A program made the translations under genes and the position numbers. 64,000 nucleotides of DNA from Streptomyces sp. NBC_01460. GTDB lineage: Bacteria > Actinomycetota > Actinomycetes > Streptomycetales > Streptomycetaceae. Location of the stretch: assembly GCF_036227405.1 (NCBI RefSeq), contig NZ_CP109473.1, positions 310,001 through 374,000 on the forward strand, given 5' to 3'. The notes beneath the pieces are model-generated. The model saw only the letters and a program-made list of their open reading frames with translations, was not told where the DNA came from and made no database searches. Below are positions 1 to 64,000 of this stretch, in pieces; the first letter of the stretch is position 1; the number at the start of each line of letters is the position of its first letter.

Positions 1-340
1 CGCCGGAACCGGTCAGCCGGCCTTCAGCGGACCGCGGAAGGACGACCGCAGCAGAGCGGCCAGCACCTTCCTGCGGCCTGTGGACCTCACCCGGATGCTC
101 GCGGACGACGCCGGCGAGATGCGGATGCAGGTGGGGACCGAGCGAACGGCACCGCGCGCCGCCTGCGGCTGCTTCAGGCTGTTCCGATGCCGCTCAGCAG
201 CGCATCGACGACAACGCGGGCTGCCTGGCCGGCGGTCGTTGCGCAACGCGATGCCCCACCACACCCTTCGACGGCGGAACGCGGCCCGGCTCCCTACCGA
301 CCGCCCCCAACGGCCCAACTTGCCGTCACCTCATTGACCA
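1..340. other. Left-edge stretch with no supported gene
   Basis: I see no supported gene here. Short open frames exist on both strands, but they are arginine/proline-rich, have no convincing ribosome binding site and match no family I recognise. It could be the non-coding flank of a gene outside the window. Confidence 0.4.
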
Positions 341-385
341 GTGACGCATATCGATGCCAAGCTAGCGTCACCTGCTGAACAGGTG
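341..385. promoter_or_regulatory. Nested inverted repeats upstream of the hydrolase gene
   Basis: GTGACGC (341-347) is mirrored by GCGTCAC (365-371). CACCTG (369-374) is mirrored by CAGGTG (380-385) and shares bases with the first dyad. A TTGACC hexamer lies at 334-339. The site is 120-165 bases upstream of the hydrolase start. I read it as a promoter with one or two repressor operators; the regulator is not identified. Confidence 0.4.
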
Positions 386-506
386 ATGCAGTGGAAGCGG
401 AGAAAGTGCCATGAATCCCACCGCACGGCATCACACACCGCTTGCCGTTGCTCATCCGATCTCCGAACGCACGCATCACCGCCACACCCACAACGGAGGC
501 TTGACC

Positions 507-1571
507 ATGCTCAACAGACGCACCTTCAGCAAGGCCATGGGGCTCGGCACAGGCACGGCAGCGGCGTCACTGGCCGGCATGCAGGGCGCGTCGGCCGTCT
601 CCAGCACGGCACCCCGGGGGAAGGGCGCGACCCCGGCCACTCCCGAGGCCAACCGCGGTGCCCACACCTCCTTCAGCAACCTGAAGCAGGTACGAGCCGG
701 TCTCCTCGACGTCGGCTATGCCGAGACCGGCCCGCAGCACGGCCCCGTGGTCATCTGCCTGCACGGATGGCCCTACGACATCCATAGCTACGTGGACGTC
801 GCGCCCCTCCTCGCCGACCAGGGGCACCGCGTCATCGTCCCCTACCTCCGCGGCCACGGCACGACCCGCTTCCTCAGCGGCAGGACCTTCCGCAACGCCC
901 AGCAGTCCGCGATCGCCCTCGACATCATCGCCCTCATGGACAGCCTCAAGATCGACAGAGCCGTCCTCGCCGGCTTCGACTGGGGCTCCCGTACGGCCGA
1001 CATCATCGCCGCCCTGTGGCCCGGACGGGTGACGGCACTGGTCTCGGTCAGCGGATACCTCATCACCGACGTCGAGGCGCAGCAGAATCCTCTGCCGCCG
1101 GCCGCAGAACGCACCTGGTGGTACCAGTACTACTTCGCGACCGAACGCGGTCGCCGCGCCATGGAGAGCGCGTCCGGCCGGCACGACCTCTGTCGTCTGG
1201 TCTGGGACACGGTCTCCCCCACCTGGGACTTCGACGACGCCACCTTCGAACGCACCGCCGCCGCCTTCGAGAACCCCGACCATGCCGACATCGTCATCCA
1301 CAACTACCGCTGGCGCCTCGGACTCGCCGACGGTGAAAGCCGGTACGACCAGTACGAGGAGAAGTTGCGGGCCCGGCCCACCATCCACACCCCCACCATC
1401 ACCCTCGACGCCGAGCGCGACCCCTTCACCCCGCCCGGCAACGGCAGCTCCTACCGCGACCGGTTCACCGGGCCGTACGATCACCGGACGCTCGCCGGCA
1501 TCGGCCACAACCTGCCCCAGGAAGCACCCGAGGCCTTCGCCCGAGCAGTCGTCGACGCCACACACCTCTGA
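507..1571 (+). CDS. Tat-exported alpha/beta hydrolase, epoxide-hydrolase-like
   Basis: This 354-residue protein begins with a twin-arginine signal (NRRTFSK, then a hydrophobic stretch to about residue 35), so it is probably exported folded. The alpha/beta hydrolase core shows the oxyanion motif HGWP (H86), an aspartate nucleophile elbow GFDWGSR (D158), a catalytic acid near D305 and the catalytic histidine in GIGHN (H334). An Asp nucleophile in this context is typical of epoxide hydrolases and haloalkane dehalogenases. The lid segment WWYQYYFATERG fits the epoxide-hydrolase branch. The ATG at 507 is preferred over one at 411 because GGAGG at 495-499 precedes it and the Tat motif starts there. 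The substrate is unknown, and simple esterase or dehalogenase activity is possible. Confidence 0.85.
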   Translation: MLNRRTFSKAMGLGTGTAAASLAGMQGASAVSSTAPRGKGATPATPEANRGAHTSFSNLKQVRAGLLDVGYAETGPQHGPVVICLHGWPYDIHSYVDVAPLLADQGHRVIVPYLRGHGTTRFLSGRTFRNAQQSAIALDIIALMDSLKIDRAVLAGFDWGSRTADIIAALWPGRVTALVSVSGYLITDVEAQQNPLPPAAERTWWYQYYFATERGRRAMESASGRHDLCRLVWDTVSPTWDFDDATFERTAAAFENPDHADIVIHNYRWRLGLADGESRYDQYEEKLRARPTIHTPTITLDAERDPFTPPGNGSSYRDRFTGPYDHRTLAGIGHNLPQEAPEAFARAVVDATHL

Positions 1572-1653
1572 CACGGGAATCCCTGGCGGAGTCCTCATAC
1601 GTTCGCCTTGTTCGATCCTTGCACCACCATGAGTCACCTGCCAGGATGGTGAT

Positions 1654-2220
1654 GTGAATCTCGACCATGTCTTCGTATGCGGGAATCCAGCACTCGACTT
1701 CGCCGCGACCCTGCGTGCCCGGCACACCAGGCGATTCGACATGTTCGCGAACCCGGACCGGCTGGACGCCTGGTATCTGGAGTCCGGTGTCGTCGACGCG
1801 ATCACGCCGGGCGAGGAGTCCGACGTGAAGCAGGCGACAGCCGTCCGCGAGGCCGTATATCAACTGGTCACCGCACGCAGGCTCGAGGAGGAGTTCGACG
1901 CTGCCGCCCTGCGTCTCGTGAACGACGCGGCGCGTGCGCCGGCCGCGGTGCCGCAGCTCACCTCCTCGGGGCGCTGGACCGACGCGACGCCGGGGGAGGC
2001 CCTGTCCACCGTCGCGCGACTGGCCGTCGAGCTGCTGAGCGGACCCGACGTGCCACTGCTAAAGGAGTGTGGCAACCCGGAGTGCACCCGTGTCTACATC
2101 GACCGCTCCAGGGGCATGCGCAGGCAGTGGTGCGGCATGGACTCGTGCGGCAACAAGATCAAGGCTGCGGCCTACCGCGCCCGCAAGAAGAGCACGGCTG
2201 CCGGTACGCCACTCTCCTGA
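1654..2220 (+). CDS. CGNR zinc-finger regulator (ABATE domain)
   Basis: This 188-residue protein has an N-terminal ABATE-type domain (GNPALDFAATL near residue 10) and a C-terminal CGNR zinc finger. Four cysteines lie in CGNPEC and CGMDSCGNK, followed by a basic tail. Family members are predicted DNA-binding regulators, often sensing stress or metabolites. The GTG start at 1654 follows AGGA at 1643-1646 with normal spacing. The gene begins 82 bases after the exported hydrolase and could be co-transcribed with it. Overlapping hairpins follow its stop codon. No specific target is visible. Confidence 0.85.
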   Translation: MNLDHVFVCGNPALDFAATLRARHTRRFDMFANPDRLDAWYLESGVVDAITPGEESDVKQATAVREAVYQLVTARRLEEEFDAAALRLVNDAARAPAAVPQLTSSGRWTDATPGEALSTVARLAVELLSGPDVPLLKECGNPECTRVYIDRSRGMRRQWCGMDSCGNKIKAAAYRARKKSTAAGTPLS

Positions 2221-2260
2221 CCCCCGATGGCAGGTTCGGACACAACTGTCCGCGCGGGCA

Positions 2261-2304
2261 GGAAAGGTGTGGCACCCTCGGAACACCTTTCCACGGGTGT
2301 TCCG
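2261..2304 (+). promoter_or_regulatory. Two overlapping, mutually exclusive hairpins
   Basis: GGAAAGGTGT (2261-2270) pairs perfectly with ACACCTTTCC (2283-2292). CGGAACACC (2279-2287) pairs perfectly with GGTGTTCCG (2296-2304). The right arm of the first stem and the left arm of the second share bases 2283-2287, so only one can form. The element lies between the CGNR gene and the next gene, 83 bases before its start. It could be a terminator/antiterminator switch or a DNA operator with tandem dyads. No U-run follows. Confidence 0.5.
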
Positions 2305-2386
2305 TCCGAACGGGCATCGCCCGGCTCTCCGGGCTTCCCGCCTGGGTAGCATGCGCAGCATCGTTCACGAAGAGGAGTGATGGGTT

Positions 2387-2968
2387 GTGACCAGCCGATC
2401 CGCCGCCACACTCCGATCGCGGTATGTCGCTCAAGCCGCGTCGGACCTGGAGGAGAACCACCGCCGGCAGCAGGAACTGGCCGCAGAGCTCACGCTCTTG
2501 AAACAGGAGGAAACCCTCCTCTCCGACATCCTGACTCTCGCGGAACGCCACGAGGCCCCGTCGGACCCGTCGCGCCTGCCCGGACAGACACAGCGCGAAC
2601 CGGTCCCCACACCCGCGCAGCCCGTGGGCGCAGCCGAAGCGGCGCCCGCCTCGCCGGGCCCCGCGTCCACCGGGGCAACGGGGTCGGTCAAGAAGACCCG
2701 GGAGTCCATCGCGAAGGCGGCGTCCCCGCAACTGCTGCTCGGGGACCTCCTCCTGGAGCTGCTCAGCGCACACGAGGAGCCCCGCCTCGCGAGGGAGCTG
2801 CGCGACGAACTGCTGGAGAAGCATCGCGACCGGACACCGACACCGCAGGTCGTACGCAACACCCTGGAGTCGCTCGTGGCCAAGGGCCGTATCCGGCGCC
2901 ACAAGCAGCAGCGTTCCGTCATGTACCGCCTGGTCGAGCCGTCCCCCGACGGCGCGGGAACCGCGTGA
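2387..2968 (+). CDS. Coiled-coil / winged-helix regulatory protein
   Basis: This 193-residue protein has an N-terminal alpha-helical, probably coiled-coil segment (about residues 10-60, rich in Glu, Leu, Ala and Gln), a Pro/Ala linker, and a C-terminal domain (about 105-180) that looks like a winged helix. In the latter, a helix-rich part ending LESLVAKGRIRRHK is followed by a short strand pair (SVMYRL). It resembles regulatory proteins found in many Streptomyces genomes, but I cannot name a target. The GTG start at 2387 follows GAGGAG at 2372-2377 with 9-base spacing. Overlapping hairpins upstream may control it. Confidence 0.65.
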   Translation: MTSRSAATLRSRYVAQAASDLEENHRRQQELAAELTLLKQEETLLSDILTLAERHEAPSDPSRLPGQTQREPVPTPAQPVGAAEAAPASPGPASTGATGSVKKTRESIAKAASPQLLLGDLLLELLSAHEEPRLARELRDELLEKHRDRTPTPQVVRNTLESLVAKGRIRRHKQQRSVMYRLVEPSPDGAGTA

Positions 2969-3018
2969 GCCCTCGCTCGTCCCTGCACGAGCCCGAGACC
3001 TCCGTCGGCGCCGATGAT

Positions 3019-3055
3019 CCGCGACCGGCGGCAGAGGTCCGTGACCGGCGGCAGA
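3019..3055. repeat. Short tandem direct repeat, 20-base period
   Basis: CCG[C/T]GACCGGCGGCAGA occurs at 3019-3035 and again at 3039-3055. The two copies differ at one position. They lie about 65-100 bases upstream of the -10 element of the next gene, where tandem activator or repressor half-sites can sit. No regulator is known. Confidence 0.35.
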
Positions 3056-3119
3056 AAACGGAAATGATGCCGAGCGAGATCCTGTGGCGGACACGCGACC
3101 GGAATCGCGGCCGGGTAAG

Positions 3120-3125
3120 TATGAT
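3120..3125 (+). promoter_or_regulatory. -10 element of a leaderless promoter (TATGAT)
   Basis: TATGAT ends exactly six bases before the ATG at 3132, so the transcript should begin at or within a base of the start codon. No ribosome binding site lies between them. A recognisable -35 is weak. This geometry is common for leaderless actinobacterial mRNAs. Confidence 0.6.
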
Positions 3126-3131
3126 CAAGCG

Positions 3132-3668
3132 ATGTCTGACATGACGGAAACCACGCCCGGCTGGCTCACCACGGACGAACTGGACATGGCCAGGGCCCGG
3201 ATGCCCGTCCTGTACGTCGAGGCCGTCCCCGTACGGGTGGACGAGAGCGGCGACGTCACCAGCATCGGGCTGCTCCTCCGGATCGGCTCCGGCGGAAACA
3301 TCAGCCGTGCCCTCGTGTCCGGTCGCGTCCTGCACCACGAGCGAGTCCGTGACGCCCTGCTGCGCCATCTGGAGAAGGATCTCGGCCCGGTGGCACTGCC
3401 GCGCGTCCCGGCCTCTCTGCAGCCCTTCACCGTTGCCGAATACTTCCCCACCACGGGCGTCACCCCGTTCCACGATCCGCGCCAGCACGCGGTGTCCCTC
3501 GCCTACGTCGTGCCGGTGACCGGCGACTGCCGCCCGCGGCAGGATGCGCTGGACCTGGTCTGGTTCAGCCCGGAGGAGGCAGCCTCACACGCCGTGCAGG
3601 ACGAGATGCCGGGCGGCCACGGAGTGCTCCTCAAGCAGGCCCTGGCCCATATGGGACACGCCTACTGA
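3132..3668 (+). CDS. Nudix-fold protein of the DUF4916 type
   Basis: This 178-residue protein matches my recollection of the DUF4916/Nudix-like group: an opening W-L-T-x-D-E-L segment, a central LYVEAVPVR strand, then a QPFTVAEYFP segment. A canonical Nudix box (GX5EX7REUXEEXGU) is not visible, so pyrophosphohydrolase activity should not be assumed. The ATG at 3132 is chosen because a perfect leaderless -10 element sits six bases upstream; a start at 3084 would bury that promoter. A strong terminator follows directly. The preceding coiled-coil regulator may be functionally linked. Confidence 0.65.
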   Translation: MSDMTETTPGWLTTDELDMARARMPVLYVEAVPVRVDESGDVTSIGLLLRIGSGGNISRALVSGRVLHHERVRDALLRHLEKDLGPVALPRVPASLQPFTVAEYFPTTGVTPFHDPRQHAVSLAYVVPVTGDCRPRQDALDLVWFSPEEAASHAVQDEMPGGHGVLLKQALAHMGHAY

Positions 3669-3670
3669 AG

Positions 3671-3710
3671 GCGCAGGCGGTCCCGGGGCGGACCCCGGGA
3701 CCGCCTGCGC
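3671..3710. terminator. 18-bp perfect stem-loop between convergent genes
   Basis: Bases 3671-3688 pair perfectly with 3693-3710 around a CGGA tetraloop. The stem is almost entirely G/C. It begins two bases after the Nudix-like stop codon and ends six bases before the last base of the opposing ArsR-type gene, so it can terminate both transcripts. There is no U-tract, as usual in Streptomyces. Confidence 0.85.
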
Positions 3711-3716
3711 GGCAAC

Positions 3717-4715
3717 TCACTGCGAAGCCCCCTCCAGCACGGCCCGGCCCAGCCCCGTCCGGTGGTGGAGCACCCGCACGCCCTGACGCTGCGAGAGCAG
3801 CAGTCCCGCCTCGCGGAGCACGGTGGCGTGCCGACTGGCCGTCGACGGCGCGAGGCGCAGCGCCGCGGCGATGTCCATCGTGGTCATCGGGCGGTCCAGC
3901 ATCCGGAGCAGTTCGGCACGGGTGGCACCGATGAGCTGCGCCACCGGGGCGTGGCCTTTGGTGCGGTCGCGTTCGAGCCAGCCGGGCGCGGGCGAGAGGG
4001 GGTGGACGAGGACGGGTGGCAGTTCCTCGTCCACGAGGGCGAGAGGGGCGCGTACACAGAAGAATCCGGGGACGAGTGTCAGCGTCCTGCCCCGCAGGCT
4101 CAGTTCACGTTCGACGGGATACGGGGCGCGCAGCCTCCCCTCCCGGTACCGCCACCCCGGCAGTTGGTCGTACCCGGTGAGCAGGCCCTCCGCACCGTGG
4201 CTGAGGACGGCCTGGGCGCGTACGGTCCGGTCGGCTGCCGCCTGTGCGCGCATCGCGGTGAGGTAGGGCTCGACGGCGACCTGGTGGTAGGCGCGGAGGG
4301 CTGTGCCCAGGCGGTGCAGCGCTTCGGGGCGTCCGTCGGCGAGCGTGCGCAGCCCGGCCGGGACGGGGCCCGCCGTGTGGGCGTGGAGCCGGATGATCTC
4401 GGCGCGGAGGCGGCGCCTCGGTGTGGAGAGCAGCCGGTCGAGCCCGGTCTCCAGATCCGTGTCCCCGCGGCCGGGTGTCAGGAAGTCGGGGAAGTAGGAG
4501 CCGTCGGGGCAGAGTCGCGTCAGTGCGCGTGTCACGGGGACGAGGCCGGATCGCCGCAGGGCCGCGCCCACTTCCGCGCGCCACGCGCCGAAGGCGAGGG
4601 GCGCCTGGCGGTTCTGGAGGAGGTGCAGGCTCAGGGCGGTCTCCCAGAGCGGGTCCACGCCGGACGCGACGCGTAAGCGGGCCAGTTCCTGGCTCGTGAA
4701 GTCCACCCGTAGCAC
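3717..4715 (-). CDS. ArsR-family transcriptional regulator with DUF5937-like N-terminus
   Basis: This 332-residue protein has a C-terminal ArsR-type winged helix (about residues 260-325): MTTMDIAAALRLAPSTASRH forms the helix-turn-helix, followed by LREAGLLLSQRQGVRVLHHR as helix and wing. The roughly 230-residue N-terminal part (DFTSQELARLRVA at the start) is of the DUF5937 type found in long actinobacterial ArsR proteins. The usual metal-binding cysteines of ArsR/SmtB are absent, so the signal is probably not a metal. The start is a GTG at 4715; another GTG lies three codons downstream. An imperfect dyad at 4785-4800 (TGAC-N8-GTCA) upstream could be an autoregulatory site. Confidence 0.8.
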   Translation of the reverse strand: MLRVDFTSQELARLRVASGVDPLWETALSLHLLQNRQAPLAFGAWRAEVGAALRRSGLVPVTRALTRLCPDGSYFPDFLTPGRGDTDLETGLDRLLSTPRRRLRAEIIRLHAHTAGPVPAGLRTLADGRPEALHRLGTALRAYHQVAVEPYLTAMRAQAAADRTVRAQAVLSHGAEGLLTGYDQLPGWRYREGRLRAPYPVERELSLRGRTLTLVPGFFCVRAPLALVDEELPPVLVHPLSPAPGWLERDRTKGHAPVAQLIGATRAELLRMLDRPMTTMDIAAALRLAPSTASRHATVLREAGLLLSQRQGVRVLHHRTGLGRAVLEGASQ

Positions 4716-4891
4716 AGCGCACCCCCGGTGGTCACGGGCGCTTGGTGACGCCCGTCCAGCGGAACTCTACGCGCATCACAAGAATGACGCATGCATGTCA
4801 TCAACACGGCCGGGCGGGTACCGTTCGGCCGGAATGCGCGGCGGTCCGGCAGGATGTGCCCCGGCCGGACCGCGCGCACCACCGTCGCGGA

Positions 4892-5692
4892 TCAGCAGAG
4901 CGGTACGCCGGGCAACTGCGCGGCGGGGTGATCGATGTAGATGTTGCTGATGAAGCCGTTCTGGTCGCGCAGCTTGCTCCACCAGTTGTTGCTGTATCCC
5001 TCGGCGTTGACCGTGTCGCCCTGCTTCTGGCACAGCACCCGCACGGCCGTCGGACCGGCGAGGGTGGTGACGACGGGGGCGCTGACGCGGGCGTCGGCAC
5101 GGACGTTCACCCCGCTGCCCCACGTGTTGAACGGGACGCCGCTGCCGCCGCAGCCGTTGTCACTGGTCAGGTACGCCTGGTTGTAGCTGCCGGGGTAGGA
5201 CAGGCCGGCGCCGTTGATGACGATGTTCTGGCCCACCCCGTTGAGCAGTTGCTCGTAGTGGATGTGGGCTCCGGACGAGTTGCCGGTACTGCCGGTCACA
5301 CCGATCTGCTGCCCCTGGGCCACGGACGCGCCGCTCGGCACGGAGTACGCGGAGAGGTGGAAGTAGTACGTCTTCCAGCCGCCGCCGTGGTCGATGGCTA
5401 TGTAGTTGCCGGCCCCGCTCGGCTGCGAGTACCGGGTCGCCGTGCCGGCTGCCGAGGCGAGCACCGGAGTGCCCGCCGTCGTACCACCGTCGGCGCGTAC
5501 GAAGTCGAGCGCGCGGCGCACCTCGGCAGAGTGGTGGCTGTACGTCCATCGCTGACCGCAGGGGTAGGGCGCCTTGAAGACCGGCGCCGCCGTCGCACCG
5601 GTCTCCCCGGCTTGCGCCGGGACGGCCGAGAGTCCGGTCAGGGCCATCAGGGCCACCACGAACAGGGCGGGAAGACGTCTGAGGAACCTCAC
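4892..5692 (-). CDS. Secreted M23 metallopeptidase with C-terminal SH3-like domain
   Basis: This 266-residue protein begins with a Sec signal (RFLRRLPALFVVALMALTGL, cleavage near AQA). The LytM/M23 domain spans about residues 45-170. It has HIHYEQ, the C-terminal HxH zinc motif, and a HHSAEVRRALDF segment where the N-terminal zinc ligands are expected, although the spacing departs from the classical HxxxD. The last ~77 residues form an SH3-like domain (TWGSGVNVR to LPGVPLC) shared with the next two genes. The likely role is cutting peptidoglycan peptide bridges outside the cell. The GTG at 5692 is chosen because AGGAG precedes it by five bases. It is divergent from the serine hydrolase gene. 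Confidence 0.85.
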   Translation of the reverse strand: MRFLRRLPALFVVALMALTGLSAVPAQAGETGATAAPVFKAPYPCGQRWTYSHHSAEVRRALDFVRADGGTTAGTPVLASAAGTATRYSQPSGAGNYIAIDHGGGWKTYYFHLSAYSVPSGASVAQGQQIGVTGSTGNSSGAHIHYEQLLNGVGQNIVINGAGLSYPGSYNQAYLTSDNGCGGSGVPFNTWGSGVNVRADARVSAPVVTTLAGPTAVRVLCQKQGDTVNAEGYSNNWWSKLRDQNGFISNIYIDHPAAQLPGVPLC

Positions 5693-5756
5693 GAATGCTC
5701 CTAGGTGGGGGAGGCGGCCCGGACACGGCCGGGCCGGGACGCGGTGAGACGTCGGG

Positions 5757-5785
5757 AACGTAGCGGGGGCCCGTATCGCTGACAA
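5757..5785 (-). promoter_or_regulatory. Vegetative-type promoter for the M23 gene
   Basis: On the minus strand TTGTCA (5785-5780) is followed after 17 bases by TACGTT (5762-5757). Hexamers and spacing fit a principal-sigma promoter. The M23 start codon lies 65 bases downstream. Confidence 0.5.
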
Positions 5786-5922
5786 GCGCGCGTCGGTCTC
5801 CTTCGACCAGGAACGAATTCCTTGCGCCTTCCACCCGGCCGCTCCACCGTGGCGTCCACGTGCCACAGCGTCACCAGGCCGCCGGCCCGGTGCGCCCGTG
5901 CCCCGAAGGAGCCCCCACTCCC

Positions 5923-7284
5923 ATGCCTTCGCTCCGTCCAGCCCGCCGGGCGTCGTTCCTCGGCGCCGCTCTCACGACCACGGCCGCTCTCCTGCTCGCG
6001 CCGGCCGGCCACGCGGCGGCCTCACCCACCGCGCCCCCTGCCGCCCTCTCCTCACCCGCCGGGGTCCGCGGCGGCCCTCCCGCCGCGTCCCCGCCCACCG
6101 GACCCGCGGTGGCGGAGTCCGAAGCCGGGCTGACGCCGACCGGAACGGAGCACCGCAGCGTCGTGGACATCCCCGCGAACGTCACAGCGGGCGTCGCGGT
6201 GTTCGACCGGCTCACCGGCCGCTTCACCGAGTCCCTCCAGGCGGACCGCGCCTTCCGTTCCGCGTCCGTGGTCAAGTTGCTGCTCGCACTGGACTTCCTG
6301 TGGAACCGGGGGCCCGGTTACGAGGTGCCGCAGGCGGACCGGGACCGGCTCGAGGCGATGCTGAGCAGGAGTGACGACGCCGCCGCCGGTCACTACTGGT
6401 CCGTGGGCGGCGGCAGCGCGGTCGTCTCCCGCATGGTGCCCCGTCTGGGGCTCACCGGTACGGCCCCGCCGCCGGCCGGTTACCCGGGTTACTGGGGATA
6501 CACGGCGACCACCGCCGCCGACACCGTCCGCGTCTACCGCTACCTCCTCGACTCGGCCCCGGCACCGGTGCGCGACCTCGTCATGGGGGCACTGCACCGG
6601 TCCGATCGGTGCGCCGCCGACGGCTTCGACCAGGGGTTCGGGCTGCCTTCCGCCTTCGACGGCCCCGGGGCCGTCAAGCAGGGATGGTCCGGCTTCAGCT
6701 CCGGCGGCTGCCTCTCCTCCGGGACACCGGCCGCCGCGCCCTCGAGCGCCGGTGGCGCGGGCCCTCGTACGTCCGTGCCGGCGGACGGCGCCGAAGGAGC
6801 CGTCACCGGAGGGAGCTCCCCCGGCGCCGCGCCTCCCTCCGGGGGTGCCTCCGCCGCCGCGGTGGACCTGACGTCCGACGCGCTGCACACCACCGGCACC
6901 GTGGGACCCGACGACCGGACAGTGGTCGCCGTGCTCACCCTCCACCCCGACGGCACCCCGTACGGAACCGCCTACAGCAAGGTCACCACCCTCACCGGTT
7001 CCCTCGACGTGCCCGGAGCCGTCCGTCCCTCCGGCACCCGGTTCACCACCTGGGGCAGTGGCGTCCGTGTCCGCACGGCTCCCACCACCTCCTCCACCGC
7101 CCTCACCACGCTGCCCGCCGGAGTGGACGTCCTCGTCGCCTGTCAGAAGCAGGGCGGCCAGGTGTCGGTACCGCCCTACGTCAACGACTGGTGGGCGTAT
7201 CTGCCCCAGTACGGCGGCTGGATCACCAACATCTACGTCACCTCCCCGGACAACACGCTTCCGGGTGTACCCCGCTGCTCGTGA
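5923..7284 (+). CDS. Secreted serine hydrolase, class A beta-lactamase-like, with SH3-like domain
   Basis: This 453-residue protein starts with a Sec signal (RASFLGAALTTTAALLLAP). A penicillin-recognising serine hydrolase fold is indicated by SVVK (S115 nucleophile, K118), a downstream SDD in place of SDN, and a KQG segment where KTG is expected. The imperfect motifs suggest a DD-peptidase-like or inactive relative rather than a true beta-lactamase. A low-complexity Ala/Gly/Ser/Pro insert of about 50 residues follows the KQG region. The last ~77 residues are the SH3-like domain shared with both neighbours. The ATG at 5923 has GAAGGAG at 5905-5911. The next gene starts 35 bases downstream. Confidence 0.75.
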   Translation: MPSLRPARRASFLGAALTTTAALLLAPAGHAAASPTAPPAALSSPAGVRGGPPAASPPTGPAVAESEAGLTPTGTEHRSVVDIPANVTAGVAVFDRLTGRFTESLQADRAFRSASVVKLLLALDFLWNRGPGYEVPQADRDRLEAMLSRSDDAAAGHYWSVGGGSAVVSRMVPRLGLTGTAPPPAGYPGYWGYTATTAADTVRVYRYLLDSAPAPVRDLVMGALHRSDRCAADGFDQGFGLPSAFDGPGAVKQGWSGFSSGGCLSSGTPAAAPSSAGGAGPRTSVPADGAEGAVTGGSSPGAAPPSGGASAAAVDLTSDALHTTGTVGPDDRTVVAVLTLHPDGTPYGTAYSKVTTLTGSLDVPGAVRPSGTRFTTWGSGVRVRTAPTTSSTALTTLPAGVDVLVACQKQGGQVSVPPYVNDWWAYLPQYGGWITNIYVTSPDNTLPGVPRCS

Positions 7285-7319
7285 GACCTTCCCCGCCCCC
7301 ACCGAGAAGGAGGCGCACC

Positions 7320-8600
7320 GTGCGCCGCAACCGGAGACCGAACGCCCATGTCCTCCCCGTACGCCGAGGAGCGGCCGTCATCGCGTCACTGTCGGCCGTC
7401 GTGGCTCTGACCCTCACGGCCGGACCGGCCGCCGCCCGCGACGGCGTGCCCGACGACGCCCCTCTCGGGGCCGTCAGCTGGCGGGCGGACCTGTCCGCGC
7501 CGGCAGCGGACGCGACGAATCTCAGCCGCGCCGACGGTGGACTACGCCTCCACGACACCCGCCGGAGGCCCGCTTCCTCCCGCTCCGCCCAAGGGCAGGG
7601 CACGGTCCTGCTCCCCGTACGCGTACTCGACCGCGCCATCGACCGGATCGCCTCCGACCTCGATGCCACCGTCCCCGGCGGAGCCCAGGTCGCCGTCGAC
7701 GTGCGCGGGCGGGACGGGCTGGGCCGGTGGACCGAATGGCGCGAGGCTCGCGAGGGAGGCCCCGCCCGGCTGCCGCGGGCCGTCACGCGTGTGCAGACCC
7801 GGATCACCCTGATCGCCGCGCCGGACGGCACAGCGCCGACCGTCAGCGCCCTGCGCCTGACCGCCGAACTCGACGGCACGCCCCACGAGGCAGCGGCCGC
7901 GGAAGCCCTCACGGCCACTGTCTACGCGACCCGGGAGGGCCTGGTCGGCGGCACCACTGCGAACGGGCATGTGATCGTCCCGAACGACCACTTCGTGGCG
8001 CTGCCCTCCCGGCGCGGCCTCTCCCCGAAGGGCAGCGGGCAGTACTCGGTGCGCGTCTGCGGACCGGTGCGCTGCGAGACCGCCCCGGTGTGGGACGTCG
8101 GGCCGTGGAACACCCGTGACGACTACTGGAATCCGTCGTCCGTCCGCGAGTCCTTCAAGGACCTGCCGCAGGGCAGGCCCGAGGCACAGGCCGCCTACCA
8201 GAACGGCTACAACGGCGGGTTGGACGGGTCCGGCCGCCGGGTGCTCAACCCGGCAGGCATAGACCTGGCCGACGGAACCTTCTACAACGTCGGCCTGAAC
8301 AACAACGGCTGGGTGACCGTCACCTACCTGTGGACAGGCACCGGCGCACCGACCACGTCGTTCCCGACCTGGGGCACCGCCGTCAACATCCGCCAGCAGC
8401 CCACCAGCGCCTCCACCCGCGTCGCACAGCTCCCCGGCCCCACCACGGTGCGCGTGCAGTGCCAGGTGCACGGCCAGCTCGTCGAGGCCGACGGCCACAG
8501 CAACGACGCGTGGTCCTACCTGCCCGACTACGGGGGGTACATCTCGAACATCTTCATCGACGTCGCGGACAGCTGGCTGCCCGGCGTACCGAACTGCTGA
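7320..8600 (+). CDS. Secreted protein of unknown function with C-terminal SH3-like domain
   Basis: This 426-residue protein has a Sec signal (about residues 12-40, ending TAGPAAA). Residues ~45-190 form a beta-rich domain I do not recognise. Residues ~200-340 contain two cysteines in VCGPVRCE, then VWDVGPWN, DDYWNP and NPAGIDLADG; this hints at a double-psi beta-barrel (RlpA/expansin-like) fold, which is inference only. The C-terminal ~77 residues are the same SH3-like module as in the two preceding proteins. The GTG at 7320 follows GAAGGAGG at 7306-7313. It probably forms a two-gene operon with the serine hydrolase and acts at the cell wall. Confidence 0.65.
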   Translation: MRRNRRPNAHVLPVRRGAAVIASLSAVVALTLTAGPAAARDGVPDDAPLGAVSWRADLSAPAADATNLSRADGGLRLHDTRRRPASSRSAQGQGTVLLPVRVLDRAIDRIASDLDATVPGGAQVAVDVRGRDGLGRWTEWREAREGGPARLPRAVTRVQTRITLIAAPDGTAPTVSALRLTAELDGTPHEAAAAEALTATVYATREGLVGGTTANGHVIVPNDHFVALPSRRGLSPKGSGQYSVRVCGPVRCETAPVWDVGPWNTRDDYWNPSSVRESFKDLPQGRPEAQAAYQNGYNGGLDGSGRRVLNPAGIDLADGTFYNVGLNNNGWVTVTYLWTGTGAPTTSFPTWGTAVNIRQQPTSASTRVAQLPGPTTVRVQCQVHGQLVEADGHSNDAWSYLPDYGGYISNIFIDVADSWLPGVPNC

Positions 8601-8620
8601 TCCCCCTCCCGTCCTGATTC

Positions 8621-8648
8621 ACGGACCCGCGCACCCGCGCGGGTCCGT
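8621..8648 (+). terminator. 12-bp stem-loop terminator
   Basis: ACGGACCCGCGC (8621-8632) pairs perfectly with GCGCGGGTCCGT (8637-8648) around an ACCC loop, 20 bases after the stop of the SH3-domain protein. Confidence 0.8.
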
Positions 8649-8757
8649 CGGCGCGTGTGCGCGAGTGCCTCACCCACCGGAAAAGGGAGCGCGGAAGCGG
8701 GCGGACCACTGGCAGGATGGCCACGCCCACCGTCTCCGTGGAAGGACCCGACACACC

Positions 8758-9165
8758 GTGGCTCGTGCCGTCACCCTGATCCGTTCCGCCTCCCTGTCCG
8801 GGGTCGCCGAGTACGCCTACGCGGCGACGGCGCCCGCCGAGTCACGCCTCATCTTCCTCGCCGGGGCGTGCCCGCTGAACGAGGACGGCTCCACGGCGGC
8901 GGTCGGGGACTACGCCGGCCAGGCGGCGAAGGCGGTCGAGAACATGCGCATCGCTCTCGCCGACGCCGGCGCGACGCTCCAGGACGTCATCAGCACACGG
9001 GTTCTCGTCGCCTCGGCGCGCCAGGAGGACCTGGGGACGGCCTGGAAGGTGGTCCGGGACTCGTTCGCCGACCACGACGTGCCCAGCACCCTGATGGGCG
9101 TCACCGTGCTCGGCTACACGGACCAGCTCGTCGAGATCGAGGCTGTCGCCGCGGTGCTCGACTGA
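8758..9165 (+). CDS. RidA family protein
   Basis: This 135-residue protein has the length of the RidA/YjgF/UK114 family and its pattern: FLAGACPLN early, DYAGQAAKAVENMRIALADAGATLQDV in the central helix, and a late V-E-I-E-A strand. RidA proteins hydrolyse reactive enamine/imine intermediates released by PLP enzymes. The canonical substrate-binding arginine (usually IPxR) is not obvious here, so this may be an Rid subgroup without deaminase activity. The GTG at 8758 is preceded by GGAAGGA at 8740-8746. It is a single gene flanked by strong terminators on both sides. Confidence 0.8.
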   Translation: MARAVTLIRSASLSGVAEYAYAATAPAESRLIFLAGACPLNEDGSTAAVGDYAGQAAKAVENMRIALADAGATLQDVISTRVLVASARQEDLGTAWKVVRDSFADHDVPSTLMGVTVLGYTDQLVEIEAVAAVLD

Positions 9166-9193
9166 GTACCACGGCGACACGTTCGCCCGCGCC

Positions 9194-9225
9194 CCGGCGC
9201 GGCGGTGCCGGCACCGCCGCGCCGG
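9194..9225. terminator. 32-base perfect palindrome, bidirectional terminator
   Basis: Bases 9194-9209 are the exact reverse complement of 9210-9225. As RNA this folds into a stem of about 14 bp with a tight loop. It separates the convergent RidA and glycoside hydrolase genes. Confidence 0.8.
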
Positions 9226-9229
9226 TGGA

Positions 9230-11455
9230 TCAGCCCGGCCGCAGGGCGGCCCAGTCGATCTCGGCGTATCCCTGACCCTTGGTCAGCCGGATCCGGTTCG
9301 TGCCCCCGCGCAGGGTGACGCGCGCCGTGGCGGTCTTCGCCACGGCGTCCTGCCGGGCCGTCCCGAGCCACTCCCCTGTGGAGGGGTAGCTGATCCGGCC
9401 CGCGTCCACGCCGCCCACGGTGACGGTGTGGTCGGCCACGCCCGCCAGGCCGTTGGCGTATCCGACGTCCAGCAGATAGCTGCCGTCGCGGGGCGCGTCG
9501 ACCGTGAACTCCACCGCGCTCGTCGGACGGTCGATGCCTCCTACGAAGTCGGGGAACTCGTTCCACCGGTAGTGCCGGGTGGCCGCGTCCGTCACCGCGG
9601 CGTTCTCGGCCTCGTAGCGGTGGGTGTCCGGGCGGACGTCGATGTAGTCCAGCTCCGCGTGGCCGAGGCCTTTGGAGAGGGTGATCGTGTTGCTGCCCGC
9701 CGACAGTGCCACGCGTGCGGTCGACGTACGCATCGTGGTGTTCGCCCAGCCGCCGGTGGCCTCGTACTCCACCTCCCCCTGCCGCTCGCTCCCGACGGTG
9801 ACGGTGTGACTCGCCGGTCCTGTGGTGCCGTTGGCGTAGCGCACGGTCATCGTGTGGATCCCCGCCTTCGCCGCCTCCACGGTGAAGGCGACGGAGCTGT
9901 CCGCGCGATCGATCCCGCCGACGTAGCCGCGCCCCGACGCCTGCGCCGTGTCGCTGCCCAGATGGGTCACGACGCCGGTGCCCCGCGCGTCCTCGGCCTC
10001 GTACTTGCCGGGGCGGGCGGTTGGCGAGGACGCGGGCCGCACCGTGATCCGGTACCCGTTGAGCCGTTCCATCCGGCGGATCGGGACGGTCAGGTGACCG
10101 CCGGCATCCAGGGTGAGCACCTTGTCGTACATGTTGTACGGGGCGCTCTGGGGGTCTCCGGCGCGGTCCGGCCTCTTGTCGGTGGCCAGCGGGTCGGTGG
10201 TCCACAGGGCGTAGTCCACGCTGACCCTGACCTGTGGCCCCAGGCCCCGGGCGGCCAGCCCGAGCAGCCTCACGTCGATGTCCCCGTCGTCGCCGCCCGC
10301 CAGGACTGTCACCGTCCGCGCGTCGGGGTCCCAGGAAGCGACACCGTCGGCCGCCTGGTAGTGGCGGGTGTCCCAGCGGCTGACGGCGATCTGGGTCCCG
10401 CGCATCTCACGGAACCAGTTCATGGCGTACCAGCCGCCGTTGGGCCGCAGGCCGTCCGCCGTGCGGCGCAGGGTGTTCCCGAGGAGACCGGGGTTGGTGT
10501 AGATGCCCATGGCCGCGGAGTCGACCCCGTAGCGCGCGAACTCCGCCCAGTGTTTGATCATCGTGCCGGGCACACCTTCGAACTCGCCGTTGCCCGGGCC
10601 GTACTCCTCGATCATCACAGGGCGGGGCGAGATGCCGAGCTCCCTCTCCAGGGGCCGGTAGTAGCGGGTCAGTGTCTCGGGTACATCTCCCGGGCTGGGC
10701 CCCAGGCTGTGCCAGCCGATGATGTCCGGGAGGGTCCCGGTGTTCTTCGCGTTGACGAGGAAGGCCCGCATCCGGGGCTGGCGGTCGGCGGACTCCCAGG
10801 GGTTGTAGTGCTCGTAGTTGGGGCCCATGACCTTCACCGTGGGGTCGGTGGCGCGGATGCGTCGCACGGTCTCGGTCCAGAGCCAGTTGACCTTGGCGTC
10901 GTACGTGGCACCCTGGACCCTCGGGTCCGTCATGAACGGGCTGTCCGCCCGCGGGCCCAGCTTGTTGTCCGGTTCGTTGAGCGGTGCGACGGAGTGGAGC
11001 ACGTCCTTGTACTTCTGGATGGAGCGGGTCGCGCTGTCGACCTTGCCCATCCAGTCCTCGACGCCCTTCCAGACGTAGGGCCAGCCGCCCATGAGGTCGT
11101 TGTAACGGGCGACCATCTTCACCCCCGTGCCGCGCAGCCTGCCGGCCACGGCCTCGGTGGAGCTCGGATAGGAGGTGTCGCCGTCCAGGCTCTGGTGCTG
11201 GGAGAGCAGCACCTGCGACCCGTCGGCGAGCGTGGCGGGAGTGTCCGGGGTGGTCGTGACACCGAAGAGAGTGCCGAGCCCGGCCTTCTTCAGGGAGCCG
11301 GACTGCTGCCCGGTGTCCACGGTGATGACCTCCGGCTCCTCCGCAGCCGCCCGCGTGGGGCCGGGGCTCCTGCCGGCCGCCGGGCCGGAGAGGGACACCG
11401 CGAGCGCCGCCGAGGCGAGCAATGCGGTCAGCCGCAGTCCGCCGCGGGCGCTCAC
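9230..11455 (-). CDS. Secreted clan GH-A glycoside hydrolase with two CBM6/35-like domains
   Basis: This 741-residue protein has a signal peptide (residues ~8-28) and a catalytic (beta/alpha)8-type domain to about residue 470. The acid/base is probably E161 in LNEPDN and the nucleophile E283 or E284 in MIEEYGPG, a clan A arrangement reminiscent of GH39; family assignment is uncertain. Two carbohydrate-binding modules follow: GKYEAEDA (about 485-610) and HRYEAENA (about 612-741), each with the YEAE start and DYIDVR/EIDWAALR end of CBM6/35. Its GTG start overlaps the TGA stop of the GH12 gene (GTGA), so translation is coupled. The likely substrate is a plant beta-glycan. Confidence 0.8.
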   Translation of the reverse strand: MSARGGLRLTALLASAALAVSLSGPAAGRSPGPTRAAAEEPEVITVDTGQQSGSLKKAGLGTLFGVTTTPDTPATLADGSQVLLSQHQSLDGDTSYPSSTEAVAGRLRGTGVKMVARYNDLMGGWPYVWKGVEDWMGKVDSATRSIQKYKDVLHSVAPLNEPDNKLGPRADSPFMTDPRVQGATYDAKVNWLWTETVRRIRATDPTVKVMGPNYEHYNPWESADRQPRMRAFLVNAKNTGTLPDIIGWHSLGPSPGDVPETLTRYYRPLERELGISPRPVMIEEYGPGNGEFEGVPGTMIKHWAEFARYGVDSAAMGIYTNPGLLGNTLRRTADGLRPNGGWYAMNWFREMRGTQIAVSRWDTRHYQAADGVASWDPDARTVTVLAGGDDGDIDVRLLGLAARGLGPQVRVSVDYALWTTDPLATDKRPDRAGDPQSAPYNMYDKVLTLDAGGHLTVPIRRMERLNGYRITVRPASSPTARPGKYEAEDARGTGVVTHLGSDTAQASGRGYVGGIDRADSSVAFTVEAAKAGIHTMTVRYANGTTGPASHTVTVGSERQGEVEYEATGGWANTTMRTSTARVALSAGSNTITLSKGLGHAELDYIDVRPDTHRYEAENAAVTDAATRHYRWNEFPDFVGGIDRPTSAVEFTVDAPRDGSYLLDVGYANGLAGVADHTVTVGGVDAGRISYPSTGEWLGTARQDAVAKTATARVTLRGGTNRIRLTKGQGYAEIDWAALRPG

Positions 11456-12642
11456 CTGACGTCCCACTTCATGTTCTCGCCGCCCCAGCAGTCCCAGATC
11501 TGGATCCGGGTGCCGTTGCCTGTCCCCTGGCCGGCTGCTTCGAGGCAGCGCCCGGAGTTGGGGTTGCGGAGCGTTCCGTCGCTGCCCCGGGTCCACTGCT
11601 GGTTGGCACCGCCCCAGCAGTCCCACAGTCCGACGCCGGAGCCGTTGGCGCGGGCGCCCGCTCCGCCCGCGACCTCCAGGCACTTGCCGAACGCCCGTAT
11701 CGTCCCGTCGGATGCGAGGGTCCACTGCTGGGGTGCCCCACCCCAGCAGTCCCAGAGGATCACCGGAGTGCCGTTGGCGCTGCTGCCGTTCGTGACGTCG
11801 AGGCAGCGCTTGCTCTGCCGCCCGACGACGGCCTTCGCGCTGCCCGCCGCGCCGTTCGCGGTGAAGGAGAAGTCGTCGACGGCGAGCCCCGCCCCGCCGA
11901 CCCAGGGCTCGAAGCCGGCCTGGACGCTGGTCAGGTACCAGGAGCTCTGGATCTGTCCCCGGGCCACGGCGTCGTCGGTGAACGACCGCACCGCGAAGTC
12001 CAGCGAGCCGGTTCCCGCGGTACGGACGTATGAGATGACGTTCCAGCCGATGTTGCCGACCCACACGTCCCAGTCGGCGCCTTCGAGCCGGGCGGTGGCG
12101 ACCTTCGAGCCGATCGGCTGAGGACGGCCGCGGTGATCCAGCCAGATCATGAGTTCGGCGCCGGTGTTCTGGCCGTCCGTCCGGGGGGTCGGGTCGAACC
12201 ACAGGTCGTAGGAGGCGTTCCACTCCCCCGAGGCGGGCCGTGTGATCGCCACCGAGCTGCGCGCCCCCGCGGCGTCGCTCACCCGGAGCGGAAGTCCGCT
12301 GCCGGTGGTGCAGTTGCCGTAGTGACAGCCCGCGTAGATCGACGGATACCCGGCGGGGACGTTGTTCGTGGGGTTGTTGTGATCGGCCGCGGTGACGGCG
12401 AACCCGCGGTCGCGGACCTCGACGCACTGGTGGGTCGACGCACCCCAGCGGTTGTTCTGAACGACGTAACGCCCCTGCTGGACGGCGGCGGAGGCGTACG
12501 GGTCGCACAGAGTCGTCGCCGCCGCCGCGGTGGGCGCCACAGCGAGGTACGCGCCGAACACGGCGGCCAGCAGGGACAGCAGGGCGGCCCAGGTACGGAG
12601 GGCGGTCGGAGCGCGGCTCGGGTTTCGCGGCTGCGTCGGCAA
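11452..12642 (-). CDS. GH12 endoglucanase / xyloglucanase with ricin-type CBM13
   Basis: This 396-residue protein has a signal peptide (to about residue 42), a GH12 domain (about 45-262) and a ricin-B-type lectin domain (about 265-396) with three QxW-type repeats. The GH12 nucleophile is E163 in ELMIW and the acid/base E245 in GFEPW. GH12 enzymes cut beta-1,4-glucan or xyloglucan internally. The start is judged to be TTG at 12642, with AAAGG eight bases upstream; no ATG or GTG lies closer to the signal peptide. A CebR-type operator lies 62 bases upstream, so induction by cello-oligosaccharides is expected. It is the first gene of a two-gene operon. Confidence 0.85.
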   Translation of the reverse strand: MPTQPRNPSRAPTALRTWAALLSLLAAVFGAYLAVAPTAAAATTLCDPYASAAVQQGRYVVQNNRWGASTHQCVEVRDRGFAVTAADHNNPTNNVPAGYPSIYAGCHYGNCTTGSGLPLRVSDAAGARSSVAITRPASGEWNASYDLWFDPTPRTDGQNTGAELMIWLDHRGRPQPIGSKVATARLEGADWDVWVGNIGWNVISYVRTAGTGSLDFAVRSFTDDAVARGQIQSSWYLTSVQAGFEPWVGGAGLAVDDFSFTANGAAGSAKAVVGRQSKRCLDVTNGSSANGTPVILWDCWGGAPQQWTLASDGTIRAFGKCLEVAGGAGARANGSGVGLWDCWGGANQQWTRGSDGTLRNPNSGRCLEAAGQGTGNGTRIQIWDCWGGENMKWDVR

Positions 12643-12703
12643 TGCATTCGCCTTTCTGCGCTGTGCCTCGGGAACGAGGCGAGGGGGGAAGTGCCCACCC
12701 TGG

Positions 12704-12717
12704 AGGGAGCGCTCCCA
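12704..12717. promoter_or_regulatory. CebR-type operator upstream of the GH12 operon
   Basis: AGGGAGCGCTCCCA matches the known CebR box TGGGAGCGCTCCCA at 13 of 14 positions. It is 62 bases upstream of the GH12 start. CebR is the LacI-family cellobiose/cellotriose-responsive repressor of cellulase genes in Streptomyces. Confidence 0.8.
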
Positions 12718-13036
12718 TGCGCCCTGAATTCTGCACACCGGCCACCGGCTCAGGAAGTCGCAGTCGGAATTCTTCGAATTCTCGACAGATCTACCGGTAG
12801 GAACGGCATCCGGTTTCGCGACCCGGTGGACGCTTTCGAGCCACCCTCGTGTAAGCGACGCCGGAGTTCGGCACAGCAACCCTTGGTGCTCTCTTCCGCC
12901 GAGCCGACTTCAAGTGGCCGGAATCCACCTTCCCCGTCTCGAAACCGAACGTCACGATTCCCGGCATTTCTTCCGGGAATGCGATGTGTGGCGCAAAGGA
13001 CTTCCGTCCCGGGCGAGGAGCTGCGACGTTCACCCG

Positions 13037-13054
13037 ATTGGGAGCGCTCCCAAT
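13037..13054. promoter_or_regulatory. Perfect CebR operator upstream of the GH5 gene
   Basis: ATTGGGAGCGCTCCCAAT is an 18-base perfect palindrome containing the exact CebR box TGGGAGCGCTCCCA at 13039-13052. It is 36 bases upstream of the GH5 start codon, where bound repressor would block transcription. The intervening 445-base divergent region (12643-13087) holds no gene. Confidence 0.9.
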
Positions 13055-13087
13055 CATTGCCGTTCTCCTGGACATCGGAAGGTGCCC

Positions 13088-15466
13088 GTGAATCTCCTCA
13101 GAAGACGTCCGCCGCTGGCGGTACTCACGGCCGTGGTGGCCTGCCTCCTGGCGGCCGCACCGGCCGTCGTCGCCCCTCCCGCCGCCGCCCGGGTCGCCCC
13201 GACAGCGGGGCAGGCTCCCGCAGCCGCCTCCCCCGCCGGCAGCGGGACGGCCGCGGCCGTCCCGGCCAAGGACTGGCTGCACACCCAGGGCAATCAGATC
13301 GTCGACGCGAACGGTGACAAGGTCTGGCTGACCGGCACCAACTGGTTCGGCTTCAACGCCACCGAACGCGTCTTCCACGGCCTGTGGTCGGGCAACATCA
13401 CAGAGATCACGAGGTCGATGGCCGAGCGGGGCATCAACATCGTGCGGGTGCCCGTCTCCACCCAGTTGCTCCTTGAGTGGAGGAGCGGCCAGGCGACCGT
13501 CCCCAGCGCCGTCAACACCTACGCCAACCCGGAGCTGAAGGGCCTCACCAGCCTGGGCGTCTTCGACCACTGGCTCGACCTCTGCGAGCAGTACGGCATC
13601 AAGGTGATGCTCGACGTGCACAGCGCCGAGGCCGACAACTCGGGCCACATCCACCCGGTGTGGTGGAAGGGCGCCGTCACCACCGAGCAGTTCTACACGG
13701 CCTGGGAGTGGGTGACCGCCCGCTACAAGGACGACGACACGATCGTCGCGATGGACGTCAAGAACGAGCCCCACGGGAAGCAGACCGAGAGCCCGCGGGC
13801 CAAGTGGGACGGGTCCACCGACCAGGACAACTTCAAGTACGCCTGCCAGACGGCGGGCCGGCGCATCCTCGCGGTCAACCCGAACGTCCTGGTCCTGTGC
13901 GAGGGCATCGAGATCTACCCGAAGGCCGGCAGGTCCTGGTCCTCGCAGACCGAGGGCGACTACCACTTCAACTGGTGGGGAGGGAACCTGCGCGGGGCGA
14001 AGGACCACCCCGTCGACCTCGGCTCCCAGCAGGACCAGCTCGTCTACTCCCCGCACGACTACGGGCCCCTGGTCTTCCAGCAGCCCTGGTTCCAGGGCGA
14101 GTGGAACCGCACCACACTGGAGCGCGACGTCTGGGATCCCAACTGGCTCTACCTCCACAAGGAGAACATCTCGCCCCTGCTGATGGGCGAGTGGGGCGGC
14201 TTCCTCGACAACGGCCCCAACCAGAAGTGGATGACGGCGCTGCGCGACCTGATCGCCGAGCGGAGGATCCATCAGACCTTCTGGTGCCTGAACCCCAACT
14301 CCGGTGACACCGGCGGACTCCTCCTCAACGACTGGAAGACCTGGGACGAGGCGAAGTACGCGCTGCTGAAGCCCACGCTCTGGCAGAGCGGGGGCAAGTT
14401 CGTGAGCCTCGACCACCAGGTCCGGCTCGGCGGCTCCACGGCCACGACCGGCATCAGCCTCGGCGACCTCTACGGCGATCAGCCGCCCGCCGGTGACGAG
14501 CAGGCGCCGTCGGCCCCGGCCGGGCTCGTCGCGACGGCCAGGACGTCGACCTCCGTCACGCTCGGCTGGACGGCGTCCACCGACAACGTGGCCGTGACCG
14601 GCTACGACGTCTACCGCGGCACCACCAAGGTGGCCACCGTCACCACGCCCGGCCACACCGACACGGGGCTGACTCCCGCCACCGCGTACTCCTACACCGT
14701 CCGGGCCAGGGACGCGGCGGGCAACACCTCTTCGGCGTCGTCCGCGCTGAGTGTCACCACACAGACGGGTGGCACCACCGACACGACACCGCCCGGCGTC
14801 CCCTCCGGACTGGTCAGCACCGGCCGGACGGCCTCCAGCGTGGGGCTGCGGTGGAACGCGGCCGGCGACGAGCCGGGCGGCAGCGGCCTCGCGTCGTACA
14901 GCGTGCTGCGTGACGGGGTGGCCGTCGGAACCGCCACAGGCACGACGTACACGGACACGGGCCTTTCGGCATCCACGGCGTACAGCTACACCGTCAGGGC
15001 CCGGGACGTGGCCGGCAACACCTCTGCGGCCTCCGCTCCGCTCGTGGTCAGCACTTCGGCCGCAGGAGGCAACGGCACGCTGCTGTCCCAGGGGAAGAAC
15101 GCCTGGGCCTCCTCCTCGGAGAGCGGCGCCACCTCGCCCGACAGGGCGGTGGACGGGGACGGTTCGACCCGCTGGAGCAGCACCTTCCAGGACAACCAGT
15201 GGATCAATGTGGACCTGGGGTCGCGGAGGACGGTGACCCGGGTCGTGCTCGACTGGGAGGCCGCTTACGCGAAGGGCTACCGGGTGCAGGTGACGGACGA
15301 CCCCGCGTTCGCGACGTGGACGGACCTCCACTCGACGACGACCGGTGACGGCGGCACCGACACCCTCGACGTCTCCGGCACGGGCCGCTACGTCAGGGTG
15401 CTGGGCCAGACCAGGGCAACCCCCTACGGCGTCTCGCTGTACGAGTTCCAGGTCTACGGGCAGTGA
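13088..15466 (+). CDS. Secreted GH5 beta-glycanase with two FN3 domains and a CBM32-like module
   Basis: This 792-residue protein has a signal peptide (to about residue 36), a GH5 domain (about 55-450) with acid/base E227 in DVKNEPHG and nucleophile E368 in MGEWGG, two fibronectin type III domains (about 470-560 and 570-655), and a C-terminal F5/8-type (CBM32-like) domain starting near TLLSQGKNAWA. The catalytic part resembles actinobacterial endo-beta-1,4-glucanases. FN3 modules act as spacers and the last domain binds sugar. The GTG at 13088 follows GGAAGG at 13077-13082. A perfect CebR box precedes it, so it should be co-induced with the divergent GH12 operon. Confidence 0.9.
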   Translation: MNLLRRRPPLAVLTAVVACLLAAAPAVVAPPAAARVAPTAGQAPAAASPAGSGTAAAVPAKDWLHTQGNQIVDANGDKVWLTGTNWFGFNATERVFHGLWSGNITEITRSMAERGINIVRVPVSTQLLLEWRSGQATVPSAVNTYANPELKGLTSLGVFDHWLDLCEQYGIKVMLDVHSAEADNSGHIHPVWWKGAVTTEQFYTAWEWVTARYKDDDTIVAMDVKNEPHGKQTESPRAKWDGSTDQDNFKYACQTAGRRILAVNPNVLVLCEGIEIYPKAGRSWSSQTEGDYHFNWWGGNLRGAKDHPVDLGSQQDQLVYSPHDYGPLVFQQPWFQGEWNRTTLERDVWDPNWLYLHKENISPLLMGEWGGFLDNGPNQKWMTALRDLIAERRIHQTFWCLNPNSGDTGGLLLNDWKTWDEAKYALLKPTLWQSGGKFVSLDHQVRLGGSTATTGISLGDLYGDQPPAGDEQAPSAPAGLVATARTSTSVTLGWTASTDNVAVTGYDVYRGTTKVATVTTPGHTDTGLTPATAYSYTVRARDAAGNTSSASSALSVTTQTGGTTDTTPPGVPSGLVSTGRTASSVGLRWNAAGDEPGGSGLASYSVLRDGVAVGTATGTTYTDTGLSASTAYSYTVRARDVAGNTSAASAPLVVSTSAAGGNGTLLSQGKNAWASSSESGATSPDRAVDGDGSTRWSSTFQDNQWINVDLGSRRTVTRVVLDWEAAYAKGYRVQVTDDPAFATWTDLHSTTTGDGGTDTLDVSGTGRYVRVLGQTRATPYGVSLYEFQVYGQ

Positions 15467-15482
15467 TCCCTCGCCGGTGAAC

Positions 15483-15510
15483 CGTGGGGCCGGCGACGGC
15501 CGGCCCCACG
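15483..15510. terminator. Stem-loop terminator between convergent genes
   Basis: CGTGGGGCCGG (15483-15493) pairs perfectly with CCGGCCCCACG (15500-15510) around a six-base loop, 16 bases after the GH5 stop codon and before the convergent LacI gene end. Confidence 0.75.
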
Positions 15511-15528
15511 GGCATGTTCATCCCGGGT

Positions 15529-16653
15529 TCAGAAGGTCCGGGGCGCTCCTCCGGGCGGGGGCGCCGTGCTTCCGCGTACCACCAGCTGGGTCGCGAGTTC
15601 CAGCCGGAACTGGTCCGCCGGCTCGCCGTCGATCACCCGGAGCAGCGCGTTCGCGGCCACCGAGGCCATGTCGAAGAGCGGCTGTCGGACGGTCGTGAGC
15701 GGGGGATGCGTCCAGCGGGCCACCGGCAGGTCGTCGAAGCCGACGATGCTGAGGTCGGAGGGGATGGCGTAGCCACGGTCGCGCAGCACCTCGAAGGCGC
15801 CGAGCGCCTGGAGGTCGCTGGCCGCGAAGACGGCGGTGGGCGGATCCTCCCCGGAGTGCTGGAGTCCGTCGAGGAGCCGGGCCATCTCGGTGCGGCCGGA
15901 GGCGTCGTTGAACTCCCCGTGCGCCACCCAGCCCGTCGGCATGGGCAGTCCGGCCTGCTCCATCGTCGCGCGGAAGCCGTCGGCGCGTGCCCGGCTGCAC
16001 AGAACCTGGCGTGGGCCCGCCAGGTGGGCGATGCGGGTGTGCCCGAGCCCGATGAGGTGCTCGGTGGCGCTCACGGCACCGGCCCAGTTGGTCGCACCGA
16101 CCGTGGGCACGAGGGCGTCGACGCTGCCGACGGGATCGAGGAGCACGAAGGGGACGTCGAGTGCGGTGAGCCGCTTCCGCTGTTGCTGCGTGAGGTCGGA
16201 GACGACCAGGATCGCCCCGTTGCTGCGGCGGGCCGCGAGCTGGTCGATCCACTCGCGGGTGTCGGAGCTGCGGCCGTGGACGGCCGAGAGCACCATGCTG
16301 GCCCCCGCCTCGTGGAGGACTTCGTCGACGCCTCGGATGATCTCAACCGACCAGAGGCTGTCGAGCTCGTTGAGGACGAGGTCGATGACGGCTCCGCGGC
16401 GGCGGGCCGGGCGCCGTTGGTAGCCCAGGTGGTCCATGACGGCCTCGACGCGTTCCTTCGTGTCCGCAGACACGTCGGAGCGCCCGTTGAGCACCTTGGA
16501 GACGGTGGAGACGGAGACACCGGCCTCGGAGGCGATCATGTTGAGAGTGACCCTGCCCGGGCTCTCACGCGTGTCCGAGGTCATCCGAGGTGTCCGTTCC
16601 GCTGGGAGGTCCGCACGGTGCCGTTCCTGGGCCGTGACCGTCGAGTCTGCCAT
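15529..16653 (-). CDS. LacI-family sugar-responsive repressor
   Basis: This 374-residue LacI-type regulator has an N-terminal helix-turn-helix (VTLNMIASEAGVSVSTVSKV) with hinge helix, and a periplasmic-binding-protein-like sensor domain. It is the last gene of the operon, 16 bases after GH43, so transporter, GH43 and regulator are probably co-transcribed. It likely represses this operon in the absence of an oligosaccharide. The nearby CGAAA-type palindromes are candidate sites. The CebR boxes at 12.7-13.1 kb could belong to this protein or to a CebR encoded elsewhere, which cannot be settled here. Start 16653 is used; a second ATG at 16584 is possible and neither has a strong ribosome binding site. 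Confidence 0.85.
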   Translation of the reverse strand: MADSTVTAQERHRADLPAERTPRMTSDTRESPGRVTLNMIASEAGVSVSTVSKVLNGRSDVSADTKERVEAVMDHLGYQRRPARRRGAVIDLVLNELDSLWSVEIIRGVDEVLHEAGASMVLSAVHGRSSDTREWIDQLAARRSNGAILVVSDLTQQQRKRLTALDVPFVLLDPVGSVDALVPTVGATNWAGAVSATEHLIGLGHTRIAHLAGPRQVLCSRARADGFRATMEQAGLPMPTGWVAHGEFNDASGRTEMARLLDGLQHSGEDPPTAVFAASDLQALGAFEVLRDRGYAIPSDLSIVGFDDLPVARWTHPPLTTVRQPLFDMASVAANALLRVIDGEPADQFRLELATQLVVRGSTAPPPGGAPRTF

Positions 16654-16669
16654 GGTCCCGTCGTCGCCT

Positions 16670-18430
16670 TCACCGCTCCTCGTGGTGGCCGGAGTCCGTC
16701 TCGCGGTATTCCGACCAGGCGAAGTCGGCCGCCAGGGCGGCGCCGGTCAGGTCCTGGACGCACAGGCCGGCGAACGCTCCCGTGAAGCCCCAGGACGTGA
16801 AGTGTCCGGTGGCCGGGTCCCCCTGGGTCGCGCTCTCGTCGGAGAGACGTGTGACGTCGAGGTCGGGCCCGACGGTCCGCCAGGGGGACCCGTGGTCGGA
16901 GCGCCATGCGAAGTGCGCCCGGGTCGTACGGACCGTGAGCAGGAGGTCCAGCGGGCCGTCGGGCACGGCGACGGCCGGGTCGGGTTCGAGGTATCTGCCG
17001 TGGTCGCAGAGCCCGACGCGCAGGACACGGCCGAGATGTTCGTCCCACGTCAGGTGGAGGTAGTGCCAGAGCGTGGAGTTGTAGTAGTGGACGATGCCCG
17101 CCATCTGGAGCGGTGAGCGGGGTTCGGCCTCGAGCCGGCAGGAGAAGTCGATGGACACCGCCTGCTGTCTGCGCGCGACGAGGCTCTGGCCGTGGGTGGA
17201 TCCCAGCGACTGGCCGCCTCGCAGCCGCAGGTGCCCCGGGCGGTCGGTGAGGTCGAGCCAGGAGGGGTCGGGGTGGCGGCGCAGTGTCGCCCAGGGCGTG
17301 GTCAGCTCGGGTCCGTCGAAGTGGTCGAGGGCGGGGACCGAGGCGACCGGGGCGGGCGGCAGGGCGGGGCCGGGCACGGCGGTTCTCGGGAGGTGCGCGC
17401 CAGGCTGCGTGGCGGGCTCGGACGCGTGGGCACCCGTCGGCTCGGAGAGCGGGGCTCCGGCGAGCCGGGGCCATCCGCCGACGTTCCACTCGACGCGCTG
17501 CAGCGCGGTCTCGCGGCCGAGCACGCAGGGGCCCATGGGCGTGAGCGGGCGGGCCATGAGGTGGGCGAGGTACCACTCCCCGGCCGGCGTCTCGACGAGG
17601 CTGCCGTGGCCGGCCTTCTGCAGAGGCCATGTCTCGTGTCCGGCGGAGGTGAGGAGGGGGCCGTCCGGGTCCGCCTCGTAGGGCCCCGTCAGCGTCCGGG
17701 AGCGGGCGACGGTGACGGCGTGTGCCCAGGACGTCCCGCCCTCCGCCGTCACCAGGTAGTACCAGTCGCCCGTGCGGTAGAGGTGCGGACCCTCGGTGTG
17801 CGCTAGGGGTGTGCCGTCGAAGACGCGGTGCAGCGGGCCGGTGACCTGTCTCTTCTGCCGGTCCCACTCCTGGAGGAGGATGCCCGCGAAGGGGTGGTGG
17901 CCGGTGCGGTGGTCCCACTCCATCCACAGGGCCCAGCTGCGCCCGTCGCCGTCGGGGCCGTCGTCGTGGAAGAGGGACGGGTCGAAGCCGTGGCTCGGGA
18001 AGGGCGCCGGGTCCGACCACGGCCCGTCGATCGTGGGGGCGGTGATGACGACGTTGCGTACGTCCTTGAAGGCTCCGGAGAGATTGGTGACGTCGCTGTA
18101 CACGAGGTGGAAGAGGCCGTCGGTGAACGAGAGGCACGGTGCCCAGACCCCGCCGGAGTCGGGCCGGCCCGTCAGGTCGACCGCCCGTTCCTCGCGGAGG
18201 ATGCCCCCGAGCGAGCGCCAGTTCACGAGGTCACGGGAGTGGTGGACGGCGACTCCTGGGAGCCATTCGAAGGTGGAGGTCGCGATGTAGTAGTCGTCCC
18301 CGACGCGGAGGATCGAGGGGTCGGGGTGGAACCCGGGCAGCACCGGGTTGACGATGGTCGCGGGACGCCGCTCCGCGTGCGTCCTGCGGCGCGGCCGGTC
18401 CTGGTCGGGGGCGGTGGGCACGGCGGTCAT
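16670..18430 (-). CDS. GH43 beta-xylosidase / alpha-L-arabinofuranosidase, probably intracellular
   Basis: This 586-residue protein lacks a signal peptide, so it probably works in the cytoplasm on imported oligosaccharides. The five-bladed propeller has catalytic base D37 (GFHPDPS), transition-state modulator D150 (GFDPSLF) and acid E213 (HTEGPHLY). A C-terminal beta-sandwich of the GH43_C2 type follows (about 390-586). This architecture is typical of beta-xylosidases acting on xylo- or arabinoxylo-oligosaccharides. The ATG at 18430 gives the conserved short N-terminus. It sits 28 bases after the second permease in a tight operon. Confidence 0.88.
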   Translation of the reverse strand: MTAVPTAPDQDRPRRRTHAERRPATIVNPVLPGFHPDPSILRVGDDYYIATSTFEWLPGVAVHHSRDLVNWRSLGGILREERAVDLTGRPDSGGVWAPCLSFTDGLFHLVYSDVTNLSGAFKDVRNVVITAPTIDGPWSDPAPFPSHGFDPSLFHDDGPDGDGRSWALWMEWDHRTGHHPFAGILLQEWDRQKRQVTGPLHRVFDGTPLAHTEGPHLYRTGDWYYLVTAEGGTSWAHAVTVARSRTLTGPYEADPDGPLLTSAGHETWPLQKAGHGSLVETPAGEWYLAHLMARPLTPMGPCVLGRETALQRVEWNVGGWPRLAGAPLSEPTGAHASEPATQPGAHLPRTAVPGPALPPAPVASVPALDHFDGPELTTPWATLRRHPDPSWLDLTDRPGHLRLRGGQSLGSTHGQSLVARRQQAVSIDFSCRLEAEPRSPLQMAGIVHYYNSTLWHYLHLTWDEHLGRVLRVGLCDHGRYLEPDPAVAVPDGPLDLLLTVRTTRAHFAWRSDHGSPWRTVGPDLDVTRLSDESATQGDPATGHFTSWGFTGAFAGLCVQDLTGAALAADFAWSEYRETDSGHHEER

Positions 18431-18458
18431 CGGTATCTCCAGGGAGTAGAAGGCTCGC

Positions 18459-19373
18459 TCAGCCCTTGACGGCGCCGGCCATGACACCGGAGACGATCCG
18501 GCGCGCGAGGACGGTGAAGACGACGAGTACAGGCAGCACGGAGACGACGACGCCGGCGAGCATCAGCGTGTAGTCGGTGTAGTAGCCGGCGGCCAGCTGG
18601 TTGAGGGCGATCTGCACGGTGCCGTTCTCGGGAGGCAGGGCGATGAGCGGCCAGAAGTAGTCGTTCCAGGCGAACATGAACGTGAACATGCCGAGGACGG
18701 TGGCCGTGGTGCGCACTCCAGGTACCACGACGTGCCAGTAGGTGCGCAGCAGTCCCGCACCGTCCATGCGGGCGGCCTCGACGATTTCGTCGGGGATGTT
18801 CTCCTCCACCGCCTGACGCATCCAGAACACGCCGACGGCGGAGACCAGGGCGGGCACGATCAGGGCGGAGAGCTTGCCGTACAGGCCCATGTCGGTGACG
18901 AGCATGTAGAGCGGGATGATGCCGAGCTGTGTCGGCACCATGACGGTGACGACGACGCAGACCAGCAGCGCGTTGCGGCCCGGAAACCGGAGCTTTGCGA
19001 AGGCGAAGCCTGCCAGGGAGGCGAGCAGCACGTTGCTCACCGCGGTCGTCCCGGCGACGACCAGGGAGTTTCCGAGTGCCTGCCAGAAGGCGGACAGTTC
19101 GAAGACACGCTGGATGTTCTCGATCAGATGGCCGCCAGGGACGAGGGGCGGGGTCGTGCCGGCGAGCACGGAGTTGTCGTCGTGGGAAGCGACGACGAAG
19201 CTCCAGTAGAGGGGGAAGACGGATCCCGCGGTGATCGCCGCGAGGATCGCGTAGGCGAGTGGTCCCGCCTTGTCCAGGCGTCCCGGGCCGCGGCTCGGAA
19301 CGGTGCGTCCCTCGCGGCGGGGCCGGGCGCCCTGACGCGCGGCGGGGGGCCGGGAGGGTGTGGTGACGGCCAT
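18459..19373 (-). CDS. ABC sugar transporter permease, MalG type
   Basis: This 304-residue membrane protein has six predicted transmembrane helices and the EAA loop EAARMDGAGLLRTYWHVVVP that contacts the ATPase. It is the second permease of a carbohydrate-uptake (CUT1) importer, 21 bases downstream of the first. An arginine-rich cytoplasmic N-terminus (about 40 residues) precedes the first helix. No ATPase gene is linked, so a shared ATPase of the MsiK type probably powers it. Confidence 0.9.
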   Translation of the reverse strand: MAVTTPSRPPAARQGARPRREGRTVPSRGPGRLDKAGPLAYAILAAITAGSVFPLYWSFVVASHDDNSVLAGTTPPLVPGGHLIENIQRVFELSAFWQALGNSLVVAGTTAVSNVLLASLAGFAFAKLRFPGRNALLVCVVVTVMVPTQLGIIPLYMLVTDMGLYGKLSALIVPALVSAVGVFWMRQAVEENIPDEIVEAARMDGAGLLRTYWHVVVPGVRTTATVLGMFTFMFAWNDYFWPLIALPPENGTVQIALNQLAAGYYTDYTLMLAGVVVSVLPVLVVFTVLARRIVSGVMAGAVKG

Positions 19374-19394
19374 GAGATTCTCCTGGTTGCCCGG

Positions 19395-20348
19395 TCAGCC
19401 GCGGTCGGAGCGGCGTGCGAGCAGGAAGTTGACTGCGGCGAGGACCGCGATGACGAGGAAGAGCACCCACGAGACGGCCGAGGCGTAGCCGGCGTCGTTG
19501 TTGATGAACCCGTACTTGTAGAGCATCAGCGTCAGCGTCTGGAACTGGTGCTCGGCGCCGCCTTCCGCGTTGCCCTGCTGGTCGAAGAGGAAGGGTTCGG
19601 CGAAGAGCTGGAGACCGCCGATGGTGGAGATCACGACGGTGAAGACGAGGGTGGGCCTGATGGAGGGCAGCGTCACCTTGCGGAACGTCAGGAAGCGTCC
19701 GGCGCCGTCGATCTGGGCGGACTCGTAGAGATCTCTGGGGACCGCCTGCATGGCCGCGAGGAAGATCAGGGCGTTGTAGCCGGTCCAGCGCCACATGACC
19801 ATGAAGCTGATCGCGAGGTGTGAACTCCAGGTGTCCGCGGTCCAGTCGACCGGGCCGCTGATCAGGCCCAGGCCCTCCAGTGTCCAGTTGACGATGCCGA
19901 AGTCCCGTCCGAAGAGCTGGGAGAAGACCAGGGCCACGGCCACGACGGACACGTACTGCGGCACCAGCACGAGTGCCCGCCACACGCTCGTCGCGCGCAG
20001 ATGGCGGTCGAGCAGCCAGGCCAGGCCGAGGGCGGCGACCAGCTGCGGAACCGTGGAGAGCACGAAGATGCTGAGTGTGTTGTACGTGGCGGTGTAGAAG
20101 TCCGAGTCCGACAGCAGCCGGCTGAAGTTGTCGAACCCGACCCACTCCCCCGGCCCGGCGAGCCGGTCCCAGTCGTGGAGGGACACCCAGAAGGTCTGGA
20201 GGAGCGGGTAGAGCCCGAAGACTCCGAAGACGACGAAGAAGGGAGCGATGAAGAGGTAGGGCAGCAGGTGCCGCTCCACGCGCAGCCGGGGTGTACGGGC
20301 CGGTGTCGCGGTGGTGCCTGAGGTCGTGCGGGTGGCCTGGAGCGCCAT
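19395..20348 (-). CDS. ABC sugar transporter permease, MalF type
   Basis: This 317-residue membrane protein has six predicted helices and the EAA-type loop ESAQIDGAGRFLTFRKVTLP. It is the first permease of the CUT1 importer formed with the solute-binding protein upstream and the MalG-type permease downstream. A possible attenuating hairpin lies between it and the binding-protein gene. Confidence 0.9.
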   Translation of the reverse strand: MALQATRTTSGTTATPARTPRLRVERHLLPYLFIAPFFVVFGVFGLYPLLQTFWVSLHDWDRLAGPGEWVGFDNFSRLLSDSDFYTATYNTLSIFVLSTVPQLVAALGLAWLLDRHLRATSVWRALVLVPQYVSVVAVALVFSQLFGRDFGIVNWTLEGLGLISGPVDWTADTWSSHLAISFMVMWRWTGYNALIFLAAMQAVPRDLYESAQIDGAGRFLTFRKVTLPSIRPTLVFTVVISTIGGLQLFAEPFLFDQQGNAEGGAEHQFQTLTLMLYKYGFINNDAGYASAVSWVLFLVIAVLAAVNFLLARRSDRG

Positions 20349-20384
20349 GCGGGTTCTCCGAATGGTCGGGAGGGTGGGGACGGG

Positions 20385-20416
20385 GGCCCGGCGGGCAGAA
20401 GGGTGCCGGCCGGGCC
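20385..20416 (-). terminator. Possible intercistronic attenuator after the binding-protein gene
   Basis: GGCCCGGC (20385-20392) pairs with GCCGGGCC (20409-20416) across a 16-base loop in the 94-base gap between the solute-binding protein and the first permease. Such hairpins often raise binding-protein levels relative to permeases. The loop is large, so the call is tentative. Confidence 0.35.
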
Positions 20417-20442
20417 ACGCGGGGAGCGCGGTGCGCCGTGGG

Positions 20443-21723
20443 TCAGCGCAGGTTCTTCGCCGCTTCCTCCAGGGCCTTGTCCCAGGCCTGGTCCGGGCTC
20501 GCCTTGCCCTGCTCGACGACCTGCAGCGCGTTGCCGAACGGGATCCGGGCCTGCTGGTCCTTCGTCCCCCGGTAGTTGGGCTTCAGGCTCTTGGCCGAGG
20601 CGGCGAAGAGCTCTCCGGTCGGAGCTCCGCCGAAGTACGCCTGGGTGGTGCCCTTGACCTCGGCGTCGTCGAGCACGGGGACGAGCGAGGGGAGCGCGCC
20701 CACCGGGCCGGTGAAGATCTTCTTCTGGGATTCGGCGGAGGTCAGGAAGTCGGCCAGTTCGGCGGCCTCCTTCACGTGCTTGCTCTGCTTGGGCACGGTG
20801 AGGAAGGACCCGCCCCAGTTTCCGCCGCCCCCCGGCACCGCCGCGATGTCCCACTTGCCGGCGTTCGCCTCACCGGCGGCGGTCTTGATCTGGCCGGTCA
20901 TCCAGGCGGGACAGGTCATGGTCGCCATGCGGCCGAGCTTGATTCCCGCGTTCCACTGCTGGCTGAACGGCTGGAGGTTGGCCGACTGCCTGTCGGCCGT
21001 CGCCTTCGCCGTGGCGGTGAAGAAGTCCCGGACCTTCGGGTTGCTGTCCCCGATGTAGGCGTCCTGCGCGTCGAAGAAGCCGAACTCCGTCTGGTTCATC
21101 ATCGCGGTGAAGATGTTGCCCGAACTGTCGAACCAGGCCTTGTCCTTCACCTTCGCCTGGAAACGCTTGCCCGTGGCGAAGTAGTCGTCCCAGGTGGGCC
21201 ACAGCTTCGCGACCTCGGCCCGGTCGGTCGGCAGACCGGCCTGGGCGAACAGATCCTTGCGGTAGCAGATGGCGAGGCTGCCCACGTCGGTGCCGTACCC
21301 CATCACGAAGTCCTGGGTCCCGAGGGTCCCCTGCTCCCACTTCCAGCCGAGGTACTCGCCCTTGCGGTCCATCGCACCGTGGTCGGCGAGGTTGGTGAAC
21401 TTGTCCTTCACCGAACGGAACTTGGGGAGGTAGCCCTCCTCGATGGCGACCACGTCGGCCGCTCCGCTGCCGGAGGAGATCTGGGTCGACAGCTGGTTGT
21501 GGTGCTGGTCGAACTGGGAGATGCGCTCCTTGACGACGACGTCGGGGTGGGTGCGCTCGTACTCCTTGATGAGCGGCTTGTAGCCGAAGTCGCTGAAGGT
21601 CGCGACCGTGAGGGTGATCTTCCCGTCGGCTTCGTCGGCGCCCGCGCCGCAGGCGGGGAGGGAGACGAGAGCGGTGGCGGCGGCGAGCGCGACGACGGTT
21701 CTGCGGGCACGCGTACGGCCCAT
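20443..21723 (-). CDS. Sugar-binding lipoprotein of an ABC importer
   Basis: This 426-residue protein has a lipoprotein signal with lipobox LPAC (Cys about residue 25), so it is anchored on the outer face of the membrane. The fold is that of family 1 extracellular solute-binding proteins. It is the first gene of the transporter/GH43/LacI operon. By context the ligand is probably a hemicellulose-derived oligosaccharide; the sequence alone does not say which. The ATG at 21723 has AGGA upstream at suitable spacing. A 14-base perfect palindrome at 21793-21806 lies 70 bases upstream and is a likely LacI operator. Confidence 0.9.
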   Translation of the reverse strand: MGRTRARRTVVALAAATALVSLPACGAGADEADGKITLTVATFSDFGYKPLIKEYERTHPDVVVKERISQFDQHHNQLSTQISSGSGAADVVAIEEGYLPKFRSVKDKFTNLADHGAMDRKGEYLGWKWEQGTLGTQDFVMGYGTDVGSLAICYRKDLFAQAGLPTDRAEVAKLWPTWDDYFATGKRFQAKVKDKAWFDSSGNIFTAMMNQTEFGFFDAQDAYIGDSNPKVRDFFTATAKATADRQSANLQPFSQQWNAGIKLGRMATMTCPAWMTGQIKTAAGEANAGKWDIAAVPGGGGNWGGSFLTVPKQSKHVKEAAELADFLTSAESQKKIFTGPVGALPSLVPVLDDAEVKGTTQAYFGGAPTGELFAASAKSLKPNYRGTKDQQARIPFGNALQVVEQGKASPDQAWDKALEEAAKNLR

Positions 21724-21792
21724 GGTGGTCCTCCGGACAGGCGAGCTGGATGAGTGCGACCACGGTGGGGCTCACCCGAAACGCATGTCAAT

Positions 21793-21806
21793 AGTTTCGC
21801 GAAACT
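21793..21806. promoter_or_regulatory. LacI-type operator upstream of the transporter operon
   Basis: AGTTTCGCGAAACT is a perfect 14-base palindrome with a central CG, as preferred by LacI-family repressors. It is 70 bases from the binding-protein start. The divergent region 21724-22062 holds no gene but several such elements. Confidence 0.7.
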
Positions 21807-21955
21807 TACCGTGGAATTGCACTGTGATTACCGGGAAGGAGTCGATCACCGCAGCTGATGGAGACAGACATCCTGTGACCTGCATGAATCAACAAGCGGC
21901 TCTGTGCGCGTGTTGCAGGTTTCGTAACGACAACTCGCTGAGCTGGGGGGAGCTA

Positions 21956-21966
21956 CGAAACTTTCG
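21956..21966. promoter_or_regulatory. LacI-type operator CGAAACTTTCG upstream of the GH26 gene
   Basis: CGAAA-C-TTTCG is a perfect odd-centred palindrome of the CGAAANTTTCG kind used by several actinobacterial xylan/arabinan LacI repressors. It lies 97 bases before the GH26-like start. A further small dyad TCGTAACGA is at 21922-21930. Confidence 0.6.
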
Positions 21967-22062
21967 CGGAGTGTTGACCGGGCCCGGTGTGCACCCTCAC
22001 CATGCGAACGCCCTGCGGCGACCGCCGGTGGGCCCCCCACCTCGTACAGACCGGAGACACCC

Positions 22063-23676
22063 ATGAGGTACACGGGACATCGCCATGTCCGAAGAACGGT
22101 GGGAGCCGCCGTCGCAGCGGCCACCGCCCTGATCGCACTCGCCGGACTGACCTCGTCGGCCGAGGCGGGGACGGCGTCCGCCTCCGTCACCGGCCGGGGC
22201 GTCCCCGCCGCCGGCAAGGTCATGCTCGTCATGGGCCAGGACAGCGACACGCTCTCCGACTACCGCACCGACGTGCTGGACAAGGCATCCCTGGGTGCCC
22301 CGGCCCCGGGTGGCGTGACCTTGTACACCAACCTGGTCCTGGGCGGCACGCCCGAGCCGCTGGCCGGGATGAACAGCCCCGCGAACTGGGGTGCCGGTAC
22401 GGTCGACTTCGCCCGGACGATGCGGGAGTACCCCGGCGCGGCCGTCGCCGTCGGGCTGTACCTCTCGGACGCCACCTCCGGCTGCAACAACCAGCCCCTG
22501 CGTGCCGTCATCGGCCGCAACGACGCCGACGTGACCGCGGGCAGTCCCAGCCTGATCACACGGTACCGCGCGAAGGTCGACGAGATGATCACGCGGTTCA
22601 AGGGCTACGACCGCGACATCCTGCTCCGCATCGGGTACGAGTTCGACGGCCCGTGGAACTGCTACAGCTCCGAGTTCTACAAGGAGGCGTTCCGCTACAT
22701 CAAGGGCCGGATCAACGCTCTCGGGGCCACCCGCGTCGCAACTGTCTGGCAGAGCGCCGCCTGGCCCGTGAACACCAACACCGACCACCCCGAGTGGCAC
22801 TACATGGTCACCGACCCGGGGCACCTCGACGCCTGGTACCCCGGCGACGAGTACGTCGACTGGGTAGGCCTGTCGTCCTTCTACAACTCCCGCTCGGTCC
22901 AGACGCAGTGGGGCTGCGGCTCGAACGACACCGACCCGGTGGGCCTGCAGAACCGGGTCCTGGACTTCGCCCGCAGCCACGGCAAGCCGGCCATGGTCTC
23001 CGAGGCCGCGCCCCAGGGTTCCAGGACCGGGGCCAAGACGTCGAGCTGCATCTTCCGCAACAGTCCCGCCCCCTCCAGCGGCCAGGCGATCTGGGACGGC
23101 TGGCACGCCGGCTACTTCGACTGGATCGACCGCAACAAGGACGTCATCCGCTCGGCCGCCTACATCAACACCAACTGGGACGCCCAGACGCAGTGGCAGT
23201 GTGCCGCCGGCGCCCAGGCGGGCGGAACCGGCTGTGCGAACGGCAACTGGGGCGACTCCCGGGTCCAGGCGGACCCCACCGTGCTGGCCGCCTTCGTGAA
23301 CGAGATCAAGAAGCCGATGTGGACCAACGGCGCCTCGGGACCGGCACCGACCCCCACGCCCACGCCCACGCCGAGCCCCACCCCCACGCCGACCCCCAGT
23401 GACCCCGGGAACGGCACCTACATGCAGGGCGTGACGGCCGGCGGGACCGTCTGGTTCGCGCCCAAGGGGTTCAAGGCGACCTTCGTCACCGTGCAGTACC
23501 GCATCGACCAGGGCGCACCGCAGAACTACTTCCTGACGTTCGACGCCGCCGACAACCGCTGGGAACTGCCGGTCACCGTCCCGTCGGGGAAGACGCTCAC
23601 CTACTCCTTCAACTACCAGCCCACCACGCAGACCAGCCAGGTGGCGACACCCACCTACCGCTGGACGGCCCCCTGA
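22063..23676 (+). CDS. Secreted GH26-like glycoside hydrolase with C-terminal beta-glucan-binding-like module
   Basis: This 537-residue protein has a signal peptide (to about residue 34) and a GH26-type catalytic domain (about 45-420). The acid/base is E193 in RIGYEFDG and the nucleophile E314 in VSEAAP. A Pro-Thr repeat linker leads to a C-terminal domain (about 455-537) that resembles CBM56, a beta-1,3-glucan-binding module; this is a resemblance, not a firm match. GH26 includes beta-mannanases and beta-1,3-xylanases, and the substrate here is open. The ATG at 22063 starts a two-gene unit with a second GH26-like gene. LacI-type palindromes upstream suggest sugar control. Confidence 0.75.
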   Translation: MRYTGHRHVRRTVGAAVAAATALIALAGLTSSAEAGTASASVTGRGVPAAGKVMLVMGQDSDTLSDYRTDVLDKASLGAPAPGGVTLYTNLVLGGTPEPLAGMNSPANWGAGTVDFARTMREYPGAAVAVGLYLSDATSGCNNQPLRAVIGRNDADVTAGSPSLITRYRAKVDEMITRFKGYDRDILLRIGYEFDGPWNCYSSEFYKEAFRYIKGRINALGATRVATVWQSAAWPVNTNTDHPEWHYMVTDPGHLDAWYPGDEYVDWVGLSSFYNSRSVQTQWGCGSNDTDPVGLQNRVLDFARSHGKPAMVSEAAPQGSRTGAKTSSCIFRNSPAPSSGQAIWDGWHAGYFDWIDRNKDVIRSAAYINTNWDAQTQWQCAAGAQAGGTGCANGNWGDSRVQADPTVLAAFVNEIKKPMWTNGASGPAPTPTPTPTPSPTPTPTPSDPGNGTYMQGVTAGGTVWFAPKGFKATFVTVQYRIDQGAPQNYFLTFDAADNRWELPVTVPSGKTLTYSFNYQPTTQTSQVATPTYRWTAP

Positions 23677-23694
23677 GCCGTCGGCGCTCACCGA

Positions 23695-23733
23695 CGGGCG
23701 CCGTACGCACTCCTCCCCGGCGTACGGCGCCCG
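23695..23733 (+). terminator. 14-bp stem-loop between the two GH26-like genes
   Basis: CGGGCGCCGTACGC (23695-23708) pairs perfectly with GCGTACGGCGCCCG (23720-23733) around an 11-base loop. It lies 18 bases after the first stop and ends 34 bases before the next start, so it may terminate or attenuate. Confidence 0.7.
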
Positions 23734-23767
23734 ACCCCTACACCCCACCACGGAGAGCGGTACGCAC

Positions 23768-25027
23768 ATGCTGATCGGACGACCACTCAGGGCCGCCCTG
23801 CGGTCCGCCGCCACCGCGGCCCTCGCCGGGCTGCTGATCTGGCCGGGCGCCGCGAGCGCCACGACCACCGGCACACAGGACTCACCCACGACACGGGCCA
23901 CGGCAGCGGCGGCCACAACTCCCGAGCTGCTGCTCGGCCAGTCGACCCGTGGCGCGTGGGACGACTTCAACAGCTTCGGGCAGAACGCCGACGGCGGGTC
24001 CGTCTACTACGAGCTCCGCAGCGGTGACTGGGTCAACAGCGCCCACCGCGACTTCGCGACCCTGCTCGCGAACCAGGGGAAGACCGTCCAGGTCGGCATC
24101 AGCTGGAAGGACAACCCTCCCGGTTTCAACGGTGGGGACGAGAACGCCAAGGCGGCCCGTTCACGGGAGGTCACCGCCGAGATCGCCGCGGGCGGCCACA
24201 CCGCTTCCCTCGACAGGCTGCTGGCGTTCACCAACAGCCATCCCTCGGCCCGGTTCAAGCTCCGCCTCGACTACGAGGTCAGCAGCTTCTACCACTGCAC
24301 CGACGCGAGCTGCTCCTCCTACAAGGGCGCGTTCAACCGGCTGGCGTCCTACCTGGACGGACGCTCCACCGCTCACAACCTCGACTACGTGTTCCACCCC
24401 GTCCGGGGAGAGTTCGAGGCCATGTACCCGGGTGACGCGGCCGTCGACTGGATGGGGGTCTCCGTCTTCGCCCACGAACTCTGCCTGCCTCTCTACGACC
24501 GGGGCTACCTCTACAACGGCACACCGCCGCAGAACTACGACATCGGTGCGAGCCAGTGCCGCAACGCCTACATCGGCACGGATCAGCACGGCAATCCCGC
24601 GGCGATCTGGCGCAACTTCGACCACGACGCCAACGTGCTCAAGCTCGTGAAGTTCGCGAAGGACCACGGCAAGCCGGTCGTGCTCTCCGAGGCGGGCATG
24701 ATGAACTTCACCGCGGACGGAGGCGCCACCGACGGCCTCGAACAGCAGCGCGGTGACCTGTGGGTGAAGCGCCTGTTCTCTCTCATGAACTACCAGGGGC
24801 CGATCCCCAACCTCCCGGGTACCTACGACCTCCGCGGTGTGATCCGCTCCGTGGTCTACATCAACCTGGACTTCCGTTACGGGTGGGACGGCATCAACGA
24901 CGGGAGCTTCGACTTCCCGCCGGACACCACCTGGTTCGTCGACGGACGGCTGTCCCGCTACACGGCGGCCAAGGCGTCCTTCTGCCAGGGCCTCACGGCG
25001 AACGGCTTCACCGCACGCTGCCGCTGA
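23768..25027 (+). CDS. Secreted GH26-like protein
   Basis: This 419-residue protein has a signal peptide (ending near GAASA) and a (beta/alpha)8-type domain. It resembles its upstream neighbour: acid/base candidate E170 in LDYEVSS, nucleophile candidate E308 in VLSEAGM, and a YPGDAAVDWMGVSVF segment equivalent to YPGDEYVDWVGLSSF in the neighbour. It has no C-terminal binding module. The pair probably arose by ancient duplication and may split endo and exo roles on one polysaccharide. The ATG at 23768 has GGAG about 16 bases upstream, so a weak ribosome site is likely. Confidence 0.7.
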   Translation: MLIGRPLRAALRSAATAALAGLLIWPGAASATTTGTQDSPTTRATAAAATTPELLLGQSTRGAWDDFNSFGQNADGGSVYYELRSGDWVNSAHRDFATLLANQGKTVQVGISWKDNPPGFNGGDENAKAARSREVTAEIAAGGHTASLDRLLAFTNSHPSARFKLRLDYEVSSFYHCTDASCSSYKGAFNRLASYLDGRSTAHNLDYVFHPVRGEFEAMYPGDAAVDWMGVSVFAHELCLPLYDRGYLYNGTPPQNYDIGASQCRNAYIGTDQHGNPAAIWRNFDHDANVLKLVKFAKDHGKPVVLSEAGMMNFTADGGATDGLEQQRGDLWVKRLFSLMNYQGPIPNLPGTYDLRGVIRSVVYINLDFRYGWDGINDGSFDFPPDTTWFVDGRLSRYTAAKASFCQGLTANGFTARCR

Positions 25028-25061
25028 GTACCGTCATCCGTCCTCCTGTCGGGACCGGCGC

Positions 25062-25090
25062 ACCGGAGGGCCTGCGGTGGGCCCTCCGGT
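25062..25090. terminator. 11-bp stem-loop between convergent genes
   Basis: ACCGGAGGGCC (25062-25072) pairs with GGCCCTCCGGT (25080-25090) across a seven-base loop, between the GH26-like gene and the convergent FG-GAP gene. Confidence 0.75.
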
Positions 25091-25102
25091 CACGTCACCG
25101 GC

Positions 25103-26593
25103 TCACTCGTCGATCGACGCGCCGAAGAGCGCGTCGGCGCCCGAAGCGCCGAGTGAGCCTCCCCCGTACGACCACGAGCCCGTGCTCACCGTCCCGGTGG
25201 TCGACGCGGGGAGCCACCAGACGACCCCGTCCGATGTGTTCTCCCCAGGTGCGGCGGCCAGGAGTTCGGAGCGGCCGTCGGCATCCGTGTCGGCGAGGCG
25301 TACCTGTCCGCCCCACCGGTCTCCCTTCTCCGCGGATCCCGGTACGCCTGCCGACTCCTGGTCGAAGGACTTCGCCCCGGAAGCGGTCAGCCCTGCGGCC
25401 GAGCCGCGCAGCACCCGTACCCCACCGGCGTCCGCCACCGTGCCGATGTCCTCACCCGGTACGCCCACGGCGAGGTCGGCGTGGCCGTCCCCGTCGATGT
25501 CGGCGAGGGATACGTCGGCACCGAATCCGTCGCCGAGCTCGGCTGTCCCCGGTACACCGGCGCTGTCCTGTGTCCACACCTGCGCCGGGGTGCCCAGGTC
25601 GTCCGTGTCCGCCATTCCCTCGGCCGAGCCCAGGTGGACGCCGACCATGCCGCCGGTGAGCGGTTCGTTCACGTCCTCCGGTCGGTCGGGCCGGCCGTAG
25701 ACCAGGTCGTCGTATCCGTCGTCGTCGATGTCTCCCGAGGCCGTGGCCGTACCACCGGCGAGATCACGGGCGTACTCCGGTCCTGCGGCACCGCCCATGT
25801 ACATCGCTGACCACGCCCTGCCGTCCTGTTCCAGGCTGCGGCCGGACACGACCAGGTCGGCGTATCCGTCACCGTCGTAGTTCCCCGTCGTCAGGGAGGC
25901 CGGCAGCAGCGCCTCACGGCCGGGAGCACCATCGGTGTCGAGGCGGCCCGTCGGTCGCAGCGAGCCCGCGTCGTACGTGAACAGGGCGGCGCCTGAGCGG
26001 TCCGCCACGGCGAGCTGGTCACCCGCGGTCTCCCCGCTGAGCCGGGCGGCGGCGACAGCCAGGCCGAACCGTGCGTCCGCCTCGGGTACGGCGGACCGCA
26101 GAGTGGCGACGCGCGCGGTGGTCAGACCGTTCCTTGATCCGTAGAGGACGGTCACGCGGCCCGCGTCGGTCACCGAACCCTCGTCCTCGCCCGGCAACGA
26201 GATGATCGCGTCATCGAATCCGTCCCCGTCGAGATCACCCGAGGCCACGGCCGTGCCGAAGCCGTCGCCGGGTTCGGCGGAGCCCGGGACGCCCGCGGTC
26301 GACTGCCCGAACACCGCCGTCCGGACCCGGGGAACGCTCGTGGCGGTGCCCATCCCGTTGGCGGCGCCGTACTGCACGGTGACGTACCCCGCGCCCTTCT
26401 TCCCTCCGTCGGTGCCTCCCGGCGCACCGGTGAGGACGTCGTCGTAGCCGTCGCCGTCGAAGTCGCAGTTGCGGTCATCGGCGTAGGTGCCGCCGGGTGT
26501 TCCCGCGAAGGCGCTGGGCGCGGCGGTGACGCCCATGCCGCTCAGCAGCAGGAACGATGCGGCAGCGAGGACTCTGGAAGGCCTGTTGGTCAC
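25103..26593 (-). CDS. Secreted FG-GAP / VCBS repeat protein
   Basis: This 496-residue protein has a signal peptide (about residues 5-30, ending SAFA) and then six or seven repeats of the integrin-alpha FG-GAP type. Each carries a calcium-loop motif such as DFDGDGYDD, DLDGDGFDD, DYDGDGYAD, DIDDDGYDD and DIDGDGHAD, followed by a GAPG or GVPGED segment. These build a calcium-dependent beta-propeller outside the cell. The function is probably binding or structural; no catalytic motif is visible. The GTG at 26593 has AGGAG upstream on its strand. The glycan-degradation context suggests a surface role, but this is not proven. Confidence 0.85.
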   Translation of the reverse strand: MTNRPSRVLAAASFLLLSGMGVTAAPSAFAGTPGGTYADDRNCDFDGDGYDDVLTGAPGGTDGGKKGAGYVTVQYGAANGMGTATSVPRVRTAVFGQSTAGVPGSAEPGDGFGTAVASGDLDGDGFDDAIISLPGEDEGSVTDAGRVTVLYGSRNGLTTARVATLRSAVPEADARFGLAVAAARLSGETAGDQLAVADRSGAALFTYDAGSLRPTGRLDTDGAPGREALLPASLTTGNYDGDGYADLVVSGRSLEQDGRAWSAMYMGGAAGPEYARDLAGGTATASGDIDDDGYDDLVYGRPDRPEDVNEPLTGGMVGVHLGSAEGMADTDDLGTPAQVWTQDSAGVPGTAELGDGFGADVSLADIDGDGHADLAVGVPGEDIGTVADAGGVRVLRGSAAGLTASGAKSFDQESAGVPGSAEKGDRWGGQVRLADTDADGRSELLAAAPGENTSDGVVWWLPASTTGTVSTGSWSYGGGSLGASGADALFGASIDE

Positions 26594-26750
26594 GGTCTGC
26601 TCCTGGGGCGATCGGTGACGGGTAGCGACACTGGTTGGATGCACGGCGCCCGCCGGAGGTTGTGGCCGGCCGGCCCTCTGTGGCAATCGGTGACAACAGC
26701 CGGAAACGGACCGTGTCATGCCTGCGCCGCTCATCGCGGCTCGGTCCCGC

Positions 26751-27359
26751 TCAGCCGCTCAGTAGGCTCATGGTCCTGGAGCGTAGGTGGATGCGGGTGC
26801 CCGTCTCGAAGACGTGGCCCCCGTCCCCCTGCATCACCTTGTGGAGGTGGTGGGCACCGCCGTCGTGGGACCTGGTGGTGTCGCCACGGTGGAACTCCAC
26901 GAAACCGAAGAGCCCACCGCTCCTGTAGCGCACGGCGCTCCCGACCCACGACAGTTTGTCGTCCGCCCTGCTCCAGGTGGCGTCGCCGACCATGCCGTCG
27001 CCGCTGAGCCCGTGTCTCCTCTGCCACGTGATGGTGGCCGTCTTGGTCACGGGGCCGAAGTCACCGCCGACGTCGGAGGGCTCCATCAGGTGTTCGGCGG
27101 CCAGGATGCTCTGCCACAGCATGACGATGTCGGTGTTCGAGGACTTTCCACAGCCGTGGCAGAGCGAGTTGCCGAGCTCGTCGAAGTGGTCGCCGAAGTC
27201 ATCCGTGACGGCTCCGTCGCCGTCCACGAGCGTGGTGACGTACGCGCCGGAGTTGGCCGCGTAGGCGGCAGGCGCCGGGCTGACGGCCGCGACCAGCGCC
27301 AACCCCGTGGCCAAGGCTCCGAGGCCGAGGTTCCAACAATGTGACGGCTCGGTCGCCAC
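26751..27359 (-). CDS. Secreted peptidoglycan-binding-domain protein
   Basis: This ~202-residue protein has a signal-like hydrophobic segment (LGALATGLALVAAVSPAPAAYA). A PG_binding_1-type helical domain follows: LWQSILAAEH, VGGDFGPVTKTATITWQRRHGLSGDGMVGDATWS. A C-terminal tail contains a short basic strand region. Only the binding domain is recognisable and no hydrolase domain is present. GTG at 27359 is chosen to avoid overlap with the TetR gene; an ATG at 27455 would overlap TetR by 59 bases. The gene begins 37 bases after TetR ends and may be co-transcribed. Confidence 0.65.
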   Translation of the reverse strand: MATEPSHCWNLGLGALATGLALVAAVSPAPAAYAANSGAYVTTLVDGDGAVTDDFGDHFDELGNSLCHGCGKSSNTDIVMLWQSILAAEHLMEPSDVGGDFGPVTKTATITWQRRHGLSGDGMVGDATWSRADDKLSWVGSAVRYRSGGLFGFVEFHRGDTTRSHDGGAHHLHKVMQGDGGHVFETGTRIHLRSRTMSLLSG

Positions 27360-27396
27360 GCCGCCCGGACCAGCTTCGCAGGGGTGGCCGGTCAGC

Positions 27397-27972
27397 TCAC
27401 GCGGGTTCACCCATGCCCGCGAAGAGTGCCTCGATGACGCGGTCGACGTACTCATGGGTCAGGGGTTCCTGGGTGATCAGGAACTGGAAGTAGAGCGGCC
27501 CGGAGAGGATCGCCATGGCCAGGCCCAGATCGAAGGCCGGCGACAACTGGCCTTGGTCCCGCGCGGCTTCGAGCCGGGCCACGGTCTTGTCGGCCTGCGG
27601 TGAGATGAAGCGCTCGTTGAGGGCGGAGGCGACCTTCGGGTCGGCCTGGGCCTCGCCGACCAGCGCCTGGAACAACGGGCCGAAGGGAGGATTGCCCAGC
27701 AGGTCGACGGCCGCGTGGATCTGTTCACGCAGGTCCGCGACGATGTCGCCGGTGTCGGGGTAGTCCAGGCTCGGCTCGTGCAGGGAGAGCAGCGAGTCGA
27801 GGAGGAGGGCGCCCTTGGACGGCCATCTGCGGTAGATCGTGTGCTTGCCGGCTCCGGCGCGGGCCGCGACCGCTTCGATACTGAGCTTGGCGTAGCCGAT
27901 CTCCTGCCCCAGCTCCAGCGTCGTCCGCATGATGGTCTCGGTCCGGCCGGCGCCGCGGCGGGGGTCGGTCAT
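27397..27972 (-). CDS. TetR-family repressor
   Basis: This 191-residue TetR/AcrR protein has a helix-turn-helix in residues ~25-55 (SIEAVAARAGAGKHTIYRRWPSKGALLL) and an all-helical ligand domain. Two strong inverted repeats lie upstream at 27988-28005 and 28039-28055. TAAGCT ends six bases before its ATG, so it may be leaderless and the proximal operator would cover its own promoter. It is divergent from the acetyltransferase/esterase pair and from the monooxygenase remnant, and it probably once controlled that flavin enzyme. The ligand is unknown, but a drug or aromatic compound is plausible. Confidence 0.88.
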   Translation of the reverse strand: MTDPRRGAGRTETIMRTTLELGQEIGYAKLSIEAVAARAGAGKHTIYRRWPSKGALLLDSLLSLHEPSLDYPDTGDIVADLREQIHAAVDLLGNPPFGPLFQALVGEAQADPKVASALNERFISPQADKTVARLEAARDQGQLSPAFDLGLAMAILSGPLYFQFLITQEPLTHEYVDRVIEALFAGMGEPA

Positions 27973-27987
27973 TCGGCCAGCTTATCG

Positions 27988-28005
27988 GTACGGCACGTGC
28001 CGTAC
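27988..28005. promoter_or_regulatory. TetR operator 1: 18-base perfect palindrome
   Basis: GTACGGCACGTGCCGTAC is a perfect 18-base palindrome, 15 bases from the TetR start codon. Its core CGGCACGTGCCG recurs in the second operator. Confidence 0.85.
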
Positions 28006-28038
28006 TTGACGCGACCCCGGCCGGTGCATTTTCCTTTG

Positions 28039-28055
28039 CGGCACGACACGTGCCG
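28039..28055. promoter_or_regulatory. TetR operator 2
   Basis: CGGCACG (28039-28045) and CGTGCCG (28049-28055) are exact mirror arms around ACA. The arms match those of the first operator but are spaced three bases further apart. An AGGAGGG sequence follows at 28061-28067, ahead of the monooxygenase remnant. Confidence 0.75.
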
Positions 28056-28084
28056 TTCTGAGGAGGGACCGTTCGGGCGCCGGC

Positions 28085-28189
28085 GTGATGATGGTGGGCT
28101 CCGGCCCGACCGGCCTGATGCCGGCCTGTGAACCACGACCGGCCGGAACAGCTGCTCGACAAACGCGCCGGTGAACTCGGCTCCTTTCC
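28085..28189 (+). pseudogene. Remnant of an FAD-dependent monooxygenase N-terminus
   Basis: From the GTG at 28085 the reading frame gives VMMVGSGPTGLMPACE, which closely resembles the dinucleotide-binding start of PheA/TfdB-type flavin monooxygenases (consensus VLVVGAGPTGLxLACELA). The frame is lost right after ACE and stops within about 14 codons. In another frame the following bases encode LLDKRAGE, like the second strand (V-L-D-K-x-P) of the same fold. About 10 residues between the two pieces and everything downstream are missing. The Rossmann motif directly after a TetR operator supports a decayed target gene. Chance resemblance cannot be excluded. Confidence 0.55.
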
Positions 28190-28261
28190 AAGGAAGTTCA
28201 GTACTCCTCGGCAACAACGCGTGACGCGTCCACACCTCCACGGAGAAGGAACTGATCAGAG

Positions 28262-28915
28262 ATGCCGCCTGTCCCCGCCGACCCGACCGTGGTGCATCCG
28301 ATGCCCGGCCAGCCGCGGGTCGTCCTGCTCAAGCCGCTGGTCACCTCACCGCTCATCGAGGTCGGTGAGTTCACGTACTACGACGATCCGGATGACCCGA
28401 CCGCCTTCGAGACCCGCAACGTCCTCTACCACTACGGGCCGGAGAGACTCGTCATCGGGAAGTTCTGCGCGCTGGGCGAGGGCGTGCGGTTCCTCATGAA
28501 CGGCGCCAACCACCGGATGGACGGCCCCTCCACGTTCCCCTTCCCGATCATGGGCGGATCCTGGTCCGACCACTTCGACCTCATCACCGGCCTGCCCGGA
28601 CGGGGCGACACCGTGGTGGGAAACGATGTCTGGTTCGGCTACGGGACGATGGTGATGCCCGGCGTGCGCATCGGCCACGGAGCGATCATCGCCTCCGGCT
28701 CCGTCGTCGTCGACGACGTCCCCGACTACGGCATCGTCGGCGGCAACCCCGGCCGGCTCCTGCGCCGCCGCCACAGCGACGCCGACGTCGACCGCCTCCT
28801 CGCCCTTGCCTGGTGGGACTGGCCCCTCCCTCACCTCACCGAGCACCTCCGCACGATCATGTCCGGCACCGTCGACGACCTGGAAGCCGCAGCGCCCGGC
28901 CCCTCCCGGCACTGA
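28262..28915 (+). CDS. Vat/CatB-type xenobiotic O-acetyltransferase
   Basis: This 217-residue protein is a left-handed beta-helix acetyltransferase of the CatB/Vat (streptogramin A or chloramphenicol acetyltransferase) group. Hexapeptide-repeat coils are visible at LVIGKFCALGEGVRFLM and DTVVGNDVWFGYGTMVMPG. The conserved catalytic histidine region is NGANHRMDG, followed by the loop FPF. Members acetylate antibiotic hydroxyls using acetyl-CoA. The ATG at 28262 has GAAGGA 13 bases upstream. The erythromycin-esterase-type gene starts 17 bases after its stop, so they form an operon. Self- or intrinsic resistance is plausible; the true substrate is unknown. Confidence 0.88.
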   Translation: MPPVPADPTVVHPMPGQPRVVLLKPLVTSPLIEVGEFTYYDDPDDPTAFETRNVLYHYGPERLVIGKFCALGEGVRFLMNGANHRMDGPSTFPFPIMGGSWSDHFDLITGLPGRGDTVVGNDVWFGYGTMVMPGVRIGHGAIIASGSVVVDDVPDYGIVGGNPGRLLRRRHSDADVDRLLALAWWDWPLPHLTEHLRTIMSGTVDDLEAAAPGPSRH

Positions 28916-28932
28916 GAATCGAGCCTTTCACC

Positions 28933-30210
28933 ATGCCCGCTCCATCCCCCGGCGCCTCGTTCACGGACTGGCTCCGCGGACACGCCGTCCCGCTCGCCCA
29001 TCTGGACCCCGACGCGCCGCTCGACGACCTGGAACCCCTGCGCGACGTCATCGGGGATGCCCGCGTCGTCGCGATCGGCGAGCACTCCCACTTCATCGAG
29101 CAGTTCTCCCTCCTGCGCCGGCGCCTCCTGCGGTACCTCGTCGAACGCTGCGACTTCACCGTCCTGGGCTTCGAGTACGGCTTCAGCGAAGGGCTCCCTC
29201 TGGACTCCTGGGCCCGAGGAGAGGGATCGGACGACGACCTGGCGGCCCACCTCGCCGCAGCGGTCCCCGTGGGGATCTCAGAGCCCCTGCGGTGGATACG
29301 TCGGTACAACCGCACGGCGTCGTCCCCGGTACGCTTCGCCGGGATCGACATCCCCGCGGCAGGCGGTTCCCTGCTTCCCGCCCTGGAACCGGTCGCCGAC
29401 TATCTGCGCCGCGTCGACCCCGAGACCCTGCCGGCACTCGAGACCGCGATGCGGACGGCCTCCTCGTTCGCCGGTGGCTCGGCAGCCGTGGCCGCGCCCG
29501 CGTGGGCGCGCCTTCCCGCCGCCGACCAGGACGCCCTCACCGCGATCCTCTCCCGCCTGCTCGTCCGGTTCCGCGCCCTCGAACCGCTCTACGTCTCCCG
29601 CGGCGACCGGCGCGACTACGAGCTCGCCCTGCACCAGCTCGAAGGCGCCCTCCACGGCGACCACACCTTCCGCGCGATGGCCGGCCTGTTCGCCGGAGAC
29701 GGTCTCACCGCGGACACCTCGGCCCGGGACGTCTACATGGCCAGGTCGGTCCTCTGGCACCTGGAACGTCTCGCCCCCGGCACCCGCATCGTTCTCGCCG
29801 CCCACAACGCCCACATCCAGAAGACACCCATCGCCTTCGACGGCCACCTCACGGGACTCCCGATGGGACAGCACCTGGACAGGGCGCTCGGCGACGACTA
29901 CTTCGCGCTCGGCCTCACCAGCGTGGCCGGACACACCGCGGAGATGCGGCGCGACGAGAAGGCGCCCTTCGGCTTCACCCTCGCCGACACGGCGCTGGAG
30001 CCGCCCGAGAAGGGAAGCGTCGAAGCCGCCTTCGCCGACGCCGGTTCCGGGCTCGGCTTGGCCGATCTCCGCCGGGCGCGCACGGAGGTGTCCGACGGCC
30101 CCGACCGCATACGGCTGCAGAGCACCTACGTACGCACCCCGGTGCTCGACGCCTTCGACGGCGTCCTCACCACCCCCGCCTCCACGGTCACCGCGGATCT
30201 CGCCATCTGA
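28933..30210 (+). CDS. Erythromycin esterase family protein
   Basis: This 425-residue protein belongs to the erythromycin esterase (Ere) family. GEHSHF supplies E50 and H53, equivalent to the catalytic Glu/His pair of EreB. GFEYGFSEG carries a second conserved Glu (E81), and AAHNAHIQ carries the later conserved His. Ere enzymes open the macrolactone ring, but many actinobacterial homologues act on other esters. The ATG at 28933 lies 17 bases after the acetyltransferase stop; an upstream frame extension would overlap that gene. Together they look like a drug-modification cassette. Confidence 0.88.
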   Translation: MPAPSPGASFTDWLRGHAVPLAHLDPDAPLDDLEPLRDVIGDARVVAIGEHSHFIEQFSLLRRRLLRYLVERCDFTVLGFEYGFSEGLPLDSWARGEGSDDDLAAHLAAAVPVGISEPLRWIRRYNRTASSPVRFAGIDIPAAGGSLLPALEPVADYLRRVDPETLPALETAMRTASSFAGGSAAVAAPAWARLPAADQDALTAILSRLLVRFRALEPLYVSRGDRRDYELALHQLEGALHGDHTFRAMAGLFAGDGLTADTSARDVYMARSVLWHLERLAPGTRIVLAAHNAHIQKTPIAFDGHLTGLPMGQHLDRALGDDYFALGLTSVAGHTAEMRRDEKAPFGFTLADTALEPPEKGSVEAAFADAGSGLGLADLRRARTEVSDGPDRIRLQSTYVRTPVLDAFDGVLTTPASTVTADLAI

Positions 30211-30229
30211 CGACGGACGGGCGCCCCCT

Positions 30230-30264
30230 GGGGTGCGGGAACGGCGGATCGCCACTCGCACCCC
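30230..30264 (+). terminator. Two-part stem-loop after the esterase gene
   Basis: GGGGTGCG (30230-30237) pairs with CGCACCCC (30257-30264). Inside, GGCG (30243-30246) pairs with CGCC (30250-30253) around GAT. Together they form a long hairpin with an internal loop, 20 bases after the stop codon. Confidence 0.65.
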
Positions 30265-30442
30265 GCCGGGTGCGACCGATGAGTCCGCCCTCGCCCGGCT
30301 CGATCCACCGGCCCGCCGGCCGCGCGGAACCCGCACCCGCCACCGGACGGACGTGCCGGACGCCCCCTCCGCCGACCTCGACGACGCACGCCGGGTCGCG
30401 CGGCCGGTCAAGCGCCGCAGCTGAGATCTCGCTTACTTTACT

Positions 30443-30471
30443 TTGCCGAAACCTCTGAAATACCTCAGATT
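30443..30471 (+). promoter_or_regulatory. AT-rich promoter with internal dyad, upstream of the permease
   Basis: TTGCCG (30443-30448) and CAGATT (30466-30471) are 17 bases apart. Between and across them lies TCTGA-N6-TCAGA (30454-30469), a candidate repressor site. The 30430-30480 stretch is strikingly AT-rich for this genome. The leader to the start at 30606 is about 130 bases. The rest of the 30265-30605 region shows no gene. Confidence 0.5.
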
Positions 30472-30605
30472 TGTTTTCGTCAGGCACTGCGCACTGCCAG
30501 AATCACAGGGTTCCTGATCATGCGCCTTCGAGCCATCGCCGGGCGCCTCCCCCACGGGCCCGGCCGGGATCGACCACCTTCCCCTCACAAAGGCGACCCT
30601 CCCCC

Positions 30606-32066
30606 ATGAGTGACGGCAGCATCACAGCAGCCGATCAGCTCGGCGCAGACGCGTCCGCGCCGAGCTCCCCCCACGTGGACGCCGGCGACGCCGGGTACAG
30701 CAAGGACCTCAAGTCCCGCCACATCAACATGATCGCCATCGGCGGTGCGATCGGCACCGGGCTCTTCCTGGGCGCGGGCGGCCGTCTGGCCGACGCCGGC
30801 CCGTCCCTCGCCATCGCCTACGCCGTCTGCGGTGTCTTCGCGTTCTTCGTCGTGCGCGCGCTCGGCGAGCTGATCCTCTACCGCCCGTCGTCCGGCGCCT
30901 TCGTCTCCTACGCCCGTGAGTTCATGGGCGAGAAGGGCGCCTTCGCGGCCGGCTGGCTGTACTTCCTCAACTGGTCGACCACCGCGATCGCGGACATCAC
31001 CGCCGCGGCGACGTACGCCCACTTCTGGGGCATGTTCAGCGACATCCCCCAGTGGGTCCTCGCGCTGATCGCCCTCGCCGTGGTGCTCACGGCCAATCTC
31101 ATCTCGGTGAAGTACTTCGGTGAGATGGAGTTCTGGTTCGCGATCATCAAGGTGGCCGCTCTGGTCGCGTTCATGCTGATCGGCATCTTCCTCGTGGTCA
31201 CCCAGCATCCGGTGGACGGCCACACCCCGGGGCTCTCCACCGTCTCGGACAGCGGCGTCTTCCCCGTCGGCACGCTTCCGATGCTGCTCGTGATCCAGGG
31301 AGTCGTCTTCGCTTATGCGTCCGTCGAGCTGTGCGGCGTCGCAGCGGGCGAGACCGAGAACCCCGAGAAGATCATGCCCAGGGCGATCAACTCCATCATG
31401 TGGCGGGTCGGCCTGTTCTACGTCGGCTCGGTGGTACTGCTCGCCCTGCTGCTGCCGTACACCTCCTACAGCGGGGACCAGAGCCCGTTCGTCACCGTCA
31501 TGGACAAGCTCGGCGTGCCCGGTGCGGCAGGCGTGATGAATCTGGTCGTGCTGACCGCCGCGCTGTCCAGCCTGAACTCCGGCCTCTACTCCACGGGCCG
31601 TATCCTGCGTTCCATGGCCCTGTCGGGTTCCGCGCCCCGCTTCACCGGTCTGATGAACAAGGGGCAGGTGCCCTACGGCGGCATTCTGCTGACTGCGGGC
31701 TTCGGGGTGCTGGGTGTCGGGCTGAACTACGTCGTGCCCGGCCAGGCATTCGAGATCGTGCTGAACTTCGCGTCGATCGGCATCCTCGGCACCTGGGGCA
31801 TGATCATGCTCTGCTCCCTGGTGTTCTGGCACCGCTCGCAGGACGGCCGGGTCTCGCGGCCCGCCTACCGCCTGCCCTGGGCCCCGTACACCCAGATCGT
31901 CACACTGCTGTTCCTGGTCGGTGTGGCCTTCCTGATGTGGTGGGGCGGCGGCGTCGGCAGGACGACCGTCCTGTGCCTGCCGTTGATCGCTGCCGCGCTG
32001 GTCGGAGGCTGGTTCCTCGTCCGTGGCCGGGTGAACGACATGGCACGGGCGAAGCAGGGCGCCTGA
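30606..32066 (+). CDS. Amino-acid permease of the AAT/APC family, AnsP-like
   Basis: This 486-residue membrane protein has about 12 transmembrane helices. It carries the amino acid transporter signature SRHINMIAIGGAIGTGLF at the first helix and GETENPEKIMPRAINS between helices 6 and 7. Among bacterial members it is closest in pattern and length to L-asparagine permeases, so AnsP-type uptake driven by proton symport is likely; specificity is not proven. The ATG at 30606 is used because the conserved N-terminus begins here. A strong bidirectional terminator follows. Confidence 0.88.
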   Translation: MSDGSITAADQLGADASAPSSPHVDAGDAGYSKDLKSRHINMIAIGGAIGTGLFLGAGGRLADAGPSLAIAYAVCGVFAFFVVRALGELILYRPSSGAFVSYAREFMGEKGAFAAGWLYFLNWSTTAIADITAAATYAHFWGMFSDIPQWVLALIALAVVLTANLISVKYFGEMEFWFAIIKVAALVAFMLIGIFLVVTQHPVDGHTPGLSTVSDSGVFPVGTLPMLLVIQGVVFAYASVELCGVAAGETENPEKIMPRAINSIMWRVGLFYVGSVVLLALLLPYTSYSGDQSPFVTVMDKLGVPGAAGVMNLVVLTAALSSLNSGLYSTGRILRSMALSGSAPRFTGLMNKGQVPYGGILLTAGFGVLGVGLNYVVPGQAFEIVLNFASIGILGTWGMIMLCSLVFWHRSQDGRVSRPAYRLPWAPYTQIVTLLFLVGVAFLMWWGGGVGRTTVLCLPLIAAALVGGWFLVRGRVNDMARAKQGA

Positions 32067-32085
32067 CCTCCTCCCCCGAGCGGAT

Positions 32086-32119
32086 GTGTGGCCTCCACCT
32101 GCACAGGTGGAGGCCACAC
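32086..32119. terminator. Strong bidirectional terminator
   Basis: Bases 32086-32101 pair perfectly with 32104-32119. In practice this is a 15-bp stem with a four-base loop. It separates the permease gene from the convergent hypothetical gene. Confidence 0.85.
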
Positions 32120-32155
32120 CCGTTTCCATCCCATGGACGGCACCTGCGCGCGGTC

Positions 32156-32812
32156 TCAGCCGCTCAGAGGCGAGCCCCACGCGGAGTCGTGCCATACCCT
32201 CCCGCTCAAGCCCGCCAGCAGATGCTCCGCAGCGCTCAAAGCGATGTCCTGCGCCGCCCCGACCGCGGTCAGGGCCGCACTGAGCCGTGCCGGTGCCCCC
32301 TCCGGCACGTCCAGGTCGTTGAAGAGGGGAAGAAGCAACAGCAGCCGGGCGTCCGGATCACCGATCCCACCGGCTTCCGGTGCGGGGCTGTCAGCGATGC
32401 GGACCAGGTCCCGCCACGTCAGCCCGCGCGCCGAGAGCTCCCCCTGCCCCGTGGCGATCTGCTGGGCGCGGCTCAGGCCCGGCGGGACGAGCAGGAAGTC
32501 GGTGCCGTGGTCGCCGACCAGGTTACGGAAGACCACCACGACTTCGGAGCCGTCGGCGCCCGGGAGCCGGAACACGGGCCACCGCGCGGGATCGAAGAGG
32601 ATCTCCGACAGGGCATCGGCATCGGCGGTGTCCTCGCCGAACCACTCCGGAACGGGACGCACGTCACCGGCTCCACCGGCACAGACGGCCGACAGATGGT
32701 TCGACCAGAATCCCGGGCGAGCCAGGAGTGCCTCGCCGGCATCCAGCGGAGCGTCGTCGTATCTCCCGTTCAGCACCTGGGAATCCTCCCACCAGCCACT
32801 GACATGGGTCAC
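32156..32812 (-). CDS. Hypothetical protein
   Basis: I do not recognise this ~218-residue protein. It is acidic and soluble, without signal peptide or membrane segment. It alternates short strands (VFRLPGADGSEVVVVFRNLV, DFLLVP) with a helical C-terminal half. A V-P-E-W-F-G-E-D-T-A segment near residue 50 and LTWRDLVRIAD near 135 are the most distinctive parts. Codon use is typical of the genome. A GTG at 32812 is the likeliest start, though the ribosome site is poor and an upstream GTG is possible. It is divergent from the PP2C phosphatase gene. Confidence 0.5.
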   Translation of the reverse strand: MTHVSGWWEDSQVLNGRYDDAPLDAGEALLARPGFWSNHLSAVCAGGAGDVRPVPEWFGEDTADADALSEILFDPARWPVFRLPGADGSEVVVVFRNLVGDHGTDFLLVPPGLSRAQQIATGQGELSARGLTWRDLVRIADSPAPEAGGIGDPDARLLLLLPLFNDLDVPEGAPARLSAALTAVGAAQDIALSAAEHLLAGLSGRVWHDSAWGSPLSG

Positions 32813-33145
32813 TCCGGGTACCGGTCGTGTACGGCGGCCGACCCTCACTGCAAAAGGCCGGGCCCCGCACATCCCGCGGCCTCCCGGACCGCCGTTCCGG
32901 GACCGTCCGCGCTCGTCGTAGGGGGACGGCGGCGTCCACGCAATGAGCCAGATGGTGCTGTGGAGTGGCGTCGCGGAACCTCTCCGCTGTTGGCTTGACC
33001 CGACTGCCAGGTCGACGCTCGTGGGTGACGGTGACCACGCGTGTCCGGTGCCCCTCACCGCCCTGGAGTCCGTCATGACCTGCGGCAACACCCTTTGCCG
33101 GACCGTCCTCGACCGCCCCGTGCATGTCCTGCTCCGACGGCCGCT
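32813..33145. other. Divergent intergenic region
   Basis: These 333 bases separate the hypothetical gene (minus) from the PP2C gene (plus). A TTGACC hexamer near 32994-32999 could be a plus-strand -35 element. No recognisable gene, tRNA or strong hairpin is present. Confidence 0.4.
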
Positions 33146-34339
33146 GTGAGCGGTGCCCGAGCCGGGGACGGTGAGCGCTTGCTGCACGAGTTCCTGGCCC
33201 ACGTGCATTCCACGGCCCCGACGAACCTGCCCGGCATGGTCAACCGATTCGCGGTCCGCCTGGGACTGCGCCAGGTCGACATCTACCTCGTCGACCTGCA
33301 GCAGCGACAGCTGACGCTGCTCTCGGGCGAACGGCGTCTGCCGGTGGACGGGTCACTGGCAGGCTGGGCCTTCCGCGCGATGGCCCTGCGTGTAGAGGAC
33401 ACCGACAGCGGCGAACTGATCGTCTGGCTTCCGCTCGTCGACGGCGTGGAACGCCTGGGAGTCGTCGGCATCCACCTGACTTCGCTCGACACCACGCTGC
33501 TGGAACGCTGCAGGACGATCGCGTCCGTCCTCGCCATGGTGATCACTTCCAAACGTGCGTTCAGCGACCGGTTCGTACAGCAAGCGCGCACCGGGACGAT
33601 GACCTTGCCCGCCGAGATGCTGCGGGCCCTGCTTCCGCCCCGTTCGATCGGTGAGGACAGAGCCATCTCGACCGCGGTCCTCGAGCCCGCCTATGAACTC
33701 GGTGGGGACGCCTTCGATCACGCGCTGACGGAGTCGACGTTGCACGCCGTGATCCTCGACGCCATGGGACACAACCTGGCGTCCGGGCTGACCACCGCGA
33801 TCGCGATGGCCGGCTGCAGAAGTGCCCGCCGCAGAGGATCCGGGCTGCGCGAGCTCGCCCATACGGTCGACGACACACTCTCCGAATGGCTTCCCGAGCA
33901 GTTCTGCACGGGAATCGTCATGGAGCTGGACATGCCCAGCGGGATTCTGAGCTGGGTCAACTGCGGGCATCCGCCACCCCTGCTCATCCGTGACCAGCAG
34001 GTCCTGGAAGACGCTCTGGCGTATCCGGGCGAACCTCCGATGGGCACGCCCGCCACACTCGGAGGCTCGCCGCGTGTCGTCCATGAGGTGTCACTACAGC
34101 CCGGGGACCGCGTCATCCTGTACACGGACGGCGTGACCGAGGCGCGCCTGGCCGGCGGAGCCCAGTTCGGCCTGTCCGGATTCACGACGTCCATCATCCG
34201 GGCCACCGCCGCCGGAGAACTCGCCTCCGAGGCACTGCGTCAACTCATCCACTCGCTCCTGGAACACCAGAGAGAACGCCTGAACGATGATGCGACGATC
34301 CTCATGCTCGAATGGCGCAGACAGCATCCGAGCGGCTAG
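33146..34339 (+). CDS. PP2C-type serine phosphatase (SpoIIE/RsbU) with GAF-like sensor
   Basis: This 397-residue protein has an N-terminal GAF-like domain (about residues 5-150) and a C-terminal SpoIIE/PP2C phosphatase domain (about 175-390). Metal-binding acidic motifs are GGDAFD, LDAMGH, LYTDGVTEAR and NDDATILML. Such phosphatases dephosphorylate anti-sigma-antagonists and so switch stress or developmental sigma factors. A STAS-domain antagonist is encoded at 62.9-63.3 kb in this window, but no partner is adjacent. The GTG at 33146 is the first start consistent with the conserved domain; the ribosome site is weak. Confidence 0.85.
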   Translation: MSGARAGDGERLLHEFLAHVHSTAPTNLPGMVNRFAVRLGLRQVDIYLVDLQQRQLTLLSGERRLPVDGSLAGWAFRAMALRVEDTDSGELIVWLPLVDGVERLGVVGIHLTSLDTTLLERCRTIASVLAMVITSKRAFSDRFVQQARTGTMTLPAEMLRALLPPRSIGEDRAISTAVLEPAYELGGDAFDHALTESTLHAVILDAMGHNLASGLTTAIAMAGCRSARRRGSGLRELAHTVDDTLSEWLPEQFCTGIVMELDMPSGILSWVNCGHPPPLLIRDQQVLEDALAYPGEPPMGTPATLGGSPRVVHEVSLQPGDRVILYTDGVTEARLAGGAQFGLSGFTTSIIRATAAGELASEALRQLIHSLLEHQRERLNDDATILMLEWRRQHPSG

Positions 34340-34658
34340 TCGGCGCGCATACGGCGACGCCCTCACCCGCCCCGCCCACGCGCGTGAACAGCGACGCGGC
34401 GCACCGTCGTTCGACGAGCACCATGAAGCCGAAGGACCTGACGCGCATCCGCGGTGCGTGCACCGAAGCGACAGGTCTTCTCGCTCGGCCGGTCCCCCGG
34501 GATCGCGGCGAACGAGCGGTCTTCAGGAGTCCATGGCGATGAGTTCTCCCGTCGTTCCGAGTCCCCGTCCCAGACCACCCGTCCTCGGAGGCCCTGCCTG
34601 AGCATCCTCTCCTGACACCTCCCCTGAACCACGATCAACCGCACGCGAGGAGAACACC
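34340..34658. other. Intergenic stretch without a supported gene
   Basis: These 319 bases lie between two plus-strand genes. A 76-codon frame overlaps the end of the phosphatase gene, but it has no ribosome site and no recognisable product. I see no clear promoter or terminator apart from the GAGGAGA ribosome site just before 34659. Confidence 0.4.
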
Positions 34659-35237
34659 ATGGCCGCCAGCTACACATTCGACGTCTTCTCCAGCCTGGAC
34701 GGATTCGGCGCCGCCGGGGGTGACTGGACCGGTTACTGGGGCAGGCAAGGCCCCGAACTCCTCGCGCACCGCCTCGCCCTGTACGGCGAGGAGCAGCGCA
34801 TGGTCTTCGGGGCCCGTACGTACCGGCTGTTCGCACAGATGCTGGCCGCAAGCACCGAGGAGTCAGATGTGCGTGACCCATGGGTCACGCGGATGAGGAA
34901 CATGCCGGCAACGGTGGTGTCGACCACGTTGGAAGCGCCTGTCGACTGGCCGGACGCGGAAGTCGTGAGCGGAGACGCGGTGGAGGTCGTCGCCCGGCTC
35001 AAAGAGGAGTCGGATGTGCCGTTGCGCTCGCACGGAAGCCTGTCGATGAACCGGGCGTTGATGGCCGCAGGTCTGGTCGACCGCGTTCAGGTGACACTCT
35101 TCCCCGTGATCACCGGGCGAAGCGGGCTGGACCCCGTCTTCCAGGGTGCGGCCGACTTCGACCTCGACCTGATCGAACAGCGGACGCTCGACGGCCACAT
35201 CCAGGAGCTCGTCTACCGGCCCGCCCTCCACGCCTGA
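34659..35237 (+). CDS. RibD C-terminal / dihydrofolate-reductase-like protein
   Basis: This 192-residue protein fits the stand-alone RibD_C family. SLDGFGAAGGDWTGYWG replaces the usual SLDGYIAGPDG start, RMVFGARTYRLFA is the nucleotide-binding helix, and HGSLSMNRALMAAGLVDRVQVTLFPVITGRSG is the conserved C-terminal NADPH-binding segment. Family members are probable NADPH-dependent reductases; substrates are mostly unknown. The ATG at 34659 follows GAGGAGA. It appears to be a single gene with a strong terminator downstream. Confidence 0.85.
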   Translation: MAASYTFDVFSSLDGFGAAGGDWTGYWGRQGPELLAHRLALYGEEQRMVFGARTYRLFAQMLAASTEESDVRDPWVTRMRNMPATVVSTTLEAPVDWPDAEVVSGDAVEVVARLKEESDVPLRSHGSLSMNRALMAAGLVDRVQVTLFPVITGRSGLDPVFQGAADFDLDLIEQRTLDGHIQELVYRPALHA

Positions 35238-35319
35238 GTCCCTCCGGGGATTCCGCACCGTCGAGCAGCCGGACCTGACCGGGGTTTCCAACTGCCGCAC
35301 AAGGGTCGGGATCATGCGC

Positions 35320-35358
35320 GGTGGCGGCCCGGCGGCGGTTTCCCGCCGGGCCGCCACC
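35320..35358. terminator. 16-bp stem-loop between convergent genes
   Basis: GGTGGCGGCCCGGCGG (35320-35335) pairs perfectly with 35343-35358 around a seven-base loop. Confidence 0.8.
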
Positions 35359-35420
35359 CGTCTCCGCTTGAGGCCGACGCACCCCGTGCAGGCCGGGAGG
35401 CGGCAACGCCCCGGCCGCGG

Positions 35421-35933
35421 TCAGGTCACCGCGGCCAGGAAGTCCAGCGCCGCCGCGACGTTCGACTGCAGGTCGACCACACTGTCCAGCACCAACCGGT
35501 CGTCGACCCACGGGGCGAACTCCGCCCGCCGCCGCTCCACCGCTTCCCAGCTCGGCTCGCTGAAGCCCTCGATGTCCCGGGACCGGCTCCCGAGCCGCCG
35601 ACGGTGCACGGTCGGATCCGAACACACCACCTCGATGAACACCAGGGGCACGCCGTGACGGCTCGCCAGTGACCGCCACTGACCCCGCGCCTCCTCGACG
35701 GCGTTGACCGCGTCGACGATCACCGTTTGTCCCAGGGCCAGCACACCGTCGGCCACAGCCTCGGTCACGGCATACGCCGCGAGGCCGGTGGTACGACTGC
35801 GAGCCACACCCGCACGCCACATCGCCGCCTCGATCGGATCCACCGACACGACCGGAGCGGCCAACTCCCGCCCCAGCGCCTCGGCGACCGAGGTCTTCCC
35901 CGCACCGGGCAGCCCGGCCGTCGCGATCAGCAT
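35421..35933 (-). CDS. AAA-type P-loop kinase
   Basis: This 170-residue protein starts directly with a P-loop: LIATAGLPGAGKTSVAEAL (Walker A GLPGAGKTS, residues 7-15). It then has the Asp-rich strand VIVDAVN, a lid with RRRLGSRSRD, and a C-terminal helix. The pattern is that of small zeta-toxin/chloramphenicol-phosphotransferase-like kinases that phosphorylate small molecules. The substrate is unknown. ATG at 35933 is chosen because GAGGG lies seven bases upstream; in-frame GTG codons further upstream would add a tail without family support. Confidence 0.75.
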   Translation of the reverse strand: MLIATAGLPGAGKTSVAEALGRELAAPVVSVDPIEAAMWRAGVARSRTTGLAAYAVTEAVADGVLALGQTVIVDAVNAVEEARGQWRSLASRHGVPLVFIEVVCSDPTVHRRRLGSRSRDIEGFSEPSWEAVERRRAEFAPWVDDRLVLDSVVDLQSNVAAALDFLAAVT

Positions 35934-36210
35934 GACCACACCCTCGCACGAGGAAACGCCCGCCCGCTGCCCGCCCGGGACGGACACGAACGGCGGTTCC
36001 TCCTCCCCCTGTCAGGGTGTTCTCGTCCCAGGCCCTCGCGGCCGGACAGCGAGGGCGGGTGCCCCACCCGCAGGGTGACCGACGACGGTGGCACCGCCCC
36101 TTCAAGCAGCCGACTGAGACACAACTGCAGCGGGAATGATGCGCATTCAGGCACGGAGAGCCGTCTACTCTCTCGTGAACCCACGACACGGATCCAGGAG
36201 GGACACAGGA

Positions 36211-37068
36211 ATGAGTGGAAACGGGGGCGGGACGCCGTGGAGTCCGCACGGCGGCGGACAACCGCCGCAACCGGGTTGGCCACCCGTGCCGCCGGCGGGC
36301 CCGTGGCCGCCGGGTCGGGCACGCCGACTGACCTTCGGACGTCTCTTCAATCCGTTCGCTGTGGGGCGCGCGGTGTTCACGCCGTCCCGTCCCGACCGCG
36401 TGCACGACCCGGCCGTGAAGAGGGTGCAGGTCCTGCGGACGGTCGTCGGCCTGGTCGCCATCACGTGGATGCTGTTGTCGTACGGCCTGGCATCGGACAC
36501 CGACGCCGTCGTGGACGACCGCTTCGCCCAGATCCGTACCACTCTCATCGTCCTGGCCGTGACCTTTCCGGTCGCTGTCGCCATTTTCATCGCAGCGGCC
36601 CGCCCACCCAACCGGCGCCTGTTCCTACGCCGTGTGGGCAAGCCCGCCGGAGCCCTGCTCGCGCTCTTCGTCGCGCTCGCCGTACCGAGACTGATCACAG
36701 GGCTGGGCTACGTGGACGAGAACACGGACTGGACCGCCTCGGCAGGACGGGTGGCTCTGCTGTTCGCCCTGGGCGCCTTCCTGCTGTGGCTCGCCCCCTT
36801 CGCCCTCTACGGCATCGCCCAGTCGCTCGTGCACGTCTTCCGGACGGCGGACCTCCACGAGACGGTTCCTCCTCTGCTGGCGACACTGCTCGTCTGGGAA
36901 GTCACGCTCTTCGACGTGTTCCGGGGCGCCTACGACAGCGTGCCGTTCGGGGTGCGTGTGGCCTTCACCCTGGGCGCCCCCCTGTCCGTCACCGCAGTGG
37001 CGATGTGGGAACTGCGGCGGCTGCGCAGGCGGCACGGAATCACCGTGCGCGGAGCGCTGCTTCGCTGA
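36211..37068 (+). CDS. Membrane protein of unknown function with proline/glycine-rich N-terminus
   Basis: This 285-residue protein has a cytoplasmic N-terminus of about 35 residues rich in Pro, Gly and Trp (as in many actinobacterial membrane proteins), then about six transmembrane helices (for example VVGLVAITWMLLSYGL, LIVLAVTFPVAVAIFIAAA, ALLALFVALAVPRLI). I recognise no catalytic motif. A short basic tail ends it. The ATG at 36211 follows CAGGAGGG, a strong ribosome site. It appears monocistronic. Confidence 0.65.
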   Translation: MSGNGGGTPWSPHGGGQPPQPGWPPVPPAGPWPPGRARRLTFGRLFNPFAVGRAVFTPSRPDRVHDPAVKRVQVLRTVVGLVAITWMLLSYGLASDTDAVVDDRFAQIRTTLIVLAVTFPVAVAIFIAAARPPNRRLFLRRVGKPAGALLALFVALAVPRLITGLGYVDENTDWTASAGRVALLFALGAFLLWLAPFALYGIAQSLVHVFRTADLHETVPPLLATLLVWEVTLFDVFRGAYDSVPFGVRVAFTLGAPLSVTAVAMWELRRLRRRHGITVRGALLR

Positions 37069-37265
37069 GCCGTCACGGCGGGGCATGTCCCGGCGGCCGT
37101 CCTCGAGGTGCAACCACTCGATCCGGTGACATTCGGCTATCTTTTACGCACAGTGAGTTACGGTTGCCGTGCCGATGAACGGCGCGCCCGGTCAGGAGCC
37201 GCCGACCAGGCATACGCCCATCCGCCGGCTCCCCTCGCCCTCACTCGCCGTATGAAGGAATGCCT

Positions 37266-37661
37266 GTGAAGCCCTCCCTGGCCCGCACCCGTCGAATCGC
37301 CTTCGCGGCAGCGTCGGGCGCACTCGTCGCGACGTCGATGGTTGCGTCCGCAGGTCCGACCTCCGCGGAATCCGTCCGCGGTCCTGAAGTACGGCAGACG
37401 CGTCCGAGCGCCGCCGTGCAGTGCGGCTTCTTCCGGTACAGCGTCCGGGAGTCCCAGTTCGCCGGATACAACCACTGCGGCGAGACGACGGTGCTGGTCC
37501 ACGTCGACGTCAGGGGAGGCGGCAGCACGAACGACTACCACCTCTGTGTCAGTCCCGGCCCCACGCAGCTGCCGGGCGCCGGCCCGAACTACCTCAATGC
37601 GTACTACATCGGCGGCGCAGGGTGCCGTAGCGGGCAGCGCACCGGACACACGTCTCACTGA
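37266..37661 (+). CDS. Small secreted protein of the DUF6355 type
   Basis: This 131-residue precursor has a Sec signal (ARTRRIAFAAASGALVATSM, cleavage near TSAES). The mature part has four cysteines and the pattern CGFFRYS ... YNHCGETTVLVHVDV ... YHLCVSPGPTQL ... NAYYIGGAGC, matching my recollection of DUF6355, a family described as linked to natural-product biosynthesis. The function is unknown, and two disulfides are likely. GTG at 37266 has GAAGGA six bases upstream; the ATG two codons earlier is too close to that site. Confidence 0.7.
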   Translation: MKPSLARTRRIAFAAASGALVATSMVASAGPTSAESVRGPEVRQTRPSAAVQCGFFRYSVRESQFAGYNHCGETTVLVHVDVRGGGSTNDYHLCVSPGPTQLPGAGPNYLNAYYIGGAGCRSGQRTGHTSH

Positions 37662-37782
37662 GACCAGGTGCGGCACGCCTCTGCGTCCGACCTGACGCCG
37701 CGTGGCCCCTACATACCCTGCCGCCGACTGCCCGCGTCGTGCGGAACAGGCGGTCGGTGGCAGGGAAGCCTGGGGCCACGAG

Positions 37783-38049
37783 TCACCCCGTCGACTCGTC
37801 CGGGGTGGGCTGCTCCGGGTGGACGCCGGCATTGCGAGCGGCGCTGCGGCCCGAACCGGCCTCGTCGGGGTCGGGCTGGTCGGGCTCGGCATCCGGCTCC
37901 GCCTCCGGGCGTTCGGCGCCCGGCGGAAGAACCACGTCGAGGGCGTCCTCGCTCTCCTGGACCTGCTGGTCGGGCATGTCGGCGGGTATCGGCGGCGGGC
38001 TGGCCTTCGCACCGCTGTAGGCGATTCCTGAGGGCCTTCGGTCAGTCAT
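37783..38049 (-). CDS. Small acidic hypothetical protein
   Basis: This 88-residue protein is highly acidic and proline-rich, probably disordered, with no cysteine. It opens MTDRRPSGIAYSGAKA and ends in Asp/Glu/Pro-rich sequence. Third codon positions are strongly G/C and GGGAGC/AAGGA precede the ATG at 38049, so it is probably a real gene. I cannot assign a function. It converges with the DUF6355 gene. Confidence 0.5.
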   Translation of the reverse strand: MTDRRPSGIAYSGAKASPPPIPADMPDQQVQESEDALDVVLPPGAERPEAEPDAEPDQPDPDEAGSGRSAARNAGVHPEQPTPDESTG

Positions 38050-38221
38050 GTCCTTGCTCCCGTCGATGTGCGCCCGTTCTGGTGCGGGGGCGGGCGGTGT
38101 CGCACCTCGCGTACCCACTGCCCACCGTACGACGCATGCCGGTCACGTCAGCAGACGGTGCCGTCCGGGACGAAGGCGTCCGCGATCTCGGCACCGGGGG
38201 TGCACCTCGGCCTTGATGCGG

Positions 38222-39052
38222 TCATGCCTTACCGGAGCGGGTCGAGGTGACCACCACCGTGGTGTACGGCACGGTGACGGCGCCGCCGAGCGTGTCGATC
38301 ACGGTTCCGACGCCGTCCAGGACGTCCGCTAGTTCGTCTGCGGCCATTCGGGTGAGGGCGCCGAACGTGGGGAGCTGGTCCAGCCACTGCTCCCGGGTGT
38401 ATCTGCGCTCCCACGCGAAGCGCCACTGCTCCGGCTCGCTGAACCTGCCCGTCCGCCGGATCCCGTCGGCGATTCTCGCGAACAGCGGTTGGGCCGCGTC
38501 CAGGGCCGATCCCTTCACCGCGCCGAGACTGATCGGGGAGTCGGGGGCCACCCGGCGGTGCGCCTCGGCAAGCGCGTCGGTCACCGCGTCCGGGAGCTGG
38601 GGGACGTGATGGAAAGGGGCGAGCCGGCCGCCGGGCCGGAGGACCCGGGCCGCCTTGGCCGCACCGGCGACAGGGTCCACCCAGTGCCAGGCGGTGCCGG
38701 CGACGACCGCGTCGAACTGCCGTCCGGCAGGCTGCCAGTCCTCGAACCTGGCGACCTCGACCTCGATCGGGCCGCGTCGCGCGAAGGCGGCCATCCGCTC
38801 GTCGGGCTCGACCCCGAGCACGGTGCAGCCGGCCGCCTGGAACTGCCTGGCTTCGATGCCGGTCCCCGCCCCCACGTCGAGCACGTCTCGACCCGGGCTT
38901 GTCGCGACGATCCGGTCCACCAGCGCATCGGGATACGGCGGCCGGGCCCGGTCGTAGCGTGCGGCGTCCACACCGAACGACTCGGCGACCTGCCGGTGAC
39001 GGTGGGGCTCGGAACCGGAGCGGCCCGGCTCTCCTCGGGATAGAGTGGGCAT
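38222..39052 (-). CDS. Class I SAM-dependent methyltransferase
   Basis: This 276-residue protein has a methyltransferase fold: motif I DVLDVGAGTGIEARQF, acidic motif II GVEPDERM, and motif IV with GTAWHWVDP, where the HW element is typical of the UbiE/Coq5-like group that includes YcgJ. The substrate is unknown. Its ATG at 39052 lies inside a perfect inverted repeat, and TAGAGT ends six bases upstream, so the mRNA should be leaderless and blocked by a repressor bound there. The divergent TetR gene is the obvious regulator. Confidence 0.85.
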   Translation of the reverse strand: MPTLSRGEPGRSGSEPHRHRQVAESFGVDAARYDRARPPYPDALVDRIVATSPGRDVLDVGAGTGIEARQFQAAGCTVLGVEPDERMAAFARRGPIEVEVARFEDWQPAGRQFDAVVAGTAWHWVDPVAGAAKAARVLRPGGRLAPFHHVPQLPDAVTDALAEAHRRVAPDSPISLGAVKGSALDAAQPLFARIADGIRRTGRFSEPEQWRFAWERRYTREQWLDQLPTFGALTRMAADELADVLDGVGTVIDTLGGAVTVPYTTVVVTSTRSGKA

Positions 39053-39064
39053 GCGCCCACTCTA
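39041..39064. promoter_or_regulatory. TetR-type operator overlapping the methyltransferase start and -10 box
   Basis: TAGAGTGGGC (39041-39050) mirrors GCCCACTCTA (39055-39064) perfectly around ATGC. The repeat includes the methyltransferase start codon and, on the minus strand, its -10 hexamer TAGAGT (39064-39059). Confidence 0.8.
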
Positions 39065-39065
39065 A

Positions 39066-39079
39066 TGGGCGCTTGCCCA
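39066..39079. promoter_or_regulatory. Second, weaker operator TGGGC-N4-GCCCA
   Basis: TGGGC (39066-39070) mirrors GCCCA (39075-39079) with the same arm sequence and four-base spacing as the core of the adjacent operator. The centres are about 20 bases apart, or two DNA turns, which allows two dimers on one face. Confidence 0.65.
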
Positions 39080-39113
39080 CGTGTGGAAGCGGGACGGAGC
39101 GGAGAGAGACACC

Positions 39114-39710
39114 ATGCCGTCAGGGGTACACATCCACAACGTGCGTGACCAGCTGTTCGCGGCTGCCGAGCGCGTCCTGCTTCGGGACGGGCCCGACGCG
39201 CTGACCAGCAGGGCGGTCACGGAGGAGGCGAACTGCTCGAAGGGCGTCCTGCACCGGCACTTCACCGACTTCGACGCCTTCCTGACCGAACTCATCCTTG
39301 ACCGCGTCCGCGGTATCGAGGACCGGGCCACGGTCCTGAGGGCGGCCGCGGGGACCGGGAGCGTGGTGGACAACCTGACCGAGGCACTGCAGGACCTGTT
39401 CGGGCCGGTCACCGTGGCGATCGTCGCGCTCATCACCTTCCGCGACGGCCTGCGCGCCCGGCTGCGCCAGGCCGGGCTCGCAGGCATTCCCCTGGTCATG
39501 CAGGCAAGCTCCGCGATTGCCGCCTACCTTGCCACCGAGCGGGAGCTGGGACGCCTGGCCGACGACACCGACGTCGATACGCTCGCCCCCGCCCTGGTCG
39601 GCGCAGCGCACCTGCTGTGCGCCGACCGGGCGAGCGCCCCGCCGCAGACCGCAGCCGTTCGCAGGACGGTGACCAGCGTCGTCGTCGGCGCCCTGCCGCT
39701 GCGCGCGTGA
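39114..39710 (+). CDS. TetR-family repressor of the methyltransferase pair
   Basis: This 198-residue TetR protein has its helix-turn-helix at about residues 30-60 (TSRAVTEEANCSKGVLHRHFTDFDAFL) and a helical ligand domain. ATG at 39114 has GGAGAGA upstream; an upstream ATG at 39081 is possible but lacks a ribosome site. Twin TGGGC-N4-GCCCA repeats in the shared promoter region suggest it represses itself and the divergent methyltransferase. The ligand is unknown. Confidence 0.88.
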   Translation: MPSGVHIHNVRDQLFAAAERVLLRDGPDALTSRAVTEEANCSKGVLHRHFTDFDAFLTELILDRVRGIEDRATVLRAAAGTGSVVDNLTEALQDLFGPVTVAIVALITFRDGLRARLRQAGLAGIPLVMQASSAIAAYLATERELGRLADDTDVDTLAPALVGAAHLLCADRASAPPQTAAVRRTVTSVVVGALPLRA

Positions 39711-39828
39711 AACGTCCGCACGCGGGTCACCGCCGGCGCGCTCTCCGCTCGGAGGAGACCGCTCCGGCGGCGAGGCGTTCGACGGCAACTCCGTTCCGAC
39801 AAGCAGCCCTTCGGCCCCCTCAGACCCT

Positions 39829-41406
39829 TCAGCCTCGGCTGATCTCGAAGTGGTCGACGCGCTCCCCCGACTCGGCGAGCGCCGTGACCTTCATCCGGGC
39901 GTGGCGGCCGGTCTCCACCTCCACCGCCAGGAACGAGAAGCCGGTGTAGCGCACCCGGGACCACTCCACGGTCTCGGTCGCCTTACCGCCCCCCTTGGCC
40001 ACGTGGTACGTGTCGACGCTCTCCAGGTCCGCGACGTGGCCCTCGTAGCTGTCGGGTGCCGGGAAGTCGTACAGCGCCTTGCCCGCACCACCCGCCGTGA
40101 CGTACACGATGCCGTCCCGGGTGGGGTCGGTGCGCTCGCCGATCGGGACCGTGCGCCCCACCGCGTTCTTCAGGATCGCGTCGGTGCGCTCGTAGACGTG
40201 GTTGTGGCCGTTGATGACCAGGTCCACCTGGTGCTTCTCGAAGAGCGGTACCCACGCGTCGCGCACCCCGCCGTCCGAAGCGTGCGCGTTGGTCGTGGAG
40301 AACGCGCAGTGGTGGAAGAACACGACGACGAAGTCGATGTCCTCGCGGGCACGCAGCTCTCCCAGGCGCCGGTCCAGCCAGCGTGTCTGCCTGCCGCCAC
40401 TGATGCCGAAGTTGGCGGGGATCTCGTACGAGACGTCGTTGGCGTCGAGCGCGATCACGCCGACGTTGCCGTGCGTGAAGGAGTAGGCGCCCGGCTGGCC
40501 GACGGGATCAGGTCCGTTGTCCGGGAGTGTCCAGCGGGCGTTCTGCCCGCCGTAGCCGTCGGGCGAGTACCACGCCTCCATGTCGTGGTTGCCGGTGGTC
40601 ACCATCCACGGCACGGTCTTGGCCACTGTCTCCGTCTGGGCCAGGAACTGGTCCCAGGTCCGGGCGTCGTAGGAATCGGTGGCCTGCCCGGACCCGGACG
40701 GGTCGGCGTAACAGATGTCGCCCGCGTGCAGGTGGAAGGCCGGGTTCTGGCCCAGGATCAACTGGTCGTTGCCGAGCGCGTGGTAGCTGACCCCTTGGTC
40801 ACCGAAGGCCGTGAAGGTGAACGGCTCGGCGCGCTGGGGCGCGGTGGTGAAGGTACCGAGCGTGCCGAGGTTGCGGGTCTCCGCGGGGTCGAATCCGTCG
40901 TGGCCCACGCCGTAGTAGTACGTCGTCCCGGGCTTCAGCCTTTCCAGGGCCGCGTGTACGTAGAACTGCTCGGCTGCCGCGATCTTGCCGTTGTTGAGCG
41001 GAGGCGTCGTCAGGTGCCGGATCTCGGCGTCGATCCTGCGGCTGAGCGCCCAGGGCTTGAGCCCGATCCGGATGTAGGGCCGCTTCACGGCGAAGGGGAC
41101 CTGCCAGGAGACCGTCATCTGTGTCTTCGCGTCGGCCCCGTACGCGAGGTGCCGACCGAAGGGCGCGACCAGAGAACCGTCCACCTGCGTCGAACTGGCT
41201 CGCGACGTCGCCACGTCCGGCGCCGCCGCGTAGGCGGACGGGGAGGCGAGTCCAGAAGCCACGCCGGTGCCCACGACAGCCGCGGTGGCCGCACTCGTAC
41301 GGAGCACTCCGCGCCGGGTCAGCCGGGCACGCAGGTACTCGTGCTGCTCGGCCATGCTCATGCGGTCGGCGAGCTTCTCGGGGATTCCGAAACGGGGGAT
41401 GTCCAT
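39829..41406 (-). CDS. Tat-exported purple-acid-phosphatase-like metallophosphoesterase
   Basis: This 525-residue protein has a Tat signal placed unusually far in (LTRRGVLRTSAATAAVVGTG, after about 25 residues). It then has an FN3-like purple acid phosphatase N-terminal domain (about 75-190) and a calcineurin-type phosphoesterase domain. Metal-ligand motifs are FTAFGDQG, HAGDICYAD, TTGNHD, FFHHC and INGHNHVYER. Purple acid phosphatases use a dinuclear metal centre to hydrolyse phosphate esters outside the cell, and phosphate-starvation control would be expected. The ATG at 41406 is preferred; one five codons upstream is possible. Confidence 0.9.
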   Translation of the reverse strand: MDIPRFGIPEKLADRMSMAEQHEYLRARLTRRGVLRTSAATAAVVGTGVASGLASPSAYAAAPDVATSRASSTQVDGSLVAPFGRHLAYGADAKTQMTVSWQVPFAVKRPYIRIGLKPWALSRRIDAEIRHLTTPPLNNGKIAAAEQFYVHAALERLKPGTTYYYGVGHDGFDPAETRNLGTLGTFTTAPQRAEPFTFTAFGDQGVSYHALGNDQLILGQNPAFHLHAGDICYADPSGSGQATDSYDARTWDQFLAQTETVAKTVPWMVTTGNHDMEAWYSPDGYGGQNARWTLPDNGPDPVGQPGAYSFTHGNVGVIALDANDVSYEIPANFGISGGRQTRWLDRRLGELRAREDIDFVVVFFHHCAFSTTNAHASDGGVRDAWVPLFEKHQVDLVINGHNHVYERTDAILKNAVGRTVPIGERTDPTRDGIVYVTAGGAGKALYDFPAPDSYEGHVADLESVDTYHVAKGGGKATETVEWSRVRYTGFSFLAVEVETGRHARMKVTALAESGERVDHFEISRG

Positions 41407-41553
41407 GGCCGAAACATCCACGGGCCGTATGACGGCATTCCCTCGGATACATGAACGCTACACATACATGATCCCATGTGTCTCCATGGTGGACGTGGCA
41501 TGACAACGGGTGGGCCCCTCCCGGCGGACCGCCCGTGCCCGCTGAGGCCGGCG

Positions 41554-42579
41554 TCAGTCGGTGGTGAGGACCATGCGGAAGCGAGCGGCCCCGGAGAGCA
41601 TCTTCCGGTAGGCCTCGCCCACCTCTGCCAGGGGCACGGTCTCCGCGGTGGGGCGGATGCCGTGAAGGGCGCTGAAGTCCATGGTGTCCTGCACGTCCTG
41701 CGCGGTTCCGGACGGATGACCGCGGACGCTCCTGCCCGGCATGATGAGCTGGAGCGGGCTGATGCCCAACGGTTCGGGCGTGACTCCGATGACCACGAGC
41801 TCGCCCCGGTGCGTCAGCCCGTCGACGGTCGCCGTGATGGCCTCGGAATTGCCGGCGGTGGCCAGCACCACCTTGGCTCCTCCCAGGGACCGCAGCGCGT
41901 CCGCGACCGGAGTCGGCCCCGTGCTGTCGATGTAGTGGTGCGCCCCGAATTCCTCGGCGAGGCCGGCCTTCTCGGGCCCCCGGGCGATGACCACCGTCTC
42001 GAATCCCATGGCCACGGCGAACTGCGTACCGAGGTGCCCGAGGCCGCCGAGACCCAGCACGGCGACCCGGTCGCCCGGCACGGCCGTACTGCGCCGCAGC
42101 CCGTTGTAGGTGGTGACCCCCGCGCAGGCCAGGGGGCCGGCGTCCGCCGCCGAGAGGGCCTCGGGGATGCGTGCGAGTGCGTCCACCGGCGCGATCATGG
42201 ACTCGGCGAAACCTCCGTCGTACGCCCAGCCGGGGACCTTCAGGTTCTCGCAGACGATGAAGTCGCCCTGCCTACAAGCGGTGCAGCGCCGGCAGCTCCC
42301 TCCGAACCATCCCACCGTCACGCGGTCCCCCACCTTCCACCCGGCCTCCCCGGCTCCCTGCCCCAGCTCCGCGACGCGCCCGGCCACCTCGTGCCCCGGA
42401 ACCAGCGGAAACGGCACGCCGGGCATGCCGCCGCTGACAAAGGCGTCGTCGCTGTGACAGATCCCGCAGGCCTCGACCGACAGACGTACGTGGCCGGGGC
42501 CCGGGTCGGTCACCTCGCGCTCGACGATGTCGAAGGGGCCGTTCGGGGTAGCGACCTGCGCGGCTCGGTAGGTGGCCAT
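41554..42579 (-). CDS. Zinc-dependent alcohol dehydrogenase
   Basis: This 341-residue medium-chain dehydrogenase has catalytic zinc ligands in CGICHSD and the GHE region (PGHEVAGRV), structural zinc cysteines in CRRCTACRQGDFIVC, and a Rossmann motif GLGGLGHLG. It resembles Zn-dependent alcohol/aldehyde reductases of the AdhP/YahK kind. It oxidises alcohols or reduces aldehydes with NAD(P)(H); the actual substrate is not predictable. It appears monocistronic. The 250-base gap before it (42580-42829) shows no convincing gene. Confidence 0.9.
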   Translation of the reverse strand: MATYRAAQVATPNGPFDIVEREVTDPGPGHVRLSVEACGICHSDDAFVSGGMPGVPFPLVPGHEVAGRVAELGQGAGEAGWKVGDRVTVGWFGGSCRRCTACRQGDFIVCENLKVPGWAYDGGFAESMIAPVDALARIPEALSAADAGPLACAGVTTYNGLRRSTAVPGDRVAVLGLGGLGHLGTQFAVAMGFETVVIARGPEKAGLAEEFGAHHYIDSTGPTPVADALRSLGGAKVVLATAGNSEAITATVDGLTHRGELVVIGVTPEPLGISPLQLIMPGRSVRGHPSGTAQDVQDTMDFSALHGIRPTAETVPLAEVGEAYRKMLSGAARFRMVLTTD

Positions 42580-42829
42580 GGCTGTCTCCGTTGATCAGGA
42601 AAGGGAGCGGGCAGCCGTGGCGGACGGCGCGGCGAAGGCGTGGAAGCTCTCGCCCCGGTGCTTCGGCCACAGCTGCCGGACCGCCAGGCCAGGAAGGGCG
42701 CGGGCACTCTCCGTCCGGCGCTCGCGCGGACCTGCGGACCCTGTCCATCGCACCACTGCCTGCTCGGCCCGGCAACAGGTGCAGCCCGGCTCCGCCCTCC
42801 CGGAAGCGCCTTCCACCGCGCGCCCGGTG

Positions 42830-43429
42830 TCAGTAGCCGCGCCAGATGTTGTCGAACGCCGCCCCTTCGATCGATCTGCGTTGCCGTTCGGCTGCCAGCT
42901 CCGTGACGGCGTGGTGGACCGCGGTCAGTACGGCGCCCTGGTCGTCCTCCAGGCCGGCCAGCGTGTCGTCCGACACCTGCCCGATGCCGGCCGCCGCCGC
43001 GAGGCTCGCGAGAACGGGTTCGCCGGCCGTCCAGCGGTCGTTCGCCCTGCTGAGGGCAGAGGTGTCGGCGTCTGCCGGACGAGCCTTACGGAACGGGTGA
43101 CGGGACCGCGCCGGCGCTCCGAGGCCCGCTGCGTCGAGGTCGGCCCGATAGCGCTCGGCCAGCTCCGGGCCCCGGCGCCACAGCCAGTCCTCCACGGTGT
43201 CGTGAGGGGGACCCCCCGTGAAGGTCGATGCGGCCTCGAGCAGCAGAGCGTTCTCGGTGCGCGGCGTCGCGCCGGGCACGAGGCGCTCGCTGTCGAGGGT
43301 GACGGCCCGGGCACCGATGAGATCGATGAGTTCGGCTCCCGCCAACGCCAGCGACAGATCGCCCAACTCCACGCCGGGGTCGGTGTCCGGAGCGGCGGCG
43401 ATGATCGACAAGTCCTGGGCTGTGGTCAT
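42830..43429 (-). CDS. GPP34 / GOLPH3-like phosphoprotein
   Basis: This 199-residue protein belongs to the GPP34 family, which is common in Streptomyces. It starts DLSIIAAAPDTDPG, then LALAGAELIDLIGARAVTLD, and keeps the helical body with EDWLWRRGPELAERYRADL. Eukaryotic GOLPH3 binds phosphatidylinositol-4-phosphate; the bacterial role is unknown, possibly membrane or developmental. The usual LL-L-L start of the family is partly changed. ATG at 43429 has GGAG six bases upstream. It is divergent from the DUF1838 gene. Confidence 0.8.
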   Translation of the reverse strand: MTTAQDLSIIAAAPDTDPGVELGDLSLALAGAELIDLIGARAVTLDSERLVPGATPRTENALLLEAASTFTGGPPHDTVEDWLWRRGPELAERYRADLDAAGLGAPARSRHPFRKARPADADTSALSRANDRWTAGEPVLASLAAAAGIGQVSDDTLAGLEDDQGAVLTAVHHAVTELAAERQRRSIEGAAFDNIWRGY

Positions 43430-43684
43430 GTACGACTCCAGGTGGGCGGTACGGCGACGGTCGCCGGGTCGAAGGGCCGGCTGACACACGAGGTGCGCCT
43501 CGGGACGCGGTCCCAGGAAGAACCCAGCTTCCCGGCCCACGATAGGCGCAGGCGCACCATCGGTCCGCTCGAATACGCACACGCGGCCTGCACCGGGCCG
43601 GGGAGGAGCGGTATTCCGGCCGCTTCGGACAGGACCCGGGTGTTTCCCACCCGGCCGGCGTGGTGACCGCGCACAGTGGGCCGT

Positions 43685-44458
43685 ATGACGACACCCGCTG
43701 AACTGCTCCGCTCCTTCGCCCGCACCCGCGCCTCGCTCGACGGCGAGGAGGTCACGTACTGGTGGTCCGGAGACGTCTACTCCTGGGGTCCCGACGAGCC
43801 CTACCAGCGCGTCTTCGGCTTCGAGGGACTCAACGTCGCCCGGCTGGTCCAGGACGTCGAGGCCGGCCCCGGCTCCTACCAGCTGCTCACCCGCGAGGCC
43901 GCCTTCTACCTCGATCCCGCCACCCGCGACATCCTTGAGACCTGGCAGGACCAGCCGGTGGTGCACATCTGGAACGACCCGGCGAACCAGAAGTGGCGCC
44001 CCTTCCCGATCCCCACGACCGAGCTCGGCGAACAGGTCTGCTTCAGCCTGGAGATCCCCCTCGCCTACCCCTCGCCGCTGCCGGTGGCGCAGTACCCCGT
44101 CCACTCGGCGGGCGACACGTACAAGGCCCTGGAGCTCTTCCAGTTCTACGCCGACCGCGCCGACCTCGCCGGCCGGGCTCCCGGCGTCCCGGCCACCATG
44201 TCGTGGACCCGCATGTCCCCCTGGCTCCCGTGGATGGCCCGCGGTCAGCGGCCCGGCGGCCTCACCTTCCACTGCCGGGGCCGCAAGCTCGGCTCGTACG
44301 CCGAGGTCCCGGAGCGCACCCGCGCCTACATCTCCGACCACCAACCGGAGTTCGCCCACGCTCCGGAGAAGTGGAGCGAACCGAACGAGACCAGCTGGAC
44401 GTACTTCCGCAAGCTCCATCCGAAGGACGGCACGGCGTACGGGCACACCACTTCCTGA
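43685..44458 (+). CDS. DUF1838 family protein
   Basis: This 257-residue protein matches my recollection of DUF1838: opening LRSFARTRASLDGEEVTYWWSGDVYS, then EGLNVARLV, a DPATRDILETW strand, and a late MSWTRMSPWLPWMARG segment. The family is uncharacterised; some members occur near quorum or secondary-metabolism genes. No signal peptide is visible. ATG at 43685 is chosen; the ribosome site is poor, and a GTG three codons upstream is an alternative. Confidence 0.75.
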   Translation: MTTPAELLRSFARTRASLDGEEVTYWWSGDVYSWGPDEPYQRVFGFEGLNVARLVQDVEAGPGSYQLLTREAAFYLDPATRDILETWQDQPVVHIWNDPANQKWRPFPIPTTELGEQVCFSLEIPLAYPSPLPVAQYPVHSAGDTYKALELFQFYADRADLAGRAPGVPATMSWTRMSPWLPWMARGQRPGGLTFHCRGRKLGSYAEVPERTRAYISDHQPEFAHAPEKWSEPNETSWTYFRKLHPKDGTAYGHTTS

Positions 44459-44490
44459 TCGCGGCGGATCGGCCGCGCCCCGGAGGCGCC

Positions 44491-44514
44491 GGGCCCGACG
44501 AGGTCGTCGGGTCC
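44491..44514. terminator. Stem-loop between convergent genes
   Basis: Bases 44491-44501 pair with 44504-44514 (eleven pairs including one G-U), forming a compact hairpin between the DUF1838 gene and the convergent repeat-protein gene. Confidence 0.65.
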
Positions 44515-44541
44515 GCTGCCCGTCGTCGTGCCGTGCGGCGG

Positions 44542-46032
44542 TCAGGGCAGTCCGCTGCGGTCGAGCAGGGCGTGAAGCTTCTCCGGGGGCAGAGTCGGGT
44601 TGGCGGCGGCCGCTTCGGCGTGCTCCGGGGCTTCGAGGAGCGACGAGATCAGGGCGAGGGGAAGGAGCGGACCGGCCGCCGCGGCTCGGCGCACGCTCGG
44701 CTCCGGGTCGGCCAGCAGGCGGACGGGCGGCTCCGCGAGGCCGGCGTCGGCCGCTGCCAGGGCACGGAGTCCGGGGTCCTCGTCGTCGAGGAGGCGGTGC
44801 AGCCCGGTGCGGGGCAGGCGCGGAAGCGTGAGCAGGTAGGGGCGTTGGCGCGGCATGGCTATGAAGGCGTCGAGGAGGAGGTCGGGTGGCGCGAGCGGAT
44901 GGTTGCAGGCCAGGAGGTGGCGCACGTCGGCGTCGGGGTCGGAGGCCAGGCTTCGGACCAGCTCCTGCGGCAGCTCGGGGCAGGTCGCGGCGATCCGGCG
45001 CATGAGTGCGTGGGGGGATGCCGCACAGGCTTCGTACCAGCTCGTCCCCGGCTCGTCGAACATCTCGTCGACCGTGCCGATGCTCTCGGCCGTGTGGCCG
45101 ATGACGCGGTCGATCGCACCGCGCTGCGACCAGGAACGTGGGAGTGGCTGCAGCACGGCTCGGGTTCGTACGGCGCTGTCGGGATCCTGGGCGAGTTCGG
45201 CCAGCAGCACCGGATCCAGGTCGGCTCTGGCGGCGACTCGTTCACGTACGCCGGGGTCGGGGTCGCGCACCAGGCGGGAGACGACACCGGTCGGCAGATG
45301 GGGATTGCGGGCCAGGGCTCCCAGATCACGTCGCTCGGCGAGGCACCGTTCGGCCACGCTGCGGGAGACCGCGTAGTTGACGAGCAGCAGGGAGCGATGG
45401 TGGCAGCCGTTCTCGGGCAGGTCCGCCTCCATCGCCTCCGGGTCCAGGATCCGGCTGCTCGCGCGAGCTCTTTCACGCACCGCCCTCACAGGATCGGCCA
45501 GAAGTGCGTCGCGCCGGCCGGGGGTGAGCCACAGCCACAGGCCGACAGCCTTCATCCGCAGTTCGGGGTTCGGGTGATCGAGCATCCTGCGGCGGAACGA
45601 CGGCGGGATCTGTCCCGAGATCTCCAGCTCCTGTCTGATCTCATCCGCCGTGAGCAGCCGGTCCCGGGTGGGGTCGTCCCGCGCGGTCAACAGGGTTTCC
45701 AGGACGTGGTCGGGCAGCGCCTGGACCCTTCCCAGACGGAGGCGAGGGCCCGCTGCGAGTGCCGCGCGCACGAGGGGATGAGGGTCGTCGACCAGTCGGC
45801 CACGCTGCTCGGGGCCCACGTGGCGGTTGCGGGCGAAGCCGCGGCGGATCCTCCACTCCGGGTGTGCGACGACTGCCTCGACGACGTCCTCGGGGAGAGG
45901 ACGTTCCTCGCAGAGGACCGCCCAGGCGACGCGTGCCCGGGCGGTCAGCAGACGCAGCAGAACCCCTGGAGGCGCAGCCGGGTTCGCGGCGACTCCGCGC
46001 CACCACAGTTCAGGAAGGACGGGAGAGGACAT
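44542..46032 (-). CDS. Leucine-rich-repeat-variant / HEAT-like protein
   Basis: This 496-residue soluble protein is made of short helical repeats of about 22-24 residues with the pattern NP-x-x-P-x-x-V-L-x-x-L-x-x-D-P-x-x-x-V-R, as in VVSRLVRDPDPGVRERVAA, LLAELAQDPDSAVRTRAV and LLADPEPSVRRAAAAG. This is the leucine-rich-repeat variant architecture, a superhelical scaffold for protein binding. No catalytic motif is present. ATG at 46032. It follows the imine-reductase-like gene by 55 bases on the same strand and may be read from that promoter. Confidence 0.75.
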   Translation of the reverse strand: MSSPVLPELWWRGVAANPAAPPGVLLRLLTARARVAWAVLCEERPLPEDVVEAVVAHPEWRIRRGFARNRHVGPEQRGRLVDDPHPLVRAALAAGPRLRLGRVQALPDHVLETLLTARDDPTRDRLLTADEIRQELEISGQIPPSFRRRMLDHPNPELRMKAVGLWLWLTPGRRDALLADPVRAVRERARASSRILDPEAMEADLPENGCHHRSLLLVNYAVSRSVAERCLAERRDLGALARNPHLPTGVVSRLVRDPDPGVRERVAARADLDPVLLAELAQDPDSAVRTRAVLQPLPRSWSQRGAIDRVIGHTAESIGTVDEMFDEPGTSWYEACAASPHALMRRIAATCPELPQELVRSLASDPDADVRHLLACNHPLAPPDLLLDAFIAMPRQRPYLLTLPRLPRTGLHRLLDDEDPGLRALAAADAGLAEPPVRLLADPEPSVRRAAAAGPLLPLALISSLLEAPEHAEAAAANPTLPPEKLHALLDRSGLP

Positions 46033-46087
46033 CGGGACATCGTGGCAGTGATCGAGGCGCCGTGTCCCGGCTCCCTTCCGCGTGCGG

Positions 46088-46996
46088 TCAGCGTGGTCCC
46101 CGGATGCTGTCGATGATCCGGGTCCAGTTGTCGCCGCCGTGTCCGTCCTTGATCGCGCGCCGGTAGTGGGCCTGCACGGCCAGGGGAAGCGCGAGATCGA
46201 GGTCGAGGGAGGTGCTGGTGTCGACGATGTGGTCGGAGGTCGCCCCCATCATGGTGACGGTGCTGAGGTCGCCGGGGTGCTCGCCGGCGTCGAGCGCGGC
46301 GCCGGGGTTCTCCTCACCCGCCCGCATGATGTCCCCGATCGAGTCGGCGGCGGAGAGCAGCTCGGGCAGCGCTTCCCTGGCCGGGATTCCTGCGGCGCCC
46401 AGCATCGCCGTGGCGTGCATCAGTCCGGACAAGGTGGTGAGGAAGAGCGCGAGTTGGGCCTGGTACATCATCTGGGCGAGGCCCGGATCCTCACCCAGGT
46501 ACTTCGGTGTCCCGAGCCGCGCCAGGGTCGCCAGATGGCTCTCCATCACCTCGTGGCGGCCGCTGTAGTAGACATAGGCCGCCTCCGTGCCGACCATCGG
46601 CGCGGGGACCATGGCACCTCCGGTGAGGAAGCCGGCGCGGTGGCCTTCCGCCCAGGCCACGGCCTCGCGTGTGCGGTCGGGAGTGTCCGAGCTCAGGTTG
46701 ACCAGTGTCCGGCCGGCGAGGGATGCGGTGGCGCCGCCGAGGACGTCGTACATGGCCTGGTAGTCGGTGAGGCTGAGGATCACGAGAGGGCTCGCTTCCA
46801 CCGCGTCGCCGGGTGTCGCCGCGAGCGTGGCTCCGTCGGCGACGACGCCGTCGGCCCGGCCGACGGTGCGGTTCCAGACGGTGACAGGGTGGCCCGCGCC
46901 GAGGAGCGTGCGTGTCATGGCCTGCCCCATCGGACCGAGGCCGATCACGGTGACGGGGTACTTCCGACTGATGGTGGGCTTCTGTTGTTCGTTCAC
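46088..46996 (-). CDS. NADPH-dependent imine-reductase-like oxidoreductase
   Basis: This 302-residue protein has a Rossmann domain with VTVIGLGPMGQAMTRTLLGAGH and the NADPH-selecting WNRT segment, then the long interdomain helix and C-terminal helical domain of beta-hydroxyacid dehydrogenases and imine reductases. The N-R-T after the second strand and the NLSSDTPDRTREA segment (equivalent to the NLTSGTPxxA motif) favour the imine-reductase branch. The substrate is unknown. The ATG at 46996 is divergent from an HxlR regulator, the usual partner of such genes. Confidence 0.85.
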   Translation of the reverse strand: MNEQQKPTISRKYPVTVIGLGPMGQAMTRTLLGAGHPVTVWNRTVGRADGVVADGATLAATPGDAVEASPLVILSLTDYQAMYDVLGGATASLAGRTLVNLSSDTPDRTREAVAWAEGHRAGFLTGGAMVPAPMVGTEAAYVYYSGRHEVMESHLATLARLGTPKYLGEDPGLAQMMYQAQLALFLTTLSGLMHATAMLGAAGIPAREALPELLSAADSIGDIMRAGEENPGAALDAGEHPGDLSTVTMMGATSDHIVDTSTSLDLDLALPLAVQAHYRRAIKDGHGGDNWTRIIDSIRGPR

Positions 46997-47030
46997 CGTT
47001 CCATGGTCGGAGGGCGCCGCTAATCTCGGA

Positions 47031-47070
47031 AGTACCCACTAATTACTGCGGTACTTACCTTTTAGTAAGG
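47031..47070. promoter_or_regulatory. Two inverted repeats in the imine reductase / HxlR promoter region
   Basis: AAGTACC (47031-47037) mirrors GGTACTT (47051-47057) across 13 bases; the spacer is AT-rich and includes TAATTA. CTTAC (47055-47059) mirrors GTAAG (47066-47070) and reaches the HxlR ribosome site. Both genes could be controlled by HxlR binding here. Confidence 0.65.
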
Positions 47071-47079
47071 GGACTCCCC

Positions 47080-47451
47080 ATGGCGAAGGCACCGAGATGC
47101 GGGCCGTACATCTGCGGCATCGACGCCGCGCTGGACGTGGTGAGCGGCAAGTGGAAGGGGCTGATCCTCTGGGAACTCGACGCCCACCGTGTACGGCGCT
47201 TCAGCGAACTCCGTCGCGGTCTGCCGGGAGTGAGCGAGAAGATGCTGACGCAGCACCTGCGTGAGATGGAGGCGGACGGTCTGGTGCACCGGACCGTCCA
47301 CGCCGAGGTGCCACCGCGCGTGGAGTACTCCCTGACCGAGCACGGGCGCACACTCAACAGCGCGCTCGAGCCCCTCGGGGTGTGGGGGACCGAGCGGATA
47401 CGCCGCGAGGGCCACGAAGCGGTCGACGTGGGCGGGACCGCGCACGGCTGA
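47080..47451 (+). CDS. HxlR-family transcriptional regulator
   Basis: This 123-residue winged-helix protein has the HxlR signature: CGIDAALDVVSGKWKGLILWEL, then RRFSELRRGLPGVSEKMLTQHLREMEADGLV as recognition region, and a wing ending YSLTEHGRTL. It carries cysteines C7 and C12 near the N-terminus, so redox or electrophile sensing is possible. It probably controls the divergent imine-reductase-like gene. The ATG at 47080 follows AAGGGGA. Confidence 0.9.
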   Translation: MAKAPRCGPYICGIDAALDVVSGKWKGLILWELDAHRVRRFSELRRGLPGVSEKMLTQHLREMEADGLVHRTVHAEVPPRVEYSLTEHGRTLNSALEPLGVWGTERIRREGHEAVDVGGTAHG

Positions 47452-47672
47452 GCTCGGCCGCCGACACGGTTCCCGTCAGGGTGTGCGCGCCAGGTGCGGG
47501 GCGGATTCCGCCGGGGGTTGTGCGGGCCGTGCGGCCAGGTGGACGGGCCCCGAACGCATTGTCACTGGTGGCGCCTAGAGTTTCTCCCACTCGTCACGGT
47601 GCGTCGCCGTCGACGGGTCTCATCGGCGTGCCGGCAGACCGGCGGCGTCACGGACAACGGGGAGAACAGCGC

Positions 47673-48533
47673 ATGGGGTGGGTTCCGGCGGGCGACTACG
47701 AAGTCGCTCTGGAAGCGGGCACGGTGGTGTGCCGCAACGGGAAGGGCCGGCGGTTGAAGTCCGTCCCGGCCAAGGTGAAGGACGACCCGGCGGTCGTGGG
47801 GCTCCGGCAACTGACCGAGTGGCTGGAGCGGCACGAACGCCGGTGCCTGGCCGACGTCGAGCAGTGGATGGTGCGTTCGCTGCCCGTTCCCACGGCCGTT
47901 CTCGCCCAGGTCTGGCCCGACCCTGCGTGGCAGGCCGCCCTGCGGGACGTGGTGGTGACCGGCACGGACGGCGGGGTAGCCGGCTTCCTGCGGGACGTCG
48001 ACCCCGCCCGCGGTCTCGGTCTGGTCGACCTGGACGGCGACACCGTCCGCATCACCCCGGACGTCGTCAGGGTGCCTCACCCCGTCCTCCTCGACGACCT
48101 GGACGACCTCCGGGAGTTCGCGGTCGAACTGGGTGTGCGCCAGAACGTGGAGCAGCTGTTCCGGGAGGTGTGGCACCGCCCGCCGGGCCTTGCCCCTGAC
48201 ACCACCTCCGTCGACACCTACGCCGGTGGCGTGTTCAAGGAACTGCGGTTCCTGCACGGCCGCGTCACCCAGCTCGGTTACCGGTCGCGTGGCGGGTACG
48301 CGGTCTGCCCGGTCGTCGAGGACGGCGTCACCGCCGAGGCCCGCATCTGGATCGGCGAGCACGACGGCTACGACGAGTACGGCACGGAGACGGGCTCCCT
48401 GGGCTGGACCGACCCCTCAGGGCGCGCTGTGACGGCTGCCGAGGTCGGACCTGTCACGTGGTCCGAGGGCATGCGCATGGCGGCGGCGCTCTACGCCGGT
48501 CGCGACGTGGCGGACGAGGAGCGGGCGGCATGA
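47673..48533 (+). CDS. DUF4132 domain protein, first gene of the MoxR-vWA operon
   Basis: This 286-residue protein carries the DUF4132 pattern: WVPAGDYEVALEAGTVVCRN at the start, GLRQLTEWLERHERRC, GFLRDVDPARGLGLVDLDGD, HPVLLDDLDDLREFAVELGVRQNVEQLFREVW, and a late GPVTWSEGMRMAAALYAGR. In Escherichia coli DUF4132 is in YehI, encoded beside MoxR- and vWA-type proteins, but there it is part of a much larger chain. The role is unknown. ATG at 47673 has GGGGAG upstream; TAGAGT at 47576-47581 is a possible -10 box. Its TGA stop overlaps the next ATG (ATGA, 48530-48533), so the two are translationally coupled. Confidence 0.85.
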   Translation: MGWVPAGDYEVALEAGTVVCRNGKGRRLKSVPAKVKDDPAVVGLRQLTEWLERHERRCLADVEQWMVRSLPVPTAVLAQVWPDPAWQAALRDVVVTGTDGGVAGFLRDVDPARGLGLVDLDGDTVRITPDVVRVPHPVLLDDLDDLREFAVELGVRQNVEQLFREVWHRPPGLAPDTTSVDTYAGGVFKELRFLHGRVTQLGYRSRGGYAVCPVVEDGVTAEARIWIGEHDGYDEYGTETGSLGWTDPSGRAVTAAEVGPVTWSEGMRMAAALYAGRDVADEERAA

Positions 48534-51500
48534 ACAACACCACGACGACGAACACCGGCGTGATCACGCCGCCGACCACGACGACAGCGAATTCGATGGC
48601 AGCGAACATGACAGCGTCGAGCACGACCGCATCCGACACGACGGCGTCGGACCATGTGTCCCTCCCCGCCCAGGCCGGAGGTGAGGGCACCTTCACCCCC
48701 GCCGCCGAGGCGCGCGCCGCGGCACTGCTGGATGCCGGTGCGATCCTCCCCGCCGGTTCCACCGAGCGGGACGACGCCGATGTGCTGACCGCCCGCACCT
48801 ACACGCACACCGCCCTCGGCGACCGCTCCGTGGTCCGGCTCGTGCCCGGCACACTCGGTGAAGCCGAGGATCTGGCCCTGGAGTTCCTCGGGCTGGCCCG
48901 GACCGCCGAGGCCCCCGTGGTGGGCCAGGTGCGCCGCGAGACGCTCGGCTTCCCGGCCTGGGCCCTGGTCAACGATCCGGCCAACGGGCACCACGCCCTG
49001 GCCCTGGTCAAGGACATCGAGCGGCTCGGCCGGCAGGCCAGGACCCGCGCCGGTGCGGCCAAGGAAGGCTTCGACGCACTCGGCACCCGGCTCGGCAGGG
49101 CCGTGCCCCACTTCCTGCCCACCTACTACGAGCAGGTGGCGCGCCTCTTCCTCCAGGCGGAGAACACCAGTTACGCCGCCTCCTTCTTCGGCAAGGCCCG
49201 CGAGGCCGAGCGGGTGCACGGCCTGGTCGTGGACGAGGACCGGCAGCGGGCCGTCTTCCTCGAGTTCGCCTTCGCGGGCGCGCTGACCGTCAAGGCGCTG
49301 CGGCAGTACGTGCGGGACCTGGTGGCCCGGCTCGCACCGGCGGACGCCTGGGCTCAGTTCCGCCGTCTGCTCGTCGAGCGCTGCGCCGCCGGCATGCCAC
49401 CGTACGCGGCACTGCCGCAGGACGTGCGCGCGCTGGTCAAGGCCGCCGGGCTGGACCGTGAGGCCGCCGAACGCGACCTGGTGGCCGATCTGGTCGGCTC
49501 CCCCGGAATCGTCCGCGCCCCCGCCTCGTTCTGGACGGCCTACCGCTCCGCGCTCGTCGCCCTCGCCCGGCGGGATGCGGCCGTACGGGCCCGGCTGCTC
49601 GGTTTCTTCCCGGAGACCTTCAGCGAGAGCGGGCGGGACACGGACGGTGAGAACGGATGGCTCGCGCTGCTGGCCGAATCCGGCGCCGAGGACCTGCTGA
49701 CCGCTCTCCCGGACACCTCCGGCTCCCCCGCCTCCGGTGACGTCTCCGTCTCCCCCGCGGACTGGCTCGCCCGCTGGGAGGCGCACCGCCGTCGCAACCG
49801 CGCGATCGCGGCGCGCAGCCCGCAGACCCTGGACCTGACCGGCCGGATGGCGGACCGGCTGCGCGCCGACGGGCGCCCCGTCGAGCTGTTCCAGGGGCGT
49901 TGGCAGCGCACCGCCGACCTGGACCTCCTCGACCTCTGCCTGGCGTCCGGCGTCCCGGTCGCCGAGCCGGACGCCCAGGACACGGGAAGCACGCAGCATC
50001 CTGGCGTCGCGCTCGGCCCGTGGCTCGGCGACACCGCGCCCGGAGCGCGCGATCTCACCGCTGTCGCCGACCGGCCGGTCTTCCGTGCCCTGCTGAGCCG
50101 GACCGTCGGCAGTCTCGGCGACGGACGCGGCCAGCGGCTGGGGGACATCGCCATGGCGAAGCTGGCGGCGCATCCGGTGCTCTCCGAGGTCCTGCGGGAG
50201 TGGCTGACGGCCTGCGCCGAGGAGTACACGGCCGCGCGAGGACTTCCGGGGCTGCGGACCGCCCTCAACAAGCTCTCGCTGTTCAGCGCCGTGGTCACCG
50301 AGGTCGCCCCGGAAGCGGTGCGGCTCCTCAAGGGCCATGACGTCGTCCCGCTGCTCGCCTCGACCCTGCGCACCGGTGTCCTCGACGAGTTGGGCTGGCC
50401 CGCGCTGGACGACACGTACACCGAGCTGGCCGCGGAGGCCGCCGCCACGCGGCAGCGGCGCAACCGGTCGGAGGGCGTCGGCGTGACCGGTGCCTGGCCC
50501 GCGCTGATCCTGAACACCCTCGAACGGGCCGTCGTCGTCGGCCCGGAGGGCGTTCTGCTGCAGCACACCCTGCGGCTGCCCGCCGGCATCGACCAGTGGC
50601 GGACGCCTGCCTTCCGTTACGTCGACGGCGAACTGCTGGTCATCTGGTGGGAGGACGGCAAGCAGCGCGGCTACTGGTCGCACCGCCCCGCCGAGGTGTT
50701 CACCGTGGGCGGGGAGCAGATCCCCCGCTGGGGCGGCTCCGGACCCTCGGACGAGGTCTGCCTGCCCCTGCCCGGCGGCGGCCGCGCCACAGGTGGCAAG
50801 GCCCTGCACGCGGGCGACACCACCCTTCCGCCGCAGCGCGCCGTCCTCTCCGACGGGACGGGTCTCTGGCGGGACGGTCACCAGGGCACGCAGCAGGTGT
50901 GGCTGGAGTACGACCCGGTCAGTGGCACGCACGGCCGCGCGTCCCTGCCCGCCTTCCTCCGCTCCGGCGTGCGGGACGGCACCCGGCTGCTCACCGAGCG
51001 CTGCCAGGTGCTGCCCCTCCAGCCCGGTCTGGAGACCACTCCGTTCGGCACGGACGGCACGGTTCTCGGCCGCTGGGTCCGCCGTACGGTCGCCGAGCCG
51101 GGCGTGGCTGCCCCGGCGGACGGGCACCGGGTCGTCGCGGGCACCCCCGACGGCCACACGGTGTCCCTGCCGCACCCGCTGCCCGGCGGCGGCTCCCCCG
51201 TGCCGCTCGGCGCCCTCACCCTCCCCGGCGGGTCTCGCCCCGTCATGGCCCTCGCCGGGTCTTTCGTCGAGGCCCGTCCGGCGGACACGGAGGGCATCGG
51301 CGGAGGCCTCTGGTCCGTCCGCCTCGACTCCTCCGGAGGAAACGACGCCGCGGGCACCCCCTATGTCCCTCCCGTCGCCTTCTGGCACGCCCTGCGCCCG
51401 AGGGACGAGCGGGGCTCCGCCGCCCTGCGCGACTTGACGGGCTCCCGCGCCGAGGAGTTGTTCAACGAGGTCGCCGCCGCGGTCGCCCGGCATGCGGAGG

Positions 51501-53776
51501 CGTTCCGGGCCGAGAAGGACTACAGCGGGCCCTCGTCGCGTGAGATGAGCGAGGAAGCCGTCGCCCGGGTGCTGCCCGAGGTGTCCGACGCGCGGCTTCT
51601 CGCGGGCGTCACCGGTCTCGTCCGCAATGCGGTGGACAGGGCCGTCGCGGCCGCCCGCTACCTGGAGCCACCGCGGCCCGTCGTCCCTCGGAGCACCGCT
51701 CGTACCCAGGGCATGTTCTTCGACCGCTCCCCCGAGCACGGCGACGACACGACGCTGCTGCACGCCACCGCCTGGGGCACCGAGCGGATGCACGGCGGCT
51801 GGTGGGGAGGCGGGAGCCGATGGACCGTGATCCAGCAGATGCTCGCCGTCAACCACGTCCTCGGCGGTGAGCCGGCGTTCGGCCCGCCGGTGCAGTCCAA
51901 GGTCCCGTTCGTGGCCGTGGACGGCTGGCAGCGGGACGAGTGCACCGTCCCAGGTCAGTCCGCGGACTGGACCACCCTGCTCGACAAGCTGCCCGAACTG
52001 GCCTACCGGGCCGCCTCGGCGACCACCTCGCCCGAACACCGAGCCGGCCTCCTTGTCCTCCTCGACACGCTCGGTGCGGGCCCGTTGGCGGACCCGGCGG
52101 GCACGGTCCGGCACGTGACGCTCGTCGAGCCGCACGTCCCCGCGACGCCCCAGCAGCACCGCTCCGAGGCCGTGCACCGCCTCGGACAGGTGTTCCGCAA
52201 GGGCGCCCGCACCGTCGTGGTCCTCGCCGAGCGCGGCCGGAACTTCCGGGACGACTCGGCACGCTGGCTGGCCCTGGACCACGACCCCACCGGCGCCTTC
52301 GGCCCCGTCGCGGGTTTCGCCCTGGACCACGAGCACGTCCACCGGCAGGGCATCGCCCGGGACCGGCTCTCCCGGCTCACCACCCTGGTACGGGAGGAGG
52401 GACCGGCAGCCTGGCATCCCGAGGCGGCCGAGGCCTTCCACACGGCCACCGGGATCGGCCCCCTCCAGTCGGCAGCCCTGGTGTCGGCCGCCGTCCACGA
52501 GCCGGGCGCAGAGGCGCTGGGGCTGCTCGGGGCGAAGACCCGTGCCTTCGAGGCGGCACAGGCCAGGCTGGACGCTCTGCCCCACGCCGACCGACACGCC
52601 CTGCTCCAGGCACTGCTCCCCGCCGACCCGGCCGAGCTCTGGTCCACGGGCCCGGACGTCCTGGCCGCTGCCGAGGTCTGGCAGGCCCGCCTCGCCTCCC
52701 TGGTCCGCGTCCCGGAGGAGCTGGACCTCGACCTGTCGGGCACCACCCCCGGCGCCGTCGACCTGATCCTCAACTCGGACTCCCGGACATGGCTGGGCCA
52801 GGGCTCCCCCGTCGAGGACGGCACCGGCCGGCCGGGCCTGCGCCGGGTGAGCACGTACGGCTCGCTCTCCTCCGCCCTGACCGCGCTGCGGACCCTCGCC
52901 TACACGCTGCCGTACGGGCACCCCCTGCGGGCACACCTGCCCGTCGGGCTCGCGGCACTGCGCCGCACCCTCGCCGACCCGGACCTGGTGCTGGACCTCG
53001 GGCTGGACTGGACGGAGGACGGCAGCTCGATCGGCCCCGTCGTACGATCCGCCCACCAGCTTCCCGAGTCCGGCGGCGCCGGGCCCGACGGCCTGGTCCG
53101 GGCCGGTGCGGCACTGCTCCTCGCAGCGGGCCACGGCACCCAGGAGAAGCTGCTGGTCCGCCCGGCCGGTCTGGAAGGCCCCGAGGATCCGGCGTTCGGG
53201 CTGGCCGAGGGCATCGTCGCGCAGTACCGGGCAGGTGAACTCCGCGCCCTGCGGACCCTGCTGGGCAAGGAGGCCGACGCCCTGGTCTCGGCGGGCGCCC
53301 CCGACGGCACCCCGCACCACCCGGGCCAGGACCCGTCGCGCGCGGTGCCGGACCTGGTGTCCGAGGCCGCCGGGGCCCTCGGGCTGAGCGCCGACTCAGC
53401 AGCCCTGTACCTGATGCTGCTCGCCCTGCCCGACCCGACGGACCGCAACTGCGTCCGCTGGAGCGAGTGGAAGCCCGCACGGATCAAGAAGGCCCGGACG
53501 GAGCTCGCCGCCACGGATCTCGTGGTCGAGGCCAAGCGCTCCCGCGCCGGCCGCACCCTGTTCCTCCCCTGCGGCTGGCTGGAGCGTGGCGCCCCCGGCC
53601 TGCCGCTCGAGACCTGGAAGGAACGGCTGTACCCCGTGGAAGGGTCCGCCCGGACCCTTCCGGACGTCCCTGTGCCCGATCTGTTCGCCGCAGCCTGGGC
53701 ACGGGTCCGGGGTGGCGACGCCCCTGCCTTCGAAGAACTGGACACCCGCGCACCCCGGAAGGGCCGCCGCCGATGA
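48530..53776 (+). CDS. Giant protein of unknown function in the MoxR-vWA operon
   Basis: This 1748-residue protein is not one I recognise by domain. It begins with a threonine/serine/asparagine-rich disordered tail (about 45 residues), continues with an alpha-helical region (about 45-480, repeated VARLF, REAERVHG and LVKAAGLDREAAERD segments), then a beta-rich middle (about 660-960) with GLWRDGHQGTQQVWLEY. The C-terminal half is helical and ends in a very basic tail (RAPRKGRRR). No transmembrane segment or clear catalytic motif is visible. Start and stop overlap the neighbours as ATGA on both sides. It is probably a large scaffold or effector handled by the MoxR ATPase; similarity to long DUF4132-linked proteins should be tested. 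Confidence 0.75.
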   Translation: MNNTTTTNTGVITPPTTTTANSMAANMTASSTTASDTTASDHVSLPAQAGGEGTFTPAAEARAAALLDAGAILPAGSTERDDADVLTARTYTHTALGDRSVVRLVPGTLGEAEDLALEFLGLARTAEAPVVGQVRRETLGFPAWALVNDPANGHHALALVKDIERLGRQARTRAGAAKEGFDALGTRLGRAVPHFLPTYYEQVARLFLQAENTSYAASFFGKAREAERVHGLVVDEDRQRAVFLEFAFAGALTVKALRQYVRDLVARLAPADAWAQFRRLLVERCAAGMPPYAALPQDVRALVKAAGLDREAAERDLVADLVGSPGIVRAPASFWTAYRSALVALARRDAAVRARLLGFFPETFSESGRDTDGENGWLALLAESGAEDLLTALPDTSGSPASGDVSVSPADWLARWEAHRRRNRAIAARSPQTLDLTGRMADRLRADGRPVELFQGRWQRTADLDLLDLCLASGVPVAEPDAQDTGSTQHPGVALGPWLGDTAPGARDLTAVADRPVFRALLSRTVGSLGDGRGQRLGDIAMAKLAAHPVLSEVLREWLTACAEEYTAARGLPGLRTALNKLSLFSAVVTEVAPEAVRLLKGHDVVPLLASTLRTGVLDELGWPALDDTYTELAAEAAATRQRRNRSEGVGVTGAWPALILNTLERAVVVGPEGVLLQHTLRLPAGIDQWRTPAFRYVDGELLVIWWEDGKQRGYWSHRPAEVFTVGGEQIPRWGGSGPSDEVCLPLPGGGRATGGKALHAGDTTLPPQRAVLSDGTGLWRDGHQGTQQVWLEYDPVSGTHGRASLPAFLRSGVRDGTRLLTERCQVLPLQPGLETTPFGTDGTVLGRWVRRTVAEPGVAAPADGHRVVAGTPDGHTVSLPHPLPGGGSPVPLGALTLPGGSRPVMALAGSFVEARPADTEGIGGGLWSVRLDSSGGNDAAGTPYVPPVAFWHALRPRDERGSAALRDLTGSRAEELFNEVAAAVARHAEAFRAEKDYSGPSSREMSEEAVARVLPEVSDARLLAGVTGLVRNAVDRAVAAARYLEPPRPVVPRSTARTQGMFFDRSPEHGDDTTLLHATAWGTERMHGGWWGGGSRWTVIQQMLAVNHVLGGEPAFGPPVQSKVPFVAVDGWQRDECTVPGQSADWTTLLDKLPELAYRAASATTSPEHRAGLLVLLDTLGAGPLADPAGTVRHVTLVEPHVPATPQQHRSEAVHRLGQVFRKGARTVVVLAERGRNFRDDSARWLALDHDPTGAFGPVAGFALDHEHVHRQGIARDRLSRLTTLVREEGPAAWHPEAAEAFHTATGIGPLQSAALVSAAVHEPGAEALGLLGAKTRAFEAAQARLDALPHADRHALLQALLPADPAELWSTGPDVLAAAEVWQARLASLVRVPEELDLDLSGTTPGAVDLILNSDSRTWLGQGSPVEDGTGRPGLRRVSTYGSLSSALTALRTLAYTLPYGHPLRAHLPVGLAALRRTLADPDLVLDLGLDWTEDGSSIGPVVRSAHQLPESGGAGPDGLVRAGAALLLAAGHGTQEKLLVRPAGLEGPEDPAFGLAEGIVAQYRAGELRALRTLLGKEADALVSAGAPDGTPHHPGQDPSRAVPDLVSEAAGALGLSADSAALYLMLLALPDPTDRNCVRWSEWKPARIKKARTELAATDLVVEAKRSRAGRTLFLPCGWLERGAPGLPLETWKERLYPVEGSARTLPDVPVPDLFAAAWARVRGGDAPAFEELDTRAPRKGRRR

Positions 53777-55008
53777 CGAGCGACACGACGACCACCACCA
53801 GCAGCGCCCCCACGGGCGGGGTCCCGGATCGGGCGACGCCCGCCGTCGGTGCCACCGGGAGGCAGAACCGCCAGGTCACCCTGCCCGAGGACCGGTACGC
53901 CACCGAGCTGGCCTTCCTCTCCGCCCACGACTCGGGGCCGCGCCCTCCCGGCTGGCTGCTGACCCCGCGCGCCGTCGTGACCTTCGTGATGGGCAGTGCG
54001 GGCGAGGCGCTCGGCCTGCCGAAGTCCGCCCGGCCCGGCACCGGGGTGCCGCGCCGCCTGGTGATCGAGCAGAAGTTCGTCGGCGAACGCGCCCTGGTCG
54101 AACGGTGCGTGGTCACCCTCGCCGGGGAGCGCGGACTGCTGCTGGTGGGCGAGCCCGGCACCGCGAAGTCCATGCTCTCCGAGCTCCTGTCCGCGGCCGT
54201 CTGCGGAACCAGCGCGCTGACCGTCCAGGGCACCGCGGGCACCACCGAGGACCAGCTCAAGTACGGCTGGAACTACGCGCTGCTGCTCGCCCAGGGCCCG
54301 ACCGAGCAGGCCCTGGTGCCGTCCCCGGTGCTCACCGCCATGACCCGGGGCGCCGTCGCCCGCGTCGAGGAGGTCACCCGGTGCCTGCCGGAGGTCCAGG
54401 ACGCGCTCGTGTCGCTGCTCTCCGAGCGGCGGATCGCGGTGCCCGAACTCGCGGGCGGCGAGGGCTCCCAGGTGCACGCCGCCCCGGGGTTCACCCTCAT
54501 CGCCACCGCCAACCTGCGCGACAGGGGCGTCTCGGAGATGTCCGCGGCGCTGAAGCGGCGCTTCAACTTCGAGACGGTGAGCCCGATCGGGGACGTGGAC
54601 GCCGAGACGGCGCTCGTACGGAGCCAGTCGCGGGCGGCCGTGGAGCGGGCGGGAGCCGCCTACCAGGTGGACGACGCGGTCCTCGAAGCCCTCGTCACCG
54701 CTTTTCGGGACTTGCGGGAGGGCCGTTCCGTGGAGGGCTGGGAGGTCGAACGTCCCTCCACGGTGATGAGCACGGCGGAGGCGGTCTCCGTCGCGGGAGC
54801 CCTGGGCCTGGCCACCGCCTACTTCCCCGGCGACCGGGACGTGCTCTCCCTCCTGCCCGGCCATCTGCTCGGCGTCGTACGCAAGGACGACCCCGCCGAC
54901 GCGGCACGGCTGCTGGGGTACTGGGACGGGCCGGTGCGCCGGCGCGCGGAGCAGGGGTCGGCCACCTGGCGTGCCCTGTGGGAGCTTCGCTCGGTGCTGG
55001 AGAGCTGA
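53773..55008 (+). CDS. MoxR-type AAA ATPase
   Basis: This 411-residue AAA ATPase has a Thr/Ser-rich tail of about 35 residues, Walker A GEPGTAKS (126-133), a Walker B equivalent RVEEV (197-201) with Glu-Glu in place of Asp-Glu, the helix PEVQDALVSLLSERR, sensor 1 Asn247 in ATANLRD, and an arginine finger region LKRRF (260-264). It resembles the YehL branch. MoxR ATPases remodel complexes and usually work with a vWA protein, which is encoded next. The ATG overlaps the preceding TGA by four bases; the next gene starts three bases after its stop. Confidence 0.9.
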   Translation: MTSDTTTTTSSAPTGGVPDRATPAVGATGRQNRQVTLPEDRYATELAFLSAHDSGPRPPGWLLTPRAVVTFVMGSAGEALGLPKSARPGTGVPRRLVIEQKFVGERALVERCVVTLAGERGLLLVGEPGTAKSMLSELLSAAVCGTSALTVQGTAGTTEDQLKYGWNYALLLAQGPTEQALVPSPVLTAMTRGAVARVEEVTRCLPEVQDALVSLLSERRIAVPELAGGEGSQVHAAPGFTLIATANLRDRGVSEMSAALKRRFNFETVSPIGDVDAETALVRSQSRAAVERAGAAYQVDDAVLEALVTAFRDLREGRSVEGWEVERPSTVMSTAEAVSVAGALGLATAYFPGDRDVLSLLPGHLLGVVRKDDPADAARLLGYWDGPVRRRAEQGSATWRALWELRSVLES

Positions 55009-55011
55009 CCG

Positions 55012-58000
55012 ATGAGCCAGTCGACCACCAGGGACATGGGGGCCACCACAGGGGTGCCGCCCCTCGCCGAGGCGCCGCCCCTCGCTGATTCGCCGCACGG
55101 AACCGGTGCGTCACGCGCCGGTGCACCGCAGGGCGCCACGGCTGGGCCTGCGATGCGGGAGGCCGGGCCCGTCACCCCGGAGGACGCGGTGGCGGCCCTC
55201 GCGGCGGCCGGACCCGGGCTGCCGTTCCTGATCGGGGTGCGCCACCATGCGCCCTCGCTCGCGGCCGCCCTCCCTGCGCTCCTCGACGAGGCAGCCCCCG
55301 ACGTCCTCCTCGTCGAGCTGCCGGCCGAGTTCCAGCCCTGGCTGGGCTGGCTCGCCCACGAGGAGACCGAAGCTCCGGTGGCGCTGGCCGCCGTGACCGC
55401 CGACGGGGCGTCGGCGGGAGGCGAACGAGGGCCCGCCTTCTATCCGTTCGCGGACTTCTCGCCCGAACTGGTCGCCCTGCGCTGGGCGGCACGGAACGGG
55501 GTGCCTGCCGTGGCCTGCGATCTACCGCTGGCCGACCGGGCCTGGGCATGGGGCGGGCCGGACGCTCCCGCCCCCGCACTCCTCCCGGGCTCCGGCTCCG
55601 CGCCCGCAGGAGAAGGGGGACACGGACTGTCCGCCGCCCTCCGGTCCCGGCTGACCGGCCGCGAGGGCGACGACCTGTGGGACCGGCTGGTGGAGGCCCC
55701 CGCACCCGGCTCGACGCCCGAGGCACTCCGTCGTGCCGCCCTCCTCACCGGCTGGGCGCTGCGGTACGAGGCCGAGGCACGGGGCGGTGTGGACGGCACG
55801 GACCTGGTGCGCGAGGCCTGCATGCGTAGGCATGTCGCCGAGGCACTGGCGAGCGGGCAGCGGCCGGCCGTGGTGGTGGGGGCCTTCCACACCCCGGCCC
55901 TGCTGCCGGCCGCCCCCGGCGCCGCCGACCCGTCCGCCCCGTCCGCCCCGCGCGAACCGGGCACATCCGCCCCGCGCGAGCCGGGCACGGACGGCCGGGT
56001 GAGCGGCGCCGCTTCGACGGAGGCGTGCACCGTCTCCCTGATCCCGTACACATATCCACTCCTCGACTCACGGTCCGGATACCCGGCGGGCATCCGGGAC
56101 CCGGAGTGGCAGCACACCGTCCTGGAGGCCGCCGGCTCCCCGGCCGCGCTGCACGAGGCGCTGATCCGCACCGCGGTCCGGGTCTGCGCGGCCCTGCGTG
56201 AACAGGGCCACCCCTACGGCCCGGCGGACGGCCGGGAGGTCGTCCGGGTCGCCGGGGACCTGGCGCGTCTGCGCGAACTGCCCGCCCCGGGCCGCGGCGA
56301 ACTCCTGGAGGCCGTGCAGACGGTGCTCGGGCGGGGCGAGACCTACGGCACGGGCCGCGCCGTTGCCCAGGCCCTCGAACGGGTCCTCGTCGGATCCCGC
56401 ACCGGACGGCCCGCTCCCGCTGCTCCGCGCAGCGGCCTGGGCCCGGCCGTGGAGGCCGACACGGCGGCGCTCTCGCTCCCCGGTCCGGCGGACGCGCACG
56501 AGAAGACGCCGCGTGACCTCCGTCTCGACCCTGCCCGCTCCACGCTCGACGCACGTCGCGAACTGCTGCTGCGCAGGCTGACGGTGTGCGGTATCCCCTA
56601 CGCCCGGGAACAGGAGGTGACGGGTGCCGCGGGCTCGGAAGGACTGACGACCCGCTGGCAGGTGCGGTGGACCCCGGCGACCGCCGCGATGCTCACCGCG
56701 GCCGGAGCCCGCGGCGTCACCCCGGCCCAGGCAGCCGAAGGGGTGCTGCGGCAGCGGCACGCGGCCGAACGTGCGGAAGGCGGCCCCACGGCCGCCCAGG
56801 TCGTACGAGGCCTCACGGAAGCCGCCGAGTGCGGACTCCCCGCCCTGGCCGACGAACGGCTCACGGAACTGACGGCGGTGCTCCCCTCGAGCGGGACGCT
56901 TCCCGAGATCCTCACCGGGCTCGGCCTCCTCGAACGCATCGACGCGGGCCACCTGGCGGGCCTGACATCTCCCGAATCCACCCCCGAAGCCCCCGAAGCC
57001 CCGGAAGCACCGGAAGCACCCGGTGCTGCTGACGCCCTGTCAGCTCCCGGGACCACCGGACGTCCGCACGCCACCGCCACCGTGACTGCCGGGGCCTCCG
57101 GCCGTACCGCCCGCATCGCCGACGCGGCGGAGCTCCTGACCTCGGCGGCGGTTCGTCAGGTCGACGGCCTGACCGGATCGGAGGAGCCCGAGGACGCCCG
57201 CGCCCTGCTCGAACTGGCTCAGCGCGCCGACCGGGTGGGCGGTATCCGGCTCACCGACGCCCTCGTCCGGCTGGCAGCCGACGGCACCCCGCTGATCGCC
57301 GCCGCCGCCGGGGCCGTCCGGGTGCTCACGGGCCACGAGGAGGCCGAGGCCTTCGGGGTGCGCGTCGCCTCCTGGGTGGACGGGGCTGTGGACGCCGCCT
57401 CGCGGACGGCGCTCACCGCCCGCCTCACCGGCGTACTGACGGCGGCGGGCCCGCTCCTGACCGTCGGAGTCGCCGCCCTGGACCCGTTGCTGCACCGTGT
57501 CGTCAAGCTGGACGACGCTGGTTTCCTGGCCCGGCTGCCCGCCCTGAGAGGCGGCTTCGACACCCTCAGCCCCGCCGCCCGGGACCGGCTGCTGGACACG
57601 GTCGAGGAGAGACTGGGCGAACAGGTGGACGGCCTCGACGCCGACGACCCTGCCGAGCTGGCGGCCCGGACGGCCGCCGACCTCGCGGCCCGCGAACTCC
57701 TGACCGGCCTCGGCCTGCCCGTACCGTCCCCCACCCACGACGACCGGTTCCCGCAACAGCCGGACCACCTCACCGGGCCGCCGCTGCCCGCCACCGGAGC
57801 CGGCTCCGGAGCCGGCTCCGCGGAGTCCGTCACCGGCACAACTCCCACCGTGCCGGCCATGTCCGCAGCGCCCGACGCGGTCGTCCCCGCACGAACCCTT
57901 GCGCCCGCCGACCGGTGGCGGCTCGTCCTCGGGCGACGTCCCGATCAACTGCCGTCCGGTGCCGCCCGACTGGCGACCGCTCTGGACGAGCTGTACGGAG

Positions 58001-58995
58001 CGGGACGCGGCGAGGGATCCCGCGGCGGCATGCCCGGCCGGGGCGGCGGCCGCGAGGCATCGTTCCCCGGCGTCCGCGAGTGGTCCGAGGAGCTGGCCGC
58101 GCTCTTCGGCCCCGGGGTCCGCGAGGAGGTCCTCGCCGCCGCGGCTGCGACCGGCCGGCAGGACGTCCTCGCCGAGATCGACCCGGCCGCGGCAACTCCC
58201 TCCGTGGAACTGCTCCGTACGGTCCTGCGGTACGCCGGCGGCCTCCCCGAGGCGCGGCTGGCGGCACTCAGGCCGCTGGTCCGCCGCCTGGTCGACGAAC
58301 TGACCCGGCAGCTCGCCACCCGGTTGCGGCCCGCCCTCACGGGCACGATGCTGGCCCGGCCCACCCGCCGCCCCGGAGGCCGGCTGGACCTGCCGCGCAC
58401 GCTGCGCGCCAATCTGGCCACCGCCCGCCGGACGGCCGACGGAACGGTCCAGGTGATCCCTGAGAAGCCGGTCTTCCGCAGCCGCGCCCGCCGGTCGGCC
58501 GACTGGCGCCTGATCCTGGTCACCGACGTCTCCGGATCCATGGAGGCGTCCACGATCTGGTCGGCGCTGACCGCCTCCGTGCTGGCCGGGGTGCCGACTC
58601 TGAGCACTCATTTCCTCGCCTTCTCCACGGAGGTCGTCGACCTCACCGGCCATGTGCACGATCCCCTCTCCCTCCTGCTGGAGGTGAGTGTGGGCGGCGG
58701 CACGCACATCGCCGCGGGGCTGCGGCACGCGCGCAGCCTGATCACGGTGCCCAGCCGCACCCTCGTCGTCGTCATCAGCGACTTCGAGGAGGGCGCTCCG
58801 CTCGGCGGGCTGCTCGCCGAGGTGCGGGCCCTGGTGGCCACCGGCAGCCACGTCCTCGGGTGCGCGAGTCTCGACGACGCGGGCCGGCCCCGCTACTCGA
58901 CGGGCGTCGCCGGCCAGCTCGTGACCGCAGGTATGCCGGTGGCAGCACTCAGCCCACTCGAACTGGCCCGCTGGATAGGGGAGAAGACCACATGA
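55012..58995 (+). CDS. DUF5682 - vWA fusion protein
   Basis: This 1327-residue protein joins an N-terminal DUF5682 region (from about residue 50; GVRHHAPSLAAAL with H78/H79, DVLLVELPAEFQPWL, FYPFADFSPELVALRWA) to a C-terminal von Willebrand A domain (about 1165-1327). The vWA has an intact MIDAS: DVSGS (D1172), T1231 in GGGTHIA and D1257 in ISDFEEG. Proline/alanine/glutamate-rich linkers lie near 640-670 and 910-950. In Escherichia coli these two parts are separate proteins, YehM and YehP. The vWA should bind Mg and partner with the MoxR ATPase. Its stop overlaps the SWIM gene start as ATGA. Confidence 0.88.
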   Translation: MSQSTTRDMGATTGVPPLAEAPPLADSPHGTGASRAGAPQGATAGPAMREAGPVTPEDAVAALAAAGPGLPFLIGVRHHAPSLAAALPALLDEAAPDVLLVELPAEFQPWLGWLAHEETEAPVALAAVTADGASAGGERGPAFYPFADFSPELVALRWAARNGVPAVACDLPLADRAWAWGGPDAPAPALLPGSGSAPAGEGGHGLSAALRSRLTGREGDDLWDRLVEAPAPGSTPEALRRAALLTGWALRYEAEARGGVDGTDLVREACMRRHVAEALASGQRPAVVVGAFHTPALLPAAPGAADPSAPSAPREPGTSAPREPGTDGRVSGAASTEACTVSLIPYTYPLLDSRSGYPAGIRDPEWQHTVLEAAGSPAALHEALIRTAVRVCAALREQGHPYGPADGREVVRVAGDLARLRELPAPGRGELLEAVQTVLGRGETYGTGRAVAQALERVLVGSRTGRPAPAAPRSGLGPAVEADTAALSLPGPADAHEKTPRDLRLDPARSTLDARRELLLRRLTVCGIPYAREQEVTGAAGSEGLTTRWQVRWTPATAAMLTAAGARGVTPAQAAEGVLRQRHAAERAEGGPTAAQVVRGLTEAAECGLPALADERLTELTAVLPSSGTLPEILTGLGLLERIDAGHLAGLTSPESTPEAPEAPEAPEAPGAADALSAPGTTGRPHATATVTAGASGRTARIADAAELLTSAAVRQVDGLTGSEEPEDARALLELAQRADRVGGIRLTDALVRLAADGTPLIAAAAGAVRVLTGHEEAEAFGVRVASWVDGAVDAASRTALTARLTGVLTAAGPLLTVGVAALDPLLHRVVKLDDAGFLARLPALRGGFDTLSPAARDRLLDTVEERLGEQVDGLDADDPAELAARTAADLAARELLTGLGLPVPSPTHDDRFPQQPDHLTGPPLPATGAGSGAGSAESVTGTTPTVPAMSAAPDAVVPARTLAPADRWRLVLGRRPDQLPSGAARLATALDELYGAGRGEGSRGGMPGRGGGREASFPGVREWSEELAALFGPGVREEVLAAAAATGRQDVLAEIDPAAATPSVELLRTVLRYAGGLPEARLAALRPLVRRLVDELTRQLATRLRPALTGTMLARPTRRPGGRLDLPRTLRANLATARRTADGTVQVIPEKPVFRSRARRSADWRLILVTDVSGSMEASTIWSALTASVLAGVPTLSTHFLAFSTEVVDLTGHVHDPLSLLLEVSVGGGTHIAAGLRHARSLITVPSRTLVVVISDFEEGAPLGGLLAEVRALVATGSHVLGCASLDDAGRPRYSTGVAGQLVTAGMPVAALSPLELARWIGEKTT

Positions 58996-60854
58996 CCGCC
59001 GCCCAGTTGCCGGCCGTCGCGCCGGAGGTCACGGCCACCCTGGTGGAAGACCTCTCGCCCCGGCTGCGCAAGCGGCTGGACGCGGCGGTCACCAAACTCG
59101 CCGCCCGCCCGGTGCACCGGGACGGGGACACCGTGACGATCGCCGTAGACGACGAGACCGATCTGCGCCTGCACGCCCCGGGCGGTGTGGTGGCGACGGC
59201 GGACGCCATCACCTGTGGCTGTCTCCTCTCGCCGGCGTGTGTCCACCGGGCGGCTGCCGCCTGCGCCGCACCCGCGGCGGACCCGCCCGCCGAGGCCGCC
59301 GGGCAACCAGAGGCGACGGCAACCGAATCCGCACCGCATCCCGACAACGCACCCCACGACCACGCACCGCATCCTGACCACGCACCGCACCACGTCACCA
59401 CCGACACCGGCACCGACGCGGCACCCGATGTGGCGAGCCCGGCGCAGTGCGCCGCGGCCGAGGCCCTGCGGTCGGCGGCCGCCGCCGTGCTGGAAGCCGG
59501 CGTCGACGGCGCCGGCGCCGTCGCCCAAGCGGCACTCCTCCGCGCCGCGCACACCGCCCGGCTCCAGCACCTGCCGCGCGCCGCGGGCGCCGCGCTGTCC
59601 GTCGTCACACTGCTGCGCGCGGCCCGCGCCGGGGACCCGTCCTACCGCACCGCCGACCTCGTCACGGCCCTGGCCGAACTCCTGGGAACGGCGCACCGGC
59701 TGGGCAGCGCCTCCGGGGACGAGCTGGACGCCGTCAAGGGCAGGGCACGCCGCCCGTACAGCCCGGACGGCTCGTTGCGGCTGTACGGACTGTTCACGGA
59801 GCCCGTGGTCACCGCCTCGGGGCACGGCGGCGCCCGTACCTGGGTCGTCGGACCCGACGGCCGGCTCTGCACGGTCGGCGACGTGGCGCCCGGAGGAGTC
59901 GGGCGCGCCCTGGGCGTGGCCGACCGGGCCGTGCGCCTCGGGGAGAGCGCGCTCACCCACCGGGAGCTGGGCCGGGCCGGCCTGGCGGTCTCGGGTGCGA
60001 CGGTCTCGCCGGACGGAAGACTCGGTGCGGGGAAGGGCGTCAAGGCAGTCACCGCCCGGGGCACGGCATGGACGGAGCCGCCGCTCGCCGCCCTGTGGGA
60101 GACACCGCCGTTCCAGCAGGCCACCCGGGCCCTGCGGTCCGTCTCCCGGTACGCGGACCCGGACGGCGGCGGCAGCGATCTGCTCTTCCTCGACGTCGAC
60201 CTGCACGGCACCGTACGGGAGCCGGGCGGCACCTGTCTGCTCGCGTGGTGCGACGGTGGCGTCGCCGTCCGGCTCACGGTCGCCGACGACGATCCCGCGC
60301 TGGCCCACCGGGACAACCTGATGCTGCTGGCCTCGGCACCGGGGACCCGTCTGCGGATCATCGGCCGCCTCGTACCGGCGCTCCACCCGAGGCTCGCCCT
60401 CCTCGCCTGCTCGCACCCCACCGGTGAGGGCACGATCGATCTGGGCTTCGACCGGCTGCGCCGCGCGGACCTGCCCGTCCCGGACGCCCGCGTGGAACCC
60501 GTCCGGCACGAGCCCGTCGATTCCGGCGCAGGATCGCCCCTGCATCTCCTGGAGCGCCGGGTCGAGCAGACGGTGACCGCGGGCCGCGCCGCCCTCGGCC
60601 TGCTCGGCGACGTCTCCGCCGGGACCCGACGCCTCCGCCGCGCGGGCCTTCCCACGGCCGCCGGCCTTCTTGCCGTCCTGCGTGCCTCGGCGGCCCGACG
60701 GGAACGCGACCCCTTCGGCCGCCTCCTCCCCGCCGACACCGACGGCTTCGCCACCCACTGGCTCGCCGCCGCCCGCTACACATCCGCTGTATCCGAGTCG
60801 CTGTGCGCGGCAGCCTGGGAACCTGCGCAGGGAGGTACGACCAGGTCGCGGTAG
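58992..60854 (+). CDS. SWIM zinc-finger protein closing the operon
   Basis: This 620-residue protein has an N-terminal SWIM zinc finger with ligands C75, C77, C83 and H85 (CxCx5CxH). A Pro/Ala then His/Asp/Pro-rich segment (about 95-145, with APHPDHAPHH) follows. The remaining 450 residues (about 150-620) are a mixed alpha/beta region of unknown function. SWIM fingers bind DNA or protein, and E. coli YehQ, in the related cluster, also has one. The ATG at 58992 overlaps the previous stop. A hairpin at 60942-60963 likely ends the operon. Confidence 0.85.
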   Translation: MTAAQLPAVAPEVTATLVEDLSPRLRKRLDAAVTKLAARPVHRDGDTVTIAVDDETDLRLHAPGGVVATADAITCGCLLSPACVHRAAAACAAPAADPPAEAAGQPEATATESAPHPDNAPHDHAPHPDHAPHHVTTDTGTDAAPDVASPAQCAAAEALRSAAAAVLEAGVDGAGAVAQAALLRAAHTARLQHLPRAAGAALSVVTLLRAARAGDPSYRTADLVTALAELLGTAHRLGSASGDELDAVKGRARRPYSPDGSLRLYGLFTEPVVTASGHGGARTWVVGPDGRLCTVGDVAPGGVGRALGVADRAVRLGESALTHRELGRAGLAVSGATVSPDGRLGAGKGVKAVTARGTAWTEPPLAALWETPPFQQATRALRSVSRYADPDGGGSDLLFLDVDLHGTVREPGGTCLLAWCDGGVAVRLTVADDDPALAHRDNLMLLASAPGTRLRIIGRLVPALHPRLALLACSHPTGEGTIDLGFDRLRRADLPVPDARVEPVRHEPVDSGAGSPLHLLERRVEQTVTAGRAALGLLGDVSAGTRRLRRAGLPTAAGLLAVLRASAARRERDPFGRLLPADTDGFATHWLAAARYTSAVSESLCAAAWEPAQGGTTRSR

Positions 60855-60941
60855 CAGCAGACGGGCGATCGGCACGGAGGCCGAGGCGGTCGGTCCCGTC
60901 TGTTCCTGTGGGAACACCGGCTGTCCGGAGGCCCTTCGGCG

Positions 60942-60963
60942 GGCGCCCCCGGCGAGGGGCGCC
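60942..60963 (+). terminator. Probable operon terminator
   Basis: GGCGCCCC (60942-60949) pairs with GGGGCGCC (60956-60963) across six bases, about 90 bases after the SWIM gene stop. A smaller hairpin, TGTTCC-TGTG-GGAACA, is at 60901-60916. Confidence 0.6.
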
Positions 60964-61016
60964 ACGGAGTGCGCGTCCGGCAGCGACCCACGAGCGTCAC
61001 CCCGGCCGGGAGGCCG

Positions 61017-62090
61017 TCAGTGGCGGGGAGCCGGATACGACGTGGGCAGAGGCATTCCCCGGGCGGCCATGATGTCCCGCACGCGGTCGGGGTAGTCGGT
61101 GATGATGCCGTCGATCCCCATGTCCATGAGTGCCTCGACGGTGGCGGGGTCGTCACAGGTCCAGGGGATGACCTTCAGGCCACGCCGGTGTGCGTCACGG
61201 ATCATCCGGGTGTCGGGGTAGAACCGGAATCCGGGGTCCGCGACCGTACCGTTCTGCGGGAATCCGTAGTTCGGGGACAGCGCGGTCACCCCGGGGATCG
61301 AAGCGGCGGCCCTGACGAAGTCACCGTCGTAGTCGTCGGCGTCGATCCCTCCGAGCCAGGGGGACGCTCCGTCCTTCCCCACCTGAAGGAAGTCGTAGTT
61401 GGTCAGCGCCACCAGGGGGTAGGACGGCGCGAGCCGGTGCATCTCCTTCAGCGCCCCCCAGTCGAAGGACTGGACGGACACCTGCTTCTCGACGCCGGAC
61501 CGGTGGATCTCCTCGTGGACGCGTCGTACGAACAGCTTCCGCGGAGCGGTCTGCTCGGGTGCCCCGGCCTCCACCTTCGTCTCGATGTTCAGCTTGACGC
61601 GCTTGGCGCGGTAGCTCTTCACCAGGTCGAGTACGTCCCTGAGCTCGACCATGCGGAAGCCCTTGATCTGCTCCTGCTCCGGATGGCCGGGAAGCTGCTG
61701 GTAGCCGCAGTCCATGCTCTTGATCTGGGCGAGGGTCAGGTCCTTGATGTACTTGCCGACGTACGGGTACATCGGGTCGCCGGGCGTCAGCGGACCGGTG
61801 TCCTGGCACTTCTGGGCGCTGACCTGCCGGTCGTGGTTCACGACCACACGGCGGTCCTTGGTGATCTGGGTGTCCAGCTCCAGCGTGCTGACGCCCAGGC
61901 GTATCGCCTTGCCGAAGCCCTCGAGGGACTCCTCCGTGGTCAGCCCGAGGCCTCCTCGGTGGGCCTGCAGGTCGAACGCGGACCGAGGGGCCGGCTCGTG
62001 CTCGCGGGGAGCTCCGGCCGCCTGCGCGGTCGCCGGGAGAGCGAGGGCGGGAAGCAGGGCCAGGGCGGCGGCTGTGTGCCTCAGGGACAT
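61017..62090 (-). CDS. Secreted glycerophosphodiester phosphodiesterase
   Basis: This 357-residue protein has a signal peptide (MSLRHTAAALALLPALALP, cleavage near AQA) and a GDPD TIM-barrel. Catalytic and metal motifs are QAHRGG, ELDTQITKDRRVVVNHD and a later KLNIETK strand. It hydrolyses glycerophosphodiesters to glycerol-3-phosphate and an alcohol, probably to scavenge phosphorus outside the cell. ATG at 62090 has GAGG six bases upstream. It converges with the SWIM gene and is divergent from the RNA phosphodiesterase gene. Confidence 0.9.
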   Translation of the reverse strand: MSLRHTAAALALLPALALPATAQAAGAPREHEPAPRSAFDLQAHRGGLGLTTEESLEGFGKAIRLGVSTLELDTQITKDRRVVVNHDRQVSAQKCQDTGPLTPGDPMYPYVGKYIKDLTLAQIKSMDCGYQQLPGHPEQEQIKGFRMVELRDVLDLVKSYRAKRVKLNIETKVEAGAPEQTAPRKLFVRRVHEEIHRSGVEKQVSVQSFDWGALKEMHRLAPSYPLVALTNYDFLQVGKDGASPWLGGIDADDYDGDFVRAAASIPGVTALSPNYGFPQNGTVADPGFRFYPDTRMIRDAHRRGLKVIPWTCDDPATVEALMDMGIDGIITDYPDRVRDIMAARGMPLPTSYPAPRH

Positions 62091-62296
62091 GTGGGCCTCG
62101 TCTGTTGCATCGGATGGACGCCGGGAAGCCAATCCTGCGGATTCGGCCCGGACGCGGCCCACGTGTGAGGAGATCGTGAATGTCCGGGGAACGCTCGCCC
62201 GCCCTCGGGATCGCACGACCGCTCCGGCCCGGAGCCGGCCACAGGAGTGCGGGCCCGGGCGTTCGCCCCGGCGGCCCGGATGGTACGAAGTCCGGT

Positions 62297-62893
62297 GTGA
62301 ACGAACAGAACCGGTCCGCCACCGTTCGCGTGTTCATCGCCCTCGCCCCGCCCGACCACGCGAAGGACGAACTCGCCCGGGTGCTGCGCCCCGCCTATGA
62401 CACGCACCCCCGTATGCGGTGGAACCGCATCGAGGACTGGCACATCACCCTGGCGTTCCTCGGGGAGCTTCCCGCCGTGACCGTGCCGCTCCTCCGTAGG
62501 CCCCTCGCCGGCCTCGCGGCAGCCCGCCAGCCGCTCCGCCTGGCCTTGCGTGGCGGTGGAGCCTTCGACGACCGGGTGGTGTGGAGCGGGATCGACGGCG
62601 ACCTCGACGGACTGCACACCCTCGCGGCGGATGTGCGCACCGTGGTGAGGGGGTGCGGCGTCGCCTTCCCGGACCGCCCCCTGCGCCCCCATCTGACACT
62701 GGCCCGCGCCCGGCGGGGCGACCGGTCCTCGGCCACGGAGATCGCTGCGGGCCTCGCCGGTTTCAGCGGCCTGCGGTGGCCCACCGAACGTCTGCACCTG
62801 GTCGGGAGCAATGCCGGCCGGAGCAGCGGACCGATCCACTACGGCGACATCGAGGCCTGGGCCCTCGGCGGCGGGACCGGCACACCCTCCTGA
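62297..62893 (+). CDS. thpR: RNA 2',3'-cyclic phosphodiesterase (2H family)
   Basis: This 198-residue protein has the two HxTx motifs of the 2H phosphoesterase family, WHITLAFLG and RPHLTLARA, with VRVFIALAPPD as the first strand. ThpR-type enzymes open 2',3'-cyclic phosphates at RNA ends to 2'-phosphates. The length is normal for the family. The GTG at 62297 gives the conserved start; the ribosome site is weak and an upstream extension of about 40 residues is not conserved in character. Confidence 0.88.
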   Translation: MNEQNRSATVRVFIALAPPDHAKDELARVLRPAYDTHPRMRWNRIEDWHITLAFLGELPAVTVPLLRRPLAGLAAARQPLRLALRGGGAFDDRVVWSGIDGDLDGLHTLAADVRTVVRGCGVAFPDRPLRPHLTLARARRGDRSSATEIAAGLAGFSGLRWPTERLHLVGSNAGRSSGPIHYGDIEAWALGGGTGTPS

Positions 62894-62948
62894 GGGTCCG
62901 CCCCCGACGCACCCGACGTCGCGGAGCTCCGTGGCCGAACCCCTCCGG

Positions 62949-63341
62949 TCAGGGGGTTTCGAGGCCTTCCGCCGAGTCACCGGGCCGCACGATCCGGTGC
63001 AGCGCCTCGGCCGTGGTCGACAGAGTGGGTATCACGTGAACGACCCCCGTGATGTCCAGCAGTCTCGTCAGGTGGGGTGGCGCGGCAGCCAAGGACAGGG
63101 AGCCGTGGCGGTCCTTGGCGTAGCGCAGGATGCTGATCATGGTGTTGAGGCCGGAGGAGTCGCAGAATTCGACGGGCGCCAGATCGAGGACGAGATGCGG
63201 TCTCCCCTCCCTGATGAGCTCCAGAGCTCTGGTCCGCAGGACAGGCGCACTGTCCACGTCGATCTCACCGGAGACGTGGAGGACCGCGATCGAGTCCGCC
63301 GGGTGCCGGACGGTGAGAATGAGGGGCGAGCTGTGCGTCAT
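62949..63341 (-). CDS. STAS-domain anti-sigma factor antagonist
   Basis: This 130-residue protein is a single STAS domain like SpoIIAA, RsbV or BldG: IAVLHVSGEIDVDSAP, LVLDLAPVEFCDSSGLNTMI, and a hydrophobic strand/helix end. The regulatory serine is S62 or S63 in CDSSGLN. Unphosphorylated, it should bind an anti-sigma kinase and free a sigma factor; the PP2C phosphatase at 33-34 kb is a possible partner. ATG at 63341 has GGAG about 11 bases upstream. A SigB-type promoter lies about 95 bases upstream. Confidence 0.88.
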   Translation of the reverse strand: MTHSSPLILTVRHPADSIAVLHVSGEIDVDSAPVLRTRALELIREGRPHLVLDLAPVEFCDSSGLNTMISILRYAKDRHGSLSLAAAPPHLTRLLDITGVVHVIPTLSTTAEALHRIVRPGDSAEGLETP

Positions 63342-63436
63342 GGGTGTCAGTGCTCCAGGCCGGTGGGCGGTCGCCGTCCCGGCAGGAGCGGCGGTGACCG
63401 CTGGAAGATCACGCATCGTAGGTCGACTGCAAAACC

Positions 63437-63462
63437 GTACCCCATGGCAACTATTGTCATGC
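63437..63462 (-). promoter_or_regulatory. Stress-sigma (SigB-like) promoter for the STAS gene
   Basis: On the minus strand GCAT (63462-63459), a 16-base spacer, then GGGTAC (63442-63437) fits the GNNT-N14-16-GGGTAC/T consensus of Streptomyces SigB-like factors. The remaining 63342-63652 region has no gene; a second GGGTAC on the plus strand at 63511-63516 lacks a good -35. Confidence 0.6.
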
Positions 63463-63652
63463 GGAAACATACCGGGGCCGATCGCGACCTCCGAAGCCTG
63501 TGACTGACAGGGGTACGATATTCGGGGCGACCAGCGTGCCTCGGAACCTTTGTCCTGGCTTTCCATACGAGCGCATCAAATGCCCGGCTCGTTTGCTCGG
63601 TCCGGTGGCCAGACGGACGAGTGGGACGATTCCGGATCGGAGTGTCATCAAC

Positions 63653-64000
63653 ATGGGCCTGAGCCCCGAACCCGACCACCGGTCCAGGGACATGGCCCGC
63701 GAGGGTTCCGAGTTCGTCGAACTCCTGGAAGTCCTCTGGGAGCACGGCCGCGACGCCGTCCCGACAGGCCCGGTCTCCCCCTCCCAGCTCCGCGTGCTGT
63801 ACACGCTCGACCGGGAGGAGGGCATCAACCTGCGGATGCTCGCCGAGGCCCTGGGATCGGCCTCCCCCTCGGTCAGCCGGCTGTGCGACCGCCTGCAGGC
63901 CACCGGCCTGGTGGAACGCGCACCCAGCCCGGTGAGCCGGAGGGAGCTGGAGCTCCGGCTGACCAGTCACGGCAAGGCATACCTCGTCGATCTGCGTATG
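63653..64000 (+). CDS. MarR-family regulator, truncated by the window edge
   Basis: The first 116 residues are visible and the frame is still open at base 64000. A MarR winged helix is clear: SPSQLRVLYTLDREEGINLRMLAEAL, then SASPSVSRLCDRLQATGLVER as recognition helix, and a wing with SPVSRRELELRLTSHGKAYL. ATG at 63653 follows GGAG (63639-63642) by ten bases. It is divergent from the STAS gene; ligand and targets are unknown. Confidence 0.88.
   Translation, partial: MGLSPEPDHRSRDMAREGSEFVELLEVLWEHGRDAVPTGPVSPSQLRVLYTLDREEGINLRMLAEALGSASPSVSRLCDRLQATGLVERAPSPVSRRELELRLTSHGKAYLVDLRM

Follow-up and report, generated by a model that had tools for sequence, protein, structure and literature searches.

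A five-gene relative of the Escherichia coli yeh genes in Streptomyces, with a DNA-damage-type promoter motif and a predicted TraB/TIKI-like domain

Introduction

Several described systems resemble the locus reported here. The Escherichia coli gene set yehI-yehL-yehM-yehP-yehQ (NC_000913) encodes homologues of the MoxR, DUF5682, CoxE-type vWA, and SWIM proteins, arranged as in our locus, with a DUF4132 protein first. YehI, however, has 1,210 aa with DUF4132 at its C terminus, and YehM and YehP are separate, whereas our locus has a short DUF4132 protein (G1) together with an unrelated giant (G2), and a single ORF (G4) in place of YehM and YehP. The core of MoxR, DUF5682, and vWA is also common to DUF5691-MoxR-DUF5682-vWA loci, including a second locus of the same genome (L034), and several of these loci carry a SWIM-motif gene, but in them DUF5691 replaces DUF4132 and G2, and the DUF5682 and vWA genes are separate. 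In L034, the SWIM-homologue and DUF5691 genes are divergent, and damage-type motifs lie in the divergent promoter region, akin to the operon described here. NorQD and RavA-ViaA likewise combine MoxR with a vWA cofactor, and we know of no TraB-like, DUF4132, or SWIM partners in them. The TraB/PrgY/TIKI superfamily (PF01963 and relatives) shares with G4 the motif order GX2H...E...R..M...GX2H, whereas the domain in G4 differs by sharing its chain with a helical region and a vWA domain. The MoxR-vWA ternary conflict systems (Kaur et al. 2020; PMC7159879) are described as a MoxR and vWA core with extra components, including a beta-propeller in one class; in those systems propeller and vWA form a single protein, whereas here the vWA is fused to DUF5682 and a predicted propeller-like part lies in G2. 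No mention of DUF5682 by name was found in the literature searched.

Results

The window analyzed is a stretch of 64,000 nucleotides from Streptomyces sp. NBC_01460 (contig NZ_CP109473.1). The operon occupies positions 47673-60854 on the plus strand and consists of five co-directional, tightly packed genes, G1 to G5 (Table 1). The packing claimed in the preliminary description was confirmed in window coordinates, with ATGA overlaps at 48530, 53773, and 58992 and a 3-base gap (55009-55011) at the remaining junction.

Table 1. Features of the operon and its promoter region, in window coordinates
Feature	Position	Strand	Description
Promoter-like LexA/RecA-independent DNA-damage (PafBC-type) motif	47559..47581	+	TTGTCACTG-N8-TAGAGT, 91 bases 5' of G1 start codon
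G1	47673-48533	+	DUF4132 protein, 286 aa, equivalent to YehI C-terminal part
G2	48530-53776	+	1748 aa, family unnamed
G2 conserved N-terminal domain	48707..49729	+	residues about 60-400; among the best-conserved stretches of G2 over 15 rows
G2 beta-propeller-like part (modeled)	50369..51439	+	residues about 614-970
G2 C-terminal winged-helix-like part (modeled)	53348..53563	+	residues about 1607-1678
G3	53773-55008	+	MoxR AAA+ ATPase, 411 aa
G4	55012-58995	+	DUF5682-vWA fusion, 1327 aa (YehM+YehP)
G4 predicted TraB/PrgY/TIKI-like domain	55183..55932	+	residues about 58-307; GVRHH (75-79), E102, R267, GAFH (290-293)
G4 DUF5682 helical part	55933..57708	+	residues about 308-899; AlphaFold2 model
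G4 vWA domain	58312..58977	+	Pfam VWA_CoxE residues 1101-1322; DVSGSM, GGGTH, [IV]SDF
G5	58992-60854	+	YehQ-like protein, 620 aa
G5 SWIM-type motif CxC-x5-CxH	59214..59246	+	CGCLLSPACVH, kept in 15/15 aligned rows

The preliminary description had further assigned DUF4132, DUF5682, vWA, and SWIM domains and a correspondence with the yeh genes. Pfam supported the first three assignments, since G1 matched DUF4132 (PF13569; E 1.4e-28) and G4 carries both DUF5682 (E 1.9e-199) and VWA_CoxE (E 1.3e-63) in one protein. G5 had no Pfam match, SWIM model included; despite this silence the predicted SWIM label holds on the motif, whose CxC-xn-CxH layout we take to be that of a SWIM zinc finger, and on homology to YehQ (hhalign probability 97.8, E 1.3e-12, 347 columns). 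The yeh correspondence stood for G3 (46% identity to YehL), for G4 (28% to YehM and 38% to YehP), and at profile level for G5 and G1, the latter aligning with YehI at probability 98.0 and E 2.2e-13 (hhalign). It was incomplete in that G1 corresponds to the C-terminal part of YehI only, YehM and YehP are fused, and G2 is unrelated to YehI and YehQ at profile level. Full-length YehI, with its N-terminal part and DUF4132, is thus without a counterpart, as G1 spans only template columns 213-483 of 485 and G2 gave no match. BLAST of G1, G2, and G5 against these E. coli proteins showed no significant relation, and a sequence search among solved structures gave no DUF4132 relative (best E 0.32).

G3 matched Pfam AAA_5 (E 4.4e-37) and the bpMoxR model at 21.8 bits, under its cut-off of 27; its motifs GEPGTAKS, TANLRD, and RRF were conserved in all 15 aligned rows, and NorQ was one of its seven solved-structure matches. 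The three vWA motifs of G4, which we take to be of the MIDAS type from their layout, were equally kept in all 15 rows.

The N-terminal domain of DUF5682 is, as judged from its sequence, of TraB/PrgY/TIKI type and hydrolase-like, an assignment that is new here. G4 shows two GX2H motifs with a conserved Glu and Arg in an order that we take as the TraB/PrgY/TIKI signature and that is also visible in the compared TraB/PrgY rows. H79, E102, R267, and H293 were invariant, and H78 nearly so, over 79 sequences (alignment A5, with 78 of the best 80 loci, L131 and L136 being left out). In profile-profile comparison, the domain matched six TraB/PrgY sequences, the informative set, at a probability of 96.7% (E 4.1e-10, 201 columns) and 20 mixed sequences at 94.7. 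The values were 6.1% for 14 GumN-type sequences alone, 0.3% for a degenerate GumN subgroup that lacks the first GX2H motif (alignment A7, 45 of 120 listed sequences), and 3.7% for Ere, over 31 columns at the R..M motif. The Pfam TraB model does not detect G4, and among solved structures a sequence search for DUF5682 gave no relative, the only hit being Rhobin9 (E 0.053). Foldseek alone gave no match at E<=0.001 for the G4 or the G2 model; the informative structural matches of both models came solely from the VIA second look. Helical-repeat proteins appear among the structural matches of G4. The TIKI structures named in PMC6254334 were absent among the 50 matches listed for the 906-residue model, most of which fall on its helical part, so that their absence excludes nothing. 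By its model, the G4 domain may share the TraB/PrgY/TIKI fold. Domains of this superfamily need not be enzymes, as PMT, for example, is described as being without the catalytic motif (PMC6254334).

G2 exceeded the cut-off of no Pfam, NCBIfam, or PADLOC model and had no relative among solved structures by sequence search, and HEAT_Nup120 matched it weakly, below cut-off (E 0.0077). Its homologues include 1,465 proteins at E<=0.001 among 7,987 scored candidates; Planctomycetota names and a gammaproteobacterial MAG also occur among them. A relation to YehI, YehQ, or DUF5691 was rejected at profile level (profile-profile probability <=2.8%). We infer that the N-terminal domain is a helical repeat. 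The middle part models as beta-propeller-like with a middling Z (6.6), and the C terminus, where helices and then a beta hairpin are predicted with high pLDDT, as winged-helix-like; some homologues bear the automatic name "DNA-binding protein." These modeled propeller and winged-helix-like parts are new here.

A match to G1 was present in 42 of 101 genomes of the genus and was strong (E<=1e-20) in 38, which hold 40 such places, window included, after five weaker matches were dropped. Of the 40, contig ends truncate 3, another 3 have G1-G2 without the core, and the remaining 34 have all parts, "all parts" meaning profile hits with gene order and strand judged by eye. Of the 39 loci behind these counts besides the window, 33 have all parts, 3 are contig-cut (L175, L180, and L181), and 3 are G1-G2 orphans (L080, L081, and L063, a weaker G1 match); L195 has a G1-G2 fragment as a second strong place besides its complete operon. 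One gene is apparently split, partial, or partly inverted in L164, L171, L172, and L184, and the extract of L040 is cut inside G1. The DUF5682-vWA fusion occurs in nearly all complete loci, being two ORFs in L171. The co-occurrence of the five genes, which the preliminary description had left to be checked, holds at most of these places. Flanks mostly differ between loci, and most flank comparisons have no common neighbor gene, so the operon behaves as a cassette. That the gene order is retained while the surroundings mostly change shows that the set is not a chance assembly. Of 147 genomes sampled from the order Streptomycetales, 144 contain DUF5682 itself, and related loci occur in Planctomycetota (among the best 80 loci).

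Upstream of G1 lies a site that differs at one position, a consensus base, from the published damage-promoter consensus tTGTCRgtg-8 nt-TannnT (quoted in PMC5656591). This mismatch is common to most of the closest relatives, the site being exact in one (L167). Within 300 bases upstream of G1, the motif was exact in 28 of 50 loci, had at most one mismatch in 41 and at most two in 47, these loci being related rather than independent; it is located at about -60, -100 to -112, or -113 to -115. In the genome of 8.8 Mb there were 17 sites, against 0 for the reversed pattern. Eight precede repair-type genes (by ORFs chosen with a simple base-composition rule, not a gene finder), and sites lie upstream of recA, uvrB, ung, and the second DUF5682 locus; others precede PhoH, a sigma factor, an ABC permease, an FKBP-type isomerase, and a TPR protein, with no obvious repair tie. 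The motif was present in 13 of 32 actinobacterial versus 0 of 48 other named loci in a scan of only the plus strand near labelled genes, one positive (L145) lying inside a coding domain. An SOS-like GAAC..GTTC was upstream of G1 in just 2 of 50 loci. In none of 24 loci, mainly from proteobacteria and with E. coli among them, did an exact CTGT-N8-ACAG core precede the operon, a test that would miss weaker boxes as well as alphaproteobacterial ones. A LexA-type explanation for loci outside actinobacteria found no support, the single exact core within 482 kb being some 6 kb away from the closest gene of an operon. The link of the operon to a DNA-damage-type promoter, new here, is well supported by these sequence patterns. 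PafBC is not the sole candidate regulator, since ClgR is also cited for this promoter type (PMC5656591). Streptomyces species are reported to encode pafBC homologues, and an initial search in the same study described the Mycobacterium smegmatis PafBC motif as not conserved in S. venezuelae (PMC9380542).

Discussion

We propose, with a probability of roughly 55%, that the operon is a mobile five-gene yeh relative working as a DNA-damage-induced AAA+ remodelling machine. The gene content, conserved order, homologies, active-site-like residues, and promoter motif support this reading; induction, complex formation, catalysis, and target we infer as follows. DNA damage would switch on the operon through the PafBC-type promoter, along with repair genes such as recA and uvrB. 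G3 might form an ATPase ring for which G4, by the metal site at its vWA end, might capture substrates, while the TraB/TIKI-like domain on the same chain might act as a hydrolase, probably a peptidase, with access gated by the ring. G1 and G2 could serve as a targeting arm replacing YehI, in which G2 would provide the propeller as a scaffold and touch DNA with its winged-helix-like part and G1 would provide the DUF4132 module, and G5 may contribute a zinc-binding SWIM module. Proteins sitting on damaged DNA would be its targets, to be stripped off or processed.

The preliminary description had hinted at a conflict system, which found no direct support: PADLOC models matched none of the five proteins (E<=0.1), and the promoter evidence points instead to a DNA-damage regulon. 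This explanation would have MoxR-vWA free a latent TraB/TIKI-type hydrolase against cell or phage targets, in abortive or anti-phage fashion, on sensing DNA damage or phage DNA. It would fit the patchy occurrence in the genus, the mostly different flanks, and the presence in Planctomycetota, and the published MoxR-vWA ternary systems have been proposed as conflict systems (PMC7159879); however, DUF5682 occurs in nearly every sampled genome of the order, which is not typical of defence genes, and G4 ends with the vWA domain, whereas those systems have an effector domain after it. No Pfam match to VMAP, inactive STAND, or FtsH was found in G1, G2, G4, or G5 at E<=0.1, a search whose scope ends short of distant versions. 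We regard a conflict role as unlikely.

A maturation factor of the NorQD/CoxDE type, in which MoxR-vWA would remodel the TraB-like domain or another client for metal loading and the SWIM and DUF4132 proteins would aid assembly, appears rather improbable. The CoxE family membership of the G4 vWA domain and the NorQ match of G3 speak for it, and metal insertion is reported to be driven by NorQD (PMC13036017), but most flank comparisons lack a shared neighbor gene and a DNA-damage promoter is unexpected for such a role. That the motif is a general strong vegetative promoter of a constitutive chaperone with an unspecified client is very improbable. In its favor, there is nothing unusual in the -10 half (TAnnnT), and genes without an obvious repair tie follow several of the sites, but the 9-base upstream half is specific by the counts given above, for reversed pattern, repair-type genes, and actinobacterial loci alike.

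Returning to the remodelling machine, we tentatively extend it to DUF5682 operons across bacteria, E. coli yehLMPQ included, which could possibly form one previously unrecognized class of AAA+-gated TraB/TIKI-type peptidases at damaged DNA, belonging to the PafBC regulon in actinobacteria. Equally tentatively, their targeting subunits would be interchangeable: YehI (DUF4132, sometimes with WGR), DUF5691, or DUF4132 plus the G2 giant. If this were true, Streptomyces would be shown to use a PafBC-type response, a question that the 2022 study left unresolved (PMC9380542) and that the motif itself reopens. With a hydrolase-like N-terminal domain of predicted TraB/TIKI type, its candidate catalytic residues, and the damage motif, DUF5682 becomes testable in two laboratory organisms, and for a long-anonymous gene set with relatives in E. 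coli K-12, a part in the handling of DNA damage can be put to the test.

Operon layout and relation to the E. coli yeh genes

The coordinates of the five genes agree with the tightly packed operon of the preliminary description, with ATGA overlaps at three of the four junctions and a gap of three bases between G3 and G4. Profile searches recovered the expected DUF4132 (G1), AAA_5 (G3) and DUF5682 plus vWA domains (G4), and left G5, described as a SWIM zinc finger protein, outside the Pfam families. NCBIfam gave nothing above cut-off and PADLOC gave no match for any of the five proteins.

Features of the operon, its surroundings and the second DUF5682 locus (positions in the window unless stated)
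Feature	Position	Strand	Assignment
Motif copy	47559-47581		One mismatch
G1	47673-48533	+	Pfam DUF4132
G2	48530-53776	+	Pfam, below-cut-off match only
G3	53773-55008	+	Pfam AAA_5
G4	55012-58995	+	Pfam DUF5682 and VWA_CoxE, single protein
G5	58992-60854	+	No Pfam match
Operon neighbor	47080-47451	+	HxlR-type regulator look, judged by eye
Operon neighbor	about 61017-62089	-	Glycerophosphodiester phosphodiesterase look, judged by eye
Esterase-family gene	29140-30174	+	Erythromycin esterase family PF05139, E 2e-47
Second DUF5682 locus (L002, L034)	G000:C1:5092434-5097638 (host genome)		MoxR, DUF5682 and vWA as separate genes

The proposed correspondence with the E. coli yeh operon held for G1, G3, G4 and G5. 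YehL is 46% identical to G3, and G4 shares 28% identity with YehM and 38% with YehP, while profile-profile comparison linked the C-terminal half of YehI to G1 (98.0%; E, 2.2e-13) and YehQ to G5 (97.8%; E, 1.3e-12). The same comparison gave no match between G2 and YehI, YehQ or DUF5691 (2.8% or less), and G1 and G2 thus together occupy the place of YehI in the yeh layout. In two loci (L063 and L081), G1-like and G2-like parts lie within a single open frame, which suggests that G1 and G2 function together. Copies of G1-G2 without the MoxR/DUF5682/vWA core were seen in L063, L080, L081 and L195. At least two YehI-labeled open reading frames precede the core in L099, L100, L104, L105, L107, L109, L112, L122, L126 and other loci, and E. 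coli likewise has two YehI-type genes, yehH and yehI.

Distribution and conservation

The names borne by the closest G2 homologues point to a Streptomyces host. Of 147 genomes from the order, 144 have DUF5682, as do 22 of 346 in a phylum sample. The G2 N-domain is encoded in 7 of these 346 genomes, each time (7/7) no more than about 10 kb from a DUF5682 match. Within the genus, 42 of 101 genomes have a G1 match, strong in 38. The expectation that the five genes co-occur was borne out, with all parts matched at 34 of the 40 strong G1 places (E ≤ 1e-20, window included), counting L164, L171, L172 and L184, where one gene is seemingly split, partial or partly inverted; three others are cut off by a contig end, and three have G1-G2 without the core. 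Likewise, G1 to G5 stand in order in all 14 loci from second DUF5682 copies, the sequence taken for one (L040) ending inside G1. Of the 105 pairs that can be formed from 15 loci, 2 share the 3' flank; for the 5' flank, whose length is mostly 0.5 to 2.5 kb, 9 of 91 pairs do.

Beyond actinobacteria, the matches listed include G2 homologues under the names Rhodopirellula, Stieleria and a gammaproteobacterial MAG, and a Planctomycetota MAG (L150) has the order G1-G2-MoxR-DUF5682/vWA with G5 divergent. A close G2 homologue among the Streptomyces matches (P0055) is filed under Mesorhizobium sp. B2-3-3, possibly from a contaminated assembly. Among the best 80 named DUF5682 loci, 40 were of the YehI-plus-YehQ type with the whole core, 22 of the DUF5691 type with the core, and 1 of the G2 type; the remaining 17 were incomplete or of another type, and several of these lie on short contigs. 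L067, L068 and L069 represent an additional DUF5682 class, more divergent than these, in which the order is vWA-MoxR-DUF5682; damage-type motifs are present in the first two.

Besides the operon, the host genome carries a second DUF5682 locus, at C1:5093934, in which genes for a SWIM homologue and DUF5691 diverge from MoxR-DUF5682-vWA. This SWIM homologue matches the C-terminal part only of a relative, and a CxC..CxH motif was not found among the open reading frames of over 200 residues at the locus. The divergent region carries an exact damage-type motif in one direction and a one-mismatch motif in the other.

A predicted DNA-damage promoter

The conserved bases upstream of G1, TTGTCAGTG-N8-TACAGT, resemble the PafBC-type, LexA/RecA-independent damage promoter (tTGTCRgtg-8 nt-TannnT) quoted in PMC5656591, a paper that also cites ClgR as recognizing it. 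Within 300 bases upstream of G1, the motif was exact in 28 of 50 loci, within one mismatch in 41 and within two in 47; L062, L179 and the planctomycete L150 had none at up to two mismatches. Near the best 80 named DUF5682 operons, when up to one mismatch was allowed, 13 of the 32 actinobacterial loci had it, including one site inside a coding domain, and 0 of 48 others, against 0 of 80 for the reversed pattern. Of 32 short loci surrounding DUF5682 matches, 22 also carry a near or exact motif. In 24 loci, mainly proteobacterial, no exact LexA core precedes the operon, which counts against damage regulation as a general rule.

Genome-wide, the exact motif occurs at 17 sites (L254 to L270), and its reverse at none. 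By NCBIfam or Pfam, the genes behind them include recA, uvrB, a UvrA-like protein, two uracil-DNA glycosylases, and methylguanine methyltransferase-family, Exo_endo_phos and RecD2-HHH proteins, as well as PhoH, a sigma factor, an ABC permease, an FKBP-type isomerase and a TPR protein; those behind L256, L260 and L268 matched neither database. L265, assigned by position, precedes the SWIM homologue of the second DUF5682 locus. The occurrence of such sites ahead of recA, uvrB and ung, among others, in a genome that resembles Streptomyces bears on the statement in a passage of PMC9380542 that an initial search found the Mycobacterium smegmatis motif not to be conserved in S. venezuelae. Independently of the motif data, an excerpt of PMC8533742 places a Deinococcus radiodurans DUF4132 protein in the DdrO/IrrE regulon, rising with mitomycin C.

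Proposed function and novelty

Some YehI proteins have WGR-like parts, matching the profile of YehF, which contains WGR; such parts would fit work at DNA, as would the SWIM motif and the winged helix predicted for G2. For the TraB-like domain of G4, peptide cutting, other hydrolysis or binding alone may each apply. A passage of PMC6254334 sets the erythromycin esterase family beside TIKI proteins; the presence of a PF05139 gene in the same window as the TraB/TIKI-like G4 is probably a coincidence.

In the literature searched, which mostly excluded subscription papers and bioRxiv preprints, DUF5682 was named in no paper and DUF4132 in three, of which the portions seen held no tested role for it, and no listed paper described this system in its title, abstract or available passages. 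The most economical reading is a MoxR-vWA machine that would be switched on by DNA damage, with a tethered hydrolase-like (TraB-like) domain and subunits that would target it to DNA or protein. MoxR-vWA remodeling systems are already known as a kind; what is new here is a TraB-like partner, an arm made up of G1 and G2, and a motif-predicted damage promoter.
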